NCBI GenBank assembly: GCA_947450025.1
Contig: CANFTW010000007.1
Span: 62,001 to 126,000, forward strand
Length of the DNA stretch: 64,000 bases
Direction: 5' to 3'
Origin: Bacteroidota bacterium
GTDB lineage: Bacteria > Bacteroidota > Bacteroidia > B-17B0 > Aurantibacillaceae
Of the stretch, positions 1 to 64,000 are shown in pieces. The notes under the pieces are model-generated. The model was not told where the DNA came from, ran no database searches, and saw only the letters and a list, made by a program, of their open reading frames with translations. The position numbers and the translations under genes were made by a program. Each line of letters opens with the position of its first letter. The stretch's first letter is position 1.

Positions 1-276
1 AGAAGCACATAAACGATTTACCGTTTGACCAGGAACAGTAATTGGTAATCCTGCCATCAACGAAGCCATACGAGCCACATTACGATTATCTTCGCCAGCC
101 TGATTGGCGCAGCCCATGATCACATCAACTACTTTTGAAAAATCAACAGAAGGATTTTTTACCATTAATTCTTTTAAAACTAAGGTTGCTAAATCATCTG
201 TTCTCACAGTTGATAGCGTTCCTCCAAAATTTCCGATGGCTGTTCTTACGCCATTAATGATATAAGCTTGTTGCAT
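1..276 (-). CDS. thiolase (acetyl-CoA acetyltransferase family), 5' part only
   Basis: The minus strand from position 276 encodes 92 residues beginning MQQAYIINGVRTAIG and runs off the left edge of the window. The N-terminal RTAIG motif and the sequence VNRLCAS, ending one residue before the window edge, match thiolases; the Cys is the family's acyl-accepting nucleophile. Thiolases condense or cleave acyl-CoA thioesters in beta-oxidation or acetoacetyl-CoA formation. The C-terminal His and Cys catalytic residues lie outside the window, so degradative and biosynthetic types cannot be separated. A TAnnTTTG element lies 20 bases upstream of the start. Confidence 0.88.
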   Translation of the reverse strand, partial: MQQAYIINGVRTAIGNFGGTLSTVRTDDLATLVLKELMVKNPSVDFSKVVDVIMGCANQAGEDNRNVARMASLMAGLPITVPGQTVNRLCAS

Positions 277-295
277 AATTTAGAATTTGAAACTA

Positions 296-303
296 CAAAA
301 ATA
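296..303 (-). promoter_or_regulatory. candidate -7 promoter element of the thiolase gene
   Basis: The minus strand reads TATTTTTG, an exact match to the Bacteroidota -7 consensus TAnnTTTG, 20 bases upstream of the thiolase ATG. No clear -33 TTG was found at the expected distance. Confidence 0.4.
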
Positions 304-426
304 TTGTTTTTACTAAGACTTACTCATTAAAATAGGGTTTTTAATAGTTTTATATTTTTTACACACTAAAAGCGCTTAGATTTTCGTTACTTTGTATTAT
401 CATTTTACGTTTTTTAATAGCATTTT

Positions 427-2445
427 TTGAAGAAAGTCAGTGTATATTTTTTAATTGTCGTAAACGCATTTTTATTTTTTGGAGTAAAAGCGCAAGTTGC
501 AGCTCCCGATTTACGATGCGTTTCTGTTGCCTCGCCTACCAGCGCTGTTTTAACATGGGTTGTTCCATCTGATCCTTTAGGGTTATTTACTCAATATCAA
601 ATATGGTGTTCTCCTACTCAAGCAGGACCTTATTCATTAATAGGTACTGTGAATTTTTATCTGCAGTCATCTTATACTCAAACGCCTTCAAATGCAAATT
701 TACAATCGCAATATTATTATATCACAACGGTTAGCGGCACCTATACATCTTCGCCATCAGATACCTTGAGATCTGTTTTTTTAAATCTAAGCAATCCAGG
801 AAATGGTGTTATTAATTTAAATTGGAATGCAACAAAAAGTCCTTTATTGACATCTTCTTCTACAACATACACCTTATCTCGAAAAACCACTCCTGGTTCA
901 TGGAGCCCCATATACACAGGTAATCATTTAAATTTTAAAGACACCATTACGCTGTGCAAGGTTTTTTATAATTATAAAGTAGAAATTTCGGACGGGTTAG
1001 GTTGTATTTCATCATCTAATATTGCTAGCGATACTTGTTATAATGTGCAGCCTCCCAACGTCTTAGTCATAGACTCTGTTTCGGTAGATGATAATGGGCA
1101 AACGATTATTGGATGGCCACAGTCTTCTTCTTTAGATTTAGATTGTTACATCATTTATTCTTCTAGTGGTGGGTTTTTAACTGAAATAGGAAGAGTTTGC
1201 GGAATTAGTAATACCATCTTTACAAATACAGTTTCAAATGCGAATAGTGGTTCCGAAGGATATTGTATTGCAGGGATTGATAGTTGTGGGAATTTTAGTA
1301 TTCCAAGTTTAACGAATAATACCATGTTCCTTTCAACCACCTATGATTTATGTCAAAGAATGTCAACTTTAACCTGGACTGCTTATAGTAATTTACCAAA
1401 AGGAGTTTTAAAATATGATATTTACTGTTCAATAAATGGAGCAGCTTATGCATGGGTTGGGTCTAGTAATTCTAACACGTTCAATCATTCTGGTTTAATT
1501 CCGGGATCATTATATTGCTATTATATCAGAGTTGTTAATTCTGATAATTCTATTACAGCAAGATCTAATAAAGCATGTTTAACTGCCGGAGCTTTGCCAG
1601 GACCATCATTTGTTTATATCAATTCAGTTAGTGTAAACCCTACTAGTAAGTTTGTAGAAATTACTTATAGCGTGGATACTCTTCAGTTGTTTAAAGGTTG
1701 TCATATTTATAAATCAGAGGATGGAATTAATTTTACAAGACTAACTTATATATCATCTACAGTTTCGCCTCAAACATACATTGATAAAAATGTTCATACT
1801 CAAGAAAAAAACTATTTTTATAAAGTTGAAGTAGCTGATAATTGTGATAATCCTGGTGTTGTTAGCAATGTTTCCAAAACGATATTACTACATGTTAGTA
1901 ACGATCAGAGCGATTTTTTTAATGTAACCTTAACTTGGGATAGTTATTCCACTTGGTTGGGCGGAGTTCAGTCGTATAATATTTATAGAGCGGTTAATGG
2001 TATATTTAACCCAACACCTATAATTAATGTGCCTGTTTTAACAAAGTCATATACAGATAATGTTCAGGATTTTGTATCGAGTCAGGGTAAATTTTCTTAT
2101 TATATAGAGGCCGTTGAAGGTACGGGAAATGTGTATGGTTTTTTAGATAAAGCAACATCCAATCCATCTGATGCCTTCATAGAGGTTAGTGTCTTTGTGC
2201 CTAATGCCTTTGTTCCAAAGGGCTTAAATAGTGTTTGGCTTCCAATAGCACAATATGTTGAAAAAACAGATTATAAAGTGATGGTGTTTAACCGATGGGG
2301 AGATAAGGTATTTGAAACCCATAGCGATACTGAAGGGTGGACTGGTAATGATGCCACTGATGAAGTGTATGTTTATATTATTGAGTATAAGAATGCTCGA
2401 GGAGAATATATTCAGCTAAATGGCCACGTGAATATTGTGAGGTAA
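427..2445 (+). CDS. secreted fibronectin III-like repeat protein with T9SS type B (gliding-motility C-terminal) sorting domain
   Basis: The protein has 672 residues. Residues 1-22 form a signal peptide ending VKAQ. The middle is a series of beta-rich modules with spaced W/Y residues and YKVE- or YYIR-type strands, resembling fibronectin type III repeats. Residues 589-672 form a type B T9SS sorting domain, with PNAFVPKG, VFNRWGDKVFE and a closing GHVNIVR strand. The start is TTG at 427; no ATG precedes the signal peptide in frame, and the next Met is internal. It is expected to cross the inner membrane by Sec and the outer membrane through the SprA translocon encoded at 22.6 kb. Surface adhesion is plausible but the ligand is unknown. 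Confidence 0.85.
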   Translation: MKKVSVYFLIVVNAFLFFGVKAQVAAPDLRCVSVASPTSAVLTWVVPSDPLGLFTQYQIWCSPTQAGPYSLIGTVNFYLQSSYTQTPSNANLQSQYYYITTVSGTYTSSPSDTLRSVFLNLSNPGNGVINLNWNATKSPLLTSSSTTYTLSRKTTPGSWSPIYTGNHLNFKDTITLCKVFYNYKVEISDGLGCISSSNIASDTCYNVQPPNVLVIDSVSVDDNGQTIIGWPQSSSLDLDCYIIYSSSGGFLTEIGRVCGISNTIFTNTVSNANSGSEGYCIAGIDSCGNFSIPSLTNNTMFLSTTYDLCQRMSTLTWTAYSNLPKGVLKYDIYCSINGAAYAWVGSSNSNTFNHSGLIPGSLYCYYIRVVNSDNSITARSNKACLTAGALPGPSFVYINSVSVNPTSKFVEITYSVDTLQLFKGCHIYKSEDGINFTRLTYISSTVSPQTYIDKNVHTQEKNYFYKVEVADNCDNPGVVSNVSKTILLHVSNDQSDFFNVTLTWDSYSTWLGGVQSYNIYRAVNGIFNPTPIINVPVLTKSYTDNVQDFVSSQGKFSYYIEAVEGTGNVYGFLDKATSNPSDAFIEVSVFVPNAFVPKGLNSVWLPIAQYVEKTDYKVMVFNRWGDKVFETHSDTEGWTGNDATDEVYVYIIEYKNARGEYIQLNGHVNIVR

Positions 2446-2532
2446 TATTTCTTAGCAATTCATTTTTAATAAGTTTCCTCTTTCGTTGGTTTTATGGGTG
2501 TATCCTATTTTAAATTTGAGCTTATATATTTA

Positions 2533-3915
2533 ATGAAATTTATTCGACTTATATTTTTTTGTTTTTTACTTGTAAGTGTTTTATGTTCTAAAGCACAAGT
2601 TAAAAAAAACGAACAACCTCTCGCGAGAGTATTGTTTGTTTTTGATGCTAGTAATAGTATGAAAACAAAACATAAAAATACCACTCGTATTCAGGGTGCT
2701 AAAGATTTATTTTATAAGTTTTTAGATAGTTTAAGTAAACAAAAAAACATGCAATTTGCTTTACGAATGTATGGTCACACGGTTAAGTATCCTCCAGGAG
2801 ATTGCAAGGATTCTAAATTAGTTGTTCCATTTAGTAAAAATAACATCGCTTTAATTAAGTCAAAGGTGGCAGAAGCTAAGCCAACTGGAATTACACCAAT
2901 CGAACATTCTTTGACAGAATCGGCAAATGATTTTCCAGACACCAAAGCTTTGAATATGATTATTTTAATTACAGATGGAATAGAAGAGTGTGAAGGTGAT
3001 CCTTGCAAAGCTCGTCAAAAATTAATGGAAAAAGGGATTGTGTTTAAGCCTTTTATTATTGGGATAGGCTTAACTCTTGAACAAATTAAAACATTTGAAT
3101 GCGTTGGTGATTATTATGATTTTGATAATGCTAACACTATCACTGATATTAGCGCCATCATCTCTAAACAGAAACTCAATAAAACATCGGCACAAGTTAA
3201 TTTACTTGATTCCAAATCTTTGCCAAACGAAACCAATGTAAATATGACGTTTTATAATACGTCTACAGGAAATTATATGTATAACTATATCCATACATTA
3301 AATCAAAAAAACAATCCAGATACTTTGTATATCGATGATTTTCCTATCTACAAAGTTGTTGTACATACAATTCCGCCAACAGAAAGTAAAGACATTAAAT
3401 TAACGCAAGGAAAACATACTATTATTCCCATTGATGCACCTCAAGGATTTATTGAATTAAGAAGACCGATGGGCGTTTATAATTTTAATGAAAAAATAAA
3501 AAGTGTTATCCGAAAAACAAATGGTAATATGCAAACCTTAAATGTTCAGCAAATGAACACCACCGAGAAATACATCATAGGTAGTTATGATTTAGAGATT
3601 TTAACTTTACCTAGAACCTATATTTATGGTGTTAAAGTTGATCAATCTCAAACTAAATTAATTGAAATACCTAATGCTGGCATGTTAACTGTAAAGTCTT
3701 TGGATAATGGCGATGGGTGTATTATGAAGGATACAAAAAAACTAGAATGGGTTTGTAATTTAAATGCGACTACCTCACAAACCTATTACTTGCAACCTGG
3801 AAATTATCGAGCAGAGTGGAGGGCAAAATCATTAAAAGGTTCAATTTATACGATTGAAAAAAAATTTACTATAAAATCAGATATGGAAACAAAAGTAGAG
3901 TTATACAAAAATTAA
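2533..3915 (+). CDS. secreted von Willebrand factor A domain protein
   Basis: I place the start at 2533, giving 460 residues. The open frame continues 13 codons upstream, but only this ATG puts a signal peptide (MKFIRLIFFCFLLVSVLCSKAQ region) at the very N-terminus. A vWA domain follows, with an intact metal-ion-dependent adhesion site: DASNS at residues 38-42, a TGITPIE loop supplying the Thr, and ILITDG. The C-terminal half, about 220-460, is beta-rich and resembles no domain I recognise. Such proteins usually bind protein ligands in the periplasm or at the cell surface. It lies 87 bases after the T9SS cargo gene on the same strand and its 3' end overlaps holA tail-to-tail by 4 bases. Confidence 0.82.
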   Translation: MKFIRLIFFCFLLVSVLCSKAQVKKNEQPLARVLFVFDASNSMKTKHKNTTRIQGAKDLFYKFLDSLSKQKNMQFALRMYGHTVKYPPGDCKDSKLVVPFSKNNIALIKSKVAEAKPTGITPIEHSLTESANDFPDTKALNMIILITDGIEECEGDPCKARQKLMEKGIVFKPFIIGIGLTLEQIKTFECVGDYYDFDNANTITDISAIISKQKLNKTSAQVNLLDSKSLPNETNVNMTFYNTSTGNYMYNYIHTLNQKNNPDTLYIDDFPIYKVVVHTIPPTESKDIKLTQGKHTIIPIDAPQGFIELRRPMGVYNFNEKIKSVIRKTNGNMQTLNVQQMNTTEKYIIGSYDLEILTLPRTYIYGVKVDQSQTKLIEIPNAGMLTVKSLDNGDGCIMKDTKKLEWVCNLNATTSQTYYLQPGNYRAEWRAKSLKGSIYTIEKKFTIKSDMETKVELYKN

Positions 3916-4979
3916 TGCAATATTTTAAATATCAACTCTTTCATTAATTCTCCATTATTGACGCCGCTATTATCCACTCCTTTGGTTTTTAAATCATACT
4001 CTTTTAAATAAGCAAAAATGGCTTTTAATTTACCGGTATTATAGTTTTGAGCAGCTTTAGCATAGCCATCTACAAAAAAAGGATTGACGCCTAAGGCTTG
4101 AGCCACGGCAAATTTAGATTTATCGGGAGCAAAGTGATATAATAAGATTTTAGAAAAATAACCGTACAATGTACTTAAGGTCATCACTGCAGGATGTTCT
4201 TTTTCGTTACTTGAAAAATAATTGATAATACGATTAGCTTTTAAAATATCTTTTTTTGCTAAAGCATCTTGTAATTCAAATACATTAAATTCTTTACTGA
4301 TACCAATATTATCCTGAACAGCATCGGGTGTTACTTCATCTCCTTCTTTTAAATTGATAAATAGCTTTTCAACTTCATTACTGATTTTTGATAAATCATT
4401 ACCTAAGAATTCGGCTAATAAAAACGATGCTTTTGGTCCGATTTTAAATTTACGTTCCTGAACAAAAGATGTAATCCATTCAGGAATTTGATTATCATAC
4501 ATCTTTTTAGTTTCTAAAAAGACATGATTTTTTTGTAAAGATTTATAGACAGCACTTCGCTTATCTAATGTTTTATACTTATAGCAAAATACTAAAATGG
4601 TTGAAGGTTGAGGTTGTTGTAAATAACCAGCTAGGGCATTAGAAGTAGTTGCTGATTTTTTTGCAGGAATATCATCATCGTCATCATCGCCACTAGAAGC
4701 CTTGCCTAATTCTTTTAAGTTTTGCGCCTCTTTCACAATCACTACTTGATATTCGCTCATCATTGGGAAACGCTTAGCTGCTGAGATAATCGCATTTAAA
4801 TCAACATCTTTTCCGTATAAAATTGTTTGATTGAATTCTTGCTCACTTTCGTCTAGGACATTTTTTTCAATATAATCGCTAATTAAATCAATGTAATAGG
4901 CTTCTTCTCCGCTTAAAAAGTAAACGGGTTTAAATATTTTTCGTTTTAAATCGGTGAGTATTTGTGTGACTTCTTTCAA
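3912..4979 (-). CDS. holA: DNA polymerase III subunit delta
   Basis: The 355 residues match the usual length of HolA, the clamp-loader subunit that opens the beta sliding clamp. The N-terminus has the family pattern KPVYFLSGEEAYYIDLI, the degenerate AAA+ nucleotide site, followed by ILVFCYKYKTLDKR and the helical collar region containing FELQDALAKKD. An Asp run (SSGDDDDDDIPAKK) near residue 95-108 sits in a surface loop of the AAA+ domain and looks like a lineage-specific low-complexity insertion. The gene is 8 bases downstream of the mutase large subunit, so it is probably co-transcribed with it. Its 3' end overlaps the vWA gene by 4 bases on the opposite strand. Confidence 0.93.
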   Translation of the reverse strand: MKEVTQILTDLKRKIFKPVYFLSGEEAYYIDLISDYIEKNVLDESEQEFNQTILYGKDVDLNAIISAAKRFPMMSEYQVVIVKEAQNLKELGKASSGDDDDDDIPAKKSATTSNALAGYLQQPQPSTILVFCYKYKTLDKRSAVYKSLQKNHVFLETKKMYDNQIPEWITSFVQERKFKIGPKASFLLAEFLGNDLSKISNEVEKLFINLKEGDEVTPDAVQDNIGISKEFNVFELQDALAKKDILKANRIINYFSSNEKEHPAVMTLSTLYGYFSKILLYHFAPDKSKFAVAQALGVNPFFVDGYAKAAQNYNTGKLKAIFAYLKEYDLKTKGVDNSGVNNGELMKELIFKILH

Positions 4980-4987
4980 TATTTTAT

Positions 4988-7120
4988 TTACTTATTCTTC
5001 TCAATTAATTTTTCTAAAATATCAATGGCTGAAATACTAATCACGGTTCCAGGACCAAACACACCCGATACACCAGCCTTGTATAAAAAATCATAATCTT
5101 GCTGAGGGATGACACCACCTGCAATCACCATAATATCTTCTCTTCCATATTTTTTTAACTCTTCAATTACTTGAGGAATTAATGTCTTATGACCAGCAGC
5201 TAAGGATGATACACCTAAAACGTGTACGTCATTTTCCACAGCTTGTTTAGCTGCTTCTGCTGGCGTTTGAAATAATGGACCAATGTCCACGTCAAACCCC
5301 ATGTCTGCAAAACTAGTAGAGATTACTTTTGCGCCTCTATCATGTCCGTCTTGTCCCATTTTTGCAATCATAATACGTGGGCGACGACCATCCATCTCCG
5401 CAAATTTGTCGGCTAATTCTTTTGCTTTCAAAAAGTGTTTATCCATACTAATTTCTTTACTATAAACTCCTGCAATACTTCTGATGTTTGCTTTATACCT
5501 TCCAAATACAAGTTCTAGTGCGTAAGAGATTTCTCCTAAACTACAACGCACACGAGCAGCATTAATGGCCAATTCTAATAAATTTCCTTTACCTGTTTTA
5601 GCGGCTTCTGTTAAAGCAGCTAAAGCCGCTTCTACTTCTTTAGGATTTCGTTCTGCTTTTAATTTTGCTAAACGCTCTAATTGTTGTGTTCTCACTTTGG
5701 CATTATCAACATCTAAAATATCGATGTTAGTTTTTTCGTTAGTTTGATATAAGTTCACACCAACAATAATATCTTTACCTCCATCAATACGAGCTTGCTT
5801 ACGAGCAGCCGCTTCTTCAATACGCATTTTAGGAATTCCCGTTTCGATGGCTTTTGCCATTCCGCCTAGTTTTTCAACCTCTTCAATTAATTCCCAAGCT
5901 TTGTGTGCTAATTCATGAGTTAAGGTTTCAACATAATAAGAACCAGCCCAAGGATCAACGACTTTACAAACGTTTGTTTCGTTTTGTAAAAACAATTGAG
6001 TGTTACGAGCAATACGTGCACTAAAATCAGTTGGTAAGGCTATGGCTTCATCTAATGCGTTGGTATGTAAACTTTGTGTATGACCCATCGCCGCTGCTAA
6101 AGCTTCTACACAAGTACGAGTCACATTATTAAAAGGATCTTGTTCAGTTAAGCTCCAACCGCTAGTTTGGCAATGTGTACGTAAAGCCATTGACTTAGCA
6201 GACTTTGGATTGAACTGTTTGACCATCTTTGCCCACAACATTCTGCCAGCGCGCATTTTAGCAATCTCCATAAAATGGTTCATGCCAATGGCCCAGAAGA
6301 AAGATAAACGAGGCGCAAAGGCATCAATGTCTAATCCTGCTTTAATTCCAGTTCTAATATATTCTAATCCATCAGCCAATGTATATGCTAATTCAATATC
6401 AGCCGTAGCACCTGCTTCTTGCATGTGATAACCACTAATAGAAATTGAATTAAACTTTGGCATTTTTTGAGAAGTGAATTCAAAAATATCCGCAATGATT
6501 TTCATCGATTGCTCTGGTGGATAAATGTAGGTGTTACGCACCATGAACTCTTTTAAAATATCATTTTGAATGGTACCAGATAATTTATCCATAGTAACGC
6601 CTTGTTCTTCGGCTGCTACAATGTAAAATGCTAAGATCGGTAATACTGCACCATTCATTGTCATACTCACACTCATTTGGTCGAGTGGAATTTGATCGAA
6701 TAATACTTTCATATCCAAAATTGAATCAATGGCAACTCCCGCTTTACCAACATCTCCAACTACACGTTCATGATCACTATCATAACCACGGTGAGTGGCT
6801 AAGTCAAATGCAACTGATAACCCTTTTTGACCTGCTGCTAAGTTACGACGGTAGAAAGCATTACTTTCTTCAGCTGTACTAAAACCAGCATACTGACGAA
6901 CTGTCCAGGGATTTAGAACATACATACTAGAGTAGGGGCCGCGTAAAAATGGTGGTGTACCTGCTCCAAAGTTTAAGTGTTCAAATTCTTTAGTGTCTGC
7001 TAAAGTGTAAGATGTATTTAATGTGATTTGTTCAGCTGTAACAAACTTCTCTGCTGCATTGGAAGCAATAGAAATATTTTCTTGAGACTGATAGGATATA
7101 TTTGAAAAATCTTTTCTCAT
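4988..7120 (-). CDS. mutB: methylmalonyl-CoA mutase, large subunit
   Basis: This is a 710-residue catalytic subunit that interconverts methylmalonyl-CoA and succinyl-CoA using adenosylcobalamin. The N-terminal TIM barrel contains [33 protein letters not shown] and the conserved [19 protein letters not shown] region that shapes the acyl-CoA site. The C-terminal cobalamin domain carries DGHDRG with His at about residue 593, the lower axial cobalt ligand, followed by [10 protein letters not shown] and IAGGVIP. All key motifs are present. It lies 20 bases downstream of the small subunit and 8 bases upstream of holA. The pair would serve propionate metabolism or the succinate branch. Confidence 0.96.
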
Positions 7121-7140
7121 GATTAATTGGCTAATGATTG

Positions 7141-8382
7141 TTATAGAGATTCACTCAAATTAATTGCTTTTATTCCTGAAGGATTTGCAGTGTTTTTTCT
7201 CTTAATCACTTTTATTTCTTCGTTTTTGTTTTGGAATTTATTAACGCCTACTAAAATTAATTTTCCTTCTTTAAATTGCTGAATCAATATCTCAGCATCT
7301 TTAGTAATGATCTCTTGGATATATTTTGATTTTAAACAAGCTAATAAGCCACCCTTCGATTCAATCAGTTTAAATTGTTCCCAAGCCTTTTCGCAAAGTG
7401 TTTCTGTTAAGGTTTCAATGTAATATGAACCAGCAGCCATATCCGCAACAATGTTTAAATAACTTTCGTCTTTTAAAATTAATTGTTGATTACGAGCCAT
7501 ACGAGAACTAAAATCGTTTTGAGAATTAAATTCTACGTCAAAAGGTAAAACTACAATACTGTTTGCTCCACCAATAGAAGCACTCATGGCTTCGGTAGTA
7601 GAACGCAACATATTATTGTAACTATCAACAGTGCTTTTGTTAATTAAAGTCGTTTGAGCGTGAATATGAATATCTGCTTTTATGCCGTATTGATTTAATA
7701 AGAAACCAACTAATTTCCTTAAAGCTCTTAGTTTAGCAATCTCCATAAAAAAGTCTCCACCAACAGAAATATTTAAATGCACAGTTTTAATTGAACTAGG
7801 AGCAACATTTAAATATTCATTTAAGTGAGCGATAGAAAACGCTAATTCATTTATGGTGTTTGAGCCAGCTTCTTGATACATATTAGTGCTAATGCAAATA
7901 GAAGAGGAGTTATGTAATTCCACTTTTCCATCTAATGTTGTATCACACTCAACAAAACAATTGTCTCCTATTGTTGCAGAATTTAAATAAGCAGATAACT
8001 CTTTTTCAAATTCAGGAGTCACTATAAACAAGGTGTAAATATATTGTAATAAAATTTCGTTTAATAAAACGGCAAAATCTGTTTTTTGAGTGATATGAAA
8101 TACTAAGCCAGAAGCTCCATTTTGTAAAGCATTTAAGGCTTGAGCATTGGCTGTTTTTGCATCTGATACAAAAATGTTTTCGCATATAGCCCAATCGTTT
8201 TTTGCAAAAACAGGAATTGGGTTTGTGCTAAGGTTTTCTTTTGTATAAAAAGGCTGAATATCAATGCCTAAGTTTGTTTTCCAAACTAAAGTATTGTAGT
8301 CGATGCCTTTTAAATCTTTCACTAACTGTTCTTTCCATTGAGCAGCTGTTGTAGAAGTAAATTCAGTAAATAATTTTTGCAT
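7141..8382 (-). CDS. mutA: methylmalonyl-CoA mutase, small (non-catalytic) subunit
   Basis: The 413 residues resemble the TIM-barrel half of the catalytic subunit, with [15 protein letters not shown] and [20 protein letters not shown] mirroring motifs in the large subunit. There is no DGHDRG cobalamin motif, and the protein ends shortly after the barrel. It is shorter than many MutA proteins, which keep a degenerate B12-like domain. It should form a heterodimer with the neighbouring large subunit. The gene lies between the small membrane-protein gene (11 bases upstream) and mutB (20 bases downstream), which indicates one transcript. Confidence 0.92.
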
Positions 8383-8393
8383 TCGCTAAGGTC

Positions 8394-8918
8394 TTAAAAA
8401 TTTTGAGCAATTTCTTTTTTGATATAATCTATTGCCACATCATTCGGTAATTTTTTACCTATATTAGAAGATATATTTAAAATGAGCATAGCTAACTCTG
8501 AGCTATTTGAATCGTGTGCTGTTTTTGAAGAAGCGATATTAATTAATTGAATAATTTCTTCTTTAGAGGTTTTTACAAGCTCCCAAGCACCAGCTGATAA
8601 ATAGATTTGTTGTGATAAATTATGTTCGTATTCTGATTTAACAGCAGCCACTAATTCTTGGTGTAACTGACGAGCAGACATTCCATTTTTGTTAACACGA
8701 ATCACTAAGCTATTAGGATTAATTCTTTCTAAGAAAATCACAATACGTTCATACGCTTGAATTTTTAGAGGGGTAATAGTTGCTTGCGCTGATTTTTTTA
8801 ATTCGTGTTCACGTCTTTTTTGATCATTATCTAAAAAACGTTTAACTAATAAATAGGCTGCTGCAAAAACAGCTCCAGCAGGAATTAAGATTTTTAATAT
8901 TTCAACAAGTGCATTCAT
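8394..8918 (-). CDS. conserved membrane-anchored protein of unknown function in the mutase operon
   Basis: The protein has 174 residues. One N-terminal transmembrane segment, about residues 7-26 (ILIPAGAVFAAAYLLVKRF), is followed by a basic and charged linker (DNDQKRREHELKK) and then a mostly helical soluble domain rich in Leu, Ile and Asn. No catalytic motif is visible. Proteins of this layout beside mutA/mutB are, from memory, recurrent in Bacteroidota, but I cannot name a function. It ends 11 bases before mutA on the same strand, suggesting co-expression. A role in mutase assembly or membrane tethering would be speculation. Confidence 0.75.
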   Translation of the reverse strand: MNALVEILKILIPAGAVFAAAYLLVKRFLDNDQKRREHELKKSAQATITPLKIQAYERIVIFLERINPNSLVIRVNKNGMSARQLHQELVAAVKSEYEHNLSQQIYLSAGAWELVKTSKEEIIQLINIASSKTAHDSNSSELAMLILNISSNIGKKLPNDVAIDYIKKEIAQNF

Positions 8919-8995
8919 AATGTGATTTTTTTAGAGTCCCTAATATCGGGATTTTTACTGTATAATTCTTAATTTGAAAAAAAATACAACAAATT

Positions 8996-9337
8996 TTAAC
9001 CGCCAGCTTTTTTTGCTTTATAGTTCGCTTTGGTCAATAAATCTAATAGTTTGTCTCTATTATCTCCTTGAATCAAAATATTGCCCTCTTTGGAGTTTCC
9101 TCCAACCCCACATTTTTGTTTTAAGATTTTGGCCAAATCGTTTAAATCGTCTTCGGTACCAACAAAACCGCTAATACGCGTTACTAATTTGCCACCTCCA
9201 ATTCGGTCTAAAAATAATTTCAAATTTTGTTGTTGAGGAGGTAATGTTTCTTTAGTGTCTTCTTCTTCGTTTTGATAACTGAAGTTTGGATTGGTCGAGT
9301 AAACCACATTTAATCTAGTTTTTTCTTTCTTACTCAT
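8996..9337 (-). CDS. SUI1/eIF1-family translation initiation factor-like protein
   Basis: This 113-residue protein has a disordered, acidic N-terminal third and a C-terminal SUI1 domain (about 40-113). The family signature is present: [31 protein letters not shown], and [17 protein letters not shown]. In archaea and eukaryotes the fold acts in start-codon selection on the small ribosomal subunit; bacterial homologues (YciH) have been linked to fidelity of initiation. The upstream TPR gene overlaps its start by 4 bases (ATGA arrangement), so the two are probably translationally coupled. A 77-base gap separates it from the downstream gene at 8918. Confidence 0.9.
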
Positions 9338-10422
9338 CTTTTATAGCGAATTAAAAATAAAGGAATAGCAATTAGCATGATGATACATGATATCAATAAC
9401 CATAAGTTATGCAGCTGCTTAGTATCTTGATGATTGGTGATGGTGCTTTTTTGATTGTTTGCAAACTCTGATTCAATATTGTTTTTCTCAATTGATTGTA
9501 GACTGTCTTTTAATTGGTAGTGCTTTTTTAACCAAACATTGGCTTGTTCAAAATTTTGTTGAGCTTCAAAAAATAAAGAACGCGTATGATAGAGTTCGAG
9601 CAAGGCTTCTGTATAATCATATTTCATAGAAATGTCATCAGCTAAGGCGATGTAATTTGAAGCTTGATTAAAGTTTTTTTGCTTGATGTAAACTAAAGCA
9701 ATGTTATTATAACTATCCGCTAACTCAAATTCATTATCAATTAACTGTCTCATTTTTAAGCCTTCTTCTAAATAGAGCAGGGCGCTATCTAATTTATTTT
9801 GCTCTCTTAAAATGGTTCCAATATTATTATAACAAGAAGCCACCAATTCATTTTCTCCAATTTGATTCGCGTATGTTAAAGCCTCTTCAAATTGTTTAAT
9901 GGCGGCGGTATATTGCTTTTGGTTATATTTTAAAACACCCAAGTTGTTTAAACTCCTAGCAATATGAAGGGTATTCCCGCATTTATTATAGGACTGTAAG
10001 GCTTTTAAATATGATTGTTCGGCTAATTGTAAATAATTAATATCACTATAAATATTTCCTAAATTGGTTTGATTAATTGCTATCCCAGTTTCATTATGAA
10101 TAGATTCGTTTAAGGCTAAAGCTTGTTTTTGATACTGAAGCGCTTTTGTAAAATTTCCTTTTTTATAAAAGAGAACTCCCAATAAATTATAGGCTTTTGC
10201 TAAATGTTTGGGCGATTTTGTTTTTGAAGCTTCTTGCTCACACACTCTAGCAAACTCATAACTCATCTCTGGATCGTTATTTCTAGCATCAAATCCAATT
10301 TTATATAATTGATTGACTCTTTCTGTATCGTTTTCAATTTGTTGGGTTTGATATAATAACGAATCATGACCTTGCGAAAAGCAGGTAAAACCTATTATTA
10401 TAAATATGAAAACTAACTTCAT
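9334..10422 (-). CDS. TPR-repeat membrane protein, sensor-like but lacking a kinase domain
   Basis: The 362 residues begin with a signal peptide ([17 protein letters not shown]). They continue with six to seven tetratricopeptide repeats at about 40-310, recognisable from recurring AxxYNNLGxxL and ALxYYEEAL patterns, and end with one transmembrane helix at about 338-358 and a short basic tail (IRYKR). The layout matches the periplasmic sensor half of Bacteroidota TPR histidine kinases and regulators, but the protein stops right after the membrane helix, with no kinase or DNA-binding domain. It may be a truncated sensor or a stand-alone protein-interaction module. Its stop codon overlaps the start of the SUI1 gene. 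Confidence 0.8.
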
Positions 10423-10474
10423 TATTACGGTAAATATAATTCGTTTTTATTTAATTTAGAGCCAAATTTTGATT

Positions 10475-12196
10475 ATGATTCACTATAAATTATACCTTAA
10501 AAATCCTCAATCTCATTATATATATGTTGATTTAACGATTGATAATATTAATGCTCCAATACTAGAATTACAATTACCGGCTTGGCGCCCAGGTCGATAT
10601 GAATTAGGGAATTTTGCTAAAAATGTAAAAAGAGTAGATGCTTTTAACGAGAAGGATGAACCACTAACGTATGCAAAGGCCAATAAAGACTTATGGGTAG
10701 TTGAAACTAATGGAGCTAAAAAAGTGAAAATAACTTATAGCTACCATACAACAGAGATAAATGCCGGAAATTGTTATGCCGATGAAACACAGTTATATGT
10801 TAATCCTGTGCATTTATGTATGTATGTTCCTAGCCGAGTAAACGAAGAGCATTCGGTTGAATTGGATATTCCAGATACCTATAAGATTGCAACTTCTTTA
10901 AAAACTAATGGCAACATATTAACAGCTGTTTCTTTTGATGAATTGGCTGATAGCCCAATCATGGCGAGTGCTCAATTACAATCTGATTTTTATACCGTTA
11001 ACGGCGTAAAGTTTTGGCTACATTTTGTGGGTGAGTGCCAACCTGATTTTGAGAAATTCAAAATAGATTTTATAAAGTTCACACAAACTTCTTTGCATTT
11101 TTGGGGAGATTTTCCAGTTACGGAATACCATTTCTTGTTTCAAATAGTCCCGTTTAAGTTTTATCACGGTGTTGAACACCAAAAATCAACCGTCATTGCC
11201 ATTGGGCCAGGATATAATTTAAATAAAGGAAAAACATATGAAGATGTTTTAGGCGTTTCTTGCCACGAATTGTTCCATACGTGGAATATCAAATACATTC
11301 GTCCAGTTGAAATGTTACCGTATGATTTTAGTAAAGAAAATTATGCACGAACTGGTTACGTATACGAAGGTTTTACAACATATTATGGTGATTTATTGTT
11401 GTTAACTAGTGGCGTATTTAATACACAAGACTATTTTGAAACTTTAGAAGAACGTTTAACCAAACATTTTCATAATTACGGGCGTTTTAATTTATCAGTA
11501 GCACACTCTAGTTGGGACACTTGGTTAGATGGGTATGTTCCGGGAGCACCCTATCGTAAAACATCAATTTATGACGAAGGAAATTTAATTGCCTTGATGT
11601 TGGATGTGCAGATAATGAAACACACCAATAATAACAAAGGATTAAGGGATGTTTGTAGAGAGTTATACAATGAGTTTGGAAAGAAAAACAAAGGGTATTC
11701 TGAGCAAGATATCATGTCTATTTGCCAAAAGATGGCTGGCGTGTCTTTAAAAGATTTTTTTGATCAATACGTTTATGGTACCGAAGATTTTGATTTGCCA
11801 TTAATGGAATGTTTTAATTATTTAGGCATTGATTTTATTAAAACGCCTAGTTCTATTCTAAGTGAATCTGTTTTTGGATTTAAAACCATGGATGTTGGAT
11901 TGAATAAAAAAGTATCCTTAATCGCACCGTATTCTCCAAGTTGGAAGGCTGGACTAAGTATTGGTGATGAAATCATTGCTGTGAACGGTTATACCTTGAA
12001 GACTGATTTTAATGATTGGATGAATTATTTTAAGGATTCGGAGATTGAACTAACCGTTTCTTCCAATCAACAACTAAAAACAATTAAATTAATAAGAAGT
12101 TTAAAACCAATTACTTATTTTGATACATTAAAACTAAAACATCAAACGGATACAGCGAGTATTCATTTTGAGAAATGGTTAAATAATAATGCTTAG
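10475..12196 (+). CDS. M61 glycyl aminopeptidase-family metalloprotease with PDZ domain
   Basis: From ATG 10475 the product has 573 residues; a TTG two codons earlier is an alternative start. The N-terminal half is the M61 beta-domain (HYKLYLKNPQSHYIYVDL, LPAWRPGRYELGNFAKNV). The zinc site is HELFHTWN near residue 265, with the third ligand in YEGFTTYYGD. The C-terminus carries a PDZ domain at about 470-545 (SWKAGLSIGDEIIAVNGY). No classical signal peptide is present, so it may act in the cytoplasm. The family cleaves N-terminal Gly or Ala residues. It is divergent from the TPR gene across a 52-base gap. Confidence 0.9.
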   Translation: MIHYKLYLKNPQSHYIYVDLTIDNINAPILELQLPAWRPGRYELGNFAKNVKRVDAFNEKDEPLTYAKANKDLWVVETNGAKKVKITYSYHTTEINAGNCYADETQLYVNPVHLCMYVPSRVNEEHSVELDIPDTYKIATSLKTNGNILTAVSFDELADSPIMASAQLQSDFYTVNGVKFWLHFVGECQPDFEKFKIDFIKFTQTSLHFWGDFPVTEYHFLFQIVPFKFYHGVEHQKSTVIAIGPGYNLNKGKTYEDVLGVSCHELFHTWNIKYIRPVEMLPYDFSKENYARTGYVYEGFTTYYGDLLLLTSGVFNTQDYFETLEERLTKHFHNYGRFNLSVAHSSWDTWLDGYVPGAPYRKTSIYDEGNLIALMLDVQIMKHTNNNKGLRDVCRELYNEFGKKNKGYSEQDIMSICQKMAGVSLKDFFDQYVYGTEDFDLPLMECFNYLGIDFIKTPSSILSESVFGFKTMDVGLNKKVSLIAPYSPSWKAGLSIGDEIIAVNGYTLKTDFNDWMNYFKDSEIELTVSSNQQLKTIKLIRSLKPITYFDTLKLKHQTDTASIHFEKWLNNNA

Positions 12197-12326
12197 GTCA
12201 TTGAATTCTAATTTTACCATGAAATGTTTGTTAATAACTAAACGGGTTAAATTTGGTTTAAGAGTTAATTTGTTCTTTTTTTGTAGAAATTAAACATAAA
12301 ATTTAAAAACTCAAAAACAAAAAATT

Positions 12327-12701
12327 ATGGAAGAAACAACAACAAATTCAAAAACCGGTAAAGGTTTAGGTGTAGCAGGTTTAGTATTAGGTATTGTTGC
12401 AGCAGTCGTTGCATTTGTGCCTTGTTTAGGAATGTATGCTATTATCCCAGGCGTAATTGGTTTAGTATTATCTGTTATTAGCATTCTTCAAGCTAATAAA
12501 GCAGGAGCTGCAAAAGGAATGGCTATTGCAGGTTTAGTTTGTTCTATCGTTGGTATTGCTATTGCAGGTTGGCAATATTCTAAATTATCAGCATTAGGTG
12601 AAGAGGTTAAAGAAACTTTAGAAAACATCGATACTGCTAAATTAAGAATGGAAATGAATCAAGCAATTGAGACTATTTCAGACTCATTACAAGCACACTA
12701 A
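12327..12701 (+). CDS. DUF4190 small membrane protein
   Basis: This 124-residue protein has a polar N-terminus (MEETTTNSKTGK), two Gly/Val/Ile-rich transmembrane segments at about 15-55 and 63-85, and an amphipathic C-terminal helix. The pattern GLGVAGLVLGIVAAV with KGMAIAGLVCSIVGI is the DUF4190 double-helix signature. The function is unknown; the family often accompanies other small membrane proteins. The next gene, encoding a DUF2752 protein, starts 4 bases after its stop, so the two form an operon, but see the hairpin inside that gene. Confidence 0.82.
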   Translation: MEETTTNSKTGKGLGVAGLVLGIVAAVVAFVPCLGMYAIIPGVIGLVLSVISILQANKAGAAKGMAIAGLVCSIVGIAIAGWQYSKLSALGEEVKETLENIDTAKLRMEMNQAIETISDSLQAH

Positions 12702-12704
12702 AAA

Positions 12705-13091
12705 ATGATACACAAAAATAGCGCTTACTTTATAGTAAACCTTGTTTTTGTAATTTTAATAGGAATAGCCTTAGGCTATTCCTATTTTTTTTATCCAAAT
12801 GCTCATCCATTAGGTTGTATGGTTAAAGAAATGACCGGTAAAGACTGTTCTACTTGCGGTTTTTCACGAGCTTTTTCAGCATTTATGCATTTTGATTTTG
12901 AGGCAGGGAAAACTTATAATACCAATGCATGGTCTTGTTTTTTGTTTATTTTTTTTCAGTTTTTATGGAGATGTTTGGTAAGCCTTTTTACTTTTTTTTT
13001 TAGAGGAACGTTATCTCTTTGGTTTATTTATTCGGAAGTGATTATTACGATCTTCTTTTTTTTAGTTTTGTTTGGGCCATTAATTATTTAA
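12705..13091 (+). CDS. DUF2752 membrane protein
   Basis: The protein has 128 residues with transmembrane segments near 9-28, 72-90 and 100-126. Between the first two lies the DUF2752 signature: a Cys-rich loop reading MTGKDCSTCGFSRAF, then FDFEAGKTYNTNAW. The paired cysteines suggest metal or redox chemistry, but the family function is unknown. The gene begins 4 bases after the DUF4190 stop. A 13-bp perfect hairpin followed by a T-run lies within codons 18-30, over the end of the first membrane helix, and may limit read-through from the upstream gene. Confidence 0.85.
   Translation: MIHKNSAYFIVNLVFVILIGIALGYSYFFYPNAHPLGCMVKEMTGKDCSTCGFSRAFSAFMHFDFEAGKTYNTNAWSCFLFIFFQFLWRCLVSLFTFFFRGTLSLWFIYSEVIITIFFFLVLFGPLII
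12758..12792 (+). terminator. terminator-like hairpin located inside the DUF2752 coding sequence
   Basis: The stem AATAGGAATAGCC (12758-12770) pairs perfectly with GGCTATTCCTATT (12774-12786) around a TTA loop. A T-run follows to 12792. This is the shape of a Rho-independent terminator, 57 bases after the stop of the DUF4190 gene but within an open reading frame. Confidence 0.7.
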
Positions 13092-13177
13092 ACATAAATG
13101 TTAATATATTCAGGATTAACTATGATATATTACTAAAAACTAAGCTTATTTTTATACAGAATATAAATACATAAACC

Positions 13178-13705
13178 ATGGAAAACACGATCATTTCTGA
13201 AAACCAACCTTTTAATATGGAGCCTAAACGCTCTCAATTTTTAAAGACTTTATGTGTCTTATCATTTGTCATGTGTGGGATTAGTTTTTTATCTGGTATT
13301 TGGGGCATTTACCAAAGTCAGCCTGATGTGATGCAGCGTAACATAGAACAGGTTAGAACAATCAACGAAGAAATGGCTGATCAAATGGAGAGTCAAGTAT
13401 TAGAAATGCAAAGTAACCCGTTTAGTAAAGTGGCACCATATTTAGGTGTATTATATACCATCATCTCTTTTTTAGGAGTCATGATGATGTGGAATTTGAC
13501 CAAAAAAGGATTTTATATTTATGCGATTGCCGAAATTTTACCATACACCAGTTTTATTTTTATGGGTAAAAATTCTCTAAGTATGATGGGACCTCCAGGT
13601 GCAAATAGCTCAACGATTGCCATGGTTGCTATTATATTAATGGTGGTGGTTGATGTTGTTTTTGTAGGACTATACGCCAAAACATTAAAAGAAATGACAA
13701 AGTAA
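13178..13705 (+). CDS. membrane protein of unknown function
   Basis: The 175 residues contain a hydrophilic N-terminus, a first membrane helix at about 24-44 (TLCVLSFVMCGISFLSGI), a polar Gln/Glu/Met-rich extramembrane segment at about 48-82, and three further hydrophobic segments (about 87-105, 112-130 and 144-167). I recognise no named domain, although four-helix proteins like this are common beside DUF4190/DUF2752 genes in Bacteroidota. It lies 87 bases after the DUF2752 gene on the same strand and is closed by a perfectly symmetrical bidirectional terminator at 13714. Confidence 0.72.
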   Translation: MENTIISENQPFNMEPKRSQFLKTLCVLSFVMCGISFLSGIWGIYQSQPDVMQRNIEQVRTINEEMADQMESQVLEMQSNPFSKVAPYLGVLYTIISFLGVMMMWNLTKKGFYIYAIAEILPYTSFIFMGKNSLSMMGPPGANSSTIAMVAIILMVVVDVVFVGLYAKTLKEMTK

Positions 13706-13713
13706 GTCGAAAC

Positions 13714-13745
13714 AAAAAAGCAGAAGTTAACTTCTGCTTTTTTTT
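13714..13745. terminator. bidirectional intrinsic terminator
   Basis: A perfect 15+15 palindrome (AAAAAAGCAGAAGTT and its complement) is centred at 13728/13729. A-runs and T-runs flank the GCAGAAG stem. It separates the convergent membrane-protein gene (ends 13705) and yggS (ends 13765) and can serve both. Confidence 0.88.
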
Positions 13746-13764
13746 ATTAAGATAATCTGTGTCC

Positions 13765-14415
13765 TTATTTAGTATAATGTCTTTCTCCAAAAATACTGCT
13801 ACCAACACGTATCATAGTGCTGCCTTCCTCAATAGCAAGATTGTAATCACCGCTCATTCCAAAACTTAAAATAGGATAGTTTGGATATTTCTGACTAAAT
13901 GATTTAAGGGAAGCAAATTCTTTTCTTATTTGATTCTCCTGATTGGTATTGGAGGCCATGGCCATAAAACCTTGTATGCAAATATGTTTGAGTTCTTTAA
14001 ATTCCTCTGAATCTAAGATGCTCTCAACTTCAGTAAAATCTAATCCAAATTTTGTTTCTTCTTGAGCAATATGTACTTGTAACAAACAATTAATGATGCG
14101 ATTGTTTTTTTGAGCTTGTTTATTGATTTCTTTCAGTAAACTAAAACTATCTACTCCATGAATTAAATAGATAAATGGGGCAATGTATTTAACTTTATTA
14201 CTTTGTAGATGACCAATAAAATGCCAATGTATATCGTTAGGTAACAATGCTTGCTTATCAACCAATTCTTGAACATAGTTCTCGCCAAAGTTTCGTTGAC
14301 CAGCTTCATAAGCCTCTAAAACCATACTATTTGGTTTTGTTTTGGAAACTACAATTAAGGTAACATGAGAAGGAATTGAGTTTTTTATCAATTCAATATT
14401 AGATGTAATGCTCAT
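13765..14415 (-). CDS. yggS: YggS/PROSC-family pyridoxal phosphate homeostasis protein
   Basis: The 216 residues form a single alanine-racemase-like barrel without the racemase C-terminal domain. The PLP lysine is in VSKTKP (about Lys25). Conserved motifs are AGQRNFGENYVQEL, HWHFIGHLQSNK, VHIAQEETKFGL and LSFGMSGDYNLAIEEG, which binds the PLP phosphate, ending IRVGSSIFGER. The protein buffers and delivers PLP in the cytoplasm. It is slightly shorter than the E. coli protein because of a brief N-terminus. It follows the DUF1015 gene with a 3-base gap, indicating co-transcription. Confidence 0.95.
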   Translation of the reverse strand: MSITSNIELIKNSIPSHVTLIVVSKTKPNSMVLEAYEAGQRNFGENYVQELVDKQALLPNDIHWHFIGHLQSNKVKYIAPFIYLIHGVDSFSLLKEINKQAQKNNRIINCLLQVHIAQEETKFGLDFTEVESILDSEEFKELKHICIQGFMAMASNTNQENQIRKEFASLKSFSQKYPNYPILSFGMSGDYNLAIEEGSTMIRVGSSIFGERHYTK

Positions 14416-14418
14416 GGT

Positions 14419-15666
14419 TTATTCTTCAATACTATAAATTAATAAGCCGCTTCTCATTTTAGGTTCAACCCAAGTTGATTTTGGAGGCATAATATTATTG
14501 GTATCAGCAATCCATTTTAAGTGTTCCATGGTCACAGGATATAATCCAAAAGCAATGGCTGATTTTCCTTCATCAACTTGTTTTTTCAATTCTTTACTTC
14601 CTCTTACGCCAGGAATAAACCCAATTCGTTTATCAGTTTTTAAATCATGAATATCTAAAATAGGAGATAAAATGTATTTGGTTAAGATTGCCGCATCTAA
14701 ACTATCAATAGGGTCTTTTGCATTATAAATGTTACTCTTGGCTTTTAACGAATACCATTTATAATCTACATACATGGATAGTTCGTGTTTTTGACTCGGT
14801 TTATAATCAGATGCTTTCACTTCGGTAATGGTGAAATTTGTTTTTAGATTATAGATGAGTTCGTTCACCGACAAATTATTTAAATCTTTAACCACACGAT
14901 TGTAATCGTATATTTTTAAATGAGTTTCAGGAAAAAACACACCTAGGTAATAATTAAAAGCTTCTTCGCCAGTATAAGATTTGCGGGTGCTACGTCTTAA
15001 TTTTCCTAAGAGAGTAGCGGAGGCTGAACGATGGTGGCCATCTGCAATGTAAATATTAGGAATGGTGGCAAAACGTTCGGCAATTTGCTTCACCGTTTTA
15101 CGTGAATCAATAACCCAAACAGTATGTCTTATTTTATCAGTGGTGGTAAAATCGTAATCAGGGCGGGTTTTTGATATCTCATCTGATAAGGTATCAATGG
15201 CTTCGTCATTTGGATAGCAAAACAATACAGGTTCAGCATTAAATTCACAAACCTCTAAATAATCTTTTAGTTTTTCTTCTCTGGTAGTTAAAGTTTGTTC
15301 ATGAATTTTAATCACGCCATTGATATAATCATCAATGCTCGTGCAAGCAATAATCCCAACAAATTCATTTCCTTCTTTAATTTGACGGTATAAATAATAA
15401 CAAGGATTTTCGTCTCTTAAGAAAATTTTTTCTTGAACAAATTTCTTAAAATGATTTTTAACTTTTTGTAATCGTTCTTTAGACCCTGGTTTCGTTTTAA
15501 TTCCATCTTCAAAATCTGGATTTATGACGTGTAAAAAAGAGTAGGGATTACCCGATAGTTTTTCTCTTAATTCAGCAGAGTTATAGCCATCTACCGAACG
15601 TGATGCTACTAAATGAACTTTATCGCCTTCAGGACGAATTGCTTTAAACGGAATAACTTTAGCCAT
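14419..15666 (-). CDS. DUF1015 family protein
   Basis: From the ATG at 15666 (MAKVIPFKAIRP) the product has 415 residues. The open frame continues to 15735, but that extension encodes a basic stretch unlike the family and reaches the terminator at 15736-15766. The signature AIRP near the N-terminus and IYIADGHHRSASATL at about 205-220 identify DUF1015 (SerC-like), whose function is uncharacterised. Glu/Lys-rich segments and a C-terminal FGLYPVTMEHL region follow the family layout. yggS starts 3 bases after its stop. Confidence 0.85.
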   Translation of the reverse strand: MAKVIPFKAIRPEGDKVHLVASRSVDGYNSAELREKLSGNPYSFLHVINPDFEDGIKTKPGSKERLQKVKNHFKKFVQEKIFLRDENPCYYLYRQIKEGNEFVGIIACTSIDDYINGVIKIHEQTLTTREEKLKDYLEVCEFNAEPVLFCYPNDEAIDTLSDEISKTRPDYDFTTTDKIRHTVWVIDSRKTVKQIAERFATIPNIYIADGHHRSASATLLGKLRRSTRKSYTGEEAFNYYLGVFFPETHLKIYDYNRVVKDLNNLSVNELIYNLKTNFTITEVKASDYKPSQKHELSMYVDYKWYSLKAKSNIYNAKDPIDSLDAAILTKYILSPILDIHDLKTDKRIGFIPGVRGSKELKKQVDEGKSAIAFGLYPVTMEHLKWIADTNNIMPPKSTWVEPKMRSGLLIYSIEE

Positions 15667-15735
15667 AAGATATATCGAATCGTTATCGTTTTTAAATATA
15701 ATAGATTTTAACCTGAGAATGCAATATTTGTGCAT

Positions 15736-15766
15736 AAAAAAACCTCCCGAATGAGGAGGTTTTTTT
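15736..15766 (-). terminator. intrinsic terminator downstream of the TPR/OmpA-like lipoprotein gene
   Basis: The stem AAAAAAACCTCC (15736-15747) pairs with GGAGGTTTTTTT (15755-15766) over a 7-base loop. On the minus strand it sits 20 bases after the stop of the lipoprotein gene (15786) and ends in a T-run. It also marks the upstream boundary of the DUF1015 gene. Confidence 0.85.
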
Positions 15767-15785
15767 ATTTAAAAAAACTTTAATC

Positions 15786-17528
15786 TTAGTTTGCTAATGC
15801 TTTAAAATCAGCGTTATCACGTAATTTAATGAATTCAGCATCATCTTTAGCAGCTGCTTTTAAAGAACCATCTTTTTCTACAGCTGTTTTTAAGTTATTA
15901 ATTACTTCAGCAGTATTGTTATTACGAGCTGCAGCAACTGCTTTTAAGTAAGAAGACATTGCCATATCTTTTTCGTTGCTAGCATCAATTGTAGAAACTA
16001 CAGCACCTGCATTTCCATTTAATAACTCAGCTAATGCTTTGTTAAATCCTTTGTTATCTCCAAAGTTAGAAACTGCATCAGAATATTTACCATCACGTAC
16101 ATTTAAAATACCTTTGTTGTAGTTTACTTCATTACCAGCACCATTAGCTTTGTCATAATATTCCATCGCTTTTTTACGGTCACCAGCTTTAGCAGCAATA
16201 ATACCTAAGTGATTCATTACAATTGGATTTCCGTTAGCAGTTTTTTCAGCACGGCTAAATGCTGCAGAAGCATCAGATACTTTGTTTTGAGTTAATAAAG
16301 CAACACCTAAGTTGTTTGATGTTCTCCAATCGCTACCAAAGTTTTTCTCAGCAACTGTATAAATAGCCACTTTTGTATTGATATCGTTAGTTAAAGTTGC
16401 ACCATATAACATCTCTTCTAAAGATAAAGAATCAGGGTAAGTTGTTGTTAACTTAGTGATTTGCTCATCAGTACGAGATTTTTTGTTCACGTTTACAGTT
16501 AATACTGAACGACGTAATTTTGGTAAAATTTTATCAGATACTTCAGTGTAAGTCTTAGATAAATTTTTGATTTCTTTCTCACGTTGATCTAAATCAGTGT
16601 ACATTGTTAATACACGTAAGATTAAATCTTTATCAGCAATTGTTGATGCTTCCATTAATGATTTGAAACCATCCCAATCTTCAGCTGTTGTTTTAGTAAC
16701 GTAGTTAGATTCTTCTTTACCAAATTTCTGGTCTTTGTTTTTGTCTTTTTTGAATTCACCCATTAATGCTTTAGAACCAGATTTAGCACGGTCTTCAGCT
16801 AAATTAGCGTTTAAAGATTGCTCACCATCTGGAGATGCATAAGCCGATACGCTAATATCTTTAAATTCATACCAAGGATTGTTTAAATTAGCTTTAATGA
16901 ATTCTTGAACGTTTTTCATTTCATCGCTTTTTAATTCAGATGAACGAACGTCAGATTTATTAACAACATAATAAATATTAGCTGTTTGATTTGCAGGAGT
17001 TGATTTTACAAAAGCATCTTTTGCATAAATTCCTTTTTCATCGTTACGAACTAATAATGGCGTAATAACTGTACCATCACCAATTTTAACAGGAGTAAAA
17101 TCTTTAGTTTTTTTCTTTACAGCACCTTGAGCGCGTAACTCAACGTCAGCTACTTTCATGCCTGGTTCATAAGCAAATTTTTCTGAAGTGTAGCTAAATG
17201 TTCCTCCTGTAGTGTAACCAATTTTTTGCCCAGCTCCTGTTGCTTTTTCACCAACTAAAATAACTGGTTTCATTGCTTTTTCTCCACCAGCATATTTTAC
17301 AACTGGAGTAACAGTAACTGTTGCTTTTTTAGCAAACACTTTTGCAGGATATTTACCAGTAACTGTAAAACCTACGCTATCACCATGCATTTCTAAAGGA
17401 TTAGGTTTTACTTCATAAGTAATAGTAGCTTGTTTTTTTACCATTTTGCCTAATCCGTTGCAACCTACTAATAAAGCGGTTGTTCCAACAGCAAGACTTA
17501 AGTTTCGTAAAGTTTTAGAATTCATCAT
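15786..17528 (-). CDS. lipoprotein with OmpA-like segment and C-terminal TPR repeats
   Basis: This 580-residue protein starts with a lipoprotein signal peptide (LAVGTTALLVGC, lipid Cys about residue 23). Residues 35-180 are beta-rich. Residues 190-260 resemble an OmpA-type peptidoglycan-associated module, with VSAYASPDGEQSLNANLAEDRA echoing the family's GYASPeG...N..LA..RA pattern. Residues 370-560 contain TPR-like repeats (NNLGVALLTQNKVSDASAAF; NHLGIIAAKAGDRKKAMEYY). It probably sits in the outer membrane facing the periplasm. The combination resembles envelope scaffolds, some of them T9SS accessory proteins such as PorW or PorE, but I cannot assign it to either. A candidate TAnnTTTG element lies at 17560-17567. 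Confidence 0.78.
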   Translation of the reverse strand: MMNSKTLRNLSLAVGTTALLVGCNGLGKMVKKQATITYEVKPNPLEMHGDSVGFTVTGKYPAKVFAKKATVTVTPVVKYAGGEKAMKPVILVGEKATGAGQKIGYTTGGTFSYTSEKFAYEPGMKVADVELRAQGAVKKKTKDFTPVKIGDGTVITPLLVRNDEKGIYAKDAFVKSTPANQTANIYYVVNKSDVRSSELKSDEMKNVQEFIKANLNNPWYEFKDISVSAYASPDGEQSLNANLAEDRAKSGSKALMGEFKKDKNKDQKFGKEESNYVTKTTAEDWDGFKSLMEASTIADKDLILRVLTMYTDLDQREKEIKNLSKTYTEVSDKILPKLRRSVLTVNVNKKSRTDEQITKLTTTYPDSLSLEEMLYGATLTNDINTKVAIYTVAEKNFGSDWRTSNNLGVALLTQNKVSDASAAFSRAEKTANGNPIVMNHLGIIAAKAGDRKKAMEYYDKANGAGNEVNYNKGILNVRDGKYSDAVSNFGDNKGFNKALAELLNGNAGAVVSTIDASNEKDMAMSSYLKAVAAARNNNTAEVINNLKTAVEKDGSLKAAAKDDAEFIKLRDNADFKALAN

Positions 17529-17559
17529 TGATTTAAGGTTATAAGTTTTTTAATTTCGA

Positions 17560-17567
17560 CAAAATTA
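17560..17567 (-). promoter_or_regulatory. candidate -7 element of the TPR/OmpA-like lipoprotein gene
   Basis: The minus strand reads TAATTTTG, matching TAnnTTTG, 32 bases upstream of the start codon at 17528. No -33 TTG is seen at normal spacing. Confidence 0.4.
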
Positions 17568-17625
17568 GAAAATAATTTATTAATGCCTAATTATTTTAGT
17601 ATATTAATTAACATATTGAATAAAA

Positions 17626-17660
17626 AAAATCCCGCTAACCTATAAGGTATGCGGGATTTT
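17626..17660 (-). terminator. intrinsic terminator of rpsT
   Basis: AAAATCCCGC (17626-17635 region) pairs with GCGGGATTTT (17651-17660). The loop contains a smaller ACC/GGT pairing. It lies 22 bases after the rpsT stop on the minus strand. Confidence 0.85.
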
Positions 17661-17681
17661 GAATTATTTCTGTAGAAAAGA

Positions 17682-17939
17682 CTATTTTGCGATAGCGTTT
17701 ACTCTTTTAGTTAACTTAGATTTTAAGTTAGATGCTTTGTTTTTATGAATAACACTTTTCTTAGCTAATTTATCTAACATCGCTACTACTTTTGGTAATA
17801 AAGCTGACGCTTCTTTTTTAGTATCCGTTTCGCGTAATTTTTTTACTGCATTACGAGTAGTTTTTGCATAATAACGGTTAGTTAAACGTTTAGCGTTATT
17901 TGCTCTAATTCTTTTTATTGCCGACTTATGATTTGCCAT
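17682..17939 (-). CDS. rpsT: 30S ribosomal protein S20
   Basis: The 85-residue, Lys/Arg/Ala-rich protein starts [19 protein letters not shown], the hallmark of S20, and ends in a basic helix ([13 protein letters not shown]). S20 is a primary 16S rRNA-binding protein of the small subunit. Length and composition are normal. The gene is monocistronic, with its own promoter at 17978-18007 and its own terminator at 17626-17660. Confidence 0.97.
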
Positions 17940-17977
17940 TCTATTAAAGTATTAATCTGTTTTTTTAAATTGGATTG

Positions 17978-18007
17978 CAAATATACGCTTTTTTTTATAA
18001 TAACAAA
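17978..18007 (-). promoter_or_regulatory. rpsT promoter (-7 TATATTTG, -33 TTTG)
   Basis: On the minus strand, TTTG (18004-18007) and TATATTTG (17978-17985) are separated by 18 bases, matching the Bacteroidota -33/-7 arrangement. The element lies 38 bases upstream of the rpsT start, so the leader would be about 30 bases long. Confidence 0.75.
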
Positions 18008-18045
18008 TGTTCATAACAAATATTTATGGAATATACTCTAAAACT

Positions 18046-18053
18046 TACATTTG
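18046..18053 (+). promoter_or_regulatory. candidate -7 element of the OmpA-domain gene, close to the start codon
   Basis: TACATTTG matches TAnnTTTG. Only 9 bases separate it from the ATG at 18063, so a transcript started here would be nearly leaderless. No -33 TTG is present at normal spacing, so the assignment is weak. Confidence 0.4.
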
Positions 18054-18062
18054 CTAATATAA

Positions 18063-19151
18063 ATGAATTCTAAAAAAATATATTTATTCGGGTTATTCAT
18101 GTTTTCTTTGGCGCTTTTTGCTCAACAAAGCTCCGAAATTATCAAAAACATCGTACCAAATGGTAGTTTCGAGAATTATCGAAAAAAATCAGGAAGTATT
18201 AAACAAGCCATTCCTTGGCAGCAAATTGCCAGCGTCGATTTTTATCAAGAACCTCTTTCTAACGATACCTCCATGCAAAAAGGTGCCCGAACAGGCAATT
18301 GCTATGCTGGATTACGTTTTCAAAAGAAATACAAAGAGTTTCTTCAGGTAAAATTAGCTGAACCGCTTCGCAGAGGGACCACTTATGAATTTGAAATGTA
18401 TGTGAGATTAGCCTTTTGGAGCAATGCGAGTTTAAAATCCTTTGGCGCTTTATTTACCAAATTAGGATATAAAAGTAAATTAGATGTTGTGAAATCGGCC
18501 TTAATTGACTCGGTGAGTAAAAAAGGAAGTTTTATAAATGGCTATCAATGGTTTAAAATTTCAGGTAAGTATTTAGCCGATGGCGGAGAAAAGTACCTCA
18601 CGATTGGTAATTTTTCGCCAAACGTTAAAAAGGATATGATTCGCATGAATGTCTTTAAACTTGGATTTAAAGAGGCATATTATTTTGTAGACGATATTTC
18701 CATGGTAAAAGCCAAAGAGGTGGAAGAAAAAGTGAAGGTAGAAATTGTAGGATCCTTTGTGGCAGAGCCCCAAGACTCGGTGTTAGAAGTTAAAAATAAT
18801 ATTAAGGTAGGCGAGAAAGTGCAATTAAAAAATATCTTTTTCGAAAATGATCGATACTATATATTACCAGAGTCTTATTCTGAACTCAATAAGTTAGCCC
18901 AGTATTTATTAAGAAATCCTCATATGGAAGTTCAAATTAATGGGCACTCAGATAATGTGGGTTCTAAAAGCAAAAACCAAAAAATATCAGAACAACGTGC
19001 ACGCGAAGTATTTGAATACTTAATTAAAAAAGGCGTTCAAAATAAAATGTATTTTAAAGGCTATGGAAGTAGCATGCCTGTGGCAAGTAATGATAATGAT
19101 ATTGACCGCGCTAAGAATCGGCGGGTTGAATTTGAAATCATTAAAAATTAG
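18063..19151 (+). CDS. OmpA-family outer-membrane-associated protein with N-terminal carbohydrate-binding-like domain
   Basis: The protein has 362 residues with a signal peptide (FGLFMFSLALFAQ) at 1-21. Residues 30-215 form a jelly-roll-like domain starting with NGSFENYRKK and IPWQQIASVDFYQ, a pattern seen in carbohydrate-binding-like modules. Residues 255-362 form the OmpA peptidoglycan-binding domain: IFFENDRYYILPESY, VQINGHSDNVGSKSKN, SEQRAREV and the closing DRAKNRRVEF. The Asp and Arg that contact diaminopimelate are retained. There is no N-terminal barrel, so it probably links peptidoglycan to a surface or periplasmic partner. It is divergent from rpsT and followed 36 bases later by the transporter gene. 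Confidence 0.88.
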   Translation: MNSKKIYLFGLFMFSLALFAQQSSEIIKNIVPNGSFENYRKKSGSIKQAIPWQQIASVDFYQEPLSNDTSMQKGARTGNCYAGLRFQKKYKEFLQVKLAEPLRRGTTYEFEMYVRLAFWSNASLKSFGALFTKLGYKSKLDVVKSALIDSVSKKGSFINGYQWFKISGKYLADGGEKYLTIGNFSPNVKKDMIRMNVFKLGFKEAYYFVDDISMVKAKEVEEKVKVEIVGSFVAEPQDSVLEVKNNIKVGEKVQLKNIFFENDRYYILPESYSELNKLAQYLLRNPHMEVQINGHSDNVGSKSKNQKISEQRAREVFEYLIKKGVQNKMYFKGYGSSMPVASNDNDIDRAKNRRVEFEIIKN

Positions 19152-19187
19152 GCTATTTTTAACCATCACAATCTTTAACTATTCAGT

Positions 19188-20546
19188 ATGAATTTCATTC
19201 AAAAAGATAATCCTAAAACAATCCGTGCTTGGTCTTTTTACGATTGGGCCAATTCGGTGTTCCCTTTAGTCATTACCTCAGCCATATTTCCTAATTTTTA
19301 CGACGCGGTAACCACTAATAAATTATTAGATGGAGAGTCTGCCAAAATGGTTAGCTTTTTTGGACTGCAAATGAATAATCATGTGCTTTATGAATACGTG
19401 TATGCCTTTGCATTATTTATTGTGGTGCTTATTACACCCATTTTAAGTGGCGTGGCCGATTATTTGGGAAATAAGAAACGGTTTTTACAATTTTTTTGCT
19501 ACTTGGGTTCCTTATCGTGTATGAGTTTGTATTTTTTCTCTAAAGATCATTTAGAATTAAGCTTTATCTCCTTTATTACAGCCACCATTGGTTTTTGGGG
19601 TAGTTTGGTATATTATAATTCCTATTTACCCGAAATTGCTTCTCCCGAGAATCAAGATAAGGTAAGTGCCAGAGGTTTTGCGCTTGGTTATTTCGGTAGT
19701 TCCTTACTGTTAATTATTTGCTTGGCCTTAATTATGACCAAAACAATTTATCATGCCTTGGGCGATTTAGATCAATATAAGAGTATTGATGTGAGGGTGT
19801 CTTTTTTATTAGTAGGTATTTGGTGGATGGGATTTGCGCAATACACCTTTGCCAATTTGCCAAACAAAAACCATCAAGCCCATGGCACCGATACGGGCAA
19901 TTTGTTATCCAAAGGATTTAAAGAACTTAAAAATGTGTGGGGGCAAATCAAGCAACTACCTCAACTAAAACAATTTTTAACTGGATACTTTTTTTATAAC
20001 ATGGGTGTGCAAACTATTATGGTGGTTGCCGTTTTATTTGCTCGTAACGAAATTGATTGGGGATTAAGTGAGGATGCGGAAAAATCAAAAACCACCGCTT
20101 TAATTATTAGTATTTTAATTATTCAGTTTGTAGGTATTGCAGGGTCTTTTTTATTTTCGTGGATGTCGAAAAAAACAGGGAACATTAAATCCTTAATGAT
20201 ATCTATTGCGGTATGGATTTTTATTTGTGTGTTTACATTTTTAGTGGTTCGCACACCAGTTCAATTTTATGTGGTAGCCTTTTTAGTAGGTTTAATGATG
20301 GGTGGTATTCAAGCTTTATCAAGAAGTACTTACAGTAAATATTTGCCAAGCACCGAAGACCATACCAGCTTTTTTAGTTTTTATGATGTGGTAGAGAAAC
20401 TAGGGATGATTATTGGCACCATTTCTTTTGGCTTAATTAGCCAAATTACAGGAGGTATGCGCAACTCCATTTTATCTTTGATTGTGTTTTTTATTTTAGG
20501 ATTGTTGGCGTTAATCCCCTTAATAAAAAAAAGTAAAGAGGCCTAA
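19188..20546 (+). CDS. MFS transporter, UMF1/Atg22-like family
   Basis: The protein has 452 residues and about twelve membrane segments. The N-terminus AWSFYDWANSVFPLVITSAI is the signature of the UMF1 family related to yeast Atg22. It also has ILSGVADYLGNKKR between helices 2 and 3 and GGIQALSRSTYSKYLP in the second half. Family members are predicted exporters of small solutes, possibly amino acids; the substrate is not readable from sequence. It is 36 bases downstream of the OmpA gene on the same strand. Immediately beyond it lies the decayed DUF1963 fragment on the opposite strand. Confidence 0.88.
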   Translation: MNFIQKDNPKTIRAWSFYDWANSVFPLVITSAIFPNFYDAVTTNKLLDGESAKMVSFFGLQMNNHVLYEYVYAFALFIVVLITPILSGVADYLGNKKRFLQFFCYLGSLSCMSLYFFSKDHLELSFISFITATIGFWGSLVYYNSYLPEIASPENQDKVSARGFALGYFGSSLLLIICLALIMTKTIYHALGDLDQYKSIDVRVSFLLVGIWWMGFAQYTFANLPNKNHQAHGTDTGNLLSKGFKELKNVWGQIKQLPQLKQFLTGYFFYNMGVQTIMVVAVLFARNEIDWGLSEDAEKSKTTALIISILIIQFVGIAGSFLFSWMSKKTGNIKSLMISIAVWIFICVFTFLVVRTPVQFYVVAFLVGLMMGGIQALSRSTYSKYLPSTEDHTSFFSFYDVVEKLGMIIGTISFGLISQITGGMRNSILSLIVFFILGLLALIPLIKKSKEA

Positions 20547-20619
20547 TTCTGTTTCTTTATTTGATTGAAATTGAATATTTATATGAAATATAAGTTTGGT
20601 TATAGCTATATTTTGTTTT

Positions 20620-20865
20620 CTAATAACATTGTAAAATACACCAAGTATTGTCGAAGTTTTTATTGAGTAAATCTTGCTTTTTTATCCAGAAGTAAATTCG
20701 TTCGCAGTCAACCCACATCATTCCTGTTTTGTCTTCTTCAGAATCAATTTGTAATAATAAAACCCAATCATTTTTTTTCGTTTCAAGTTCTTTTCTTCTA
20801 GGATCTTCATAGCCGGATGTGTCTCCACAATAAAGCCCATTTGGTTTTGCGTCTTGGTAAGTAAA
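20620..20865 (-). pseudogene. C-terminal fragment of a DUF1963 (YwqG-like) gene
   Basis: The minus strand carries about 80 in-frame codons ending at the TAG at 20620-20622. The residues include GDWVLLLQ-like KKNDWVLLLQIDSEE, TGMMWVDCERIYFWI and NKNFDNTWCILQCY, which match the C-terminal end of DUF1963/YwqG proteins. No start codon or N-terminal half exists: upstream, the frame reaches a TAA at 20911-20913 through unrelated AT-rich sequence. Full-length family members are a few hundred residues long. It occupies most of the 452-base gap between the Atg22-like transporter and plsY. I infer a gene truncated by deletion. Confidence 0.72.
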
Positions 20866-20944
20866 TTAAAATTAATCATTTTTAATGATTATCAAAAGGA
20901 GAGACAACTTTTATGATACTAAATTAAGTTGTCGTTTGAAACAA

Positions 20945-20977
20945 AAAATCCCCTTTAGGTTTCCTAAAGGGGATTTT
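20945..20977. terminator. strong intrinsic terminator downstream of plsY
   Basis: A perfect 15-bp stem, AAAATCCCCTTTAGG with its complement, surrounds a TTT loop, with A/T runs on both sides. It lies 22 bases after the plsY stop on the minus strand and can also act for plus-strand read-through. Confidence 0.88.
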
Positions 20978-20998
20978 AAAACTATCCATTAAGCTTCA

Positions 20999-21631
20999 CT
21001 ATGCTTTTTTTGCAAATAAGTTCACTTTGGTTTCTTGGCGTTTCAGTAAACGAGAAATATTTTTTTTGTGGGTAATAATTAATAACACCGCAATAATTAA
21101 AGAAAAAATAAACAGCGTTTGGTTATGGTTTTTTAAAACAATATTTAAAACAAATGGAAAGCTTACACCAGCCGTTATAGAAGATAAAGACACATAACGG
21201 GTTGCTAATAATACCATTACAAACACTCCTAATACCATTAAACTAGCCAGGGGAGTTAAGCAAATCACAATACCTAAAATGGTTGCCACACCTTTTCCAC
21301 CTCTAAAACCAGCAAATACCGGAAAAACATGCCCCACTAAAGCTGCAATACCTAAGCCAAGTTCTAAATTAACAAAGGCATTAGAGTTTGGCAGATAAAA
21401 AGAAAAACGAGCTAATAAAACTGCCACCGTGCCTTTTAAAACATCAACTAGTAATACAGGAATCCCTGCTTTTTTTCCTAATACTCTAAAAGTATTGGTT
21501 GCTCCAGCATTACCGCTCCCAAATTCGCGAACGTCAATCCCGTAATATCTTTTTCCCCACCACACCGCTGTTGGAATGGATCCCAACAAATAGGCAGCTA
21601 CAAAAAGTGAAATAATAAGTATTGTTTCCAA
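20999..21631 (-). CDS. plsY: acyl-phosphate:glycerol-3-phosphate acyltransferase
   Basis: This 210-residue integral membrane enzyme transfers the acyl group from acyl-phosphate to glycerol-3-phosphate, the first step of phospholipid synthesis. The motifs are GSIPTAVWWGKRYYGIDVRE, GSGNAGATNTFRVLG (substrate loop) and FAGFRGGKGVATILG (acyl-phosphate site), between about five membrane segments. Length is normal and the C-terminus is basic (HKKNISRLLKRQE). It has its own promoter at 21656-21683 and a terminator at 20945. Confidence 0.96.
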   Translation of the reverse strand: METILIISLFVAAYLLGSIPTAVWWGKRYYGIDVREFGSGNAGATNTFRVLGKKAGIPVLLVDVLKGTVAVLLARFSFYLPNSNAFVNLELGLGIAALVGHVFPVFAGFRGGKGVATILGIVICLTPLASLMVLGVFVMVLLATRYVSLSSITAGVSFPFVLNIVLKNHNQTLFIFSLIIAVLLIITHKKNISRLLKRQETKVNLFAKKA

Positions 21632-21976
21632 AATGGTGTTTAGTTTTTAGTTACACAAAGATAACAATTATTTAAAATGTCAATAGACTAAAAATTTTAG
21701 TTAAATTGAAAGATTTAAACAGTATTTTGTTAAGTGGTCTTCAATCCTAAAAAATAGGCTTTAAAAGGTTTTGTTATTTTTTGAAATAAATTTTAATAAA
21801 AAAGCATTTATTTTACTTTGATTGAATTCGGGTAATCGCTTGGTAATAAGTGCTTTATATGTTATATAAACGCTTGAATGAAGGCTTGTTTATTTTTGCT
21901 GATAAAACTGTGTATTTTGTAGGAATTATTTTTCTTCAATTACAAAATTTATGGTATTTTCACACCTCTTAAAACT
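21632..21976. other. 345-base intergenic region between divergent plsY and ruvA
   Basis: No gene is seen here. It holds the plsY promoter (21656-21683, minus) and one plus-strand TATTTTTG at 21891-21898 that could be the -7 element of the ruvA-sprA operon, giving a leader of about 70 bases. The middle is AT-rich with no clear hairpin. Confidence 0.5.
21656..21683 (-). promoter_or_regulatory. plsY promoter (-7 TATCTTTG, -33 TTG)
   Basis: On the minus strand, TTG (21681-21683) lies 17 bases from TATCTTTG (21656-21663), an exact TAnnTTTG match. The plsY ATG is 24 bases downstream. Confidence 0.7.
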
Positions 21977-22570
21977 ATGATAAGTTACGTTAACGGACAG
22001 ATTGCCGAATTAAATCCTGCTTTAGCAGTTATAGAAACTAATGGCGTAGGATATGGCTTATTAATTTCTTTAACAACTTACAGTCAAATTCAAGGAAAAA
22101 CATCAGCTAAATTATACATCGAAAGTGTTTATGTGCGCGATGATAATCCTCGTTATTTTGGATTTGCTGACCTTGAAGAAAGAGACTTATTTCGAAAACT
22201 CATTTCGGTATCAGGTGTTGGGGGAGGAAGTGCCATTTTAATGCTATCGTCCTTAAGCGCTGCCGAAATTGCTGGAGCCATTAATACCGCTAATGTAGCC
22301 TTATTAAAAAGCATTAAAGGCATTGGCGAAAAAACAGCCCAACGCATAGTAGTTGATTTAAAAGGAAAAATGGGTAAACACGAAGGTGGAATTTCTCAAA
22401 TTTTAAATCCAACGTACAATAAAAATAAAGATGAAGCGTTAATGGCTTTAGTTACTCTAGGTTTTCCTAAGTTGGTGGCCGAAAGAGCGATTGAAAAATC
22501 AATCAAACAACAAGGTGTAGCTACAGATAATGTTGAACTGCTGATAAAATCAGCCTTAAAAAATATGTAA
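21977..22570 (+). CDS. ruvA: Holliday junction branch migration protein RuvA
   Basis: The 197 residues match RuvA. An N-terminal OB-fold (MISYVNGQIAELNPALAVIE; VYVRDDNPRYFGFADLEER) is followed by two helix-hairpin-helix motifs (VSGVGGGSAILML; IKGIGEKTAQRIVVDLK) and a C-terminal UBA-like domain that contacts RuvB (DEALMALVTLGFPKLVAERAI region). RuvA tetramers hold the Holliday junction for RuvB-driven branch migration. The gene lies 8 bases upstream of sprA, the same neighbourhood I recall from other flavobacteria. Confidence 0.97.
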   Translation: MISYVNGQIAELNPALAVIETNGVGYGLLISLTTYSQIQGKTSAKLYIESVYVRDDNPRYFGFADLEERDLFRKLISVSGVGGGSAILMLSSLSAAEIAGAINTANVALLKSIKGIGEKTAQRIVVDLKGKMGKHEGGISQILNPTYNKNKDEALMALVTLGFPKLVAERAIEKSIKQQGVATDNVELLIKSALKNM

Positions 22571-22578
22571 TTAAAAGC

Positions 22579-25500
22579 GTGGTAAAAGGAGTCGTAAAAT
22601 TTCTTGTTGTCGGTTCTGTGTCGGTTGGCTTAATGAGCATCGTGGTTGGTTCCAAAGCCAAAAACGCGCCTTTAAGTAAGCCCCATAACTTTTACACACC
22701 TGTTTTAAATCCCGATTCTCCAGTAGTAACTAAGGATGATTTACATTACAAGTTTAACGACAACAATGGCGGGCAACCAAATTATGATGATAAAAGCGGT
22801 TTGTATTTAGGGAACCCTTCTAATGTTAAAACTGAAACGACCTACAATACCCAAACTGGTAATTATGATATCACTCAAAAAATTGGAGAGATGGATTACC
22901 GTCCAGAAACCTATGTAGAGTTTCAGGATTATCAAGATGAATTATTTAAGCAAGCTGTCAAAAATCATTGGAAATCAAAAATAAAGGCAGAGGATCTTCA
23001 GAATCAAAACAAAAAAGGTCTTGTTCCTAAGTTAACCATCAATAGCGAAATATTTGACAGAATTTTTGGTGGGAATCAAGTTGATATTAAACCAACAGGA
23101 ACAGCCGAATTAATTTTTGCATTAAACAGAAACAAAACCCTCAATCCAGCCATTCCTCAGCGTCAGCAAAAGGTTACTAATTTCGATTTCAACATGCGTA
23201 TTCAGTTGAATTTAATTGGTAAAATTGGAGATAAGTTAAAAATCACCACCAGTTATAACACCGAAGCATCCTTTGATTGGGAAAATCAAATGAAATTGGA
23301 GTACACGGGTTATGAAGATGAAATCATCAAAAAAATAGAGGCGGGTAACGTAAGTATGCCTCTAAACAGTACCTTAATTCAAGGTAGTCAAAGTTTATTT
23401 GGGGTTAAAACGCAATTACAATTCGGTCGATTAACGGCGACTACCTTATTCTCTCAACAACGAGGTAAAAAACAAGAGGTTTCTGTTCAGGGTGGGGCGC
23501 AAACCATGTATTTTAATGTGTCTGGAGATAACTATGAGGTCAACAAACATTACTTCATGGGGCATTTCTTCCGTGATAATTATGACCAATGGATGTCAAC
23601 ACTTCCAATTGTAACGACACCAGTAGTTATTACAAAAGTAGAGGTGTATATCACCAATCAAACCGGAAGTACAGAGCAGGTAAGAAGTATTGCAGCCTTT
23701 GCTGATTTAGGAGAAGATTCTGTTCATGTGAATAATGCTCTAAATAATTACAATGGGTCATTCTTTTGTCAACCAGCTAGTTCACCCTATGTGGTAAAAG
23801 ATAGTGCAGGAACCCAACCTCATAACGGGGCTAATAATTTATATTATTTATTAACGGATCCAACCATTGGTTTAATTTCTCAGCGAAGCACAACCTTGCA
23901 AGCTATTAATTCAACCTTGCAAGCACCCTCACCTGGTGGCCCAAATAGTTGTAATCCAAACGGACAGTTTATGGTGGCGGCTAGAGATTTTGAATATGTC
24001 TCTAATGCTCGTAAATTAAATGCTTCAGAATATACCTTTAATAGCCGTTTAGGATTTATCTCTATTAATCAAGCTATCAATAACGATCAAACAGTAGCGA
24101 TTGCGTATCAATATACTTACAACGGTAAAACCTATCAAGTAGGGGAGTTCTCAGATCAATTTACAACAGGTCCTTTATATTTAAAATTATTAAAAAGTGG
24201 GTCTATCACCAGTCCAAAATTTAGTACTTGGGACTTAATGATGAAAAACGTTTATTCACTAGGCGCCTATAATTTAAATTCAACCGATTTTAAATGTGAT
24301 ATTTACTATAACAATATTGAAACAGGAGTTGATATTCCTTATATTCCTTATGGTTCGGTGAATGGCAGGTTATTGATTCAAGTAATGGGGCTTGATAAGT
24401 TAAGCGTTAATGGTGATCCTCATTCAGATGGGGTGTATGACTTTGTAAAAGATTATACCATTAACCCCAATAATGGACGAATTTACTTATCAACCAAAGA
24501 GCCTTTTGGTAATAATTTAAGGTCTAAATTTGATGCAGCTGATTTTCCAACCGCTAATAAATATATTTATCAGGAGTTATATGATTCTACCAGAACCATT
24601 GCCCAGCAATTACCAGAAAAAAATAGGTTTAAAATAAAAGGTCAATATAAGTCGGCTTCAGGTTCCGAAATTTCCTTAAATGCCTTAAATATTCCGCAAG
24701 GTGCCGTATCGGTTACAGCCAACGGACAAAAATTGACCGAAAACGTGGATTATACGGTTGATTATACTTTAGGTCGTGTTAAAATTATTAACGAGAGTAT
24801 TTTAAATTCAGGAGCAAATATTAAAGTTAGTACCGAGAGTAATTCATTATTCAACGTCCAGCAAAAAAGCTTATTCGGAACGCGGTTAGATTTTAAAGTC
24901 AATAAAGATTTAGTGTTAGGTGGAACTTTACTTCACCTAAACGAAAAGCCTGTGACTCAAAAAGTTAACATTGGTGATGAACCAGTTTCTAATACAATTT
25001 GGGGTGTAGATTATAACTATAAAACGGATGTTCCTTTCTTAACCCGATTAATTGATAAGATACCTTTAATTAACACCAAGGAAATGAGTAGCATTGTTAC
25101 TAGAGGTGAATTTGCTCAGTTAATTCCAGGCAATGCCAAAGCTATTGGTAAAAATGGAAATTCATACGTTGATGATTTTGAAGGAAGTATTTCTTTAATT
25201 GATTTAAAAAGCCCAAGTGCTTGGTCAATGGCCAGTATTCCTCAAGGTCAACCAACAATGTTTCCAGAAGCCTCTTTACATGACGACATGAATATTGGAA
25301 AAAATAGAGCTCAGTTTAATTGGTATGCGATTGACCCTTTATTTTATGGTTTACAAAACACAAGCATTAAACCTAGCAATATTCCAGAAGCGACCTATTC
25401 AAATAACTTCATGCGTCAGGTTCTTGAAACTGAGTTATTCCCTAGCAAAACACCTCCAAATGGTCAGCCAGTTGTATTATCTGTATTAGATTTAGCTTTT

Positions 25501-28500
25501 TATCCTGGTGAGCGTGGGCCTTATAATTATGATGTGGCACCTACAGGAACTTCGGCAGGTATCTTACCAAACGGACGTTTAGCAAGTCCAGAAAGTCGTT
25601 GGGGTGGTATTATGAGAAGGTTAGAAACAAATGACTTTCAGGCCGCTAATATTGAATATGTTCAGTTTTGGATGATGGATCCATTTAATAGTGACTATAA
25701 CAATGGTACTTATCCCGATATGGATGCGAATAGTAAACCTAGTGGAGAGTTATACATTAACTTAGGTAATATTAGCGAGGATATTGTAAAGGACGGTAAA
25801 ATGTTATATGAAAATGGTTTACCAGGAAAACCATCTGGGGCTAATGCTAATTTGCCAACCATTGAAACAAATATTGGAAAAACACCAATGATTAGTCCAA
25901 TTGCCAATTCGTTTGTAAATGATCCAGATGATAGACCATTTCAAGATGTGGGTTACGATGGTTTATCCGATTCGGCAGAGGTTAGAAAGTTTTCATCATT
26001 TATTAATGCATTAAATGCATCAGGGGCATCAGGTGCAGATGTTCAAGCGGCTTTAGATGATCCAAGTTCTGATAAATACCATTTCTTTAGAGGAAGTGAT
26101 TACGATCAATTATCAAATTTACAAGGGAATACCTTACACCGTTATAAAAAATACAATGGTCCTGAAGGAAACTCACCAACAGAGGCTCAATATCCAGATG
26201 CTGGAATACCAAGTGCTGCTTCTAATATTCCAAATATAGAGGATATTAATAAGGATAATACTTTAAGCGAAACAGAAAACTATTATCAATATAAAATTAG
26301 AATTTCTCCTCAAGATTTAACACCAAACAATGTTGGTCAAAACTATATTGTTAACGTGATTGAAGGTTCAGCGACAATTGGAAATACTCAAAAAAATGTA
26401 AAATGGTATCAGTTTAAAGTTCCTGTAACCGAGTTCGAAAAATCAGTTGGTTCAATTGAAGGATTTAATTCTATCCGTTTTATGCGTGTATTTATGAAAG
26501 GCTTTGATAAGCCCGTTGTTTGTCGTATTGCTCGTATGGAATTAGTTAGAAGTGATTGGAGACGTTATGCATTTGATTTACAAAAACCAGGTGAATATAT
26601 TGCTAATGATGATAATACCACCACGTTTGATGTTTCGGCAGTGAGCTTACAGGAAAATGGTCAGAAAAAACCGGTAAATTATGTTATTCCTCCAGGCATT
26701 AATCAGCAACAAAATGTACAAACCACTAACCTTGTTTTATTAAATGAGCAAGCTTTATCATTAAGGGCATGTAATTTAAAAGATGGCGATAGTAGAGCAA
26801 TTGTAAAAAGTACCGATTTAGATGTACGTTCTTTTGGAAAGATGAAATTGTTTATGCACGCCGAAAAATTAGGAATTGATCCATTAAATGATGGCGATGT
26901 CACTGTATTTGTGCGTTTAGGGTCAGATTATAATAATAACTATTATGAATATGAAATCCCTGTGAAATTAACGCAACCTGGTTATTATGATCCTAATGTA
27001 GAGGCTGATAAATATAATGTTTGGCCATCTGATAATGAGTTTATAATTGATTTTGAAAGAATTGCGTCTGCTAAAATCAACCGTAATGGTAGCTCGGGGA
27101 TTGATTTAGCCTCTATGCAAAGGCCATATACCGAAGCAGATGGTAACAATAATATTACAGTCGTTGGTAATCCAAATTTAGCCAGCATTAAGAGTTTAAT
27201 GATTGGTATTCGAAATCCTAAAGATAATGGCGCTTTACCAAAATGTGTTGAAGTTTGGGTAAATGAGTTGAGGTTAACAGACTTTGTTAATAAAGGTGGT
27301 TGGGCCACCACAGGAAGTGTGCAAGCTAAATTAGCTGATTTAGGCCAAGTCTCTTTAGCGGCTACCTATAGTAAGCCTTATTTTGGAAGTATTGAAAAGA
27401 AAATTAGTGAGCGAAGCAGAGAAACAAACTTCCAATGGGATGCTGCCTCAACCTTTCAATTAGGTAAATTTTTCCCAGTAAAATGGAAAGTGAATTTGCC
27501 AGTGTATTATGCTTATGGTCAAACAAAAATTACTCCTCAGTATAGCCCTTATGATCCAGATATTAAAATTGATAATCCGAACATTGACCCTGAGCTAAAA
27601 AAACAAATTAAGAAAAATGCACAAGACGTTACTGTTAGGAAAGGCTATAATTTTTCTAATGTGAGGATAGATGGTTTTAAAAAGGAAGGCGCTAAGCCAA
27701 TGCCCTGGGATGTCTCCAACTTCTCATTTACCTATGCTTATAATGAAACAACACGGCGAAACGTCAATATAGATCACAGTATTATTAAAACATATAGAGG
27801 TGCTATATCATATAATTATGCCATTACCGCTAAAGCATGGACTCCTTTTAAGAAAACTAAATCTAAAATTTTAAATAATAAATGGATGGCTCTGGTTAAG
27901 GACTTTAATTTAACGCCATTGCCTAGTCGTTTAGGATTTAATATGGATGTGAATAGAAGTTATAGCGAATTGTTAAATCGAGATATTACTAGTTTTTACT
28001 CAGGTAGTACTAATAATTTTACTCAAGCTCAGTATAATAAAACATTTAATATGACACGTAATTATGATATGCAGTGGAATATTACAAAAAACTTAAAATT
28101 TGATTACACTGCTAATAATGACGGGCGTATTTTAGAACCCTTAAATAAAATTGATACCCAAGAAGAAAGAGATTCAATTAAACGAAATTTAATTGGATTA
28201 GGAACGACGGTTAGTTTCCGTCAGCAATCTAATTTAAATTATCAAATCCCAATTAATAAAATTCCAATCTTTGATTTTATTAATGCCACTGCTAAATACA
28301 GTACATCTTATACTTGGACCCGTAGACCATTTGCCCAAGAATCTATTGGCAATACCATCCAAAATACAAATACTAAAAACTTAAACGGGACGTTTAATAT
28401 GACAACCCTTTATAATAAGATTCCTTATTTTAGAAAAATTAATACGGGCGCTACCGGAAAACCAGCTTCTGCTACCAAGGGTGCTGAAAAAGGAAAAGAT

Positions 28501-29952
28501 AGCACTAAGGTCAGTTCAGATAACGGAAAAGACATTCTAGAGTTTCTTGCCAGAGGGATTATGATGATTAAACAGGTTTCCATGTCTTATCAGCAAACTA
28601 ATGGGACAGGATTACCAGGGTTTTTCCCAAGTTCACAATATTTAGGGATGGATCCAAGTAAGAATATGGCTCCAGGGTTTGGCTTTGTGAGCGGTTCAAA
28701 CGATAGTATTTTAAGAAAATCAATTGATAATAATTGGTTAGTGAAAAATCAAAATCAAAGTTTACCATATACAACTACCAATACACAAAATATTACCTAC
28801 AGAGCAAATGTTGAGCCCCATGGAAGTTTAAAAATTGAATTTAATGGAACGAAAACTTATGCGCAAAATCAATCTACTTATGTGAGGTATGGTGGCGATT
28901 CGTTATCGGATAATGGAAATAGAGGCTACTTATTTGAAACACCAAATAATACTGGAAATTACAGTATCAGTGTATTTACCCTAGGTAAATCATTTAAAGA
29001 TAAAGGCAATGTAAAAGGTGGACAATCTGTTTTATTTGACGAGTTTTTAACCGTTCGACAAGATATTGCAAGAGAATTATCGTATTCAAAAGATAATAGA
29101 GTTATTCATGAGTACATTGATGCTAAAGGAGATGTTCAATACGATGGATATAGCAATACGCAACAAGATGTATTAATGGGAGCGTTTTATCAAACCTATA
29201 CAGGTAAAAAACTCAAAGGAGTAGGAACTGATAAAATGTTTAAACAAGTTCCTATGCCAAACTGGACAGTAAGTTGGGATGGTTTAGGAAAACTAAAGTT
29301 TATGAAAAAGTATTTCCAATCGGTTACAATCCGTCATGCTTATAGAGCATTATATACCATTGGCGGTTATGCTAATAACTTATTATATACAGAAGGTCAA
29401 GATACTCGTGTACCTGTGGCAGCTGGAATAGGGCAATCGTCAAATTTTAACCCTAAATACACTATGCAGGGAGCTACAATTTCAGAGGCATTTAGTCCGT
29501 TGATTAAATTTGATTTTAAATTTAAGAAACCAGGCTTGTTAGCTAATTTTGAAATTAAGAAAGATAAAACCGTTAACTTAAACGTGACAGGTCCGCAAAT
29601 TATTGAAACCAAAGGTCAGGAGTATGTGGTAGGGGTTGGATATCGTTTCCCTAATTTGACTATTAATGCTATTAAAATAAAAGGACAACCAATAAAGAGT
29701 GACTTAAACTTTAAATTAGATTTATCTTATCGAAGAAATATGACCATTATTCGACGTATTGTAGATGAAATTAGTACACCAACAGGCGGACAAAATATTA
29801 TTACTCTTAAAACGGCTTTAGATTACCAACTAACACAAGCTATTAATTTAAGGTTCTTCTACGATTGGATTAAAACAACCCCTCAAACATCTAACTCTTT
29901 CCCTACAGCGAATACAAATGCTGGATTTAGTTTGAGATTTAATTTACAATAG
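22579..29952 (+). CDS. sprA: T9SS outer-membrane translocon protein SprA (Sov)
   Basis: At 2457 residues this is the very large beta-barrel that forms the protein-conducting pore of the type IX secretion system. Residues 1-28 form a signal peptide (KFLVVGSVSVGLMSIVVGSKA). The N-terminal region has GNQVDIKPTGTAELIFALNR, FNMRIQLNLIGKIGDKLKI and TSYNTEASFDWENQ, typical of SprA. The middle has SSIVTRGEFAQLIPGNAKAI and DDFEGS. The last third is a long run of alternating beta strands ending in an aromatic C-terminus (AGFSLRFNLQ). The start is GTG at 22579, giving an 8-base gap after ruvA. No frameshift or truncation is visible. It should export the type A and type B cargo proteins elsewhere in this window. 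Confidence 0.96.
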   Translation: MVKGVVKFLVVGSVSVGLMSIVVGSKAKNAPLSKPHNFYTPVLNPDSPVVTKDDLHYKFNDNNGGQPNYDDKSGLYLGNPSNVKTETTYNTQTGNYDITQKIGEMDYRPETYVEFQDYQDELFKQAVKNHWKSKIKAEDLQNQNKKGLVPKLTINSEIFDRIFGGNQVDIKPTGTAELIFALNRNKTLNPAIPQRQQKVTNFDFNMRIQLNLIGKIGDKLKITTSYNTEASFDWENQMKLEYTGYEDEIIKKIEAGNVSMPLNSTLIQGSQSLFGVKTQLQFGRLTATTLFSQQRGKKQEVSVQGGAQTMYFNVSGDNYEVNKHYFMGHFFRDNYDQWMSTLPIVTTPVVITKVEVYITNQTGSTEQVRSIAAFADLGEDSVHVNNALNNYNGSFFCQPASSPYVVKDSAGTQPHNGANNLYYLLTDPTIGLISQRSTTLQAINSTLQAPSPGGPNSCNPNGQFMVAARDFEYVSNARKLNASEYTFNSRLGFISINQAINNDQTVAIAYQYTYNGKTYQVGEFSDQFTTGPLYLKLLKSGSITSPKFSTWDLMMKNVYSLGAYNLNSTDFKCDIYYNNIETGVDIPYIPYGSVNGRLLIQVMGLDKLSVNGDPHSDGVYDFVKDYTINPNNGRIYLSTKEPFGNNLRSKFDAADFPTANKYIYQELYDSTRTIAQQLPEKNRFKIKGQYKSASGSEISLNALNIPQGAVSVTANGQKLTENVDYTVDYTLGRVKIINESILNSGANIKVSTESNSLFNVQQKSLFGTRLDFKVNKDLVLGGTLLHLNEKPVTQKVNIGDEPVSNTIWGVDYNYKTDVPFLTRLIDKIPLINTKEMSSIVTRGEFAQLIPGNAKAIGKNGNSYVDDFEGSISLIDLKSPSAWSMASIPQGQPTMFPEASLHDDMNIGKNRAQFNWYAIDPLFYGLQNTSIKPSNIPEATYSNNFMRQVLETELFPSKTPPNGQPVVLSVLDLAFYPGERGPYNYDVAPTGTSAGILPNGRLASPESRWGGIMRRLETNDFQAANIEYVQFWMMDPFNSDYNNGTYPDMDANSKPSGELYINLGNISEDIVKDGKMLYENGLPGKPSGANANLPTIETNIGKTPMISPIANSFVNDPDDRPFQDVGYDGLSDSAEVRKFSSFINALNASGASGADVQAALDDPSSDKYHFFRGSDYDQLSNLQGNTLHRYKKYNGPEGNSPTEAQYPDAGIPSAASNIPNIEDINKDNTLSETENYYQYKIRISPQDLTPNNVGQNYIVNVIEGSATIGNTQKNVKWYQFKVPVTEFEKSVGSIEGFNSIRFMRVFMKGFDKPVVCRIARMELVRSDWRRYAFDLQKPGEYIANDDNTTTFDVSAVSLQENGQKKPVNYVIPPGINQQQNVQTTNLVLLNEQALSLRACNLKDGDSRAIVKSTDLDVRSFGKMKLFMHAEKLGIDPLNDGDVTVFVRLGSDYNNNYYEYEIPVKLTQPGYYDPNVEADKYNVWPSDNEFIIDFERIASAKINRNGSSGIDLASMQRPYTEADGNNNITVVGNPNLASIKSLMIGIRNPKDNGALPKCVEVWVNELRLTDFVNKGGWATTGSVQAKLADLGQVSLAATYSKPYFGSIEKKISERSRETNFQWDAASTFQLGKFFPVKWKVNLPVYYAYGQTKITPQYSPYDPDIKIDNPNIDPELKKQIKKNAQDVTVRKGYNFSNVRIDGFKKEGAKPMPWDVSNFSFTYAYNETTRRNVNIDHSIIKTYRGAISYNYAITAKAWTPFKKTKSKILNNKWMALVKDFNLTPLPSRLGFNMDVNRSYSELLNRDITSFYSGSTNNFTQAQYNKTFNMTRNYDMQWNITKNLKFDYTANNDGRILEPLNKIDTQEERDSIKRNLIGLGTTVSFRQQSNLNYQIPINKIPIFDFINATAKYSTSYTWTRRPFAQESIGNTIQNTNTKNLNGTFNMTTLYNKIPYFRKINTGATGKPASATKGAEKGKDSTKVSSDNGKDILEFLARGIMMIKQVSMSYQQTNGTGLPGFFPSSQYLGMDPSKNMAPGFGFVSGSNDSILRKSIDNNWLVKNQNQSLPYTTTNTQNITYRANVEPHGSLKIEFNGTKTYAQNQSTYVRYGGDSLSDNGNRGYLFETPNNTGNYSISVFTLGKSFKDKGNVKGGQSVLFDEFLTVRQDIARELSYSKDNRVIHEYIDAKGDVQYDGYSNTQQDVLMGAFYQTYTGKKLKGVGTDKMFKQVPMPNWTVSWDGLGKLKFMKKYFQSVTIRHAYRALYTIGGYANNLLYTEGQDTRVPVAAGIGQSSNFNPKYTMQGATISEAFSPLIKFDFKFKKPGLLANFEIKKDKTVNLNVTGPQIIETKGQEYVVGVGYRFPNLTINAIKIKGQPIKSDLNFKLDLSYRRNMTIIRRIVDEISTPTGGQNIITLKTALDYQLTQAINLRFFYDWIKTTPQTSNSFPTANTNAGFSLRFNLQ

Positions 29953-29956
29953 CACC

Positions 29957-30475
29957 GTGAATCAAAAATTAAGCATGGATGATTTAGGTCGATTAAGTTC
30001 AGATGAATTTAAGACAACCGCTAAGCACAAAATCATATTAGTCCTTGATAATATCAGAAGTTTAAATAATGTGGGTTCGGCTTTTAGAACTTCTGATGCC
30101 TTTTTAATTGAAAGCATTTATTTGTGTGGGGTAACTGGAACGCCACCAAAACCAGAAATTGAGAAAACAGCTTTAGGAGCCACAGCAACAGTTTCGTGGG
30201 TTTATTTTAAAACCACTCAAGAAGCGATGGATGATTTAAAATCTAAGAATTATTATATCGCATCTGTTGAACAAGCAAAAAATTCTATCATGTTAAACAA
30301 GTTCCAAAAACCAAATGGACCCTTGGCCATTGTTTTTGGAAATGAAGTGTATGGGGTTGAACAAAATATTATCAATCAAAGTGATGCGTGCATAGAAATT
30401 CCTCAATTTGGCACAAAACACTCCTTTAATGTTTCTGTCAGCATGGGAATTGTGCTTTGGGAACTGTTACGCTGA
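29957..30475 (+). CDS. TrmH/SpoU-family RNA 2'-O-methyltransferase
   Basis: The 172 residues form a SPOUT knot. Motif 1 is LDNIRSLNNVGSAFRTSDAF, motif 2 is PLAIVFGNEVYGVEQNII and motif 3 is CIEIPQFGTKHSFNVSVSMG. The Asn and Arg of motif 1 and the Ser-Leu/Asn-Val type segment of motif 3 build the SAM and catalytic site. Without an N-terminal RNA-binding domain, the substrate (tRNA or rRNA) cannot be assigned. The start is GTG at 29957; an in-frame ATG six codons later is an alternative. It follows sprA by 4 bases, so it is likely the last gene of the ruvA-sprA transcript. Confidence 0.9.
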   Translation: MNQKLSMDDLGRLSSDEFKTTAKHKIILVLDNIRSLNNVGSAFRTSDAFLIESIYLCGVTGTPPKPEIEKTALGATATVSWVYFKTTQEAMDDLKSKNYYIASVEQAKNSIMLNKFQKPNGPLAIVFGNEVYGVEQNIINQSDACIEIPQFGTKHSFNVSVSMGIVLWELLR

Positions 30476-30476
30476 A

Positions 30477-30541
30477 GGGACTATAGAGACAAAAGAGATT
30501 ATTTGACTTAAGGGACAAAATCTTTTGAGTCAAATAGTCCC
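30477..30541. repeat. interrupted palindrome between convergent genes
   Basis: The right arm GAGTCAAATAGTCCC (ending 30541) is complementary to a left arm split into GGGACTAT (30477-30484) and TTGACTT, which are separated by an 18-base insertion flanked by TAT. A second weak pairing links AGAGACAAAAG to CTTTTCGTCTCT further right. It lies between the TrmH-family and mvaB genes and lacks a clean T-run, so it may be a weak bidirectional terminator or a small repeat element. Confidence 0.5.
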
Positions 30542-30570
30542 ATCCGACCTTTTCGTCTCTTCGATCTTTT

Positions 30571-31425
30571 CTAATGATATTTATTAAACACATCCCAACT
30601 TTCTAAATAGGCTTTATATAATAAATCCTTGTTGAGGTTTAACTCAATATGATTGGTATTAAAATATTGCTCTAAATCTTCAGTAGCCAAATTACCGGTT
30701 AAATCATCTTTAGCCATCGGACAGCCACCAAAACCATGAATAGACACGTCAAAACGTTGACAGCCGCTTTTGTAAGCTGCATCAATTTTCTCTTGAGCTT
30801 TTTCTTTAGTGGAGTGTAAGTGCGCACCAATTTCAATGTGCTTAAATTCAGGAATGATATTAGAAAATAAGTAAGAGATGTTTTCTTGATTAGAAATACC
30901 TATGGTATCTGAAAGTGCTATAATTTTAACACCTAAGTCACTTAATTTTTTTGTCCAATTAATTACAGTATCGCTATTCCAAACGTCGCCATAAGGATTT
31001 CCAAATGCCATTGAAATATAAACCACTAATTCTTTTTTATGTTGTACACATAAATTCTGAATTTCTTCTACACGAACTAATGATTCAGAGATGCTTGAGT
31101 TCGCATTACGTTGCTGAAAGGTCTCTGAAATAGAAAACGGAAACCCTAAGTAGTTAATTTCATCAAAAGAACAGGCATCTTGGGCGCCGCGCGTATTGGC
31201 AATAATGGCAAGTAATTTACTTTTGGTGGTACTTAAATCTAATTGTTTTAATACCTCTGCCGTATCATGCATTTGAGGAATGGCTTTTGGAGAAACAAAG
31301 CTTCCAAAATCAATCGTATCAAATCCAATGTTTAACAATGAATTGATGTATTTAGATTTAACCTCAGTAGGAATAAGATCTTTAATGCCTTGCATGGCAT
31401 CTCTAGGACATTCAATCAGTTTCAT
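30571..31425 (-). CDS. mvaB: hydroxymethylglutaryl-CoA lyase family protein
   Basis: This is a 284-residue HMGL-like TIM barrel. The N-terminal ECPRDAMQG motif carries the Arg-Asp pair that contacts substrate and metal, and the metal-binding HLHST motif is present. The C-terminal [20 protein letters not shown] carries the catalytic Cys seen in HMG-CoA lyase. The enzyme would split HMG-CoA into acetyl-CoA and acetoacetate in leucine or ketone-body breakdown. Residue spacing favours true HMG-CoA lyase over 2-isopropylmalate synthase, although related aldolases cannot be excluded. Its start overlaps the pyrD stop by 4 bases, indicating coupling. Confidence 0.88.
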
Positions 31426-32465
31426 GATAATATATTTTGACGAATTAATTCTTTGTTGATTTTTTTAATTAAAGAAGGCCCTTCATAAATAAAGCCTGTA
31501 TATAATTGTATTAAATCCGCTCCGGCTTTTATCTTTTCAATAGCATCTTCAGGGCTATGGATTCCTCCAACACCAATCACCGGGAAGGCGTTATGAGATT
31601 GTGTTTTTAAATAGGCAATGACTTCCGTACTTCTTTTTGTTAGAGGTTTTCCGCTTAATCCACCCATTCCAATGGCTTCTATCTCAGCTTTAGGGTAGGT
31701 AAGAGGTTCGCGAGCAATGGTTGTATTGGTTGCTACAATCCCATCTATTTTAGTGCTTTTTACAATATCAATAATATCGTCTAATTGAGAGTTGGTTAAA
31801 TCGGGTGCTATCTTTAGTAATATAGGTTTACGGTTAGGCTTAGCTTGATTAATGGTTTGCAAATGATTTAACAAATGGGTTAACGGTTCTTTATCTTGTA
31901 ACTCTCTTAAATTAGGAGTGTTAGGAGAACTTACATTAACCACAAAATAATCTACCACATCAAATAAAGCATTAAAGCAGTACTCATAATCTTTAATAGC
32001 CTCTTCATTGGCTGTTATTTTGTTTTTTCCAATATTACCTCCAATAATGGTATTTGTTTTTTTATATTTTAAACGAATTGCTGCTGCATCAACACCTTCA
32101 TTATTAAATCCCATTCTATTGATTAGCGCTTGATCATCCTGTAATCTGAACAATCTAGGTTTATCATTACCAGGTTGAGGTTTTGGCGTTAAAGTGCCAA
32201 TTTCAATAAATCCAAAGCCTAATGAGGAAAGTTCATTAAATACTTTCGCATCTTTATCTAAACCAGCGGCTAAACCCACTGGGTTCTTAAAAGTAAGTCC
32301 AAAAAGTTGTTTTTTTAACTTGGGATGAGAAAATCCAAAAAAAACAGAGGCTAAAAATCGACCAAAGGCATTTCCAAGAGCCAATTTCATGAGGTCAAAT
32401 GTTAAATAATGAGCCTTTTCAGGGTTTAATTTGAATAATAATGGTTTTAATAATAGTTTATACAT
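31422..32465 (-). CDS. pyrD: dihydroorotate dehydrogenase (quinone), class 2
   Basis: This 347-residue membrane-associated flavoenzyme oxidises dihydroorotate to orotate in pyrimidine synthesis. The N-terminal amphipathic helix pair ([20 protein letters not shown]) marks the quinone-linked class 2. The FMN barrel contains [58 protein letters not shown] with the catalytic Ser, and [11 protein letters not shown] near the C-terminus. A TACCTTTG element lies only 6 bases upstream of the ATG. Confidence 0.97.
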
Positions 32466-32471
32466 ACTCTA

Positions 32472-32479
32472 CAAAGGTA
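32472..32479 (-). promoter_or_regulatory. candidate pyrD -7 element, nearly abutting the start codon
   Basis: The minus strand reads TACCTTTG (TAnnTTTG) 6 bases before the pyrD ATG at 32465. The start codon matches the family N-terminus, so the transcript would be essentially leaderless if this element is used. Confidence 0.45.
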
Positions 32480-32572
32480 CGATTTATGCGGTTTTTAATG
32501 ATTTCAACTATAATATTGTTAATAAAAAAAAACTTTTTTTTGGTTTTTTTAACTGTAATAAAAAAAAACGTG

Positions 32573-32580
32573 TATTTTTG
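32573..32580 (+). promoter_or_regulatory. -7 element of the first small lipoprotein gene
   Basis: TATTTTTG matches TAnnTTTG, 35 bases upstream of the ATG at 32616. The surrounding 50 bases are almost identical in the second copy (33413-33420), so promoter and leader were duplicated together. Confidence 0.6.
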
Positions 32581-32615
32581 CAATCAAATTAATAAAACTT
32601 AAACAAAAAATTAAA

Positions 32616-32882
32616 ATGAAAAAAGTATTATCTATCGTTGCTGTAGCTGCATTATCAGCTGCATTTGTATCTTGTGGTCCTTCTAAAGAAGAAATGGAAG
32701 CAAAAGAAAAAGCTAAAGCTGATTCAACTGCTGCTGCTGCTCAAGCACAAACTGATTCTTTAGCTAAAGTTGCTGAAGCTGAAACTGCTGCTGCTGCTGA
32801 AGCTGCTGCAAAAGCTACTGCTGATTCTACAAGAATCGCTGATTCAACTGCTGCTGCAACTAAAGGTGCTAAAAAGAAATAA
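32616..32882 (+). CDS. small Ala/Lys/Asp-rich lipoprotein, copy 1
   Basis: The 88-residue product has a lipoprotein signal peptide (SIVAVAALSAAFVSCG, lipid Cys at residue 20). The mature part is low-complexity and helical, rich in Ala, Lys, Glu and Asp with repeated ADST and DSTAA segments, ending in a Lys-rich tail (KGAKKK). It resembles small, abundant outer-membrane lipoproteins, but I know of no named family. The signal and first 15 mature residues are nearly identical to copy 2 at 33456, while the rest differs. It has its own -7 element (32573) and terminator (32899). Confidence 0.85.
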   Translation: MKKVLSIVAVAALSAAFVSCGPSKEEMEAKEKAKADSTAAAAQAQTDSLAKVAEAETAAAAEAAAKATADSTRIADSTAAATKGAKKK

Positions 32883-32898
32883 TCTTTCTTTAAAGACT

Positions 32899-32929
32899 AA
32901 AAAAGCCCGAACTTGTTCGGGCTTTTTTT
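32899..32929 (+). terminator. intrinsic terminator of lipoprotein copy 1
   Basis: The stem GCCCGAAC pairs with GTTCGGGC, flanked by A- and T-runs, and starts 16 bases after the stop. The same hairpin occurs in copy 2 (33730-33760). Confidence 0.9.
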
Positions 32930-32974
32930 ATGGATTATATTTCGGAAAACTCATGAAATAGTGGCTTAGTATTT

Positions 32975-33178
32975 TTAAAGCCCCGTATGTTTCCTAAATA
33001 ATTTAATAGCTAAGGCCAATAATATGATGCCGAATACTTTTTTAACAATAGTTATACCGCCTACACCAAGTAATTTTTCAACTCGATATAAATTTTTTAG
33101 GATAATGTAAACAATAATGATATTGAGGATAATGGCTGTTATAATTGAAATGATATTATATTCAGCTCTTATAGACAA
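32975..33178 (-). pseudogene. truncated marC (C-terminal 66 codons), duplication remnant
   Basis: The minus-strand residues from SIRAEYNIISIITAIIL to the stop match the end of the intact MarC at 33806-34378 almost perfectly. The N-terminal two thirds are absent; upstream sequence switches at 33178-33181 to the PAP2 fragment. The TTG that could act as a start is an internal Leu codon in the intact gene, so a functional start is unlikely. Confidence 0.85.
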
Positions 33179-33180
33179 TA

Positions 33181-33395
33181 TATGACCCTATTTTGAATTT
33201 TATAAAATCGCGCGATGTTTCTGATTTTATATTTTTTGTTACCTATTTAACCGCTTTGGTTAGTTTAATTTATGCGTTAACATAACCCTTAAAGGTTTTA
33301 CAACTAATACAAATGTATTGTTTATAGTCTTATTAAGAGTGATTATTGTGTTTAGTCTTTCCAACTGCTATTATCAAATTAAGAGATGTTTTTTA
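33181..33395 (+). pseudogene. internal fragment of the PAP2-family gene, duplication remnant
   Basis: This plus-strand sequence parallels 35169-35395 of the intact PAP2 gene. Shared blocks include GATGTTTCTGATTTTATATT, AACCGCTTTGGTT, TTTAATTTATGCGTT and AAGAGTGATTA. Indels and substitutions break the frame, and neither gene end is present. It ends at a hybrid junction where PAP2 sequence (AAGAGATG plus a T-run) changes into the promoter of lipoprotein copy 2. Confidence 0.82.
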
Positions 33396-33412
33396 CTATA
33401 ATAAAAAACATG

Positions 33413-33420
33413 TATTTTTG
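33413..33420 (+). promoter_or_regulatory. -7 element of the second small lipoprotein gene
   Basis: TATTTTTG (TAnnTTTG) occurs 35 bases upstream of the ATG at 33456, the same position and context as in copy 1. Confidence 0.6.
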
Positions 33421-33455
33421 CAATCAAATTAATAAAACTTAAACAAAAAATTAAA

Positions 33456-33713
33456 ATGAAAAAAGTATTATCTATTGTTGCTGTAGCTGCATTATCAGTT
33501 GCATTTGTATCTTGTGGTCCTTCTAAAGAAGAATTGGAAGCAAAAGAAAAAGCTAAAGTTGATTCAATTGATATAGCAAAAATTGATTCTATAGCCATTG
33601 CTGATGCTCTTGCTGCTGACCAAGCTAAAGTTGATTCAACAGCTGCTGCTGTTGCTGAGCAAGCTAAACTTGATTCATTAGCTTTAGCTACTCCTGCTAA
33701 AAAAGGAAAATAA
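33456..33713 (+). CDS. small Ala/Lys/Asp-rich lipoprotein, copy 2
   Basis: The 85-residue paralogue of the product at 32616 has the same signal peptide and lipobox (AFVSCG) and the same first mature segment (PSKEELEAKEKAK). It then diverges: copy 2 has DSIDIAKIDSIAIADALAA where copy 1 has a poly-Ala and DST-rich stretch. Both end in a short basic tail. The frame is intact and the amino-acid bias is kept, so both copies appear functional. It is followed by the duplicated terminator at 33730. Confidence 0.85.
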   Translation: MKKVLSIVAVAALSVAFVSCGPSKEELEAKEKAKVDSIDIAKIDSIAIADALAADQAKVDSTAAAVAEQAKLDSLALATPAKKGK

Positions 33714-33729
33714 TCTTTCTTTAAAGACT

Positions 33730-33760
33730 AAAAAAGCCCGAACTTGTTCGGGCTTTTTTT
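33730..33760 (+). terminator. intrinsic terminator of lipoprotein copy 2
   Basis: The hairpin GCCCGAAC/GTTCGGGC with flanking A- and T-runs is identical to the terminator of copy 1. Confidence 0.9.
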
Positions 33761-33805
33761 ATGGATTAGATTTCGGAAAACTCATGAAATAGTGGCTTAG
33801 TTTTT

Positions 33806-34378
33806 TTAAAGCCCCGTATGTTTCCTAAATAATTTAATAGCTAAGGCCAATAATATGATGCCGAATACTTTTTTAACAATAGCTATACCGCCTACGCCAA
33901 GTAATTTTTCAACTCGATATAAATTTTTCAGGATAATATAAACTATAATGACATTGAGGATAATAGCTGTGATAATTGAAATGATATTATATTCAGCTCT
34001 TATAGACAACAAGGTGGTTAAAGTTCCTGTTCCTGCAATTAAAGGAAAAGCAAGCGGAATAACTGAAGCAGTAGCTGGCATGGTATCTTTTGTTATTTGA
34101 ACACCTAAAATCATTTCAAAGGCAACAATAAATAATAAGATAGAACCTGCAATCGCAAAATCACCAATTGATATTCCAACGATATCTAAAATAGTTTGAC
34201 CTAAAAATAAAAAAACAATCATAATCCCTAAGGATACAAAAGAAGCCTTAGAGGCATTGATTTCTCCGGTTTTTTGTTTTAAGCTAATAATGATAGGAAT
34301 AGAACCAATAACATCTATGACAGCAAAAAGTACCATAGTTACTTTTAGTATTTCAATAATATCAAATTGTAAATTCAT
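33806..34378 (-). CDS. marC: MarC-family integral membrane protein
   Basis: The protein has 190 residues and about six membrane helices. Family features are DVIGSIPIIISL in the first helix, SIGDFAIAGSILLFIVAFEM and MPATASVIPLAFPLIAGTGTL. Once thought to be an antibiotic-resistance protein, MarC has no established transport substrate. It is complete here, unlike the remnant at 32975-33178. A TAACTTTG element lies at 34396-34403. It is divergent from the COG3650-like lipoprotein gene. Confidence 0.9.
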   Translation of the reverse strand: MNLQFDIIEILKVTMVLFAVIDVIGSIPIIISLKQKTGEINASKASFVSLGIMIVFLFLGQTILDIVGISIGDFAIAGSILLFIVAFEMILGVQITKDTMPATASVIPLAFPLIAGTGTLTTLLSIRAEYNIISIITAIILNVIIVYIILKNLYRVEKLLGVGGIAIVKKVFGIILLALAIKLFRKHTGL

Positions 34379-34395
34379 ATTAGTTTTTTTTTGTG

Positions 34396-34403
34396 CAAAG
34401 TTA
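34396..34403 (-). promoter_or_regulatory. candidate marC -7 element
   Basis: The minus strand reads TAACTTTG (TAnnTTTG), 17 bases upstream of the marC start. No -33 was assigned. Confidence 0.45.
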
Positions 34404-34460
34404 AATGATTAAAAGGAATTTAAAGAATGGCAACTGATTATTATTTAGTAAGTTTATGAT

Positions 34461-34943
34461 ATGAAAAACTATATCATCTTCATTCTATCTTTCAACATTT
34501 TATTTTCTTGTACTCAGGTTAATTCAAACGGAGAAAAAACAATTACTCAAGGCCAGGATACGCTAGCTTCAGTTGAAATATCAACTTCTAAAATAGATGC
34601 ATTAAATACTTTATCTGAAATAGATGAGACAGAGACGAATTCATTTCTTTTTAAAGCAAGTGGCATTGAACCAGGGTGGCTGTTGGAAATTTCTGAATTT
34701 AAAATAAAGTTAGTGATGGATTACGGAAAAGATAGTGTGATTTTAGATAATAAAGGTGGCGTTATTAATGGCAAGGAGGATTATCATTATGAAATACAGG
34801 ATAAAGATATCAGTAAAAGTTTTTCTGTTAAAGCCATGAATAAGCCTTGTATTGATGGAGGTAGTGGTGATAAAAAAGATAGAGTAGTGGTGGTAAAATA
34901 TAAAGGTAAAACTTACCAAGGTTGTGGTAGTTTTGTGAAATAG
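34461..34943 (+). CDS. COG3650-like lipoprotein
   Basis: The 160-residue lipoprotein has a signal peptide ending LFSC (lipid Cys at about 17). The mature domain has FKASGIEPGWLLEISEFKIK, a DYGKDS strand, and paired cysteines in NKPCIDGGSGDKKDR and YQGCGSF. This pattern (EPGW/EPFW plus two Cys, the last in GCG) is that of the small beta-barrel COG3650 proteins, probably periplasm-facing, with unknown function. It is the only gene of the duplicated unit that left no trace in the upstream copy. Confidence 0.75.
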   Translation: MKNYIIFILSFNILFSCTQVNSNGEKTITQGQDTLASVEISTSKIDALNTLSEIDETETNSFLFKASGIEPGWLLEISEFKIKLVMDYGKDSVILDNKGGVINGKEDYHYEIQDKDISKSFSVKAMNKPCIDGGSGDKKDRVVVVKYKGKTYQGCGSFVK

Positions 34944-35027
34944 AAAAGCTTGAATATTGTTGATAACCCATTGATTTTTAAATCTTTTTAAGGATTTGTA
35001 GCCTAAAATATTTAGTAATATTGTATC

Positions 35028-35669
35028 ATGTTTTATAATTGGAAAATAGCTCTTGCTGACAAACACTTTAGAAATCGATTTTTTGTTTCTTTAGTAGTGG
35101 TGAGTATTATTTTAACTGGTTTTGCCTCACTATTAGCTTATATTGAAACTAGACAAGGCCATACATTTTATGATCCTATTTTGAATTTCATTAAGCCACG
35201 AGATGTTTCTGATTTTATATTTTTTGTAACTTACCTAACCGCTTTGGTTGGTTTAATTTATGCGTTTTCATCACCTTATAGATTTTTACATCTAGTACAA
35301 ATGTATGGTTCATTAACTTTGTTAAGAGTGATTACTTTATTTTTTGTTCCATTAGACCCTCCAACAGCTATCATTCCATTAAGAGATGTTTTTTTAACTC
35401 ATACATTTTACGCTGGTAATGAAAATTTAAAAGATTTGTTTTTTAGTGGTCATGCAGCCACCTTATTTTTGTTTTTCTTTTTTGCTAATAATAAGGTACT
35501 TAAAGCTTTGTTTTTAGTTTCCGCAATTGCTGTTTCTATGGGCGTGGTTGTTCAGCATGTGCATTATAGTTATGATGTGTTAGCTGCTCCTATTTTTGCT
35601 TACATCGCTTATAAAGTGATTACCAAATTCTCTAAACACTACTATAGCGAGGTTACTCATGAGCTTTAA
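35028..35669 (+). CDS. PAP2-like membrane phosphatase
   Basis: The protein has 213 residues with about six membrane helices. The catalytic signature is in the second half: DLFFSGHAATLFLFF (motif 2, His) and VVQHVHYSYDVLAAPIFAY (motif 3, His and Asp). This is the sphingomyelin-synthase/PAP2_3 type of lipid phosphatase or phosphotransferase. Lipid phosphate or lipid head-group exchange is the likely chemistry; the substrate is unknown. A fragment of the same gene is found at 33181-33395. The 12-bp duplication microhomology lies within codons 121-124. Confidence 0.85.
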   Translation: MFYNWKIALADKHFRNRFFVSLVVVSIILTGFASLLAYIETRQGHTFYDPILNFIKPRDVSDFIFFVTYLTALVGLIYAFSSPYRFLHLVQMYGSLTLLRVITLFFVPLDPPTAIIPLRDVFLTHTFYAGNENLKDLFFSGHAATLFLFFFFANNKVLKALFLVSAIAVSMGVVVQHVHYSYDVLAAPIFAYIAYKVITKFSKHYYSEVTHEL

Positions 35670-35737
35670 ACAAGCTTTTGTACAAAACATTTTATAGGAC
35701 CTAATTAATCGCAATTTTTTATTGGTATTTTTAAATA

Positions 35738-36268
35738 GTGAGAGCTATAATAAAATATGGGTGTGTGATGCTTTGCATAGTGTATTTAGCATCATGTAAA
35801 CATCAAGAGTCACTGACTAAATCCTCCGAATCTTCAGGAAAAATATCTACTTCGCTTAAAAAAAAATATGCTCAACAACTTGGTGTTTCTGAATCTGATA
35901 TAAAAAATGAAAAATTATATCAATTTATTAATGATTGGTATGGCATAAAATATAAATATGGAGGCAAGGATAAAAATGGGATTGACTGTTCTGGATTAAC
36001 CTCTTTTTTATATTCGGTTGTGTATAAAAAAACGATTGCTTGTTCTACCAAAGATTTGGTTAATGAAGTAAAAAAAATAAAAGAATCTGATTTACGCGAA
36101 GGCGATTTGGTTTTTTTTAATACCAATGGTAAAAGTATTTCGCATGTTGGAGTTTATTTGCAAAACCATAAGTTTGTTCATGCTTCATCAAAAAAAGGTG
36201 TTATGATTAGTGATTTAAATGAACCTTATTTTAAAAAAGCTTATGTAAGTTCAGGACGAATTAAATAG
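35738..36268 (+). CDS. NlpC/P60-family (C40) cell-wall peptidase lipoprotein
   Basis: The 176-residue protein starts at GTG 35738. This start gives a lipoprotein signal (KYGCVMLCIVYLASC, lipid Cys at 20) that the later ATG would cut short. The catalytic domain, about 60-176, has YKYGGKDKNGIDCSGLTS with the nucleophile Cys, GDLVFFNTNG, and ISHVGVYLQNHKFVHAS with the catalytic His. The family cleaves gamma-D-Glu-diaminopimelate bonds in peptidoglycan. It ends 9 bases from the convergent T9SS cargo gene. Confidence 0.93.
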   Translation: MRAIIKYGCVMLCIVYLASCKHQESLTKSSESSGKISTSLKKKYAQQLGVSESDIKNEKLYQFINDWYGIKYKYGGKDKNGIDCSGLTSFLYSVVYKKTIACSTKDLVNEVKKIKESDLREGDLVFFNTNGKSISHVGVYLQNHKFVHASSKKGVMISDLNEPYFKKAYVSSGRIK

Positions 36269-36277
36269 TTCATGAGG

Positions 36278-37141
36278 TCAATTAATTAACAAGGAAGCTC
36301 TTCCTATATTATTACTGTTTACATATTTTTGAGAAATCAGATAATGGCCTTTTGCTAAACCATCTGTTGAAACTTTAATAGTAGATAAATTAGAGTCATT
36401 GATGGTTATTTCTTTCACCTTTTCTCCAAATAGAGATGTGATGGTAAGGATGCTTTTTTCATATACATTCTGTTCATTGAAAATATAAAACTCATTTTGT
36501 GCAGGGTTGGGGTAAATCTTCATTTTTGAAAAATCTTGTAAATCTTCTATACCTACATTATTCGAGATAGGCATTGTAAACGTTGTACATCGTTCACATC
36601 CATAATTATCTTTTCCGCATACCGTGTGAGTGCCAGCACAAATGTTATATGCAGGAAAAAAATTAAAGGCAAGATAAACGCCATCTAGCCAAAAGGTGAC
36701 AGGTCCATTTTGAGTGGATCCTCCTGTAGCCAACATGTTAGCAGTTCCGGTACAACAAGTTGGGCAGCTAGTTGCAACGATATTACTGACAGAAACATTG
36801 AGTGTGTTTGTGGCAGTTGTTTGGAAGTAATTGTAGGAAGTTCCAATTAAATTATTTGTTACATCAAAAAACTGAAAAGTATAAAGTCCTGAGCAAGGGC
36901 ACATGTTACCAATGGTAAAGGTATTTGAGTTTGCCGTATAAGGCAAAGGATTTGAACAATTAGATGAATTTGCGGTAATGACGGTATAAGGAGGGACTGC
37001 ATTTGTTACAGTAAATGTGATTTCCCCATCACATGTTCCATAGCATATAGCATTTTGGGTAATAGTGTTTATAATCGATACTTGTGACTTTATCTTTGTA
37101 AAAGATAATATGACACACAAGACAATAAAAGTCAGTTTCAT
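36278..37141 (-). CDS. T9SS type A secreted protein with SprB-like repeats
   Basis: The protein has 287 residues. Residues 1-19 form a signal peptide (VLCVILSFTKIKSQ). Residues about 22-190 contain SprB-like modules (NAICYGTCDGEITFTV, VPPYTV) and a Cys-rich insert (VATSCPTCCTGTANM; CGKDNYGCERC), suggesting several disulfides. Residues 205-287 form a type A T9SS sorting domain, with MKIYPNPAQNEFYIF, VKEITI and HYLISQK. SprB repeats occur in the flavobacterial gliding adhesin, so surface adhesion is a plausible role. Confidence 0.85.
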   Translation of the reverse strand: MKLTFIVLCVILSFTKIKSQVSIINTITQNAICYGTCDGEITFTVTNAVPPYTVITANSSNCSNPLPYTANSNTFTIGNMCPCSGLYTFQFFDVTNNLIGTSYNYFQTTATNTLNVSVSNIVATSCPTCCTGTANMLATGGSTQNGPVTFWLDGVYLAFNFFPAYNICAGTHTVCGKDNYGCERCTTFTMPISNNVGIEDLQDFSKMKIYPNPAQNEFYIFNEQNVYEKSILTITSLFGEKVKEITINDSNLSTIKVSTDGLAKGHYLISQKYVNSNNIGRASLLIN

Positions 37142-37273
37142 AATAGATCACTTAAAGCGTTTGTTAAATATAGTCAAAAAAGAGTTTAATTGATTTGTTC
37201 TATCAAAACGTATCTGTTAAAAACAATCTGTTTTATTAAATTTAAAAAAGACTAATCATAGTAACTTAACAAC

Positions 37274-40228
37274 ATGATTAAAATTTTTTATAAAACATGT
37301 TTTGCCTTTTCTGTATTGGCAATGATGGCATTTATTACAAAACAACAAGAACCAAAATCTGGTCCTGAATTTTTGCGTTCAGAATCACGTTGGGTAGATT
37401 CGGTTTTTGCCTCACTTAATCCTGATCAGCGTTTAGCTCAACTGTTTATGGTTGCCGCCTATAGTAATAGAGATATGAAACATGTAGCAGAAATTAGAGA
37501 ATTAGTTGAAAAATATAACATCGGTGGTTTAATATTTATGCAAGGTGGTCCATACCGAGAGGCTAAATTAAATAACTATTATCAAAGTAAGGCTAAGACG
37601 CCTTTACTGATTTCAATTGATGGTGAGTGGGGTTTAGCAATGCGATTAGATAGTACTCCTAAATATCCACGTCAAATGACACTAGGCGCTATACAAAATG
37701 ATTCTTTGATTTATGAGATGGGTAAACAAATTGCCCGAGAATGCAAACGAATGGGCATACATGTGAATTTTGCACCAGTAGCAGATGTTAATAATAATCC
37801 ATTAAATCCTGTCATTGGTATGCGAAGTTTTGGTGAAAATAAATTTAATGTTGCTAATAAAGCGGTAATGTATATGAAAGGCCTGCAAGTAGAAGGTGTT
37901 ATGGCAAATGGAAAACATTTTCCTGGTCATGGTGATACAGATAGTGATTCTCATATGACATTGCCAATTATTAGTGCTTGCAAGGAACGAATGGATACAC
38001 TAGAGTTATATCCATTTAAACAATTGTTTGATCAAGGGTTATCTAGTATTATGGTAGCACATTTATTTATTCCATGTTATGATACTGCAAAAAATACTGC
38101 ATCAACCTTATCTCCATATATTATTCAGGATTTATTAAAAAAACAATTAGGTTTTCAGGGTTTGATTTTTACAGATGCTTTAAACATGAAAGGAGTTGCT
38201 AGTTTCTATGACCCTGGTATGGTTGATGTAAAAGCTTTATTGGCAGGTAATGATGTGTTATTATTTGCAGAAAATGTTCCTAAAGCAATGGAACAAATTA
38301 AAATTGCTATATCAAGAGGTCAAATTACACAAGAAGAAATAGATGCGCGTTGTAAAAAAATATTGAAAGCAAAATACTGGTGTGGCTTAGACAAAAAACA
38401 GTTTGTAAATCCTAAAAATTTGTATGAGGATTTAAACACAAAGGCATCATTTGTAATGAATACTAAACTAGCTGAGGCTTCTGTAACCTTATTAAAAAAC
38501 GATCAGTCTATTTTACCACTTCAGAGATTAGATACGATGAAAATTGTAGAAGTCTCCATTGGTGATTCAAAAGCTAATGTCTTTTCTAATACCATTAATA
38601 AATATGCTAAGATTGATCATTTAGGAATTGACCATGATGCCAATAAAAAAGATCGAGATTCTTTATTATCAAAATTAAAAAAATATAATGTAGTTATTTT
38701 ACAAGTTAATAAAACGGCTTATAAACCCGAAAAAGATTTTGGATGTTCAGCAGGAAGTTTCGAAATCATTTCTAAAATATGTCATCTAAAGACTACAATT
38801 ACCTGTTTATACTCTAATCCTTATTTAATCAATAAATTAGACGTTAATTCATCGAAAGCGATTTTAAATGTTTATGAATATAATCAGTTTAGTCAGAAAG
38901 CCGCAGCAGATGCGGTGATGGGCGCTATTGTCGTAAATGGCAAGCTTCCAGTTTCTACGAAATACTTTGTAGCTGGCACGGGTTATGAAATCAAGCAACC
39001 TATAAGAGTACAGTATGTTACTCCTGAACAAATTGGGATTAATAGCGATAAACTTTTACGCATAGATTCCATCGCCTTATTAGGAGTAAAAGAACATGCT
39101 TATCCTGGTTGTCAGATTGTTGCCATAAAAAATGGTAAAGTGTTTTATCAGAAAAATTTTGGTAAACAAAGTTATGAAGTATCCTCCGAAATAGTAGACG
39201 ATCATACCATATATGATTTAGCCTCATTAACTAAAATTTTATCATCATCTTTATCCTTAATGAAATTGAATGAACAAAAGAAATTTGATTATGAGCAACA
39301 TTTAGATTATTATTTTCCTGAATTAGTAGGGACTAATAAGTCTGATATTCATTACAAAGATATGTTGACTCATCAATCAGGTTTACCAGCTTGGTTGCCA
39401 TTTTGGCAAAAAACGGTTGATAAAAAGAATGTATACAAAACAGGGTATTATAGTGATGAATATTCCGAAAAATTTCCAGTGCAAGTGGCGAAAGATTTAT
39501 ATGTTGTAAAAGATTTTAATGATACAATTTATAACCAAATAATGAGTTGTAAAATGGAGGAAACCTGCAAGTATGTATATAGTGATATAGGATATTATTT
39601 CTCTAAAATATTGATTGAAAGACTGACAAATTCAAAATTAAACACATATGTCCAAACACAATTTTATGAACCTCTCAATTTAGGTTTAACATATTTACCA
39701 TTAACTGTTTATCCTGAAAATCAAATAGCTCCAACAGAAAATGATTTGAAATTTAGAAAGCAATTAATTAGAGGATACGTTCACGATCAAGGAGCTGCCT
39801 TGATGGGAGGTGTGGCAGGACATGCTGGTTTATTTGGTAATGCCAATGATGTAGGTATTATTATGCAAATGCTATTAAATAATGGAACCTATGCTGGACA
39901 AAAAATATTAGATAGTTCTGTGATTCATCAATTTACTAGCACTCATTTTTCTGATAATAGAAGGGGATTATGTTTTGATAAACCAGAGTTTGATGAAAAA
40001 AAAGAAAGTCCAGTGAATAAAGATTGTAGTTTGAAAAGCTTCGGACATAGCGGATTTACTGGCACGTTTGCTTGGGCAGATCCTGAAAATGGATTAATAT
40101 TTGTTTTTTTATCTAATAGAGTTTATCCAAGTGCTGACGAGAATAAATTGATTAAGTTAGGTATTAGAAGTAAAATTCATAAAACATTATATGAGGCTGT
40201 CAACCAAAATTCGTTTCTTTTAAATTAA
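37274..40228 (+). CDS. fusion of GH3 beta-N-acetylhexosaminidase-like domain and serine beta-lactamase-like domain
   Basis: The 984 residues combine two enzymes. Residues 1-20 form a signal or anchor. Residues 40-370 are a GH3 domain with NFAPVADVNNNPLNPVIGMR, the KHFPGHGDTDSDSH catalytic loop and FTDALNMKGV carrying the Asp nucleophile. Residues 380-570 are the GH3 C-terminal subdomain. Residues 590-975 resemble class C beta-lactamases and penicillin-binding esterases: SLTK (Ser-x-x-Lys), YSDIGYY (Tyr-Ser-Asp) and HSGFTGT. GH3 with the KHFPGHG loop is the NagZ type acting on peptidoglycan GlcNAc. The fusion is recurrent in Bacteroidota and suggests cell-wall turnover in the periplasm. Confidence 0.93.
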   Translation: MIKIFYKTCFAFSVLAMMAFITKQQEPKSGPEFLRSESRWVDSVFASLNPDQRLAQLFMVAAYSNRDMKHVAEIRELVEKYNIGGLIFMQGGPYREAKLNNYYQSKAKTPLLISIDGEWGLAMRLDSTPKYPRQMTLGAIQNDSLIYEMGKQIARECKRMGIHVNFAPVADVNNNPLNPVIGMRSFGENKFNVANKAVMYMKGLQVEGVMANGKHFPGHGDTDSDSHMTLPIISACKERMDTLELYPFKQLFDQGLSSIMVAHLFIPCYDTAKNTASTLSPYIIQDLLKKQLGFQGLIFTDALNMKGVASFYDPGMVDVKALLAGNDVLLFAENVPKAMEQIKIAISRGQITQEEIDARCKKILKAKYWCGLDKKQFVNPKNLYEDLNTKASFVMNTKLAEASVTLLKNDQSILPLQRLDTMKIVEVSIGDSKANVFSNTINKYAKIDHLGIDHDANKKDRDSLLSKLKKYNVVILQVNKTAYKPEKDFGCSAGSFEIISKICHLKTTITCLYSNPYLINKLDVNSSKAILNVYEYNQFSQKAAADAVMGAIVVNGKLPVSTKYFVAGTGYEIKQPIRVQYVTPEQIGINSDKLLRIDSIALLGVKEHAYPGCQIVAIKNGKVFYQKNFGKQSYEVSSEIVDDHTIYDLASLTKILSSSLSLMKLNEQKKFDYEQHLDYYFPELVGTNKSDIHYKDMLTHQSGLPAWLPFWQKTVDKKNVYKTGYYSDEYSEKFPVQVAKDLYVVKDFNDTIYNQIMSCKMEETCKYVYSDIGYYFSKILIERLTNSKLNTYVQTQFYEPLNLGLTYLPLTVYPENQIAPTENDLKFRKQLIRGYVHDQGAALMGGVAGHAGLFGNANDVGIIMQMLLNNGTYAGQKILDSSVIHQFTSTHFSDNRRGLCFDKPEFDEKKESPVNKDCSLKSFGHSGFTGTFAWADPENGLIFVFLSNRVYPSADENKLIKLGIRSKIHKTLYEAVNQNSFLLN

Positions 40229-40265
40229 GTATTTAATCGTTACTTTTATTGTTCTAACAACCATT

Positions 40266-40979
40266 ATGATGAGTGATACTTTGCAAAATCAAAAAGAACA
40301 AATTCTAAAGTTATTAAAAGAAAAATCTGTGATGAAGCAAGATGTTTTTAGAAATACACTTGCTGCTTTTGATTTAGTAAAACAATCTGTTGCCGAGATT
40401 TCTAACGAATTGGGAAAAGAAACTCAAGTCATTGATAAACGCATTAATGTGGCATATACAGAAACAAATAATTATGCTACTCAATTAAAAGTAGCTGGTG
40501 ATATGTTAGAATTCTTTATGCATACTAATGTTTTTGAATTCGATAAATCACATACCATGTTTAAAACTGGTTATGTTAAGCAAAACGCCTATAATTCTTA
40601 TTGTGGCATTATTAATGTTTATAATTTTTTAGCCGATTCATTTAAGTATAATCGCTTAAATGATTTAGGATATTTAGTTTGTAGAATATTTATTAATAGA
40701 GAAATGAAATTTTTTATAGAAGCCAAGGGCTCTATAGGAATTAAATATTCTTCTTTTTCCACTGAACCTTTAAATAAGGAACAATTACATGAGATTATTA
40801 ATGAATTAATTATTTATGCTATTACCTTTGATTTATTTACTCCTCCTGCTGAGCAAGTAAGGGAAGTATCTGTAAATGAAATTCAAGAGAAGGTGAGTAG
40901 CATTAATCTTAGAACAGGAAAACGTTTAGGTTATGGTTCTAGTGCTTCTTATGAAGAAGATTCAAATATGTATATATAA
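40266..40979 (+). CDS. conserved cytoplasmic protein of unknown function
   Basis: The 237-residue product has no signal or membrane segment. The N-terminal 90 residues look helical and coiled-coil forming (QKEQILKLLKEKSV; ISNELGKETQVIDKR). The rest is a mixed domain with FEFDKSHTMFKTGYVKQN, LADSFKYNRLNDLGYLVCR and KFFIEAKGSIGIKY. I recognise no named family. It starts 37 bases after the GH3 fusion gene and ends 8 bases before the spermidine-synthase-like gene, so co-expression with the latter is likely. Confidence 0.75.
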   Translation: MMSDTLQNQKEQILKLLKEKSVMKQDVFRNTLAAFDLVKQSVAEISNELGKETQVIDKRINVAYTETNNYATQLKVAGDMLEFFMHTNVFEFDKSHTMFKTGYVKQNAYNSYCGIINVYNFLADSFKYNRLNDLGYLVCRIFINREMKFFIEAKGSIGIKYSSFSTEPLNKEQLHEIINELIIYAITFDLFTPPAEQVREVSVNEIQEKVSSINLRTGKRLGYGSSASYEEDSNMYI

Positions 40980-40986
40980 CTAGTGC

Positions 40987-42456
40987 ATGCTAACAAAAAA
41001 TAAGTTTTATACGATTTCATTTGTAGAGGGAGCTTCTGTTATGGCTGCAGAAATCTGTGGTGCTAAGCTATTAGCCCCATTTTTTGGAAGTAGTTTATAT
41101 GTATGGAGTTCTGTTATGGCGATTACTTTAGGAGGCTTAGCCTCTGGGTATTTTTTTGGAGGTAAATTAAGTAAGCGTTTTGATAAAGAAAAGAACTTAT
41201 TGTTTGTTTTGGTAGCTGCCATTTTCTTTTTGTGTTCAATGCCTATTTTAACCTCGGTGTTTGTATTTACATCTTCTGTATTCCCATTAATACCTGCGGT
41301 TATTATTAGTGTTTTTTTCTTATTATTTCCAACCATGTTGTGCATGGGGGCAACCTCTCCATTAATTATTTCAATATTAACCAATCAGGCACAAAGTAGT
41401 GGAGAAAATAGTGGGAAAGTATATGCTATTTCAACGGTGGGCGGTATTCTGTCTACATTTTTGTGTGGATTTTATTTAATACCCAATACTGGAGTAAAAC
41501 TGTCATTAATTTGTTTTGCCATAGCTTTATCATTGGTAACATTACTGCTAATCATTAAAAAAAAAAGTAAACTAATTGCGATTGTTCTCTTTTGTACTTT
41601 TTCAATCACCACATTTATTTTTTTGACCTTAAAACCTAATAAATTTTCTATTTATCAATCAGAAGGAATTTTAGGTAAGTTAGAAATTAGAGATGAACCA
41701 AATCAAAATAACTCTTCAATTATTGAACGCAAATTACTTATCAATAATATTGTTCAAACAGAAATGAATTTACAGAATCATCAATCTGTTTCAGACTATG
41801 TAAGATTACTTGATAGAAATAAAATGTTTTTCCCGAAAGGAAAGATGTTGATTTTGGGTTTAGGGGGTGGGGTAGTTGCTAATATGTTTCAGGATGAGAC
41901 TTATGATGTCACCGCTGTAGAGTTTGACGAAAGAATCATCGAAATGTCTAAACGTTTTTTTTATTTAAATGATTCTATAAAGACGATTTGTTCAGATGCA
42001 CGGTATTATATAAATCATAGTTCTGAAAAATATAATGTTATCTTATTTGATGTGTTTAAAGCAGAAGAGCAACCTTCACATATTATTACTCAAGAAAGTT
42101 TAATTAAATTAAAAATGATGTTAGATACGAATGGTCTTGTATTAATTAATACACATGGATATTTAAAAGATAAAAAAGGTTTAGGGACACAATGTTTGCT
42201 TGTGACATTAAAAGATGCTGGATTTAATATTAAAATTTGTACTTCAAGTGAAGAAGAAGATTATAGAAATTTATTAATTGTAGCGTCTCAAAAGCCACTT
42301 TTAGTGACATTAAATAATGAGTTGTCTCCAATAATTTATGCTGATTTAAAAACAATCAGTACTGATAATCAACCAATCATGGAAGTGTTAAATGCCTCAG
42401 CTAATCAGTCTTGGAGAAGTAATTATTTGAAAAATTATATTATTTGGAATTACTGA
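40987..42456 (+). CDS. membrane protein fused to spermidine synthase-like methyltransferase-fold domain
   Basis: The protein has 489 residues. Residues 1-215 carry about six to seven membrane helices (MAAEICGAKLLAPFFGSSLY; MGATSPLIISILT). Residues 235-460 resemble polyamine synthases, with LILGLGGGVVANMF (glycine-rich cofactor loop), VTAVEFDERIIEMSKRFF and ILFDVFKAEEQPSH, which holds an Asp where the aminopropyltransferase catalytic Asp is found. Such fused proteins are common in bacteria, but polyamine production by them is mostly unproven. The 3' end overlaps the convergent POT gene by 7 bases. Confidence 0.88.
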   Translation: MLTKNKFYTISFVEGASVMAAEICGAKLLAPFFGSSLYVWSSVMAITLGGLASGYFFGGKLSKRFDKEKNLLFVLVAAIFFLCSMPILTSVFVFTSSVFPLIPAVIISVFFLLFPTMLCMGATSPLIISILTNQAQSSGENSGKVYAISTVGGILSTFLCGFYLIPNTGVKLSLICFAIALSLVTLLLIIKKKSKLIAIVLFCTFSITTFIFLTLKPNKFSIYQSEGILGKLEIRDEPNQNNSSIIERKLLINNIVQTEMNLQNHQSVSDYVRLLDRNKMFFPKGKMLILGLGGGVVANMFQDETYDVTAVEFDERIIEMSKRFFYLNDSIKTICSDARYYINHSSEKYNVILFDVFKAEEQPSHIITQESLIKLKMMLDTNGLVLINTHGYLKDKKGLGTQCLLVTLKDAGFNIKICTSSEEEDYRNLLIVASQKPLLVTLNNELSPIIYADLKTISTDNQPIMEVLNASANQSWRSNYLKNYIIWNY

Positions 42457-44087
42457 TTAAAGACTTTGTTAAGTCGCTTTAATAATAACATCATAACAAT
42501 AAAGGCAATCATGAGTAAGGCAAAGTTTAACCAAAAGAAATTTGCTTTATGATCAAACTTATCCCAATTTTTAGCTAATACACCACTTAATTTATTTCCT
42601 ATAGAGGTTGCTAAACTCCAACCACCCATCATTAATGCAGTATAGCGTGCTGGCGATAATTTAGACACCATCGATAAACCCATAGGACTTAGACATAGTT
42701 CGCCAATTGTAATAACACCATAACATCCCACAAGCCACCAAGCGCAAGCCTTATCATGTCCATTATTGGTATAATTGACAGCGGCTACCATTACTAAAGT
42801 AGATAAGGCGCTAATTAATAGTCCATAGGAAATTTTAGTGGCTGTGGTTGGTTCTTTTTTTCTTTTTCTTAAGAATCCAAAAAACATTACCACAAGTGGA
42901 GTTAAGGTAATTACAAAAAATGGATTGATTGATTGGAATAGTTCTGTCGGAATTAAGTATAATTTTTTTCCTTGTTCAGGATATTTTTCAGGAGATAAAT
43001 TTTTAAAATAGGATGGATAGTCAACCTGTTTTATAGGTTTTCCATTAGCATCTTTTATTTTTCTAAAATGTTCATCTAATTTAAATACAGAATCTGTTTT
43101 AGCTATAACCGAGGTATCACATTGTGTTAAAAATACGGCAGGTTTAACAAATGTTGTTGGCATTTCCCTGTCTGTATATGAATTGGCATAAGTGGTTAAT
43201 GCTGTTCCGTTTAATTTAAAAATGGCCCAAAAAATAATAACGATGCCAAAGATAGTATACATGGTTCCTACCGATTGACGCTCTTCCACATTACAACTTT
43301 TGTATATGGTAAAATAAAAATAAACGATAGGAATACACGCACACAAAAAGGCATCTGTACTATCGCTTCCAAAAATAGTGTCAGGGATAAACCAACCTAT
43401 GGCACCAAATCCTACAGCAACCCCTAATACTTTTAGAAAACGCATAATAACAGGTTTATCTTCCGGTTTAGGTTCTTTTCGAACATCAACATGCTTGTAA
43501 TGAGGCATACCTATCCAAAAGGTAATCACTCCAATAAACATTCCTATACCTGCAGCAATAAACGCCCAATCCCATCCATATTTAATTCTCATAAAGGCAG
43601 CGATGAAGTTGCAAAAGAAAGCCCCTATATTAATACTCATATAAAATAAATTATAGCCAGTATCTTTATTAGACTTGTATTGAGGGTCATTGTATAAATT
43701 ACCTAATAAAGTTGAGATATTTGGTTTGAAAAAACCATTACCAATGATCATGATACCTAATGATGTAAAGAATGCCCATTCTTCGCGAATTGACAATAAA
43801 CAATATCCAATACCCATTAATATACCGCCTATCGTTATCGATAGTCGATATCCAAGCTTCATGTCGGCCATCAATCCTCCTATAAATGGAGTTAAATACA
43901 CACAAGCAATAAAAGTTCCGTATATGTCAGATGCTTTTGCGTTTTCCCATCCAAAACCACCTTCTTTCATGTCGGTAGTCATGTATAAAAAGAAAATACC
44001 AATCATTAAGTAGTAACCAAATCTCTCCCAAAATTCAGTAAATGCTAAAAAAAGTAATCCTTTTGGATGTTTTGATGTAGAACTCAT
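42450..44087 (-). CDS. POT-family proton-dependent oligopeptide transporter
   Basis: This 545-residue transporter has twelve or more helices. Its signatures are FWERFGYYLMIGIFFLYM (the ExxER-type proton site of POTs), GGLMADMKLGYRLSITIGG, and FYMSINIGAFFCNFIAAFM, which contains the PTR2 NxGAF pattern. A large polar loop at about 290-390 (TDREMPTTFVKPAVF) divides the two halves and is longer than in E. coli DtpA. It imports di- and tripeptides with protons. It is 34 bases downstream of the small secreted protein gene on the same strand and may be co-transcribed. Confidence 0.92.
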   Translation of the reverse strand: MSSTSKHPKGLLFLAFTEFWERFGYYLMIGIFFLYMTTDMKEGGFGWENAKASDIYGTFIACVYLTPFIGGLMADMKLGYRLSITIGGILMGIGYCLLSIREEWAFFTSLGIMIIGNGFFKPNISTLLGNLYNDPQYKSNKDTGYNLFYMSINIGAFFCNFIAAFMRIKYGWDWAFIAAGIGMFIGVITFWIGMPHYKHVDVRKEPKPEDKPVIMRFLKVLGVAVGFGAIGWFIPDTIFGSDSTDAFLCACIPIVYFYFTIYKSCNVEERQSVGTMYTIFGIVIIFWAIFKLNGTALTTYANSYTDREMPTTFVKPAVFLTQCDTSVIAKTDSVFKLDEHFRKIKDANGKPIKQVDYPSYFKNLSPEKYPEQGKKLYLIPTELFQSINPFFVITLTPLVVMFFGFLRKRKKEPTTATKISYGLLISALSTLVMVAAVNYTNNGHDKACAWWLVGCYGVITIGELCLSPMGLSMVSKLSPARYTALMMGGWSLATSIGNKLSGVLAKNWDKFDHKANFFWLNFALLMIAFIVMMLLLKRLNKVFNQ

Positions 44088-44121
44088 AGGTGTTGTTTTT
44101 TATAAATATAGTAGAAAGGTT

Positions 44122-44526
44122 TTATTTGACAATAAAATTATTTCTCATAAATATTTCTTGAGTAGCTATGTTATTAAATTCGATTGTAATTGTTTTTGAA
44201 GGAAGGCAGTTTCCTTCTAGCAGTGTATTGAATATTGAATCAGATTTGGTATGAGAGTATTTCATACCAGGAATTGATTTTAATTGAAAGATAGAATCGT
44301 TTTCAGATTTTATAAATTGCCCGTTACTTAAGAAAATTTGAATATTAGATCTTAAACTATCAGGAAGTTTTATTAAAAATAAATCATTTTTATTTTTAAT
44401 AATGGTATCAGTCTTTGAACTTAATTGAAAAAAGAGAAAACGATTGTCTTCTCTTTTAATTTTCACTTTATATTGAGCACATAATGAGAATGAGCAGAAA
44501 GCCAATATGTAAATACTATTTTTCAT
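44122..44526 (-). CDS. small secreted protein of unknown function
   Basis: I place the start at 44526 (MKNSIYILAFCSFSLCAQ), giving 134 residues; an ATG four codons upstream only lengthens the charged N-terminus. A clear signal peptide (1-18) precedes a beta-rich domain with many Ser, Asp and Lys residues and two or three Phe/Tyr strands (FLFFQLSSKTDTI). No family is recognised. It lies between serA (30 bases upstream) and the peptide-transporter gene (34 bases downstream), all on the minus strand. Confidence 0.72.
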   Translation of the reverse strand: MKNSIYILAFCSFSLCAQYKVKIKREDNRFLFFQLSSKTDTIIKNKNDLFLIKLPDSLRSNIQIFLSNGQFIKSENDSIFQLKSIPGMKYSHTKSDSIFNTLLEGNCLPSKTITIEFNNIATQEIFMRNNFIVK

Positions 44527-44556
44527 TTTTATTCTCAATATGATATGTAGGCCTAT

Positions 44557-45507
44557 TTATTTTAAGGCATCAATGATTTTCTCTGCCAACTCAACCCCAA
44601 TTCGCTCTTGCGCTTCATTAGTTGCAGCTCCAATATGTGGCGTTAAAGAAATTTTGGGATGTTTAAGTAAAGCCTCATTAGGGGTTGGTTCATTTTCAAA
44701 TACATCTAAACAGGCATGAGCAATTTTTCCAGAGTTTAATCCATTTATCAAATCAGTTTCATCAATCACACCGCCCCTAGAAGCATTAATTAAAATCACG
44801 CCATTTTTCATGGAGTTAATTTCTTTTTCAGTAATCATTTTACCTCCTGGTACATGTAATGAAATCATGTCTGAATGAGAAATAAGTTCTTCTAAACTTA
44901 CGGTATTAATTTTCACATCAAATCCATTTGTTCCGTGAATATCCAATTTTAAAACAGCTTCTTTAACAAAAGGGTCATACGCTAATACTTTCATTCCACA
45001 TCCTAAAGCAATTTTAGCTGTGTATTGGCCTATACGACCAAATCCAATGATACCAATAGTCTTATCTCTTAGTTCAATTCCTTTTGAATAATTCTTTTTT
45101 AATTCTTCAAATTTTGTGAGACCAATATTAGGCATGTTTCTATTACTGTCGTATACAAAACGTACCGCATTAAACAAGTGTGCAAATACTAATTCTGCAA
45201 CAGAGTTACTTGATGCAGCTGGGGTATTAATCACTTGTAATCCTTTAGAACGAGCATAATCAACATCAATATTATCCATACCAACACCACCTCGGCCAAT
45301 AACTTTTAAATTTGGGCATGCATCAATCAACTCTTTACGAACTTTTGTTGCACTACGAACAGTAAGGGCTACGTAATTTTTAGCGTTAATTTCAGAAGCT
45401 AAATTTTCTTGAGCTACTTTCTCAGTGACAACTGTATACCCAGCTTTTTCTAATAAACTTTTTCCTACAGCATCGATGCCATCATTGGCTAAAATTAATT
45501 TACTCAT
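44557..45507 (-). CDS. serA: D-3-phosphoglycerate dehydrogenase / D-2-hydroxyacid dehydrogenase
   Basis: The 316 residues comprise substrate- and NAD-binding domains. The Rossmann loop is GIIGFGRIGQYTAKIAL. Conserved catalytic positions are Arg in NASRGGVIDE, Glu in the ENEPTPNEALLKHP region and His in LTPHIGAATNEAQE. The N-terminal VRSATKVRKELIDACPNLK and GVGMDNIDVDYARSKG match the SerA group. There is no C-terminal ACT domain, so it is the short form without serine feedback. It is 3 bases downstream of the MoxR gene. Serine synthesis is most likely; other hydroxyacid substrates remain possible. Confidence 0.9.
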   Translation of the reverse strand: MSKLILANDGIDAVGKSLLEKAGYTVVTEKVAQENLASEINAKNYVALTVRSATKVRKELIDACPNLKVIGRGGVGMDNIDVDYARSKGLQVINTPAASSNSVAELVFAHLFNAVRFVYDSNRNMPNIGLTKFEELKKNYSKGIELRDKTIGIIGFGRIGQYTAKIALGCGMKVLAYDPFVKEAVLKLDIHGTNGFDVKINTVSLEELISHSDMISLHVPGGKMITEKEINSMKNGVILINASRGGVIDETDLINGLNSGKIAHACLDVFENEPTPNEALLKHPKISLTPHIGAATNEAQERIGVELAEKIIDALK

Positions 45508-45510
45508 AAT

Positions 45511-46476
45511 CTATTTTAATTGTTCTATAATATTTTCAATACTCATTCCGTCAGCTTCCGCTTTATAATTTCGAATAATACGGTGTCTTAAAATGGCATT
45601 TGCTACAGCCTTTACATCTTCAATATCTGGACTATATTTACCATTAATAGCAGCATGACATTTAGCGCCAAGAACTAAGAATTGTGATGCACGTGGACCA
45701 GCTCCCCAAGCCAAATATTTTTTTGTAACATCAGAACTAAATTCAGAATTCAAACGTGTTTTGTTTACCAATTTCACAGCGTATTCTAAAACATTATCAG
45801 CAACTGGTATTTTACGAATCACATTTTGGAAATAAATAATTTCCTCTGCAGAGATGATTTTATTTAATTGAATTTTAGTATCGGTTGTTGTTAGTTTTAC
45901 TACTTGTAATTCTTCTTGAAAACTAGGGTAATCTAGCCACACATTAAACATGAAACGGTCTAATTGCGCTTCAGGTAGGGGATAAGTTCCTTCTTGCTCT
46001 ATAGGATTTTGTGTAGCTAATACAAAAAATGGATTTCCTAATTCATACTTTTTCCCTGCAGTTGTTACGCTTCTTTCTTGCATAGCCTCTAATAAAGCCG
46101 CTTGAGTTTTAGGAGGGGTACGGTTAATTTCATCAGCTAATACTATGTTAGCAAATAAAGGTCCTTTAATGAATTTGAAATTACGTTGTTCGTCTAAAAT
46201 TTCGGAACCAACAATATCGCTTGGCATTAAATCTGGCGTAAACTGAATACGATTGAAAGAAAGACCTAAAACATCGGCAATGGTATTCACTAACAATGTT
46301 TTTGCCAATCCAGGAACACCAACTAATAAACAGTGTCCTTTACAAAAAATTGAGATTAATACATTTTTTACCGTATCGTTTTGGCCAACAATAACTTTTC
46401 CTATTTCGGCATTTAGTTCTTTGTATTTAACAACAAAAGCATCTATAGCTTCTACATCATTTTTGTAATTCATCAT
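45511..46476 (-). CDS. MoxR-family AAA+ ATPase
   Basis: The 321 residues include Walker A GVPGLAKT, Walker B IVLADEINRTPPKTQAA, sensor-1 FFVLATQNPIEQEGTYPLPE and the sensor-2/lid region GAGPRASQFLVL. MoxR ATPases act as chaperones, often with a vWA-domain partner that inserts metals or matures protein complexes. Here no DUF58 or vWA gene is adjacent; the only vWA gene in the window is at 2.5 kb. It sits between a SurA-like chaperone gene (16 bases upstream) and serA (3 bases downstream). Confidence 0.92.
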   Translation of the reverse strand: MMNYKNDVEAIDAFVVKYKELNAEIGKVIVGQNDTVKNVLISIFCKGHCLLVGVPGLAKTLLVNTIADVLGLSFNRIQFTPDLMPSDIVGSEILDEQRNFKFIKGPLFANIVLADEINRTPPKTQAALLEAMQERSVTTAGKKYELGNPFFVLATQNPIEQEGTYPLPEAQLDRFMFNVWLDYPSFQEELQVVKLTTTDTKIQLNKIISAEEIIYFQNVIRKIPVADNVLEYAVKLVNKTRLNSEFSSDVTKKYLAWGAGPRASQFLVLGAKCHAAINGKYSPDIEDVKAVANAILRHRIIRNYKAEADGMSIENIIEQLK

Positions 46477-46492
46477 TATATCGGTTATCGAA

Positions 46493-47848
46493 TTAAGGCG
46501 TAATGGTCCAATTATATTCTAACTTACAGCTATTAAATTCGCTATCAATTTTAATGTAAGTAGTTTTTGATTTTTTAGTAATCCAATCAGTAATTGATTT
46601 TTTTTGTCTCTCAAAAGAGGCCATATTTAAAAGTTTAATATAATCATCTTGCATGTTTGCTTTATGAGGTTCAGTTCTTGATTTAAGATAAATGATTCGC
46701 CAAGCTTGTTTTGCATCAGTTCCTACATATTGAATCACAGGACTTACATCTCCAACTTTCATTTGATTTTCTAGCATGAAAACTAAATTTTGGTCCATTT
46801 CCCCAATTTCTTCTAATTCCCATTTTGTGCTACTTGCAGCAGGGTTAATTAATAAGCCTCCATTTTGTTTTGTGTCTTTATCAGAACTAAATTTTAAGGC
46901 CGCATCGGAAAACTTTATTTGACCTGAAACAATTAATTCTCTGATACTATCTAATTCTTCTTTTGCCTTTAAAACTTGTAATTGAGAAATTTTAGGTGAC
47001 ATTAAAATATGGCGAACATCTACAGATTCGCCTTTTCTTGCAATAACCTGCATGAAGTGATAACCATAGGATGTTTCAAAAATTTCAGAAACCTCACCTG
47101 GCTTTAATCTAAAAGCAACTGCTTCAAACTCAGGAACCATTTGGCCACGCATAACGGATTCGTAACGTCCTCCATTTTTAGCAGAGCCTGGATCTTCGCT
47201 GTATAATGCTGCAATAACACTCATACTTTCACCATTTACGACACGCTGTCTATACGACTCTAATTGCGCTCTCACGGCTTTTTTTGCTTCATCCGTAATG
47301 GGTGGTTTTCTCACAATATGACCTATTTCCAATTCAGAGTTAACCAAAGGCAAACTATCAATCGGTAGGGTATTATAAAACAATCTTACTTCTCCTGGAG
47401 TTAATTTTGTTTCTCCAGTTATTTTTTGTTGCATTTTTTGAGCTAATAATTGATTTTTAACATCATCTCTTAATTCATCTTTAAATACACTAATTCGTTT
47501 TCCGTAAAAGGCTTCAAATTTTTCCTCACTTCCAAGCATTCCTACATAATATTGTATACGACGATTTAATTCATTATCAACCTCTGCATCAGCTACCACA
47601 ATACTATCTCTATCTGCTTGGGATAGCAAAAGTTTTTGGAATAATAAATCTTCAAACACTTTACATCTTTCTGCTGCTGTAATTTCTTTTTTATCTTTCT
47701 GTTCTTTTTGTTGTAAAAGATTTGTTTCAACTTCAGATAACAGCATGGGATTTTTGCCTACAATGGCAACCACCTTATCTAAAATTTGAGGTTGGGCCTG
47801 TCCAATTGTCAGGATAAATAAAAAGGCAATTACGAGTCTTAAGTTCAT
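46493..47848 (-). CDS. SurA-like periplasmic peptidyl-prolyl isomerase/chaperone
   Basis: The protein has 451 residues. Residues 1-18 form a signal peptide (RLVIAFLFILTIGQA). Residues 20-160 form the SurA_N chaperone domain (ILDKVVAIVGKNPMLLSEVE). Two parvulin domains follow: the first (about 175-270) has AALYSEDPGSAKNGGRYESV and FETSYGYHFMQVIAR; the second (about 275-380) has RHILMSPKI and FSSDKDTKQNGG and is more degenerate. SurA escorts outer-membrane proteins through the periplasm, so likely clients are beta-barrels such as SprA and the TonB receptor. It is the third of three related genes in a row. Confidence 0.9.
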   Translation of the reverse strand: MNLRLVIAFLFILTIGQAQPQILDKVVAIVGKNPMLLSEVETNLLQQKEQKDKKEITAAERCKVFEDLLFQKLLLSQADRDSIVVADAEVDNELNRRIQYYVGMLGSEEKFEAFYGKRISVFKDELRDDVKNQLLAQKMQQKITGETKLTPGEVRLFYNTLPIDSLPLVNSELEIGHIVRKPPITDEAKKAVRAQLESYRQRVVNGESMSVIAALYSEDPGSAKNGGRYESVMRGQMVPEFEAVAFRLKPGEVSEIFETSYGYHFMQVIARKGESVDVRHILMSPKISQLQVLKAKEELDSIRELIVSGQIKFSDAALKFSSDKDTKQNGGLLINPAASSTKWELEEIGEMDQNLVFMLENQMKVGDVSPVIQYVGTDAKQAWRIIYLKSRTEPHKANMQDDYIKLLNMASFERQKKSITDWITKKSKTTYIKIDSEFNSCKLEYNWTITP

Positions 47849-47857
47849 TCTACTAAA

Positions 47858-48730
47858 TTAATTATAAATTTCTAATTCTTTATTGGTTTTAGCTTTATCT
47901 AAAAAGTCTTTTTTAATCGTATTAATCAGCTTTTGTTTGCGCTGATTCATTAACATGTTTTTGATGTTTGTTTTTTCAAAGTTCAAAGGCGACAAAGAGT
48001 TTTTTGATTTAACGTCGATTATTTTCAAAAAATAAAAACTTTTAGCATCAGTAAATTCAAATGTTTTGCCATTTTGAATATTGTATTCAGGCACCTCTTT
48101 CAGCTGATTAATTTCTTTTTTTAAATCATCAAACATTAACCAGGTATTATCATTCATAAAATAGTTGTTGGCATATTGTAAGCATAAACTTTTTAATTGT
48201 TCTAAATCTTTAGCATTAGATGAATAACATAGCTTTTTTAATTTTTCTAAATTGGGAATATTAATAGGTGTTTTAACATAAAGGACTTTAACAATATTGT
48301 TTTTTAATATAAAGTTTCGTGAATTTGTATTGTAGTATTCTTCAATTTGAGCATCAGTGATATTAGTATCCAATTTTTCATTAATAAGTTTAGCTTGAAA
48401 TTTATAGGACAATAATTCTTTTTTATACTGTTCAAGTTCCTTGTTGATATCAAGTTCTTCTTCCGATAAATAATTAACAGCTTGCTGATAAAAGACTTCA
48501 TTGTTTGCCCATTTTTCAATAAAGTTTTGGGTGAAGGCGATGCTATCTTTTTTACCTAATCCTTTAGGAAGAATTTGAGTGAGCTCATCCGCATACAATT
48601 TATTGTTGTTTACTTTGGCAATTATTTTTTCATGACAATCAGTTTGTTTGGATGGTTTTTGACAAGCAAAGCCTAATATCAAGAATATTCCTGTGATTAG
48701 AGTAATGTTTATTTTAGATTGTAAATTCAA
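47858..48730 (-). CDS. lipoprotein with degenerate SurA/PpiC-like fold
   Basis: This is a 290-residue lipoprotein (GIFLILGFAC, lipid Cys at about 23). Its organisation resembles peptidyl-prolyl isomerase lipoproteins: a SurA_N-like helical segment (KVNNKLYADELTQILPKG, IEKWANNEVFYQQAVNYLSE) and a C-terminal helical tail. The parvulin core is degenerate, with no clear GG or FxxxA-type motif, so isomerase activity is doubtful. It sits 9 bases upstream of the SurA-like gene and 67 bases downstream of the PpiD-like gene. A chaperone without isomerase activity is the likely role. Confidence 0.8.
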   Translation of the reverse strand: MNLQSKINITLITGIFLILGFACQKPSKQTDCHEKIIAKVNNNKLYADELTQILPKGLGKKDSIAFTQNFIEKWANNEVFYQQAVNYLSEEELDINKELEQYKKELLSYKFQAKLINEKLDTNITDAQIEEYYNTNSRNFILKNNIVKVLYVKTPINIPNLEKLKKLCYSSNAKDLEQLKSLCLQYANNYFMNDNTWLMFDDLKKEINQLKEVPEYNIQNGKTFEFTDAKSFYFLKIIDVKSKNSLSPLNFEKTNIKNMLMNQRKQKLINTIKKDFLDKAKTNKELEIYN

Positions 48731-48745
48731 ACTGTTATTATAAAA

Positions 48746-48781
48746 CGAAAAGGCTGTATCAACATTGTTACAGCCTTTTCG
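48746..48781 (-). terminator. hairpin downstream of the PpiD-like gene
   Basis: A perfect 13-bp stem (CGAAAAGGCTGTA and its complement) encloses a 10-base loop. On the minus strand it lies 16 bases after the stop at 48798 and is followed by GTTTTATA, a short imperfect T-tract. It could partly terminate or protect the ppiD-like transcript before the downstream pair of genes. Confidence 0.7.
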
Positions 48782-48797
48782 AATTCTCTTTTTGAAA

Positions 48798-50933
48798 TTA
48801 TTTTACTGTATTTAAAACGTCTTCGTTTACTTGAACAGCATATTTGTTTTTTAGATATGCTAACCATTCTTTTTCCAAATAATTTTGGTAATCAGCCGTA
48901 ATCATACCTTTTGCTTCTGCAATGGTTTTTGGTGTTTTACCTAATAATTTATTAATGACTAAAATAGTTACTTTTCCGTCTTTAGCATCTTTAATATCAG
49001 TCGCTACAACGCCTTGTTTCCAATTAGAGTCTACATCTTTATTTTCGCCTTTTAAATAAGTGATGTTTTCAATAGAAATATTTAATTGAGATGTTTTGTT
49101 AATTGATTCGGTAATATCCTTTTCAGATTTATTTTTCTTTAATAAGCTTCTTACTTCCTTCGCAATTTTTTCGTTAGCGCATTTGTATGTCGTAACTTCT
49201 GCGCGCTCGTCCCATAGATAGTTGTTTTTGTTTTTCTCATAAAAACCTCTTAATCCTGCAGTATCTTTTACAGCCTTACTCCATACTTTTTGATCAGTTA
49301 AATCAAATAATAAAATACCATCTCTATATTCTTTTAATAAATTTTTAAATTCAGGGTATTTAGATTCTAATTGATTGTCTTCAAAATTTATTAAAGATTC
49401 ATTGACAAAATCCTTAAATGATTGTTGTAAAAACATATTGTTATCCATTTTTGGTCTAGTAGTTTGATGAGTTTCAATATACTTAGCAAAATCACTTCCT
49501 AAATAGGTAACCATTGTTTCTGTTTTGACAGCTTTATTGTTATTCGATATTCTGAATAATTCTTTTTTATTTAATTTTTCAGCCTTTTTAGCTTCCCATT
49601 TCCCTTGATAAACTGTAGAGTCAATTACTTTTAAAAATTCTTTTAAGGTAAGAGGATTCTCTTTATAGTTATTTTCTTTTTTGATTTTTTCGATTAATGA
49701 AGCTTTACCTGCTTGAGTTCTTGAATCTTTACCAATACGCTGTTTCAAATCACCCTTCATATCAGCAAATGAGGCAATCCCTTTCTTATCTAATCTCTTT
49801 ACAATATGCCAACCATAATTTGTTGCAAAAGGTTCACTATAATCACCATTATTTGCTAATGCAAATGCTGCTTTTTCAAATTCAATAGGCATTCTGCTGC
49901 TGCCAAACCATTGTAATTGACCACCTTTTTCAGCACTTGGTTTATCATCAGAATATTGGCGAGCTAAATCATCAAATTTTTCTCCTGCCTTTAACTTTGT
50001 ATAAATCTCATCAATTTTAGTTTTCAAGTTCGCTTTTTCTTTTTCTCCCATATCCTTAGAAAACTTAACCATAATGTGTGCGGTTAAAATTTCGCCTTGA
50101 CTAGGACGTTTATCTTCAATTTTGATGATATGATAGCCGAATCGAGTTCTAACTGGCATCGTGATTTCTCCAACATTAGCTTTGTAAGCAGCAGTTTCAA
50201 AGGGGTATACCATTTGAAGAGAAGTGAAATAGCCTAAATCACCACCGTTATCAGCAGCCGAAGGATCTTCTGATGTTTTTTTAGCAACAGCTGTAAATTT
50301 ATCTCCTGAAGTAGAAATCGCTGAATTTAATCCTTTAATGGCATTTAATTTTAAATTAAAAGTTGTCGAATCCTGACGAGTTGAATTTTTTGATAAGCCT
50401 GCAGAGCTCTTTTTTAGAATTGCTTCATATTCAGAAATTTTAGCAGCTGACGGAGCTTTACCTGATAATGCTTCTCTGATAATCATTAAACGCGTATAGG
50501 CTTCAATCGTATCTTTAGGAAGCGCATCTTCTGCCACACGAATTAAAATATGAGCAGCTTTTACTTCTGTTTTCATACGGTCGTATGCTTCTTGAATTAA
50601 AGCTTCATTTACATTTTTATCAGTTAAATAAGGTGCAGCCAATTGTTTACGGTAACCTGATAATTCAGTTCTAAAAGAACTTACGGTATCAAGGCCATTT
50701 GCTTCGGCTTCAAATACTTTCATTTTGAATGTAGAGAATAAGTCTACATATTCTTTTACTGATTTTTGTTCTTTGTTAACTTCTTTACCGCTATTTTTTT
50801 TGTATACGTTTTCAAATTCACTTTTATAAACAGGTTTTCCGTTTATTGTCATGATAACAGGTTCAGTCGTTTGAGCAAAAGCGGTTATTCCAATCGCAGA
50901 TAATGTTAAAAATCCTAGAGTACGTTTCTTCAT
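48798..50933 (-). CDS. PpiD/SurA-like peptidyl-prolyl isomerase, 711 residues
   Basis: Residues 1-20 form a signal peptide (LGFLTLSAIGITAFAQ). A SurA_N domain (INGKPVYKSEFENVYKKNSG) follows. Two parvulin modules come next: 120-275 with AAHILIRVAEDALPKD, EDPSAADNGGDLGYF and FGYHIIKIEDKRPS; and 280-385 with AHIMVKFSKDMGEKE, YSDDKPSAEKGGQLQWF and NYGWHIVKRLDKK. The last 300 residues form a helical Lys-rich region with a degenerate third module. Both parvulin modules keep the conserved GG and HI(I/V)K features, unlike the neighbouring lipoprotein. It acts on folding outer-membrane or secreted proteins in the periplasm. Confidence 0.9.
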   Translation of the reverse strand: MKKRTLGFLTLSAIGITAFAQTTEPVIMTINGKPVYKSEFENVYKKNSGKEVNKEQKSVKEYVDLFSTFKMKVFEAEANGLDTVSSFRTELSGYRKQLAAPYLTDKNVNEALIQEAYDRMKTEVKAAHILIRVAEDALPKDTIEAYTRLMIIREALSGKAPSAAKISEYEAILKKSSAGLSKNSTRQDSTTFNLKLNAIKGLNSAISTSGDKFTAVAKKTSEDPSAADNGGDLGYFTSLQMVYPFETAAYKANVGEITMPVRTRFGYHIIKIEDKRPSQGEILTAHIMVKFSKDMGEKEKANLKTKIDEIYTKLKAGEKFDDLARQYSDDKPSAEKGGQLQWFGSSRMPIEFEKAAFALANNGDYSEPFATNYGWHIVKRLDKKGIASFADMKGDLKQRIGKDSRTQAGKASLIEKIKKENNYKENPLTLKEFLKVIDSTVYQGKWEAKKAEKLNKKELFRISNNNKAVKTETMVTYLGSDFAKYIETHQTTRPKMDNNMFLQQSFKDFVNESLINFEDNQLESKYPEFKNLLKEYRDGILLFDLTDQKVWSKAVKDTAGLRGFYEKNKNNYLWDERAEVTTYKCANEKIAKEVRSLLKKNKSEKDITESINKTSQLNISIENITYLKGENKDVDSNWKQGVVATDIKDAKDGKVTILVINKLLGKTPKTIAEAKGMITADYQNYLEKEWLAYLKNKYAVQVNEDVLNTVK

Positions 50934-50953
50934 ATGTATTATTTTAAGGCTAG

Positions 50954-50961
50954 CAAATTTA
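50954..50961 (-). promoter_or_regulatory. candidate -7 element of the PpiD-like gene
   Basis: The minus strand reads TAAATTTG (TAnnTTTG), 20 bases upstream of the start codon at 50933. No -33 TTG at normal spacing. Confidence 0.45.
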
Positions 50962-50995
50962 TAATTTGTTTTTAACTTTTAAGTGAATGATATTA

Positions 50996-52105
50996 TTATT
51001 TAATGATTTCTTCTAATTTGGCTTCTAATTCGGCACCTCTTAGGTTTTTTGCGACAATTTTCCCTTCTTTATCTAATAAAAGATTAGCAGGAATACTAGT
51101 TATGCCATATAATTTTCCGGCTTCATTAGCCCATCCTTTTAAATCGCTAATTTGAGTCCAAACCAAGTTGTCTTTTTCAATAGCTTGGATCCATTTGTCT
51201 TTCACTTGATCAAAAGAAACGCCTAAGACAGTAAATCCTTTATCTTTATATTTATTGTAGGCTGCCACAACATTAGGGTTTTCGGCTCTGCAAGGACCGC
51301 ACCAGCTAGCCCAAAAATCAACTAAAACATATTTTCCTCTCAAATCAGACAATTTTATCATTTTTCCACTTGGGTCTGCTTGCGCAAAGTCAGTCGCTGT
51401 ATAACCGATAGAGGTTCCTTTTAACTGATTTAGTTTTTCTTGGGCTAATTTTCCATACTTTGTATTTAAAATGCTTTTATCTAAAAGATTGACAATAATT
51501 TGTAAATCATCAATAGAGGCATTTGAATTTTGGTTGTTATAATAAATGGCATAAGCACTAACTGCTGATTTTGGATGAGTTTTTATAAACATTTCCATGG
51601 ATGTTTTCACTTCCTTATCTAAAGCTTGATACTCTGCCACTTTAGCATTCATGGTAGCGGCATCACCTTTTGATTTCGCCTCGTTGTAGGTATTAACCAA
51701 AATTTGTTGGCGAGAGCCAAAACCAAACATTAGAGCATTGTAGTCATTATAGTCTTTTTGAGTTTGTCCACCAACCACTTTAGCTTGTTGTAAACTATCT
51801 ATATTACCTGTGATAGATGTTTTTCCGGCATCAACAAAGAATATTAAATTAGGTTGCTCATTAATATTTCTTGATTTATTAATCCAATACATGTTTGTTT
51901 CGGTACTTTTTCCTGTGAAAGAAAACTTCCCCCCCATGATTTTAGAGCTATCAGTATAATCCTTATTATCCCATTTATGATGAATATAGGCATAAGACTT
52001 GTCGCTGGCATTTTTAAGTGTACCATTAATGGTAAAATTAAATGAAGATTGTGCGAAAGAAGAAATGCTTAGAGTTGCTAAGGCTATGATGAATAGTTTT
52101 GTCAT
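50996..52105 (-). CDS. TlpA-family thiol-disulfide oxidoreductase with N-terminal DUF4369-like domain
   Basis: I start at 52105 (MTKLFIIALATLSISSFAQ; 369 residues). An ATG six codons upstream would lie at or before the start point expected from the TACATTTG element at 52125-52132. A signal peptide (1-19) is followed by a DUF4369-like beta domain (FNFTINGTLKNASDKSYAYI), a helical spacer, and a thioredoxin domain at about 235-369 with VDFWASWCGPCRAENPNVV and SIPANLLLDKEGKIV, which has the cis-Pro. It probably reduces periplasmic disulfides. It is the first gene of the minus-strand run that continues into the chaperones. Confidence 0.9.
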   Translation of the reverse strand: MTKLFIIALATLSISSFAQSSFNFTINGTLKNASDKSYAYIHHKWDNKDYTDSSKIMGGKFSFTGKSTETNMYWINKSRNINEQPNLIFFVDAGKTSITGNIDSLQQAKVVGGQTQKDYNDYNALMFGFGSRQQILVNTYNEAKSKGDAATMNAKVAEYQALDKEVKTSMEMFIKTHPKSAVSAYAIYYNNQNSNASIDDLQIIVNLLDKSILNTKYGKLAQEKLNQLKGTSIGYTATDFAQADPSGKMIKLSDLRGKYVLVDFWASWCGPCRAENPNVVAAYNKYKDKGFTVLGVSFDQVKDKWIQAIEKDNLVWTQISDLKGWANEAGKLYGITSIPANLLLDKEGKIVAKNLRGAELEAKLEEIIK

Positions 52106-52124
52106 TATTTTAATATTTAACAAG

Positions 52125-52132
52125 CAAATGTA
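52125..52132 (-). promoter_or_regulatory. candidate -7 element of the TlpA-family gene
   Basis: The minus strand reads TACATTTG (TAnnTTTG), 19 bases upstream of the ATG at 52105. It favours this start over the upstream ATG at 52123. No -33 was found. Confidence 0.45.
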
Positions 52133-52285
52133 GTTTTTATTGCGAGTTTTGGGAATAGTGATTCGTTAAAAAATGAAAATTTTAAATCTATGGGTAAACA
52201 GTACCAAGTTTTTTTGTTAAAAAAGCCAGTTAATTAAGGAATTGTTAAATGTTTCTTACTTAATTATCATTTTTATTCACAATTG

Positions 52286-52316
52286 TTTGTGAGTAGTTCA
52301 AAATATCTTATTTTTG
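52286..52316 (+). promoter_or_regulatory. promoter of the LTD-TonB receptor-endonuclease operon
   Basis: TTTG (52286-52289) and TATTTTTG (52309-52316) are exact matches to the -33 and -7 consensus, separated by 19 bases. Transcription would begin near 52322, leaving a leader of about 100 bases before the ATG at 52421. Confidence 0.75.
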
Positions 52317-52321
52317 TTTCG

Positions 52322-52420
52322 CTAAGTAAGTGACCACCCTATAAGAGGAAAACTATTCTGGACTCCGCCTTAAACCGCTTTAAGCAATTAAATAGTAAAA
52401 ACATCTAAAAACATATCAAC
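52322..52420 (+). other. possible structured 5' leader
   Basis: The leader contains a hairpin (CTTAAA, loop CCGC, TTTAAG; 52369-52384) and a possible AGTGACCA/TGGACT pairing (52328-52335 with 52358-52363). It is G/C-richer than nearby intergenic sequence. It matches no riboswitch class that I can recognise by eye. The last 35 bases before the ATG are A-rich and unstructured. Confidence 0.4.
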
Positions 52421-53341
52421 ATGAAAAAAACTTTACTAAGTTTATCATTAATCGCAGTCGCTTTATTAGGTAAAGCACAAAACTGTTCTGAATTATTCAT
52501 TTCTGAATATTTGGAAGGAACACAAAATACAAAAGCTATTGAGATTTACAATCCAACTAATGCTTCGATTAGTTTAAGTAACTATCGATTAGTTCGTTAT
52601 TCTAATGGTTCTTCAACAGGAACGGATAGTACAGATTTCACTCCAACATTATCAATTGCATCATACTCAACATTTGTTATTGCAAATGGAGTTGGAGTTA
52701 CTTCAGCAACAACAGCAACTTCTCCTGCATGTGATCCTGCATTACAGGCTTTAGCTCAACAATTAGATGGTGCTTATCCAACTCCAACTTTTATGAATGG
52801 AGATGATGCCATCGTATTAGTAAGAAAAAACCCATATGCACGAATTGATATTTTTGGTAAAATTGGAGAACTTCCTGCAACTGCATGGAGTGATGTTGCT
52901 CCATATGATGGTACTGTAGGTAAATGGTGGACAAAAGATCATTCTTTACAAAGAAAATCTTCTGTAAAACAAGGGGTAACTGCAAATCCAGCTCAATTTA
53001 ATGTTACTTTAGAGTGGGATTCTTTACCTAGAAACAATATGACTAATATTGGTATTCACTCTTGTGCTTGTTCAATTCCAGCAGGTGTAAAAGAAAATTC
53101 TAAAGCTATCTATTTATCAATTTATCCTAATCCATCAAACGGATCTGAAATTGCTTTTGTAAGTAATGATGTGATAAAAGACATTACAATTATTAATGCA
53201 GTTGGGCAAGTTGTGTACTCACATACTTCTACTTCTGAAAACACGGTTATTGTTAAAAATTTAACTGTATCAAAAGGGATGTATTATGCAATCGTTAAAA
53301 ATAATACAGGAACTAAAACTGAAAAAATAATTATTCAATAA
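52421..53341 (+). CDS. secreted lamin-tail-domain protein with T9SS type A sorting domain
   Basis: The protein has 306 residues and a signal peptide (LSLIAVALLGKAQ) at 1-19. The LTD occupies about 20-200: ELFISEYLEGTQNTKAIEIYNPTNASISL, given here by its ends ELFISEYLEG and AIEIYNPT, with MNGDDAIVLVRK later. A type A sorting domain occupies 225-306 (IYPNPSNGSEIAF, GQVVYSH, KGMYYAIVKN). In many secreted bacterial proteins LTDs are fused to nucleases. Here the LTD stands alone, two genes upstream of a secreted endonuclease I, and may act as its surface partner. It is the first gene after the promoter at 52286. Confidence 0.88.
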   Translation: MKKTLLSLSLIAVALLGKAQNCSELFISEYLEGTQNTKAIEIYNPTNASISLSNYRLVRYSNGSSTGTDSTDFTPTLSIASYSTFVIANGVGVTSATTATSPACDPALQALAQQLDGAYPTPTFMNGDDAIVLVRKNPYARIDIFGKIGELPATAWSDVAPYDGTVGKWWTKDHSLQRKSSVKQGVTANPAQFNVTLEWDSLPRNNMTNIGIHSCACSIPAGVKENSKAIYLSIYPNPSNGSEIAFVSNDVIKDITIINAVGQVVYSHTSTSENTVIVKNLTVSKGMYYAIVKNNTGTKTEKIIIQ

Positions 53342-53404
53342 TTTTAAATTCAATAATCATATTATTAGGGCTGATGAAATACTCAGCCCTTTACATTTAA
53401 ACGT

Positions 53405-56137
53405 ATGTTGAAAAAAGGGTTAATATTTGTATTTCTTGTAAGTACTTTCATTTTTAAGGCTCAAGATAGTTCTAAGGTTATTTTATCTGGGTCTATTAAA
53501 GATTCCGAAACAGGCGAGGCGCTAATTGGCGCAACCATTATGGTGAAAGCTGGCGTTGGAACTGCGGCAGATTTAGATGGTAATTATAGCATTAAAGTCC
53601 CTAAAGGTGAATATACTGTTGAATTATCGATGCTAGGATACAGAAAATATACTCAAAAAATAAAGCTGTATTCAAATAAAAAATTAGATGTTAAATTAGA
53701 AAATACAGTTTTAGATGAAATTGAAATTATAGCAGACGTTGCCCAAATTAGAGAAACGCCTGTTGCTTTTAGTTCAATTTCTGCTCAAAAAATCCAGGAA
53801 GAGTTAGGGGGAAAAGATATTAGTATGATTGCTAATATTACTCCTGGCGCTTATGCCTCTAGTAGTGGAGGTGGAGCTGGCGATTCTCGAGTAACCATTC
53901 GTGGATTTGATCAAACTAATATTGGGGTATTGGTTGATGGAATTCCTGTTAATGATATGGAAAATGGTCAAGTATATTGGAGTAATTGGGAAGGCTTGAA
54001 AGATATTACAAAAAGTTCTCAAATTCAACGTGGTTTAGGAGCATCAAAATTAGCGATCTCATCTGTAGGTGGTACCATGAATTTTATTACGAATGGTATC
54101 GAAGGAAAGCAACAAACTGTGATAAAAAAAGAATGGGGTAATAATAATCGTAATTTAGTAAGTTTATCCTATAATTCAGGATTAATCAATAATAAATGGG
54201 GGATTACATTAGCTGGAACTTATCAAACTAGTGATGGTTGGGTTGAAAAAACATGGAATAATGCCTATTCTTATTTTGCGAAAATACAGTATATGCCTAA
54301 CCCAAGACATATTATTAGCTTTGGTGTAAATGGAGCACCTCAATCTCATGGTCAGCGAACATCTAAAATGCCAATTGCTGTTTATGATAGAAAATTGGCC
54401 GATAAATTAGGCGTTAATTCGGATTCGGTTATTAGAAGTATTCAATCTAGTGGAATTAAATATACAACCTTAACTCAAGGTGATCGAAGTTTGCAATGGA
54501 ATCCTGATCAAGGTTTGTTAAATGGAGCAACCTTAAATGATAAAGTAAACTATTTTCATAAACCATTATTTAGCGTCAACCATTTTTGGAAGATGACTGA
54601 AAAAACAACCTTGTCAACGGTTTTATATGCGTCTTTTGGAAATGGCGGTGGTACTAGTTATTCTCCTACTCTTAGTAATCGAGATTCGGTAACTGGGTAT
54701 TATTTAGTTCAATCAAAATATGATGCAAATGCCACCTTTATTGATAACACCATCAGCACAACTGAAACTAAATCAACGACTATTTTAAGATCTAGTAATA
54801 ATAATCATAAATGGGTTGGATTATTATCTACAGCTACTACAAAATTAAATAAGCTGTTTACCTTAACCTATGGTATTGATTTAAGGTATTATAGAGGATA
54901 TCATAATACAACGGTTTATAATTTATTAGGCGGTGATTATTATGTTGAGGGTGGGTCAAGTAAAAATCCGAATTTAGACCCGAACAATAAAAGTAATTTC
55001 GTGAAACGAGAGGGAGATATTTTTGGTTCAAACTATAATGGAATTGTAAAATGGGCAGGGTTATTTGGACAAGCAGAATTTAAAAAAGATAAATGGACAG
55101 CCTTTATTACAGCTACTGGGTCTTATTCTGGGTATAATCGTGTTGATTATTACAAAAAGAAAGATTTAGTTTTAGCGGATACAACTTATCATAACTATGT
55201 TGGCTACAGCACTGTGGTTGTTCATAATGGTGTTACTTATGATTTTAATTCGGCTGAAGTTCAAACAGCAACTACAGGTTGGAAATACCAAATAGGCTAC
55301 ACCATTAAAGGTGGTGCAAACTACAACATAAATGACCATCATAATGCTTTTCTAAATGTTGGTATTATGCAAATCCCACAAAAATTTGCGAATGTTTTTA
55401 CATTTAGTAATGAAGTAGCTAAAGATTTTAAACCACAACATATTAAATCATTTGAATTAGGTTATGGCTTAAGATATAATAAGTTTGTAGGAAATATTAA
55501 TGCTTATTATACCTCTTGGGAAAATCAGCCACAAAGCACGATTACAGGTTTAGATGGAGAAACCTATAATATTAATGGTGTTAATCTATTATTTAGAGGA
55601 GTTGAATTCGAAGGTATTTATAAATTATCAAAACAATTAGAGATTGAAGCAATTGCTTCTTATGGAGATTGGATTTATAATTCAGGAGGAATTGTTTATG
55701 CCTATGACCAAAATGGAATTATTCAAAACACATTAGAGTATCATGCACAAGGAGTTCATGTTGGTAATGCGGCTCAAATGCAAGCGGGTGGAGCTATCAG
55801 AATTATGCCTTTTAAAGGTTTTTACTTTAAACCAAGATATACTTATTTTGATAAATACTATGCTAATTTTAAACCAACAGATTTGGATGCAAGTCATGCT
55901 AATCAAGAGAGTTGGAAAATGCCAGGTTTTGGATTATATGATTTAAGTGCAGGATATAAAATCCCTTTCAATATTTTCGAAATCAATATTTACGCTACCG
56001 TTAACAACGTATTCAATAAACGATATATTAATGATGCTCAAAATAATCAGTACGGGGGAGGGTTTAATGCAACTTCCGCTGGTGTATTCTTTGGAGCAGG
56101 AAGAACATTTATTTTCGGAACTAAACTAACTTTCTAA
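53405..56137 (+). CDS. TonB-dependent receptor with carboxypeptidase-like N-terminal domain
   Basis: The 910 residues include a signal peptide (FVFLVSTFIFKAQ) at 1-19, a CarboxypepD_reg-like domain at about 25-105 (GSIKDSETGEALIGATIMVK) and a plug domain at about 115-225 (VTIRGFDQTNIGVLVDGIPV). A 22-strand barrel follows, ending in an aromatic residue (IFGTKLTF). There is no neighbouring SusD gene, so it resembles siderophore- or small-ligand-type receptors rather than a glycan SusC. It is 63 bases downstream of the LTD gene and 21 bases upstream of the endonuclease frame, which suggests import of products released by the nuclease. Confidence 0.93.
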   Translation: MLKKGLIFVFLVSTFIFKAQDSSKVILSGSIKDSETGEALIGATIMVKAGVGTAADLDGNYSIKVPKGEYTVELSMLGYRKYTQKIKLYSNKKLDVKLENTVLDEIEIIADVAQIRETPVAFSSISAQKIQEELGGKDISMIANITPGAYASSSGGGAGDSRVTIRGFDQTNIGVLVDGIPVNDMENGQVYWSNWEGLKDITKSSQIQRGLGASKLAISSVGGTMNFITNGIEGKQQTVIKKEWGNNNRNLVSLSYNSGLINNKWGITLAGTYQTSDGWVEKTWNNAYSYFAKIQYMPNPRHIISFGVNGAPQSHGQRTSKMPIAVYDRKLADKLGVNSDSVIRSIQSSGIKYTTLTQGDRSLQWNPDQGLLNGATLNDKVNYFHKPLFSVNHFWKMTEKTTLSTVLYASFGNGGGTSYSPTLSNRDSVTGYYLVQSKYDANATFIDNTISTTETKSTTILRSSNNNHKWVGLLSTATTKLNKLFTLTYGIDLRYYRGYHNTTVYNLLGGDYYVEGGSSKNPNLDPNNKSNFVKREGDIFGSNYNGIVKWAGLFGQAEFKKDKWTAFITATGSYSGYNRVDYYKKKDLVLADTTYHNYVGYSTVVVHNGVTYDFNSAEVQTATTGWKYQIGYTIKGGANYNINDHHNAFLNVGIMQIPQKFANVFTFSNEVAKDFKPQHIKSFELGYGLRYNKFVGNINAYYTSWENQPQSTITGLDGETYNINGVNLLFRGVEFEGIYKLSKQLEIEAIASYGDWIYNSGGIVYAYDQNGIIQNTLEYHAQGVHVGNAAQMQAGGAIRIMPFKGFYFKPRYTYFDKYYANFKPTDLDASHANQESWKMPGFGLYDLSAGYKIPFNIFEINIYATVNNVFNKRYINDAQNNQYGGGFNATSAGVFFGAGRTFIFGTKLTF

Positions 56138-56191
56138 TCAATCGAATTAATTAAAACTATGAGCCTAATTAATAACCATAAATCAATCAAC

Positions 56192-58516
56192 ATGAAAAAA
56201 ATTAAATTATTTGCAGCCTTATTAGGACTAAGTATTGCAAATGTTCAAGCGCAATGTCCTCTTCCAACAGGGGAGTCTTTTGAGACTTTTACTTCAGCTT
56301 CAAGCTTTACCGCTAATGCTTTATATTCCGGAAGTTGGACATCTAATATTGGAGGGACATTTACATATGCAACTGGACAAGTTGGATTAGCAAGTCGAAT
56401 AGATATCGCAAATGAATATGTGCAAGTAAATACAAATGATGCGATGGGTGTTGTGAGTTATTACTTAAAAGGATGGACCACTAGTAGCGCTCCTTGGTCA
56501 GGTACGTTTAAACTTCAAGAATCTGTAAATGGAACAACATGGACGGACATAACGGTTCTTACTAATAATTTAAATGTTAATTCTTATATTAATTATACAG
56601 TTACTCCAAATGCAAATTCTCGTTATTTAAAATGGATACTTACTACAAAAGTATCTGGAAGTAATGTTGGCTTAGATGAGATTAACATCGCAGCAGCACC
56701 TATAACAGCGCAAGAAATCAACGTGAAACAAGCAGGAAATACAATTTTAACTGGTGGTAATTCTTCATTGTTTAATTCTGCTGTTGGAACTCCAACAACG
56801 GTGGCGTTCACGATTGAAAATTTAGGAAGTGTATCTTCTTTAAATATTAATTCATTTTCTTTAACTGGACCAGCAGCAGCAGATTTTACTGTAACGGCTC
56901 CTACAGGGCCTTCAACAATTAATCCATCTTCAAACGTGCCTTTGACGTTGTCATTTAATCCAAGTGCAGCAGGAACTCGTTCTGCAGTTTTAACCATTAA
57001 TAATAATGATGCTAATGAAGGTGCTTATGTGATTAATTTAAATGGTATTGGTGGAAATTTAGCTTCTCAGCCTTCTACACAAGCTACTAATTTAAATTTC
57101 TCTAACATTAAATCTTATAGAGCAGCGGCTAGTTTTAACGCAGCATCAGTAGCTCCATCTGGATATTTAATTCTTAAAAAACAATCTGCTACGGCTATTA
57201 CGGATGTTCCTGTTGATGGTGTAGCGTATCAAATTGGTGATGCAATTGGAGGTAGTAAAGTTATTTATTCTGGAAATGCAACTAATATTGGTATTAGTAA
57301 TGTTTATGCAGGATTACCTTATGAGTTAGCAATTTTTTCTTATAATGGTTCTGGTTCTTTTACAAATTATTTAACAACTAGTCCTTTAACTGCAGGTTTT
57401 ACTGCTTTAGCAACGATGCAACCCGTATCAGAGTATAGTTCATTAAACGTTACTAATCCTAATTTCTTAACATCTTTATCGGCTCAAATCTATCCTCACA
57501 CTTCATTGTTTTATAGTAATTATGATGAAACAATGATTAAATTATTTACGGCTCGCGATACAACCGCTGGTAAAAAAGTAGTGACATGTGTTTATAGTAG
57601 TGAAAATTATGTTTATACAGAACCGTTTGATTGGTCATATATGAGCCGTGAGCATAGCTACTGTCATCAATGGATGCCTACAAATCCTGCAGATGGAACA
57701 GGGGCGGCTCCAAATAATGTGGAAAGAAAAGAATATAATGATCAACATCATTTATTCCCAACTAACCAAAATGATGTGAATGCAGTGCGCAGTAATTATC
57801 CTATGGGTGAAGTAACTACAGTTCAAAGTACATTTATAAATTCAAAACGTGGACAAAACGCTTTAGGACAAACTGTTTTTGAGCCAAGAGCATCTCACAA
57901 AGGAGATTGGGCTCGTGCTGTGATGTATTTAGCAACAGCTTATAATGGACAAACCGATGCGTATGGTGTTGCTCAAAATTGGAAATTTAAAAATCCGATT
58001 AGTGCAACAATTGGGTATGGTCAAGATCAAAATATTATTAAGAAATGGCATTTCCAAGATTTACCAGATGCTTATGAGATTTCTCGTAACGACTTTTTAG
58101 ATTCATTACAAGGCAATCGTAATCCATTTGTTGATAGTATTCGTTATGCTTGTTATATTGATTTTAGCAACATGACTTATATTGCAAGTCCTACTTATAC
58201 TACTGGAACTAATTTTCCATGTTATGTAGCCTCAACAGTTGGTGTAAAAGAAAATGCAGCATCTCATTTTGAGTATGTGTTAGCACCTAATCCTACTTCA
58301 GGTGATTTCTATTTATTAATTGATGCAACAGTTGCTGAGACCTTTAATTTAAAAATTACTGATATTTCTGGAAGAGTAGTGTATGCCAGAAGTGTTGATG
58401 TAGCAAATGGATTTAATAATATTACCGTTAATGATTTAAAGTTAACAGGTGGTGTTTATTTTGTAAATCTTACCTATAATAATGAAAAAATTACTCGTAA
58501 ATTAATTATACAATAA
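56192..58516 (+). CDS. T9SS-secreted endonuclease I family nuclease
   Basis: The start is at 56192 (MKKIKLFAALLGLSIANVQAQ; 774 residues). An ATG 11 codons earlier would place a polar segment before the signal peptide. Residues 25-170 form a jelly-roll module. Residues 175-290 form a choice-of-anchor/HYDIN-like beta domain (NPSAAGTRSAVLTINNND). About 430-650 is the endonuclease I domain: DWSYMSREHSYCHQWMP, NDQHHLFPTNQNDVNAVRS, FEPRASHKGDWARAVMYLAT. The His and the Asn-Asp-Val-Asn and GDWAR segments match the secreted nonspecific nuclease family. A type A sorting domain occupies 690-774 (YVLAPNPTSGDFYLLI). It should degrade extracellular DNA and RNA. Confidence 0.93.
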   Translation: MKKIKLFAALLGLSIANVQAQCPLPTGESFETFTSASSFTANALYSGSWTSNIGGTFTYATGQVGLASRIDIANEYVQVNTNDAMGVVSYYLKGWTTSSAPWSGTFKLQESVNGTTWTDITVLTNNLNVNSYINYTVTPNANSRYLKWILTTKVSGSNVGLDEINIAAAPITAQEINVKQAGNTILTGGNSSLFNSAVGTPTTVAFTIENLGSVSSLNINSFSLTGPAAADFTVTAPTGPSTINPSSNVPLTLSFNPSAAGTRSAVLTINNNDANEGAYVINLNGIGGNLASQPSTQATNLNFSNIKSYRAAASFNAASVAPSGYLILKKQSATAITDVPVDGVAYQIGDAIGGSKVIYSGNATNIGISNVYAGLPYELAIFSYNGSGSFTNYLTTSPLTAGFTALATMQPVSEYSSLNVTNPNFLTSLSAQIYPHTSLFYSNYDETMIKLFTARDTTAGKKVVTCVYSSENYVYTEPFDWSYMSREHSYCHQWMPTNPADGTGAAPNNVERKEYNDQHHLFPTNQNDVNAVRSNYPMGEVTTVQSTFINSKRGQNALGQTVFEPRASHKGDWARAVMYLATAYNGQTDAYGVAQNWKFKNPISATIGYGQDQNIIKKWHFQDLPDAYEISRNDFLDSLQGNRNPFVDSIRYACYIDFSNMTYIASPTYTTGTNFPCYVASTVGVKENAASHFEYVLAPNPTSGDFYLLIDATVAETFNLKITDISGRVVYARSVDVANGFNNITVNDLKLTGGVYFVNLTYNNEKITRKLIIQ

Positions 58517-58536
58517 GTTATTGATTAATTTTAAAG

Positions 58537-58565
58537 AAAAGGCTACCCTCTAGGTAGCCTTTTTT
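58537..58565 (+). terminator. terminator of the nuclease operon
   Basis: AAAAGGCTACC pairs with GGTAGCCTTTT over a CTCTA loop, with a T-run after, 21 bases past the endonuclease stop. Confidence 0.9.
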
Positions 58566-58631
58566 ATTTTTATAAGACACGACATTGTGCATTCTATTTA
58601 CTTGATAGTGGCTAATTTAGTTTTAACAAAT

Positions 58632-58665
58632 AAAAAAAGGCTTCGTGTTCACGAAGCCTTTTTTT
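58632..58665 (-). terminator. terminator of the acyl-CoA dehydrogenase gene
   Basis: GGCTTCGTG pairs with CACGAAGCC, with seven A and seven T flanking bases. On the minus strand it lies 16 bases after the stop at 58681. It is bidirectional in shape. Confidence 0.9.
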
Positions 58666-58680
58666 ATGATTGATTAATAA

Positions 58681-59823
58681 TTAGTCTTTTAATAATTCAC
58701 GGCTAATTACTAATTTTTGAATTTCACTAGTTCCTTCACCAATTGTACATAATTTACTATCTCTGTAATATTTCTCAGCAGGAAAATCTTTTGTGAATCC
58801 ATAACCTCCAAAAATTTGAACCGCTTCGGTACTATTTCTAACACAAACTTCAGATGCATAGTATTTAGCAAAAGCACCTTCTTTGGTCATTTTTTGTCCA
58901 CGATTTTTTAAATCAGCCGCTTTAAAAGTTAATAATTCAGCCGCATCTAATTCAGTAGCCATGTCAGCTAATTTGAAGCTAATTGCTTGAAATGCTGCAA
59001 TTGGTTTACCAAACTGTTCACGTTCTTTAGCATATTTTAAAGAGCATTCATAAGCACCACGAGCAATCCCACAGCTTAATGCTGCAATTGAAATACGACC
59101 TCCGTCTAGCACTTTCATTGCTTGAATAAATCCATCTCCTTCTTTACCCATCATTTGATCTTTGTGGATACGGCAATTTTCAAAAATTAATTCAGCAGTT
59201 TCGCTTGCACGCATACCTAGTTTATTTTCTTTTTTACCAGATTTAAATCCAGGCGTTCCTTTTTCGATAATAAAAGCACTCATACCATGACTATCACCTT
59301 TTTCTCCTGTACGAGCAATCACAACGGCTACATTTCCTGAAATAGCATGTGTAATAAAGTTTTTTGAACCATTTAATACATAATAGTCCCCATCTTTTAC
59401 AGCAGTGGTTGCCATTCCACCAGCATCTGATCCAGTTCCTGTTTCGGTTAATCCCCAAGCACCAATCCACTCAGCAGTAGCTAGTTTTGGTAAATATTTT
59501 TTCTTTTGTTCGTCGTTACCAAAAGCTAGGATATGCCCAGTACATAAAGAGTTATGAGCAGCCATTGATAAAGCAATAGACCCACAAATTTTACCTAATT
59601 CAATAATTGCGGTTACATATTCTGAATAAGATAAGCCAGAACCACCAAACTCTTCAGGGACTAAAACGCCCATTAAACCTAATTCTCCTAATTTTTTAAA
59701 TACATCAACTGGGAATGTTTGTGCTTCGTCCCATTCCATCATTTTAGGATAGATGTTTTCTTTACCAAATTTGCGAATCATATCCGCAATGGCGATTTGA
59801 TTTTCGTTTAATTGGAAGTTCAT
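58681..59823 (-). CDS. acyl-CoA dehydrogenase
   Basis: From the ATG at 59823 (MNFQLNENQIAIADMIRKFG) the product has 380 residues, the common length of short-chain acyl-CoA dehydrogenases. The longer frame to 59856 adds 11 atypical residues and overlaps apt. Motifs: GAWGLTETGTGSDAGGM and NGSKNFITHA (FAD site), REQFGKPIAAFQAISFKLADM, and the C-terminal QIFGGYGFTKDFPAEKYYRD with CTIGEGTSEIQK, where the Glu is in the position of the catalytic base. It oxidises acyl-CoA to enoyl-CoA; the chain length or branched-chain substrate is not readable. It follows apt on the same strand. Confidence 0.94.
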   Translation of the reverse strand: MNFQLNENQIAIADMIRKFGKENIYPKMMEWDEAQTFPVDVFKKLGELGLMGVLVPEEFGGSGLSYSEYVTAIIELGKICGSIALSMAAHNSLCTGHILAFGNDEQKKKYLPKLATAEWIGAWGLTETGTGSDAGGMATTAVKDGDYYVLNGSKNFITHAISGNVAVVIARTGEKGDSHGMSAFIIEKGTPGFKSGKKENKLGMRASETAELIFENCRIHKDQMMGKEGDGFIQAMKVLDGGRISIAALSCGIARGAYECSLKYAKEREQFGKPIAAFQAISFKLADMATELDAAELLTFKAADLKNRGQKMTKEGAFAKYYASEVCVRNSTEAVQIFGGYGFTKDFPAEKYYRDSKLCTIGEGTSEIQKLVISRELLKD

Positions 59824-59837
59824 TCCAACATTGTTTT

Positions 59838-60365
59838 CTAATACTGTGCTAGACATGTGATATTATTTGAGTGTTTATATAATTTTTCTTTACCGTTTAA
59901 AAATTCTAATCCTACAACAAAGTTAAAGCCACAAACGTTGGCGCCTTGTTGGGTTACTAAATGCGCTGCTGCATCTGCTGTTCCACCAGTAGCTAATAAA
60001 TCATCATGGATTAATACATTCCATCCTTTTTGTAAGCTATCAAGATGCATTTCTATTTTTGCAGTTCCATATTCTAATTCATATTCATAGCTAATAGTTT
60101 TATATGGTAATTTACCAGCTTTGCGAACCAAAACAAATGGAATGTTAAGTTTGTTTGCAATCAGTAATCCAAATAAAAAACCTCTGCTTTCAATACCAAT
60201 AATGGCATCAGGTTTAACATCCATTCTTTCAATAAAACCATTCACAATATCATTACATAACGCCTGATTTTCAAAAATAGGTGTTATGTCTTTAAACATA
60301 ATGCCTGGTTTTGGGAAATCAGGAATATCTCTGATGCTTGCTTTTATATTGGTTTCTAAAGACAT
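59838..60365 (-). CDS. apt: adenine phosphoribosyltransferase
   Basis: The 175 residues match Apt throughout. The N-terminal SIRDIPDFPKPGIMFKDITP is diagnostic, with IGIESRGFLFG and the KAGKLPYKTISYEYELEYG hood. The PRPP loop is VLIHDDLLATGGTADAAA. It salvages adenine to AMP. It ends 14 bases before the preferred start of the acyl-CoA dehydrogenase gene. A candidate -7 element TAAGTTTG lies 14 bases upstream of the start. Confidence 0.97.
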   Translation of the reverse strand: MSLETNIKASIRDIPDFPKPGIMFKDITPIFENQALCNDIVNGFIERMDVKPDAIIGIESRGFLFGLLIANKLNIPFVLVRKAGKLPYKTISYEYELEYGTAKIEMHLDSLQKGWNVLIHDDLLATGGTADAAAHLVTQQGANVCGFNFVVGLEFLNGKEKLYKHSNNITCLAQY

Positions 60366-60379
60366 TTTAGTAAGGATTA

Positions 60380-60387
60380 CAAACTTA
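60380..60387 (-). promoter_or_regulatory. candidate apt -7 element
   Basis: The minus strand reads TAAGTTTG (TAnnTTTG), 14 bases upstream of the apt ATG. Confidence 0.4.
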
Positions 60388-60486
60388 GCGAAATTTTGTT
60401 TACTTGTATATTATTTAATTAAAAAGAGCGATTTAAAACATGTTAAAAATGAAGGAATTAGTAATAAATCGGGATTTTTTTGGATT

Positions 60487-61191
60487 TTATTTTTTGAAAA
60501 TAATCCAATTACTTTGTTTGGATGTTTGTGAAAGATCCTGACCAATTGTTACCAATTTATTTGAGGAGGGGTCTTTATACCAGCCCTCGTCCCAAGATCC
60601 CATATCGGTATAAATTAATTGTTGAACCCCCAATAATACAAGGTCATCAGAAAATACTTTTAATGTAATAGCTTGTTTACTTTCGATAATTGCCACTGAA
60701 TAATCTTTTAATATTGCAATTCCTCTGCGTTGAAATATTTTTTTATCAGAAAATCCTGCCGCTTTACCATTTTGTATACATTGTATTTGCTGAAAAAAGG
60801 AAATTTTATTTTTTTTGACAATACTTAATAAACTGTCGTTAAATAATTTTCCTTTACCCGATTGAAATATTCGGCATTTATTTTTCTCGATGAATAAAAC
60901 ACCACCTAAAGTTTTATTAATAACCGCTTTATTTTCAATATTTCCGTTAACCGCATAAATGCCATCTACTTTTAAATTATTTAAATTAGTAAATGCCGCA
61001 GGAATGCAAACGACAATTGATGCATCGTTTTTATCTGGTCGTTTATTAGAAAATTCTATCGAACAGTCATTTTTTTTAATAAATGTATAGTTTGTCTGAC
61101 TTTTTCCGATTTTAGATTCAATAGAAATAGTTTGTGATAACAAACCATTTCTATTACAAAGTACAAGGATTAAAAAAAATAATTTTTTCAT
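60487..61191 (-). CDS. secreted protein, possibly phosphodiester glycosidase (DUF2233)-like
   Basis: The protein has 234 residues and a signal peptide (LFFLILVLCNRNGLLSQ) at 1-20. The mature domain contains GIYAVNGNIENKAVINKTLGG, IQCIQNGKAAG, QRRGIAILKD and YTDMGSWDEGWYKD. The order (VNG, then RRGIAI, then an Asp-Gly-Ser-like loop) resembles the phosphodiester glycosidase/DUF2233 fold, but several residues differ and I hold this weakly. The gene is 6 bases downstream of the phosphohexomutase gene. It may act on surface polysaccharide. Confidence 0.55.
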   Translation of the reverse strand: MKKLFFLILVLCNRNGLLSQTISIESKIGKSQTNYTFIKKNDCSIEFSNKRPDKNDASIVVCIPAAFTNLNNLKVDGIYAVNGNIENKAVINKTLGGVLFIEKNKCRIFQSGKGKLFNDSLLSIVKKNKISFFQQIQCIQNGKAAGFSDKKIFQRRGIAILKDYSVAIIESKQAITLKVFSDDLVLLGVQQLIYTDMGSWDEGWYKDPSSNKLVTIGQDLSQTSKQSNWIIFKK

Positions 61192-61197
61192 CGCTTA

Positions 61198-62604
61198 TTA
61201 GCCTAGTAATACTTTTTTTACGTCAGCTAAAATATCAAATGCTAAATCTTTGGTTGCAGCTTCTGCATAAATTCTCAGAACAGGTTCAGTTCCCGATGCT
61301 CGAATCATAGTCCATGTATTCTCATCAAAGAAAAATTTAAAGCCGTCTAAATCATCAACTCTTTGAATCTTATATTTACCAAACTCTTTATATAAATTGT
61401 TTTTGCAATTTTCTACAATTTTATTTTTTAGGCTGTCGTTAATGGTTAAATCATTTCTTTCAAAAGCAAATGTGCCTGTAATCGCATATACTTCTTCAAT
61501 TAAATCATTTAAACTTTTACCAGTTTTGGCCATAAATTCCCATAACACAAGTCCCATCCAAATTCCATCGCGTTCAGGGATGTGGCCTTTTATCGCAATT
61601 CCTCCACTTTCTTCTCCACCAACTAAAACATCTTCAGTAATCATAATATTGCAGATGTATTTAAAGCCGATTTTTACAATATCTAAAGGAAGGTTATAGT
61701 GCGCACAAATATTTTTTATTTTAACGGTTGAGCTAAATCCTGTGCATACTTTGCCATCCATTCCTTTGTATTTTTTCAGGTAATGAATTAATAATAATAG
61801 TATATGATGAGAGTCAACAAAGTTTCCTTTATTATCATATAATCCAATTCTATCAGCATCTCCATCAGTTACTAATCCGCAATCAATATCTCCTGAGTTT
61901 TTAATTAAGTTAGAAAATTCAGTTAAGTTTTTATGAATTGGTTCGGGCGCTTGTCCTTTAAAACTAGGATTGTAATCGTTATGTAAGTGAATAATTTCAG
62001 GAAATAAACGATACATCACACGTTGCCCTGCCCCATACATACTGTCGTAAGCAAATTTTAATCCTGAGTTTTTAATGGCAGTTAAATCAAAATTAGCCTC
62101 AACATGTTTTACATACATATCTTCTAATGGCGTAATTTCCAATAACCCTTTATCTTCAGCTGCTTTTAAATCAATAGAATCTAGAAGAATGCTGCTTTTT
62201 TCAGGAATAATATCTTCAATTTCTTGAACTTTTTCAGGACCTAATGGACCACCATAATAGCCCTTTAATTTATATCCGTTATAAGATGGTGGATTATGAG
62301 AGGCTGTAATTATAATTCCTAAACTAGCTTTGTGTCTTACGGTTCCTAACGAAATCATGGGTGTGCTCACAAAATCTTTTGCTAAAAACACTTTTATATT
62401 ATGAGCAACTAATATTTTAGCAGTGGTATGTGCAAATAATTCGCCTGCAAAGCGGCAATCATGGCCTAAAACAACCGAAGGATTTTCGAAATTTTTATTT
62501 AACCAAATAGCTGTTGCTTCAGTCACACGTGCTACATTATCAACCGTAAAGTCTTGCGCTATAATGGCTCTCCAGCCGTCGGTTCCAAATTTAATTTTTG
62601 TCAT
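61198..62604 (-). CDS. phosphoglucomutase/phosphomannomutase family enzyme
   Basis: This is a 468-residue alpha-D-phosphohexomutase. Domain 1 contains the phosphoserine loop IITASHNPPSYNGYKLKGY, with the serine that carries phosphate. Domain 2 contains the metal loop GLVTDGDADRIGLYD. Domain 3 contains GGEESGGIAIKGHIPERDG, and domain 4 closes with MIRASGTEPVLRIYAEA. The enzyme interconverts hexose 1- and 6-phosphates. The GEESGG sugar-specificity loop is compatible with phosphoglucomutase or phosphomannomutase. Confidence 0.93.
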   Translation of the reverse strand: MTKIKFGTDGWRAIIAQDFTVDNVARVTEATAIWLNKNFENPSVVLGHDCRFAGELFAHTTAKILVAHNIKVFLAKDFVSTPMISLGTVRHKASLGIIITASHNPPSYNGYKLKGYYGGPLGPEKVQEIEDIIPEKSSILLDSIDLKAAEDKGLLEITPLEDMYVKHVEANFDLTAIKNSGLKFAYDSMYGAGQRVMYRLFPEIIHLHNDYNPSFKGQAPEPIHKNLTEFSNLIKNSGDIDCGLVTDGDADRIGLYDNKGNFVDSHHILLLLIHYLKKYKGMDGKVCTGFSSTVKIKNICAHYNLPLDIVKIGFKYICNIMITEDVLVGGEESGGIAIKGHIPERDGIWMGLVLWEFMAKTGKSLNDLIEEVYAITGTFAFERNDLTINDSLKNKIVENCKNNLYKEFGKYKIQRVDDLDGFKFFFDENTWTMIRASGTEPVLRIYAEAATKDLAFDILADVKKVLLG

Positions 62605-62667
62605 ATATGAGTTCTATAATAGGATTTAAATATATCGAATTAATTATAATTGAACAAAGAATTTTCC

Positions 62668-63162
62668 TTATTCCATAATGGATTTTAAATGATCAAGAGT
62701 AGATTCATCATCCCATTCAATATAGCCTACATGATTATATACAACCTCTCCTTTCTTATTTAAAAGATAGGTTACGGGAATAGAATTGATGCCTATTTCA
62801 GGGAAGCTTTTGTTAAGGGATAAAAAGGTAAAAGGATATTGTTTTTTGTTTTTAAAGGATAACATTTTTTCTAAACCTTCATCGGTTATTGCTAAAACTT
62901 CTACATCCGATAATTTTTGTTGTTTAATTGCATTAATGGTTTTTAACTCATCTAAACAATTTGGACACCATGAGGCATAAAAACTCACAATAACTTTTTT
63001 ACCTTTTAAAGAGGCAATATCAAATTTTGTAGTGTCGGCTGTGGTTAGTTCAAATTTTGTAAGATCAATAGGAGGTGCAACCCTATATTTATTAAATAAA
63101 TATAAGCCAACAACTCCTAAAATAGATAGGATAAGGATGATATATGTGTTTTTTTTACTCAT
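62668..63162 (-). CDS. membrane-anchored thioredoxin-like protein (ResA/TlpA type)
   Basis: The protein has 164 residues with a membrane helix near 5-25 (NTYIILILSILGVVGLYLF). A thioredoxin fold follows. The active site is SFYASWCPNCLDELKT (Cys-Pro-Asn-Cys), and the cis-Pro is in GINSIPVTYLLNKKGEVV. A CPNC dipeptide is unusual between CPPC and CGPC, though still typical of redox-active thioredoxins. It probably reduces cytochrome or secreted-protein disulfides on the periplasmic face. A TAAGTTTG element lies at 63203-63210. It is divergent from mtgA. Confidence 0.9.
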   Translation of the reverse strand: MSKKNTYIILILSILGVVGLYLFNKYRVAPPIDLTKFELTTADTTKFDIASLKGKKVIVSFYASWCPNCLDELKTINAIKQQKLSDVEVLAITDEGLEKMLSFKNKKQYPFTFLSLNKSFPEIGINSIPVTYLLNKKGEVVYNHVGYIEWDDESTLDHLKSIME

Positions 63163-63202
63163 GTTATTAAAAAAGAAGTGTTGCTAAATTTTAATGAAAT
63201 AG

Positions 63203-63210
63203 CAAACTTA
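63203..63210 (-). promoter_or_regulatory. candidate -7 element of the membrane thioredoxin gene
   Basis: The minus strand reads TAAGTTTG (TAnnTTTG), 40 bases upstream of the start codon. No -33 TTG at the expected spacing. Confidence 0.4.
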
Positions 63211-63240
63211 AGGTAAATAATACAATAGTTTTACTGTTTT

Positions 63241-63975
63241 ATGAGAAAAATATTTGGAAGACTTTGGTCAATTGTATGGAAAGTAACTTTGAGTTTTTTC
63301 TTACTATCTGTTATTTCGGTGGTTGTTTATCGATGGGTTCGAGTTCCCATAACACCTTTAATGATGATTAGAAACATTGAACACTTTGGAAATGGAAAAG
63401 GATGGGAAATGAAGCATGACTGGGTAGAACTCGAGGACATTTCACCTAAACTTCAATTAGCTGTGGTGTGCAGTGAAGATCAAAATTATTTAAAACATTT
63501 TGGTGTAGATTGGGGAGCGATACAAAAAGCGATGAAAGAAAATGAAAAAGGAAAGAGAGTGAGGGGAGGTAGCACGATTACACAGCAAACTGCCAAAAAT
63601 GTTTTTTTATGGCAAGGCAGAAGTTATTTAAGAAAAGGATTGGAGTTATGGTTTACCCTATTAATTGAGGTGGTTTGGAGTAAAGAACGCATCATGGAAG
63701 TTTATTTAAATAGCATTGAAATGGGAGATGGTGTTTATGGAGCAGAGGCTGCATCGCAATATTGGTTTCATAAATCTGCTAAACAATTAAATAAGGATGA
63801 GGCATCTGCTATTGCGGCTATTTTGCCAAATCCAATTCGTTATAAGGCTAATCCTGCAAGTCAATATGTTTCAGGAAGAAAAATTTGGATTAAACAACAA
63901 ATGAATTTTTGGGGCAATACCTTGGATTATGATAAATACAAGGACGATGATGAACCAGTGAAAAATAAAAAGTGA
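63241..63975 (+). CDS. mtgA: monofunctional biosynthetic peptidoglycan transglycosylase
   Basis: The 244 residues include one N-terminal membrane helix (about 12-32). A GT51 domain follows: VVCSEDQNYLKHFGVDWGAI with the catalytic Glu, RGGSTITQQTAKNVFLW, KERIMEVYLNSIEMGDGVYG and ASAIAAILPNPIRYKA. Length agrees with MtgA (about 240). It polymerises lipid II glycan chains without a transpeptidase domain. No stop or frameshift is seen; the gene ends 25 bases before the window edge. Confidence 0.95.
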   Translation: MRKIFGRLWSIVWKVTLSFFLLSVISVVVYRWVRVPITPLMMIRNIEHFGNGKGWEMKHDWVELEDISPKLQLAVVCSEDQNYLKHFGVDWGAIQKAMKENEKGKRVRGGSTITQQTAKNVFLWQGRSYLRKGLELWFTLLIEVVWSKERIMEVYLNSIEMGDGVYGAEAASQYWFHKSAKQLNKDEASAIAAILPNPIRYKANPASQYVSGRKIWIKQQMNFWGNTLDYDKYKDDDEPVKNKK

Positions 63976-64000
63976 TTATTTAATTTTTTAAAAGGCTTGT

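Follow-up and report, generated by a model that had tools for sequence, protein, structure and literature searches.

Two genes for small lipoproteins, lip1 and lip2, lie in tandem in the Bacteroidota genome G000, with fragments of two other genes between them and intact versions of those genes further downstream. What events produced this arrangement, and why were both lipoprotein genes retained? A first-pass annotation of the sequence had proposed a tandem duplication between two short homologies, a later deletion in one unit, and selection for the dosage or divergence of the lipoprotein. We followed up these proposals in the 64,000-nucleotide stretch of DNA that contains the locus (hereafter the window; G000:C7:62001-126000), in 19 other genomes of the genus (20 with G000), and in 87 genomes of the family. 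The named relatives are metagenome-assembled genomes of uncultured Bacteroidota.

Results

The locus is an imperfect head-to-tail pair, with an upstream unit of ~843 bp (32545-33387) and a downstream unit of ~2.0 kb (33388-35387). Self-alignment, a direct-repeat search, and global alignment showed the units to be colinear, with continuous matches running through promoter, lipoprotein gene, terminator, and 3' marC and then PAP2. When the locus was compared with itself by BLAST, the only direct repeats were one of 631 bp (88%) and one of 173 bp (83%). The offset between units is 840 over the promoter and the first third of lip, 831 through the lip tail, terminator, intergenic DNA, and 3' marC up to 33178, and 1988 from 33181 (PAP2 codons ~46 to 122), with small indels further on.

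The upstream unit carries lip1 (32616..32882, plus strand), which encodes an 88-aa small lipoprotein with a signal peptide, the lipobox FVSC, and an Ala/Asp-Ser-rich tail. Its hairpin terminator (32899..32928) is identical to that of lip2 (33730-33759). Next come marC', a 3' remnant made up of the last 67 codons of marC (32975..33178, minus strand), and PAP2', a pseudogene relic spanning about codons 46-122 with five stops as well as indels (33181..33394, plus strand). In the downstream unit, lip2 (33456..33713, plus strand) encodes an 85-aa duplicate that keeps the signal peptide and lipobox and has a strongly diverged tail, still in frame. It is followed by intact marC (33806..34378, minus strand; MarC-family membrane protein, PF01914, E 8e-31), by a single-copy gene for a 160-aa lipoprotein (34461..34943, plus strand), and by an intact gene for a PAP2-superfamily protein (35028..35669, plus strand; PF14360, E 5e-7). 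The 160-aa lipoprotein, called COG3650-like in the first-pass annotation, has an SCTQVNSNGEK lipobox region and an SGIEPGW motif, and a Pfam search gave no match.

The breakpoints can be read directly and are where they had been placed before. The 12-bp word GTTTTTTTAACT occurs just 5' of the lip1 core promoter (32543..32554, plus strand) and again within PAP2 (35388..35399, plus strand), and at 33388..33397 (plus strand) a hybrid joint carries PAP2 sequence into the lip promoter. This hybrid, AAGAGATGTTTTTTACTATAATAAAAAACATG when written with its flanks, now lacks one T and one A relative to both parents (T6-ACT rather than T7-AACT). Comparing 32466-32599 (promoter flank) with 33800-35719 (downstream block) gave no other common 12-bp word, and the chance of a random breakpoint pair there landing in a word of at least 12 bp is ~5e-5. 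In alignments of G003 and G008 read by eye, ~8 bp of the parental homology (TTTTTAAC) is common to both ends. Between pyrD and NlpC/P60 there was no transposase-like ORF, hence no insertion sequence at the unit ends. A putative Bacteroidota-type -7 box of lip1 (TAnnTTTG; TATTTTTG, 32573..32580, plus strand), flanked by a region conserved across the genus, has its lip2 counterpart at 33413-33420, at an equal distance from the start; both are pattern matches. Because the duplication breakpoint lies just 5' of this box, lip2 would have been born with a core promoter.

Of the 20 genus and 87 family genomes searched, G000 alone carries the hybrid joint. In every other genome, the DNA of the hybrid region matched PAP2 at one location and the lip promoter at another; a match in one piece occurred solely in G000. 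Six relatives (G003, G008, G006, G005, G004, and G012) have a divergent pyrD, a single lip, marC, and the small lipoprotein gene. PAP2 is next in five of these six, immediately in G003 and ~1 kb on in the other four; that of G012 was found on a different contig. A pyrD-lip pair with a single lip is also present in G010, G015, G014, G002, G009, G013, and G019, and PAP2 was found in 16 of the 19 other genomes sampled. BLAST of each locus against itself revealed no repeat in eight relatives. The single-copy arrangement is ancestral. With neither hybrid nor repeat in the relatives, the duplication arose in the G000 lineage, or it was lost without trace everywhere else. Colinear copies, a novel joint fusing unit end to unit start, a sole common 12-bp word at the ends, and an ancestral single copy thus bear out the proposed tandem duplication between short homologies.

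Other changes have occurred around this locus. Between the small lipoprotein gene and PAP2, G008 has a ~1-kb stretch (L036 5966-6820) that encodes a 284-aa putative lipoprotein. Similar stretches occur in G016, G006, G005, G004, and G015 and are missing from the window, G003, G018, and G013, a separate turnover at the same locus. In G003, the nearest relative, a 106-aa ORF (L034 4870-5190; LFVCSRNQWRSPTAE), low-molecular-weight phosphatase-type by reading, lies between marC and lip, the interval that is nearly identical between the window's two copies.

Within the upstream unit, the jump in offset from 831 to 1988 at 33178/33181 corresponds to a loss of ~1,157 bp (1988-831), in agreement with the single internal deletion described earlier. 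Its joint, between marC' and PAP2' (33175..33181), lies inside one unit, and ~3 bp (ACA) there is common to both parents. A longer common word, TAGACAA, is found 10 bp off, in PAP2; judging from its position, the original joint may have formed at TAGACAA and then undergone a second small loss.

Duplication and deletion could also have been one complex event, with the short upstream unit, its joints, and the deletion all arising at once through template switching during replication. The short homology at both joints (12 bp and about 3 bp) fits such an origin, as does the lack of an intact two-unit intermediate in the genus and family genomes searched. However, conversion would still be required afterwards to produce the young marC' block described below, and on present data the single event and the two-step order are indistinguishable. 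We consider the single event unlikely and prefer duplication followed by deletion.

Divergence between the copies was uneven and not clock-like. The promoter and 5' UTR hold 2/58 differences and the first 35 lip codons 4/105; beyond the lip tail, which differs strongly, there are 0/50 around the stop and terminator and 2/45 in the rest of the intergenic DNA. Over about 201-204 sites, marC' and marC differed at 8, 6 of them synonymous. By contrast, PAP2' and PAP2 differed at 44/219 sites (20%) vs. 2-4% in marC and intergenic DNA, a contrast across the deletion joint of ~five-fold (marC, all sites) to six-fold (intergenic). The young block spans only about 300 bp, and few sites enter the tests: the 61 intergenic nucleotides outside the terminator hold 2 differences (P = 8e-4 vs. 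PAP2'), synonymous divergence (pS) is 0.125 for marC vs. 0.41 for PAP2' (6/48 vs. about 20/48, P = 0.002), and pooling marC' with intergenic DNA gives P = 9e-7 against PAP2'. The intergenic DNA 3' of the terminator differs widely between relatives and is thus without visible constraint. With G003 as outgroup, at least 30 of the 44 PAP2 differences fall on the relic's own branch. Many of these affect positions invariant among the eight relatives, so they cannot be put down to a foreign downstream PAP2; some of the downstream PAP2's apparent distance could come from allelic exchange with another strain.

This low divergence from terminator to marC, relative to PAP2', indicates that the copies last had this block in common more recently than they did PAP2'. 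In the tree, marC and marC' pair with support of 100/99. The PAP2' tree is poorly resolved, with an open fork at 83/88, so the age of the duplication relative to the G003 and G004 splits is not fixed. The change in divergence is abrupt and unexplained by constraint, and we infer that gene conversion or unequal exchange homogenized the terminator-marC block. Exchange may have preceded the deletion, when 2 kb of homology was available, or followed it, with about 630 bp left. The right edge of the young block coincides with the deletion joint, which fits either timing, and promoter conservation together with divergence of the lip tail obscures the left edge. That the deletion came later than the duplication, as originally proposed, is therefore plausible rather than proven, since the resetting of marC' by conversion could have either preceded or followed it. 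We set aside the high 5' similarity of lip1 and lip2 as a sign of conversion; interspecies comparison shows the same degree of conservation in promoter, 5' UTR, and signal peptide.

The first-pass reading of duplication and then simple divergence falls short here. It would make marC' look young because the gene was functional until the deletion, with one duplication, one later deletion, and clock-like divergence throughout. Indeed, only 2 of the 8 marC' changes are nonsynonymous (neutrality, P = 0.003), as expected of a gene kept under selection through most of its history. Yet selection on the protein cannot account for the excess similarity that also extends to synonymous marC sites (6/48 vs. 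about 20/48) and to intergenic DNA free of constraint (2/61). We therefore regard this history as improbable, and the divergence contrast calls for a homogenizing step. An assembly or binning artifact fusing two strains is very improbable: every named relative in the genus is a metagenome assembly, but the copies are 3-20% apart and two intact genes flank a decayed pseudogene, strain mixing would not yield a hybrid joint, and the locus sits in the interior of a 205-kb contig in an assembly of 28 contigs. We also rejected an older partial PAP2 copy combined with a separate recent duplication of lip and 3' marC, which predicts PAP2' upstream of lip1 or none between the copies; neither was seen.

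The two lipoproteins have fared differently. The lip1 tail shows 77% identity to genus orthologues, which average 80% over the tail, vs. 42% for the lip2 tail, and residues 1-35 (signal peptide and lipobox) remain at 88%. By these identities, lip1 has kept the ancestral sequence. With G003 as outgroup, 46 nucleotide changes in the tail were lip2-derived vs. 7 lip1-derived (P = 4e-8), counts that depend on alignment and are uncertain in so low-complexity a region. The tail contains no stop, and every indel is a multiple of three. Its rate in lip2 exceeds that of dead PAP2' (46/144 vs. 30-37/219, P = 4e-5 to 1e-3), an excess that hints at positive selection or repeat slippage. Dosage selection predicts similar proteins; lip1 and lip2 are dissimilar, and dosage is not supported. 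Of the two forms of selection suggested earlier, the lip2 tail points instead to divergence, or to relaxed constraint. It is doubtful that positive selection is giving lip2 a new tail with the export signal, promoter, and flanks kept constant.

Both genes likely encode small export-signal lipoproteins with a helical tail, and for lip2, AlphaFold returned only a low-confidence helix (pLDDT 55). We rejected recombination with another lipoprotein as the source of the lip2 tail. Remaining matches in the genome were weak, none better than E 1e-5. In the best genus match to lip2 (G010, 75% over a local alignment), the resemblance is confined to the N-terminal region and to the ATPAK end. Elsewhere in G000, two more small lipoprotein-like genes, weakly similar to lip1 and lip2, lie in tandem (G000:C19:33626-34279), and neighboring pairs of this kind also occur in several relatives (e.g., G003:C68, G011:C3, and G015:C56).

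Discussion

Taken as a whole, a history of duplication, deletion, homogenization, and lip divergence is quite probable. It began with the single-copy order pyrD / lip-marC-(small lipoprotein)-PAP2, in which ~2.0 kb was duplicated head to tail at the short homology common to the lip promoter flank and PAP2. Joint and relatives attest to the product, and the route may have been unequal exchange or template slippage. The truncated PAP2' was dead at birth and then decayed into the present relic, and ~1.16 kb of the upstream unit was deleted, taking most of marC', the whole small lipoprotein gene, and the PAP2' start. At some point, conversion or unequal exchange would have homogenized the terminator-marC block. 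A start, signal peptide, lipobox, open frame, terminator, and putative promoter have been retained in both lip genes, with lip1 probably continuing the ancestral role and the lip2 tail evolving under relaxed or diversifying selection.

Tandem duplications have been documented in bacteria at junctions with very little homology or none (PMC9997567). The Ben+ amplifications of Acinetobacter baylyi have 0-5 bp at the joint and units of 12-290 kb (PMC9997567). Our locus shares their head-to-tail repeat and a novel joint fusing unit end to start at a short common word. By contrast, its joint is 12 bp, its unit is 2 kb, and it has become fixed in a natural genome, with an age sufficient for 20% divergence. 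As far as the account in PMC3857721 goes, internal deletions trim duplicated neighbors in selected amplifications of Salmonella (Kugelberg et al. 2006, 2010), much as the deletion here removed neighbors co-duplicated with a retained gene. Those amplifications, as related there, were under laboratory selection for copy number, whereas here the retained pair diverges, with no sign of dosage selection. Gene conversion also makes paralogues appear younger than their true age (PMC3857721). As in such cases, a low-divergence patch lies beside an old pseudogene relic of the same duplication, although the patch here covers about 300 bp only.

Tandem duplication at short homology with subsequent internal deletion is an established route, and this locus is a natural example combining known processes. 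Because it preserves both breakpoints, a neutral relic for dating, and two intact paralogues, the order of events can be argued from the sequence of a natural genome. If lip2 is positively selected for its new tail, the locus would capture, in nature, the birth of a new surface lipoprotein by duplication, with a clock, PAP2', preserved alongside. As it stands, it is an ordinary but unusually readable gene duplication, one that adds an example and leaves the picture of known processes unchanged.

Follow-up and report, generated by a model that had tools for sequence, protein, structure and literature searches.

Three genes on the forward strand are located within positions 52286–58565 of the analyzed window (a 64,000-nt stretch of contig CANFTW010000007.1 from a Bacteroidota bacterium, assembly GCA_947450025.1): an LTD protein with a C-terminal T9SS signal (52421–53341), a TonB-dependent receptor (53405–56137), and a secreted endonuclease I with a choice-of-anchor D domain and a T9SS signal. 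The nuclease ORF spans 56159–58516, but its orthologues start at MKK, and hence the gene probably starts at 56192. In Pfam searches the first protein matches LTD (7.8e-15) and Por_Secre_tail (4.2e-8), the receptor matches CarbopepD_reg_2 and Plug, and the nuclease matches Endonuclease_1 (PF04231; 1.3e-27, 97.5 bits against a curated cut-off of 25) and Por_Secre_tail (3e-11), with residues R486, H488, D517, H519, N530, and R533–N535 conserved in 16 of 16 orthologues. No SusD was identified among the eight proteins scanned, and the receptor thus lacks the partner expected in a SusCD-type or polysaccharide utilization locus.

The genes are preceded by a Bacteroidota-type promoter at 52286–52316, formed by TTTG (52286–52289), a 19-nt spacer, and TATTTTTG (52309–52316). 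The –7 box TAnnTTTG is present in 15 of 15 aligned upstream regions, the strict two-box pattern, in 7 of 15. A terminator-like hairpin follows the nuclease gene (58535–58565). These observations confirm the earlier note, which placed the three genes between a single promoter and a single terminator, with one correction. A second terminator-like hairpin, a candidate attenuator, is located between the LTD and receptor genes (53367–53390), and a strong hairpin is observed there in the window and in all 12 relatives inspected, with different sequences in the more distant ones. Hence, transcription is probably not uniform, and the hairpin may lower receptor and nuclease mRNA relative to LTD mRNA. 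The note also stated that no phosphatase is adjacent, which is true in this window, but not in 16 of 80 relatives (see below), and it missed both the internal hairpin and a structured leader of the mRNA.

The gene order is not limited to this strain, as it is conserved across genera and families. Within the genus, 17 of 20 genomes, this one included, carry the long (about 770 aa) nuclease. Out of 20 loci of the same family retrieved around long nucleases, 15 retain LTD, receptor, and nuclease in the same order and on the same strand, while the other five reach a contig end; in two loci of one genus the operon has different flanking genes. A scan of named public genomes yielded 306 relatives. 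Of the best 80, mostly Bacteroidota MAGs by title, with Flavobacteriales, Crocinitomicaceae, and Fluviicola among them, 63 are complete, ten are cut by a nearby contig end, one also starts inside the receptor, and six lack LTD and receptor although sequence was available.

Notably, in 16 of the 80 loci the nuclease is directly followed, at a distance of 0–5 nt (–34 in one locus, where the start was called too early), by a gene encoding a lipoprotein with the 5′-nucleotidase C-terminal domain, and in 13 of those a calcineurin-like phosphoesterase is encoded next; both domains together look like a split UshA-type enzyme. The same five-gene order is found in a genome of another family, where the nuclease carries a DUF5689 domain. 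Two loci contain an inserted gene for a secreted PLD-type phosphodiesterase, and in one more locus an LTD–receptor–PLD arrangement is observed. The genome studied here holds its split 5′-nucleotidase elsewhere and has one NupC. More distant, sister receptors lie beside a type I phosphodiesterase/nucleotide pyrophosphatase in six of 18 loci.

In a sample of 296 genomes of the phylum, 100 have endonuclease I, and out of 69 such loci examined, 19 have LTD and nuclease fused in one ORF. Such fusions in F. johnsoniae (Fjoh_4721/4723) are induced on phosphate depletion (PMC8115612). On the other hand, most endonuclease I genes elsewhere in the phylum have no such receptor beside them (it is present in one of the 69 loci, although 30 of these loci are short).

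The receptor profile matches solved TonB receptors only partly (the best match is 9gbc_A, 6e-17). Its structural model is of moderate confidence (pLDDT 67.8), and among the 50 matches shown it resembles monomeric small-solute receptors such as Fiu, PqqU, FhuA, and FecA-type receptors rather than SusC. This agrees with the absence of SusD, but does not name a ligand. The model of the LTD protein was too poor to search (pLDDT 57.1).

Comparison of the upstream regions revealed strong conservation between the –7 box and the LTD start, corresponding to a structured leader that forms approximately the first 60 nt of the mRNA (52321–52389 in the window). The consensus comprises a stem P1 (5′ arm 52326–52331, 3′ arm 52377–52382; four of the six P1 columns pair in this copy), a 5′ internal-loop strand GAACACCCUA, a variable hairpin P2, the 3′ strand (C)CGAAACC, and P1′. 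RNAalifold alone predicted no consensus structure for the alignment, and the stems were named by hand and then counted, which can flatter them; moreover, the minimum-energy fold of the window leader alone does not show P1. In 22 leaders of LTD operons 74% of pair cells are standard, compared to 34–50% when slid. A model built on these (R1) found further copies, and 95 rows give 68.9% paired in a 15-pair structure, with double changes in 13 pairs and covariation of 0.315 against 0.182 in shuffled data (sd 0.009; 0 of 500 shuffles), although these rows were chosen by a model that rewards pairing. A test identifying the arms by loop sequence alone, and independent of the model, still shows excess pairing (76 distinct arm pairs, 5.76 of 8 paired against 5.16 permuted, sd 0.10, maximum 5.54 in 2000), but does not remove relatedness. 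The window leader is hit by R1 (E 3.7e-9, as a training row) and by a second model, R2 (E 5e-8). Only weak, chance-like matches to Rfam 15 families were obtained for six leader-bearing stretches.

Crocinitomicaceae-type operons carry a variant leader (10 rows, 96.3% paired, double changes in four pairs), found in 124 of 240 genomes of that family at E 0.1 or better. Out of 30 loci returned, 29 have an LTD gene downstream on the same strand, and the thirtieth ends first; one locus is hit by both the original and the variant models. Of 53 complete operons with at least 300 nt upstream of the LTD ORF, 39 have a leader hit, one that was not searched is identical in sequence to another locus, and 13 have none.

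Out of 145 listed hits, which include some repeats of one genome, 97 have TAnnTTTG within 45 nt upstream (6.9 expected from shuffles), and 139 are followed on the same strand within 420 nt by an ORF of at least 100 aa, with the median distance of 29 nt. So the motif forms the 5′ end of mRNAs. Copies, sometimes tandem, occur in 32 of 60 relatives at E 0.5 and in 38 of 395 genomes of the class at E 0.01. This genome has three, upstream of the described operon and of two genes of T9SS surface proteins. Out of 127 distinct first genes, 46 match LTD, six the receptor plug, three PLD, and two DeoC; out of 120 complete ones, 76 match Por_Secre_tail and 47, CHU_C (overlap not resolved).

Two other families of the sample stand out. 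In genomes G395 and G489 the leader heads deoC, two aldehyde dehydrogenase ORFs (assigned by resemblance in G489), nupC, and cdd, and in G395 another copy heads a surface protein gene followed by thymidine phosphorylase. In G615 and G595 a copy heads a gene of a large secreted protein followed by nupC and cdd, with a leader–LTD–receptor pair just upstream. In further genomes the leader heads a receptor gene followed by genes of DUF5689 lipoproteins (confirmed by domain scans in two loci, by resemblance in others).

As nuclease, nucleotidase, phosphodiesterase, nucleoside uptake, and nucleoside catabolism recur around one receptor family and one leader, the simplest account is a nucleic-acid scavenging regulon, and the interpretation of the locus as a nucleic-acid scavenging operon, proposed in the earlier note, is supported, while the imported molecule remains inferred. 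We consider it likely that the locus is a conserved extracellular nucleic-acid scavenging module, although all evidence is computational. In this model, T9SS places the two secreted proteins on the surface or outside, where the LTD protein binds or presents DNA for the nuclease, in line with their being one polypeptide in other Bacteroidota; the nuclease cuts DNA/RNA into oligonucleotides or nucleotides; the receptor pulls these into the periplasm with TonB energy; a UshA-like split 5′-nucleotidase, adjacent in some relatives and encoded elsewhere in this genome, releases phosphate; and NupC-type carriers take up the nucleosides. No 5′-nucleotidase or transporter gene lies next to this copy, there is no ligand evidence for the receptor, and ExeM, which also contains an LTD, works without it, only less well (PMC6085458). 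The leader probably co-regulates the operon with a few other surface-protein operons, by binding a small molecule or a protein. It has covarying stems in a conserved structured 5′ leader, as in riboswitches, and may be a riboswitch or a protein-binding leader. A more far-reaching possibility, which we regard as rather unlikely, is that the leader, often single and sometimes tandem, is a new riboswitch class sensing a nucleoside, nucleotide, or nucleobase and switching on a Bacteroidota regulon for capturing, cutting, importing, and catabolizing extracellular DNA, T9SS surface proteins included, with the SusD-less receptor being a TonB-driven (oligo)nucleotide importer.

Alternatively, the leader could be a general element of T9SS cargo mRNAs (acting in stability, secretion feedback, or as a protein-binding site) with no link to nucleosides, the nuclease operon being just one cargo operon. 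This remains a possible, though less favored, explanation, since Por_Secre_tail and CHU_C domains are frequent in the first genes, and many of the proteins are adhesin-like, have no nuclease domains, and have no known link to nucleic acids. However, the leader also precedes deoC–ALDH–nupC–cdd, whose products are not secreted, and receptor–DUF5689 operons, whose first gene does not encode T9SS cargo, and more than a third of the first genes (46 of 127) match LTD.

Two other explanations seem unlikely. The operon might serve DNA uptake for natural transformation, with the receptor passing DNA or oligonucleotides through the outer membrane and the nuclease trimming it. Indeed, in Riemerella a barrel protein with a carboxypeptidase regulatory domain and a DUF5689/DUF5017 protein are essential for transformation (PMC8459023), tonB mutants transform poorly (PMC8383284), although this effect was partly ascribed to iron, and the leader also precedes receptor–DUF5689(–DUF5017) operons. 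Still, judged without a Riemerella sequence for comparison, the absence of a DUF5689 gene from the window operon, the presence of a nuclease, and 5′-nucleotidases in relatives fit feeding better. It is also possible that the nuclease and the LTD protein act on biofilm DNA, motility, or competitors, whereas the receptor imports something unrelated, such as iron or a cofactor; its fold matches do include siderophore, PQQ, and copper receptors, but such matches do not define a ligand, and the tight conservation of the receptor between LTD and nuclease, the 5′-nucleotidases behind the nuclease, and the sister receptors beside nucleotide pyrophosphatases speak against it.

Extracellular DNA is a large pool of phosphorus, nitrogen, and carbon, and how nucleic-acid fragments cross the Bacteroidota outer membrane is not settled in the papers we considered; the locus provides a concrete candidate importer with a conserved nuclease partner. 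We found no description of this operon or of this RNA in the open-licence literature searched, and the leader is a candidate new class of regulatory RNA. If confirmed, its gene list would make a nucleic-acid-derived signal directly testable and would also mark a set of T9SS surface proteins of unknown role as part of the same response.

Several known systems are the closest to the described operon. The Riemerella transformation proteins RA0C_RS04915/RS04920 are an outer-membrane barrel with a carboxypeptidase regulatory domain next to a surface DUF5689 protein, and similar pairs carry the leader RNA in some relatives; such a pair was not found in this operon. DNA-degradation loci of Ca. Izemoplasmatales combine an LTD nuclease protein with nucleoside transporters and nucleosidases in one locus, with no mention of a TonB receptor or T9SS in the passages considered (PMC8289736). 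In ExeM of Shewanella an LTD is likewise associated with an extracellular nuclease (PMC6085458), but ExeM is one protein with an EEP nuclease, and our LTD protein is similar only to the N-terminal part of the respective NCBIfam model (NF033680; 6.7e-18), scoring 64 bits against a cut-off of 1300. In the phosphate utilization systems (PusCD) of Flavobacterium a TonB transporter is co-localized with phosphoesterases, but these loci have SusD-like proteins, none of which is observed here. Finally, F. johnsoniae EndA1/EndA2 (Fjoh_4721, Fjoh_4723) also combine a secreted endonuclease I with LTD, but in one fused protein, called orphan there (PMC8115612), whereas here LTD and nuclease are encoded by separate genes around a TonB receptor gene.

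Two further copies of the leader have been found in this genome, at G000:C3:214060-214125 and G000:C5:75505-75583 (genome, contig and positions; loci L317 and L318), ahead of large T9SS proteins, that is, an LTD-like "NEVSNG" protein with CHU_C, and a List_Bact repeat protein. Moreover, the same leader RNA heads nucleoside catabolism operons (deoC, aldehyde dehydrogenase, nupC, cdd) in two loci of other genomes, L329 (1491-12410) and L406 (8576-14391), with thymidine phosphorylase nearby in L329.

Within the operon, we observe a conserved hairpin between LTD and receptor (window positions 53367-53390), which is sequence-divergent but structurally kept in 12 of 12 relatives. In some relatives, a small lipocalin-like lipoprotein is inserted between receptor and nuclease (L032, 8045-8488; L046, 2849-3298; L125, 9470-9922). 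An adenine phosphoribosyltransferase-like gene (window positions 59838-60365) lies convergently just downstream, and is also kept next to the operon in loci L039, L047 and L049.

Notably, a second, compact endonuclease I (about 360 aa) is common in this family besides the long one (loci L002-L031), while in a distant family endonuclease I is found beside a receptor of this kind (locus L230, 3261-9661).
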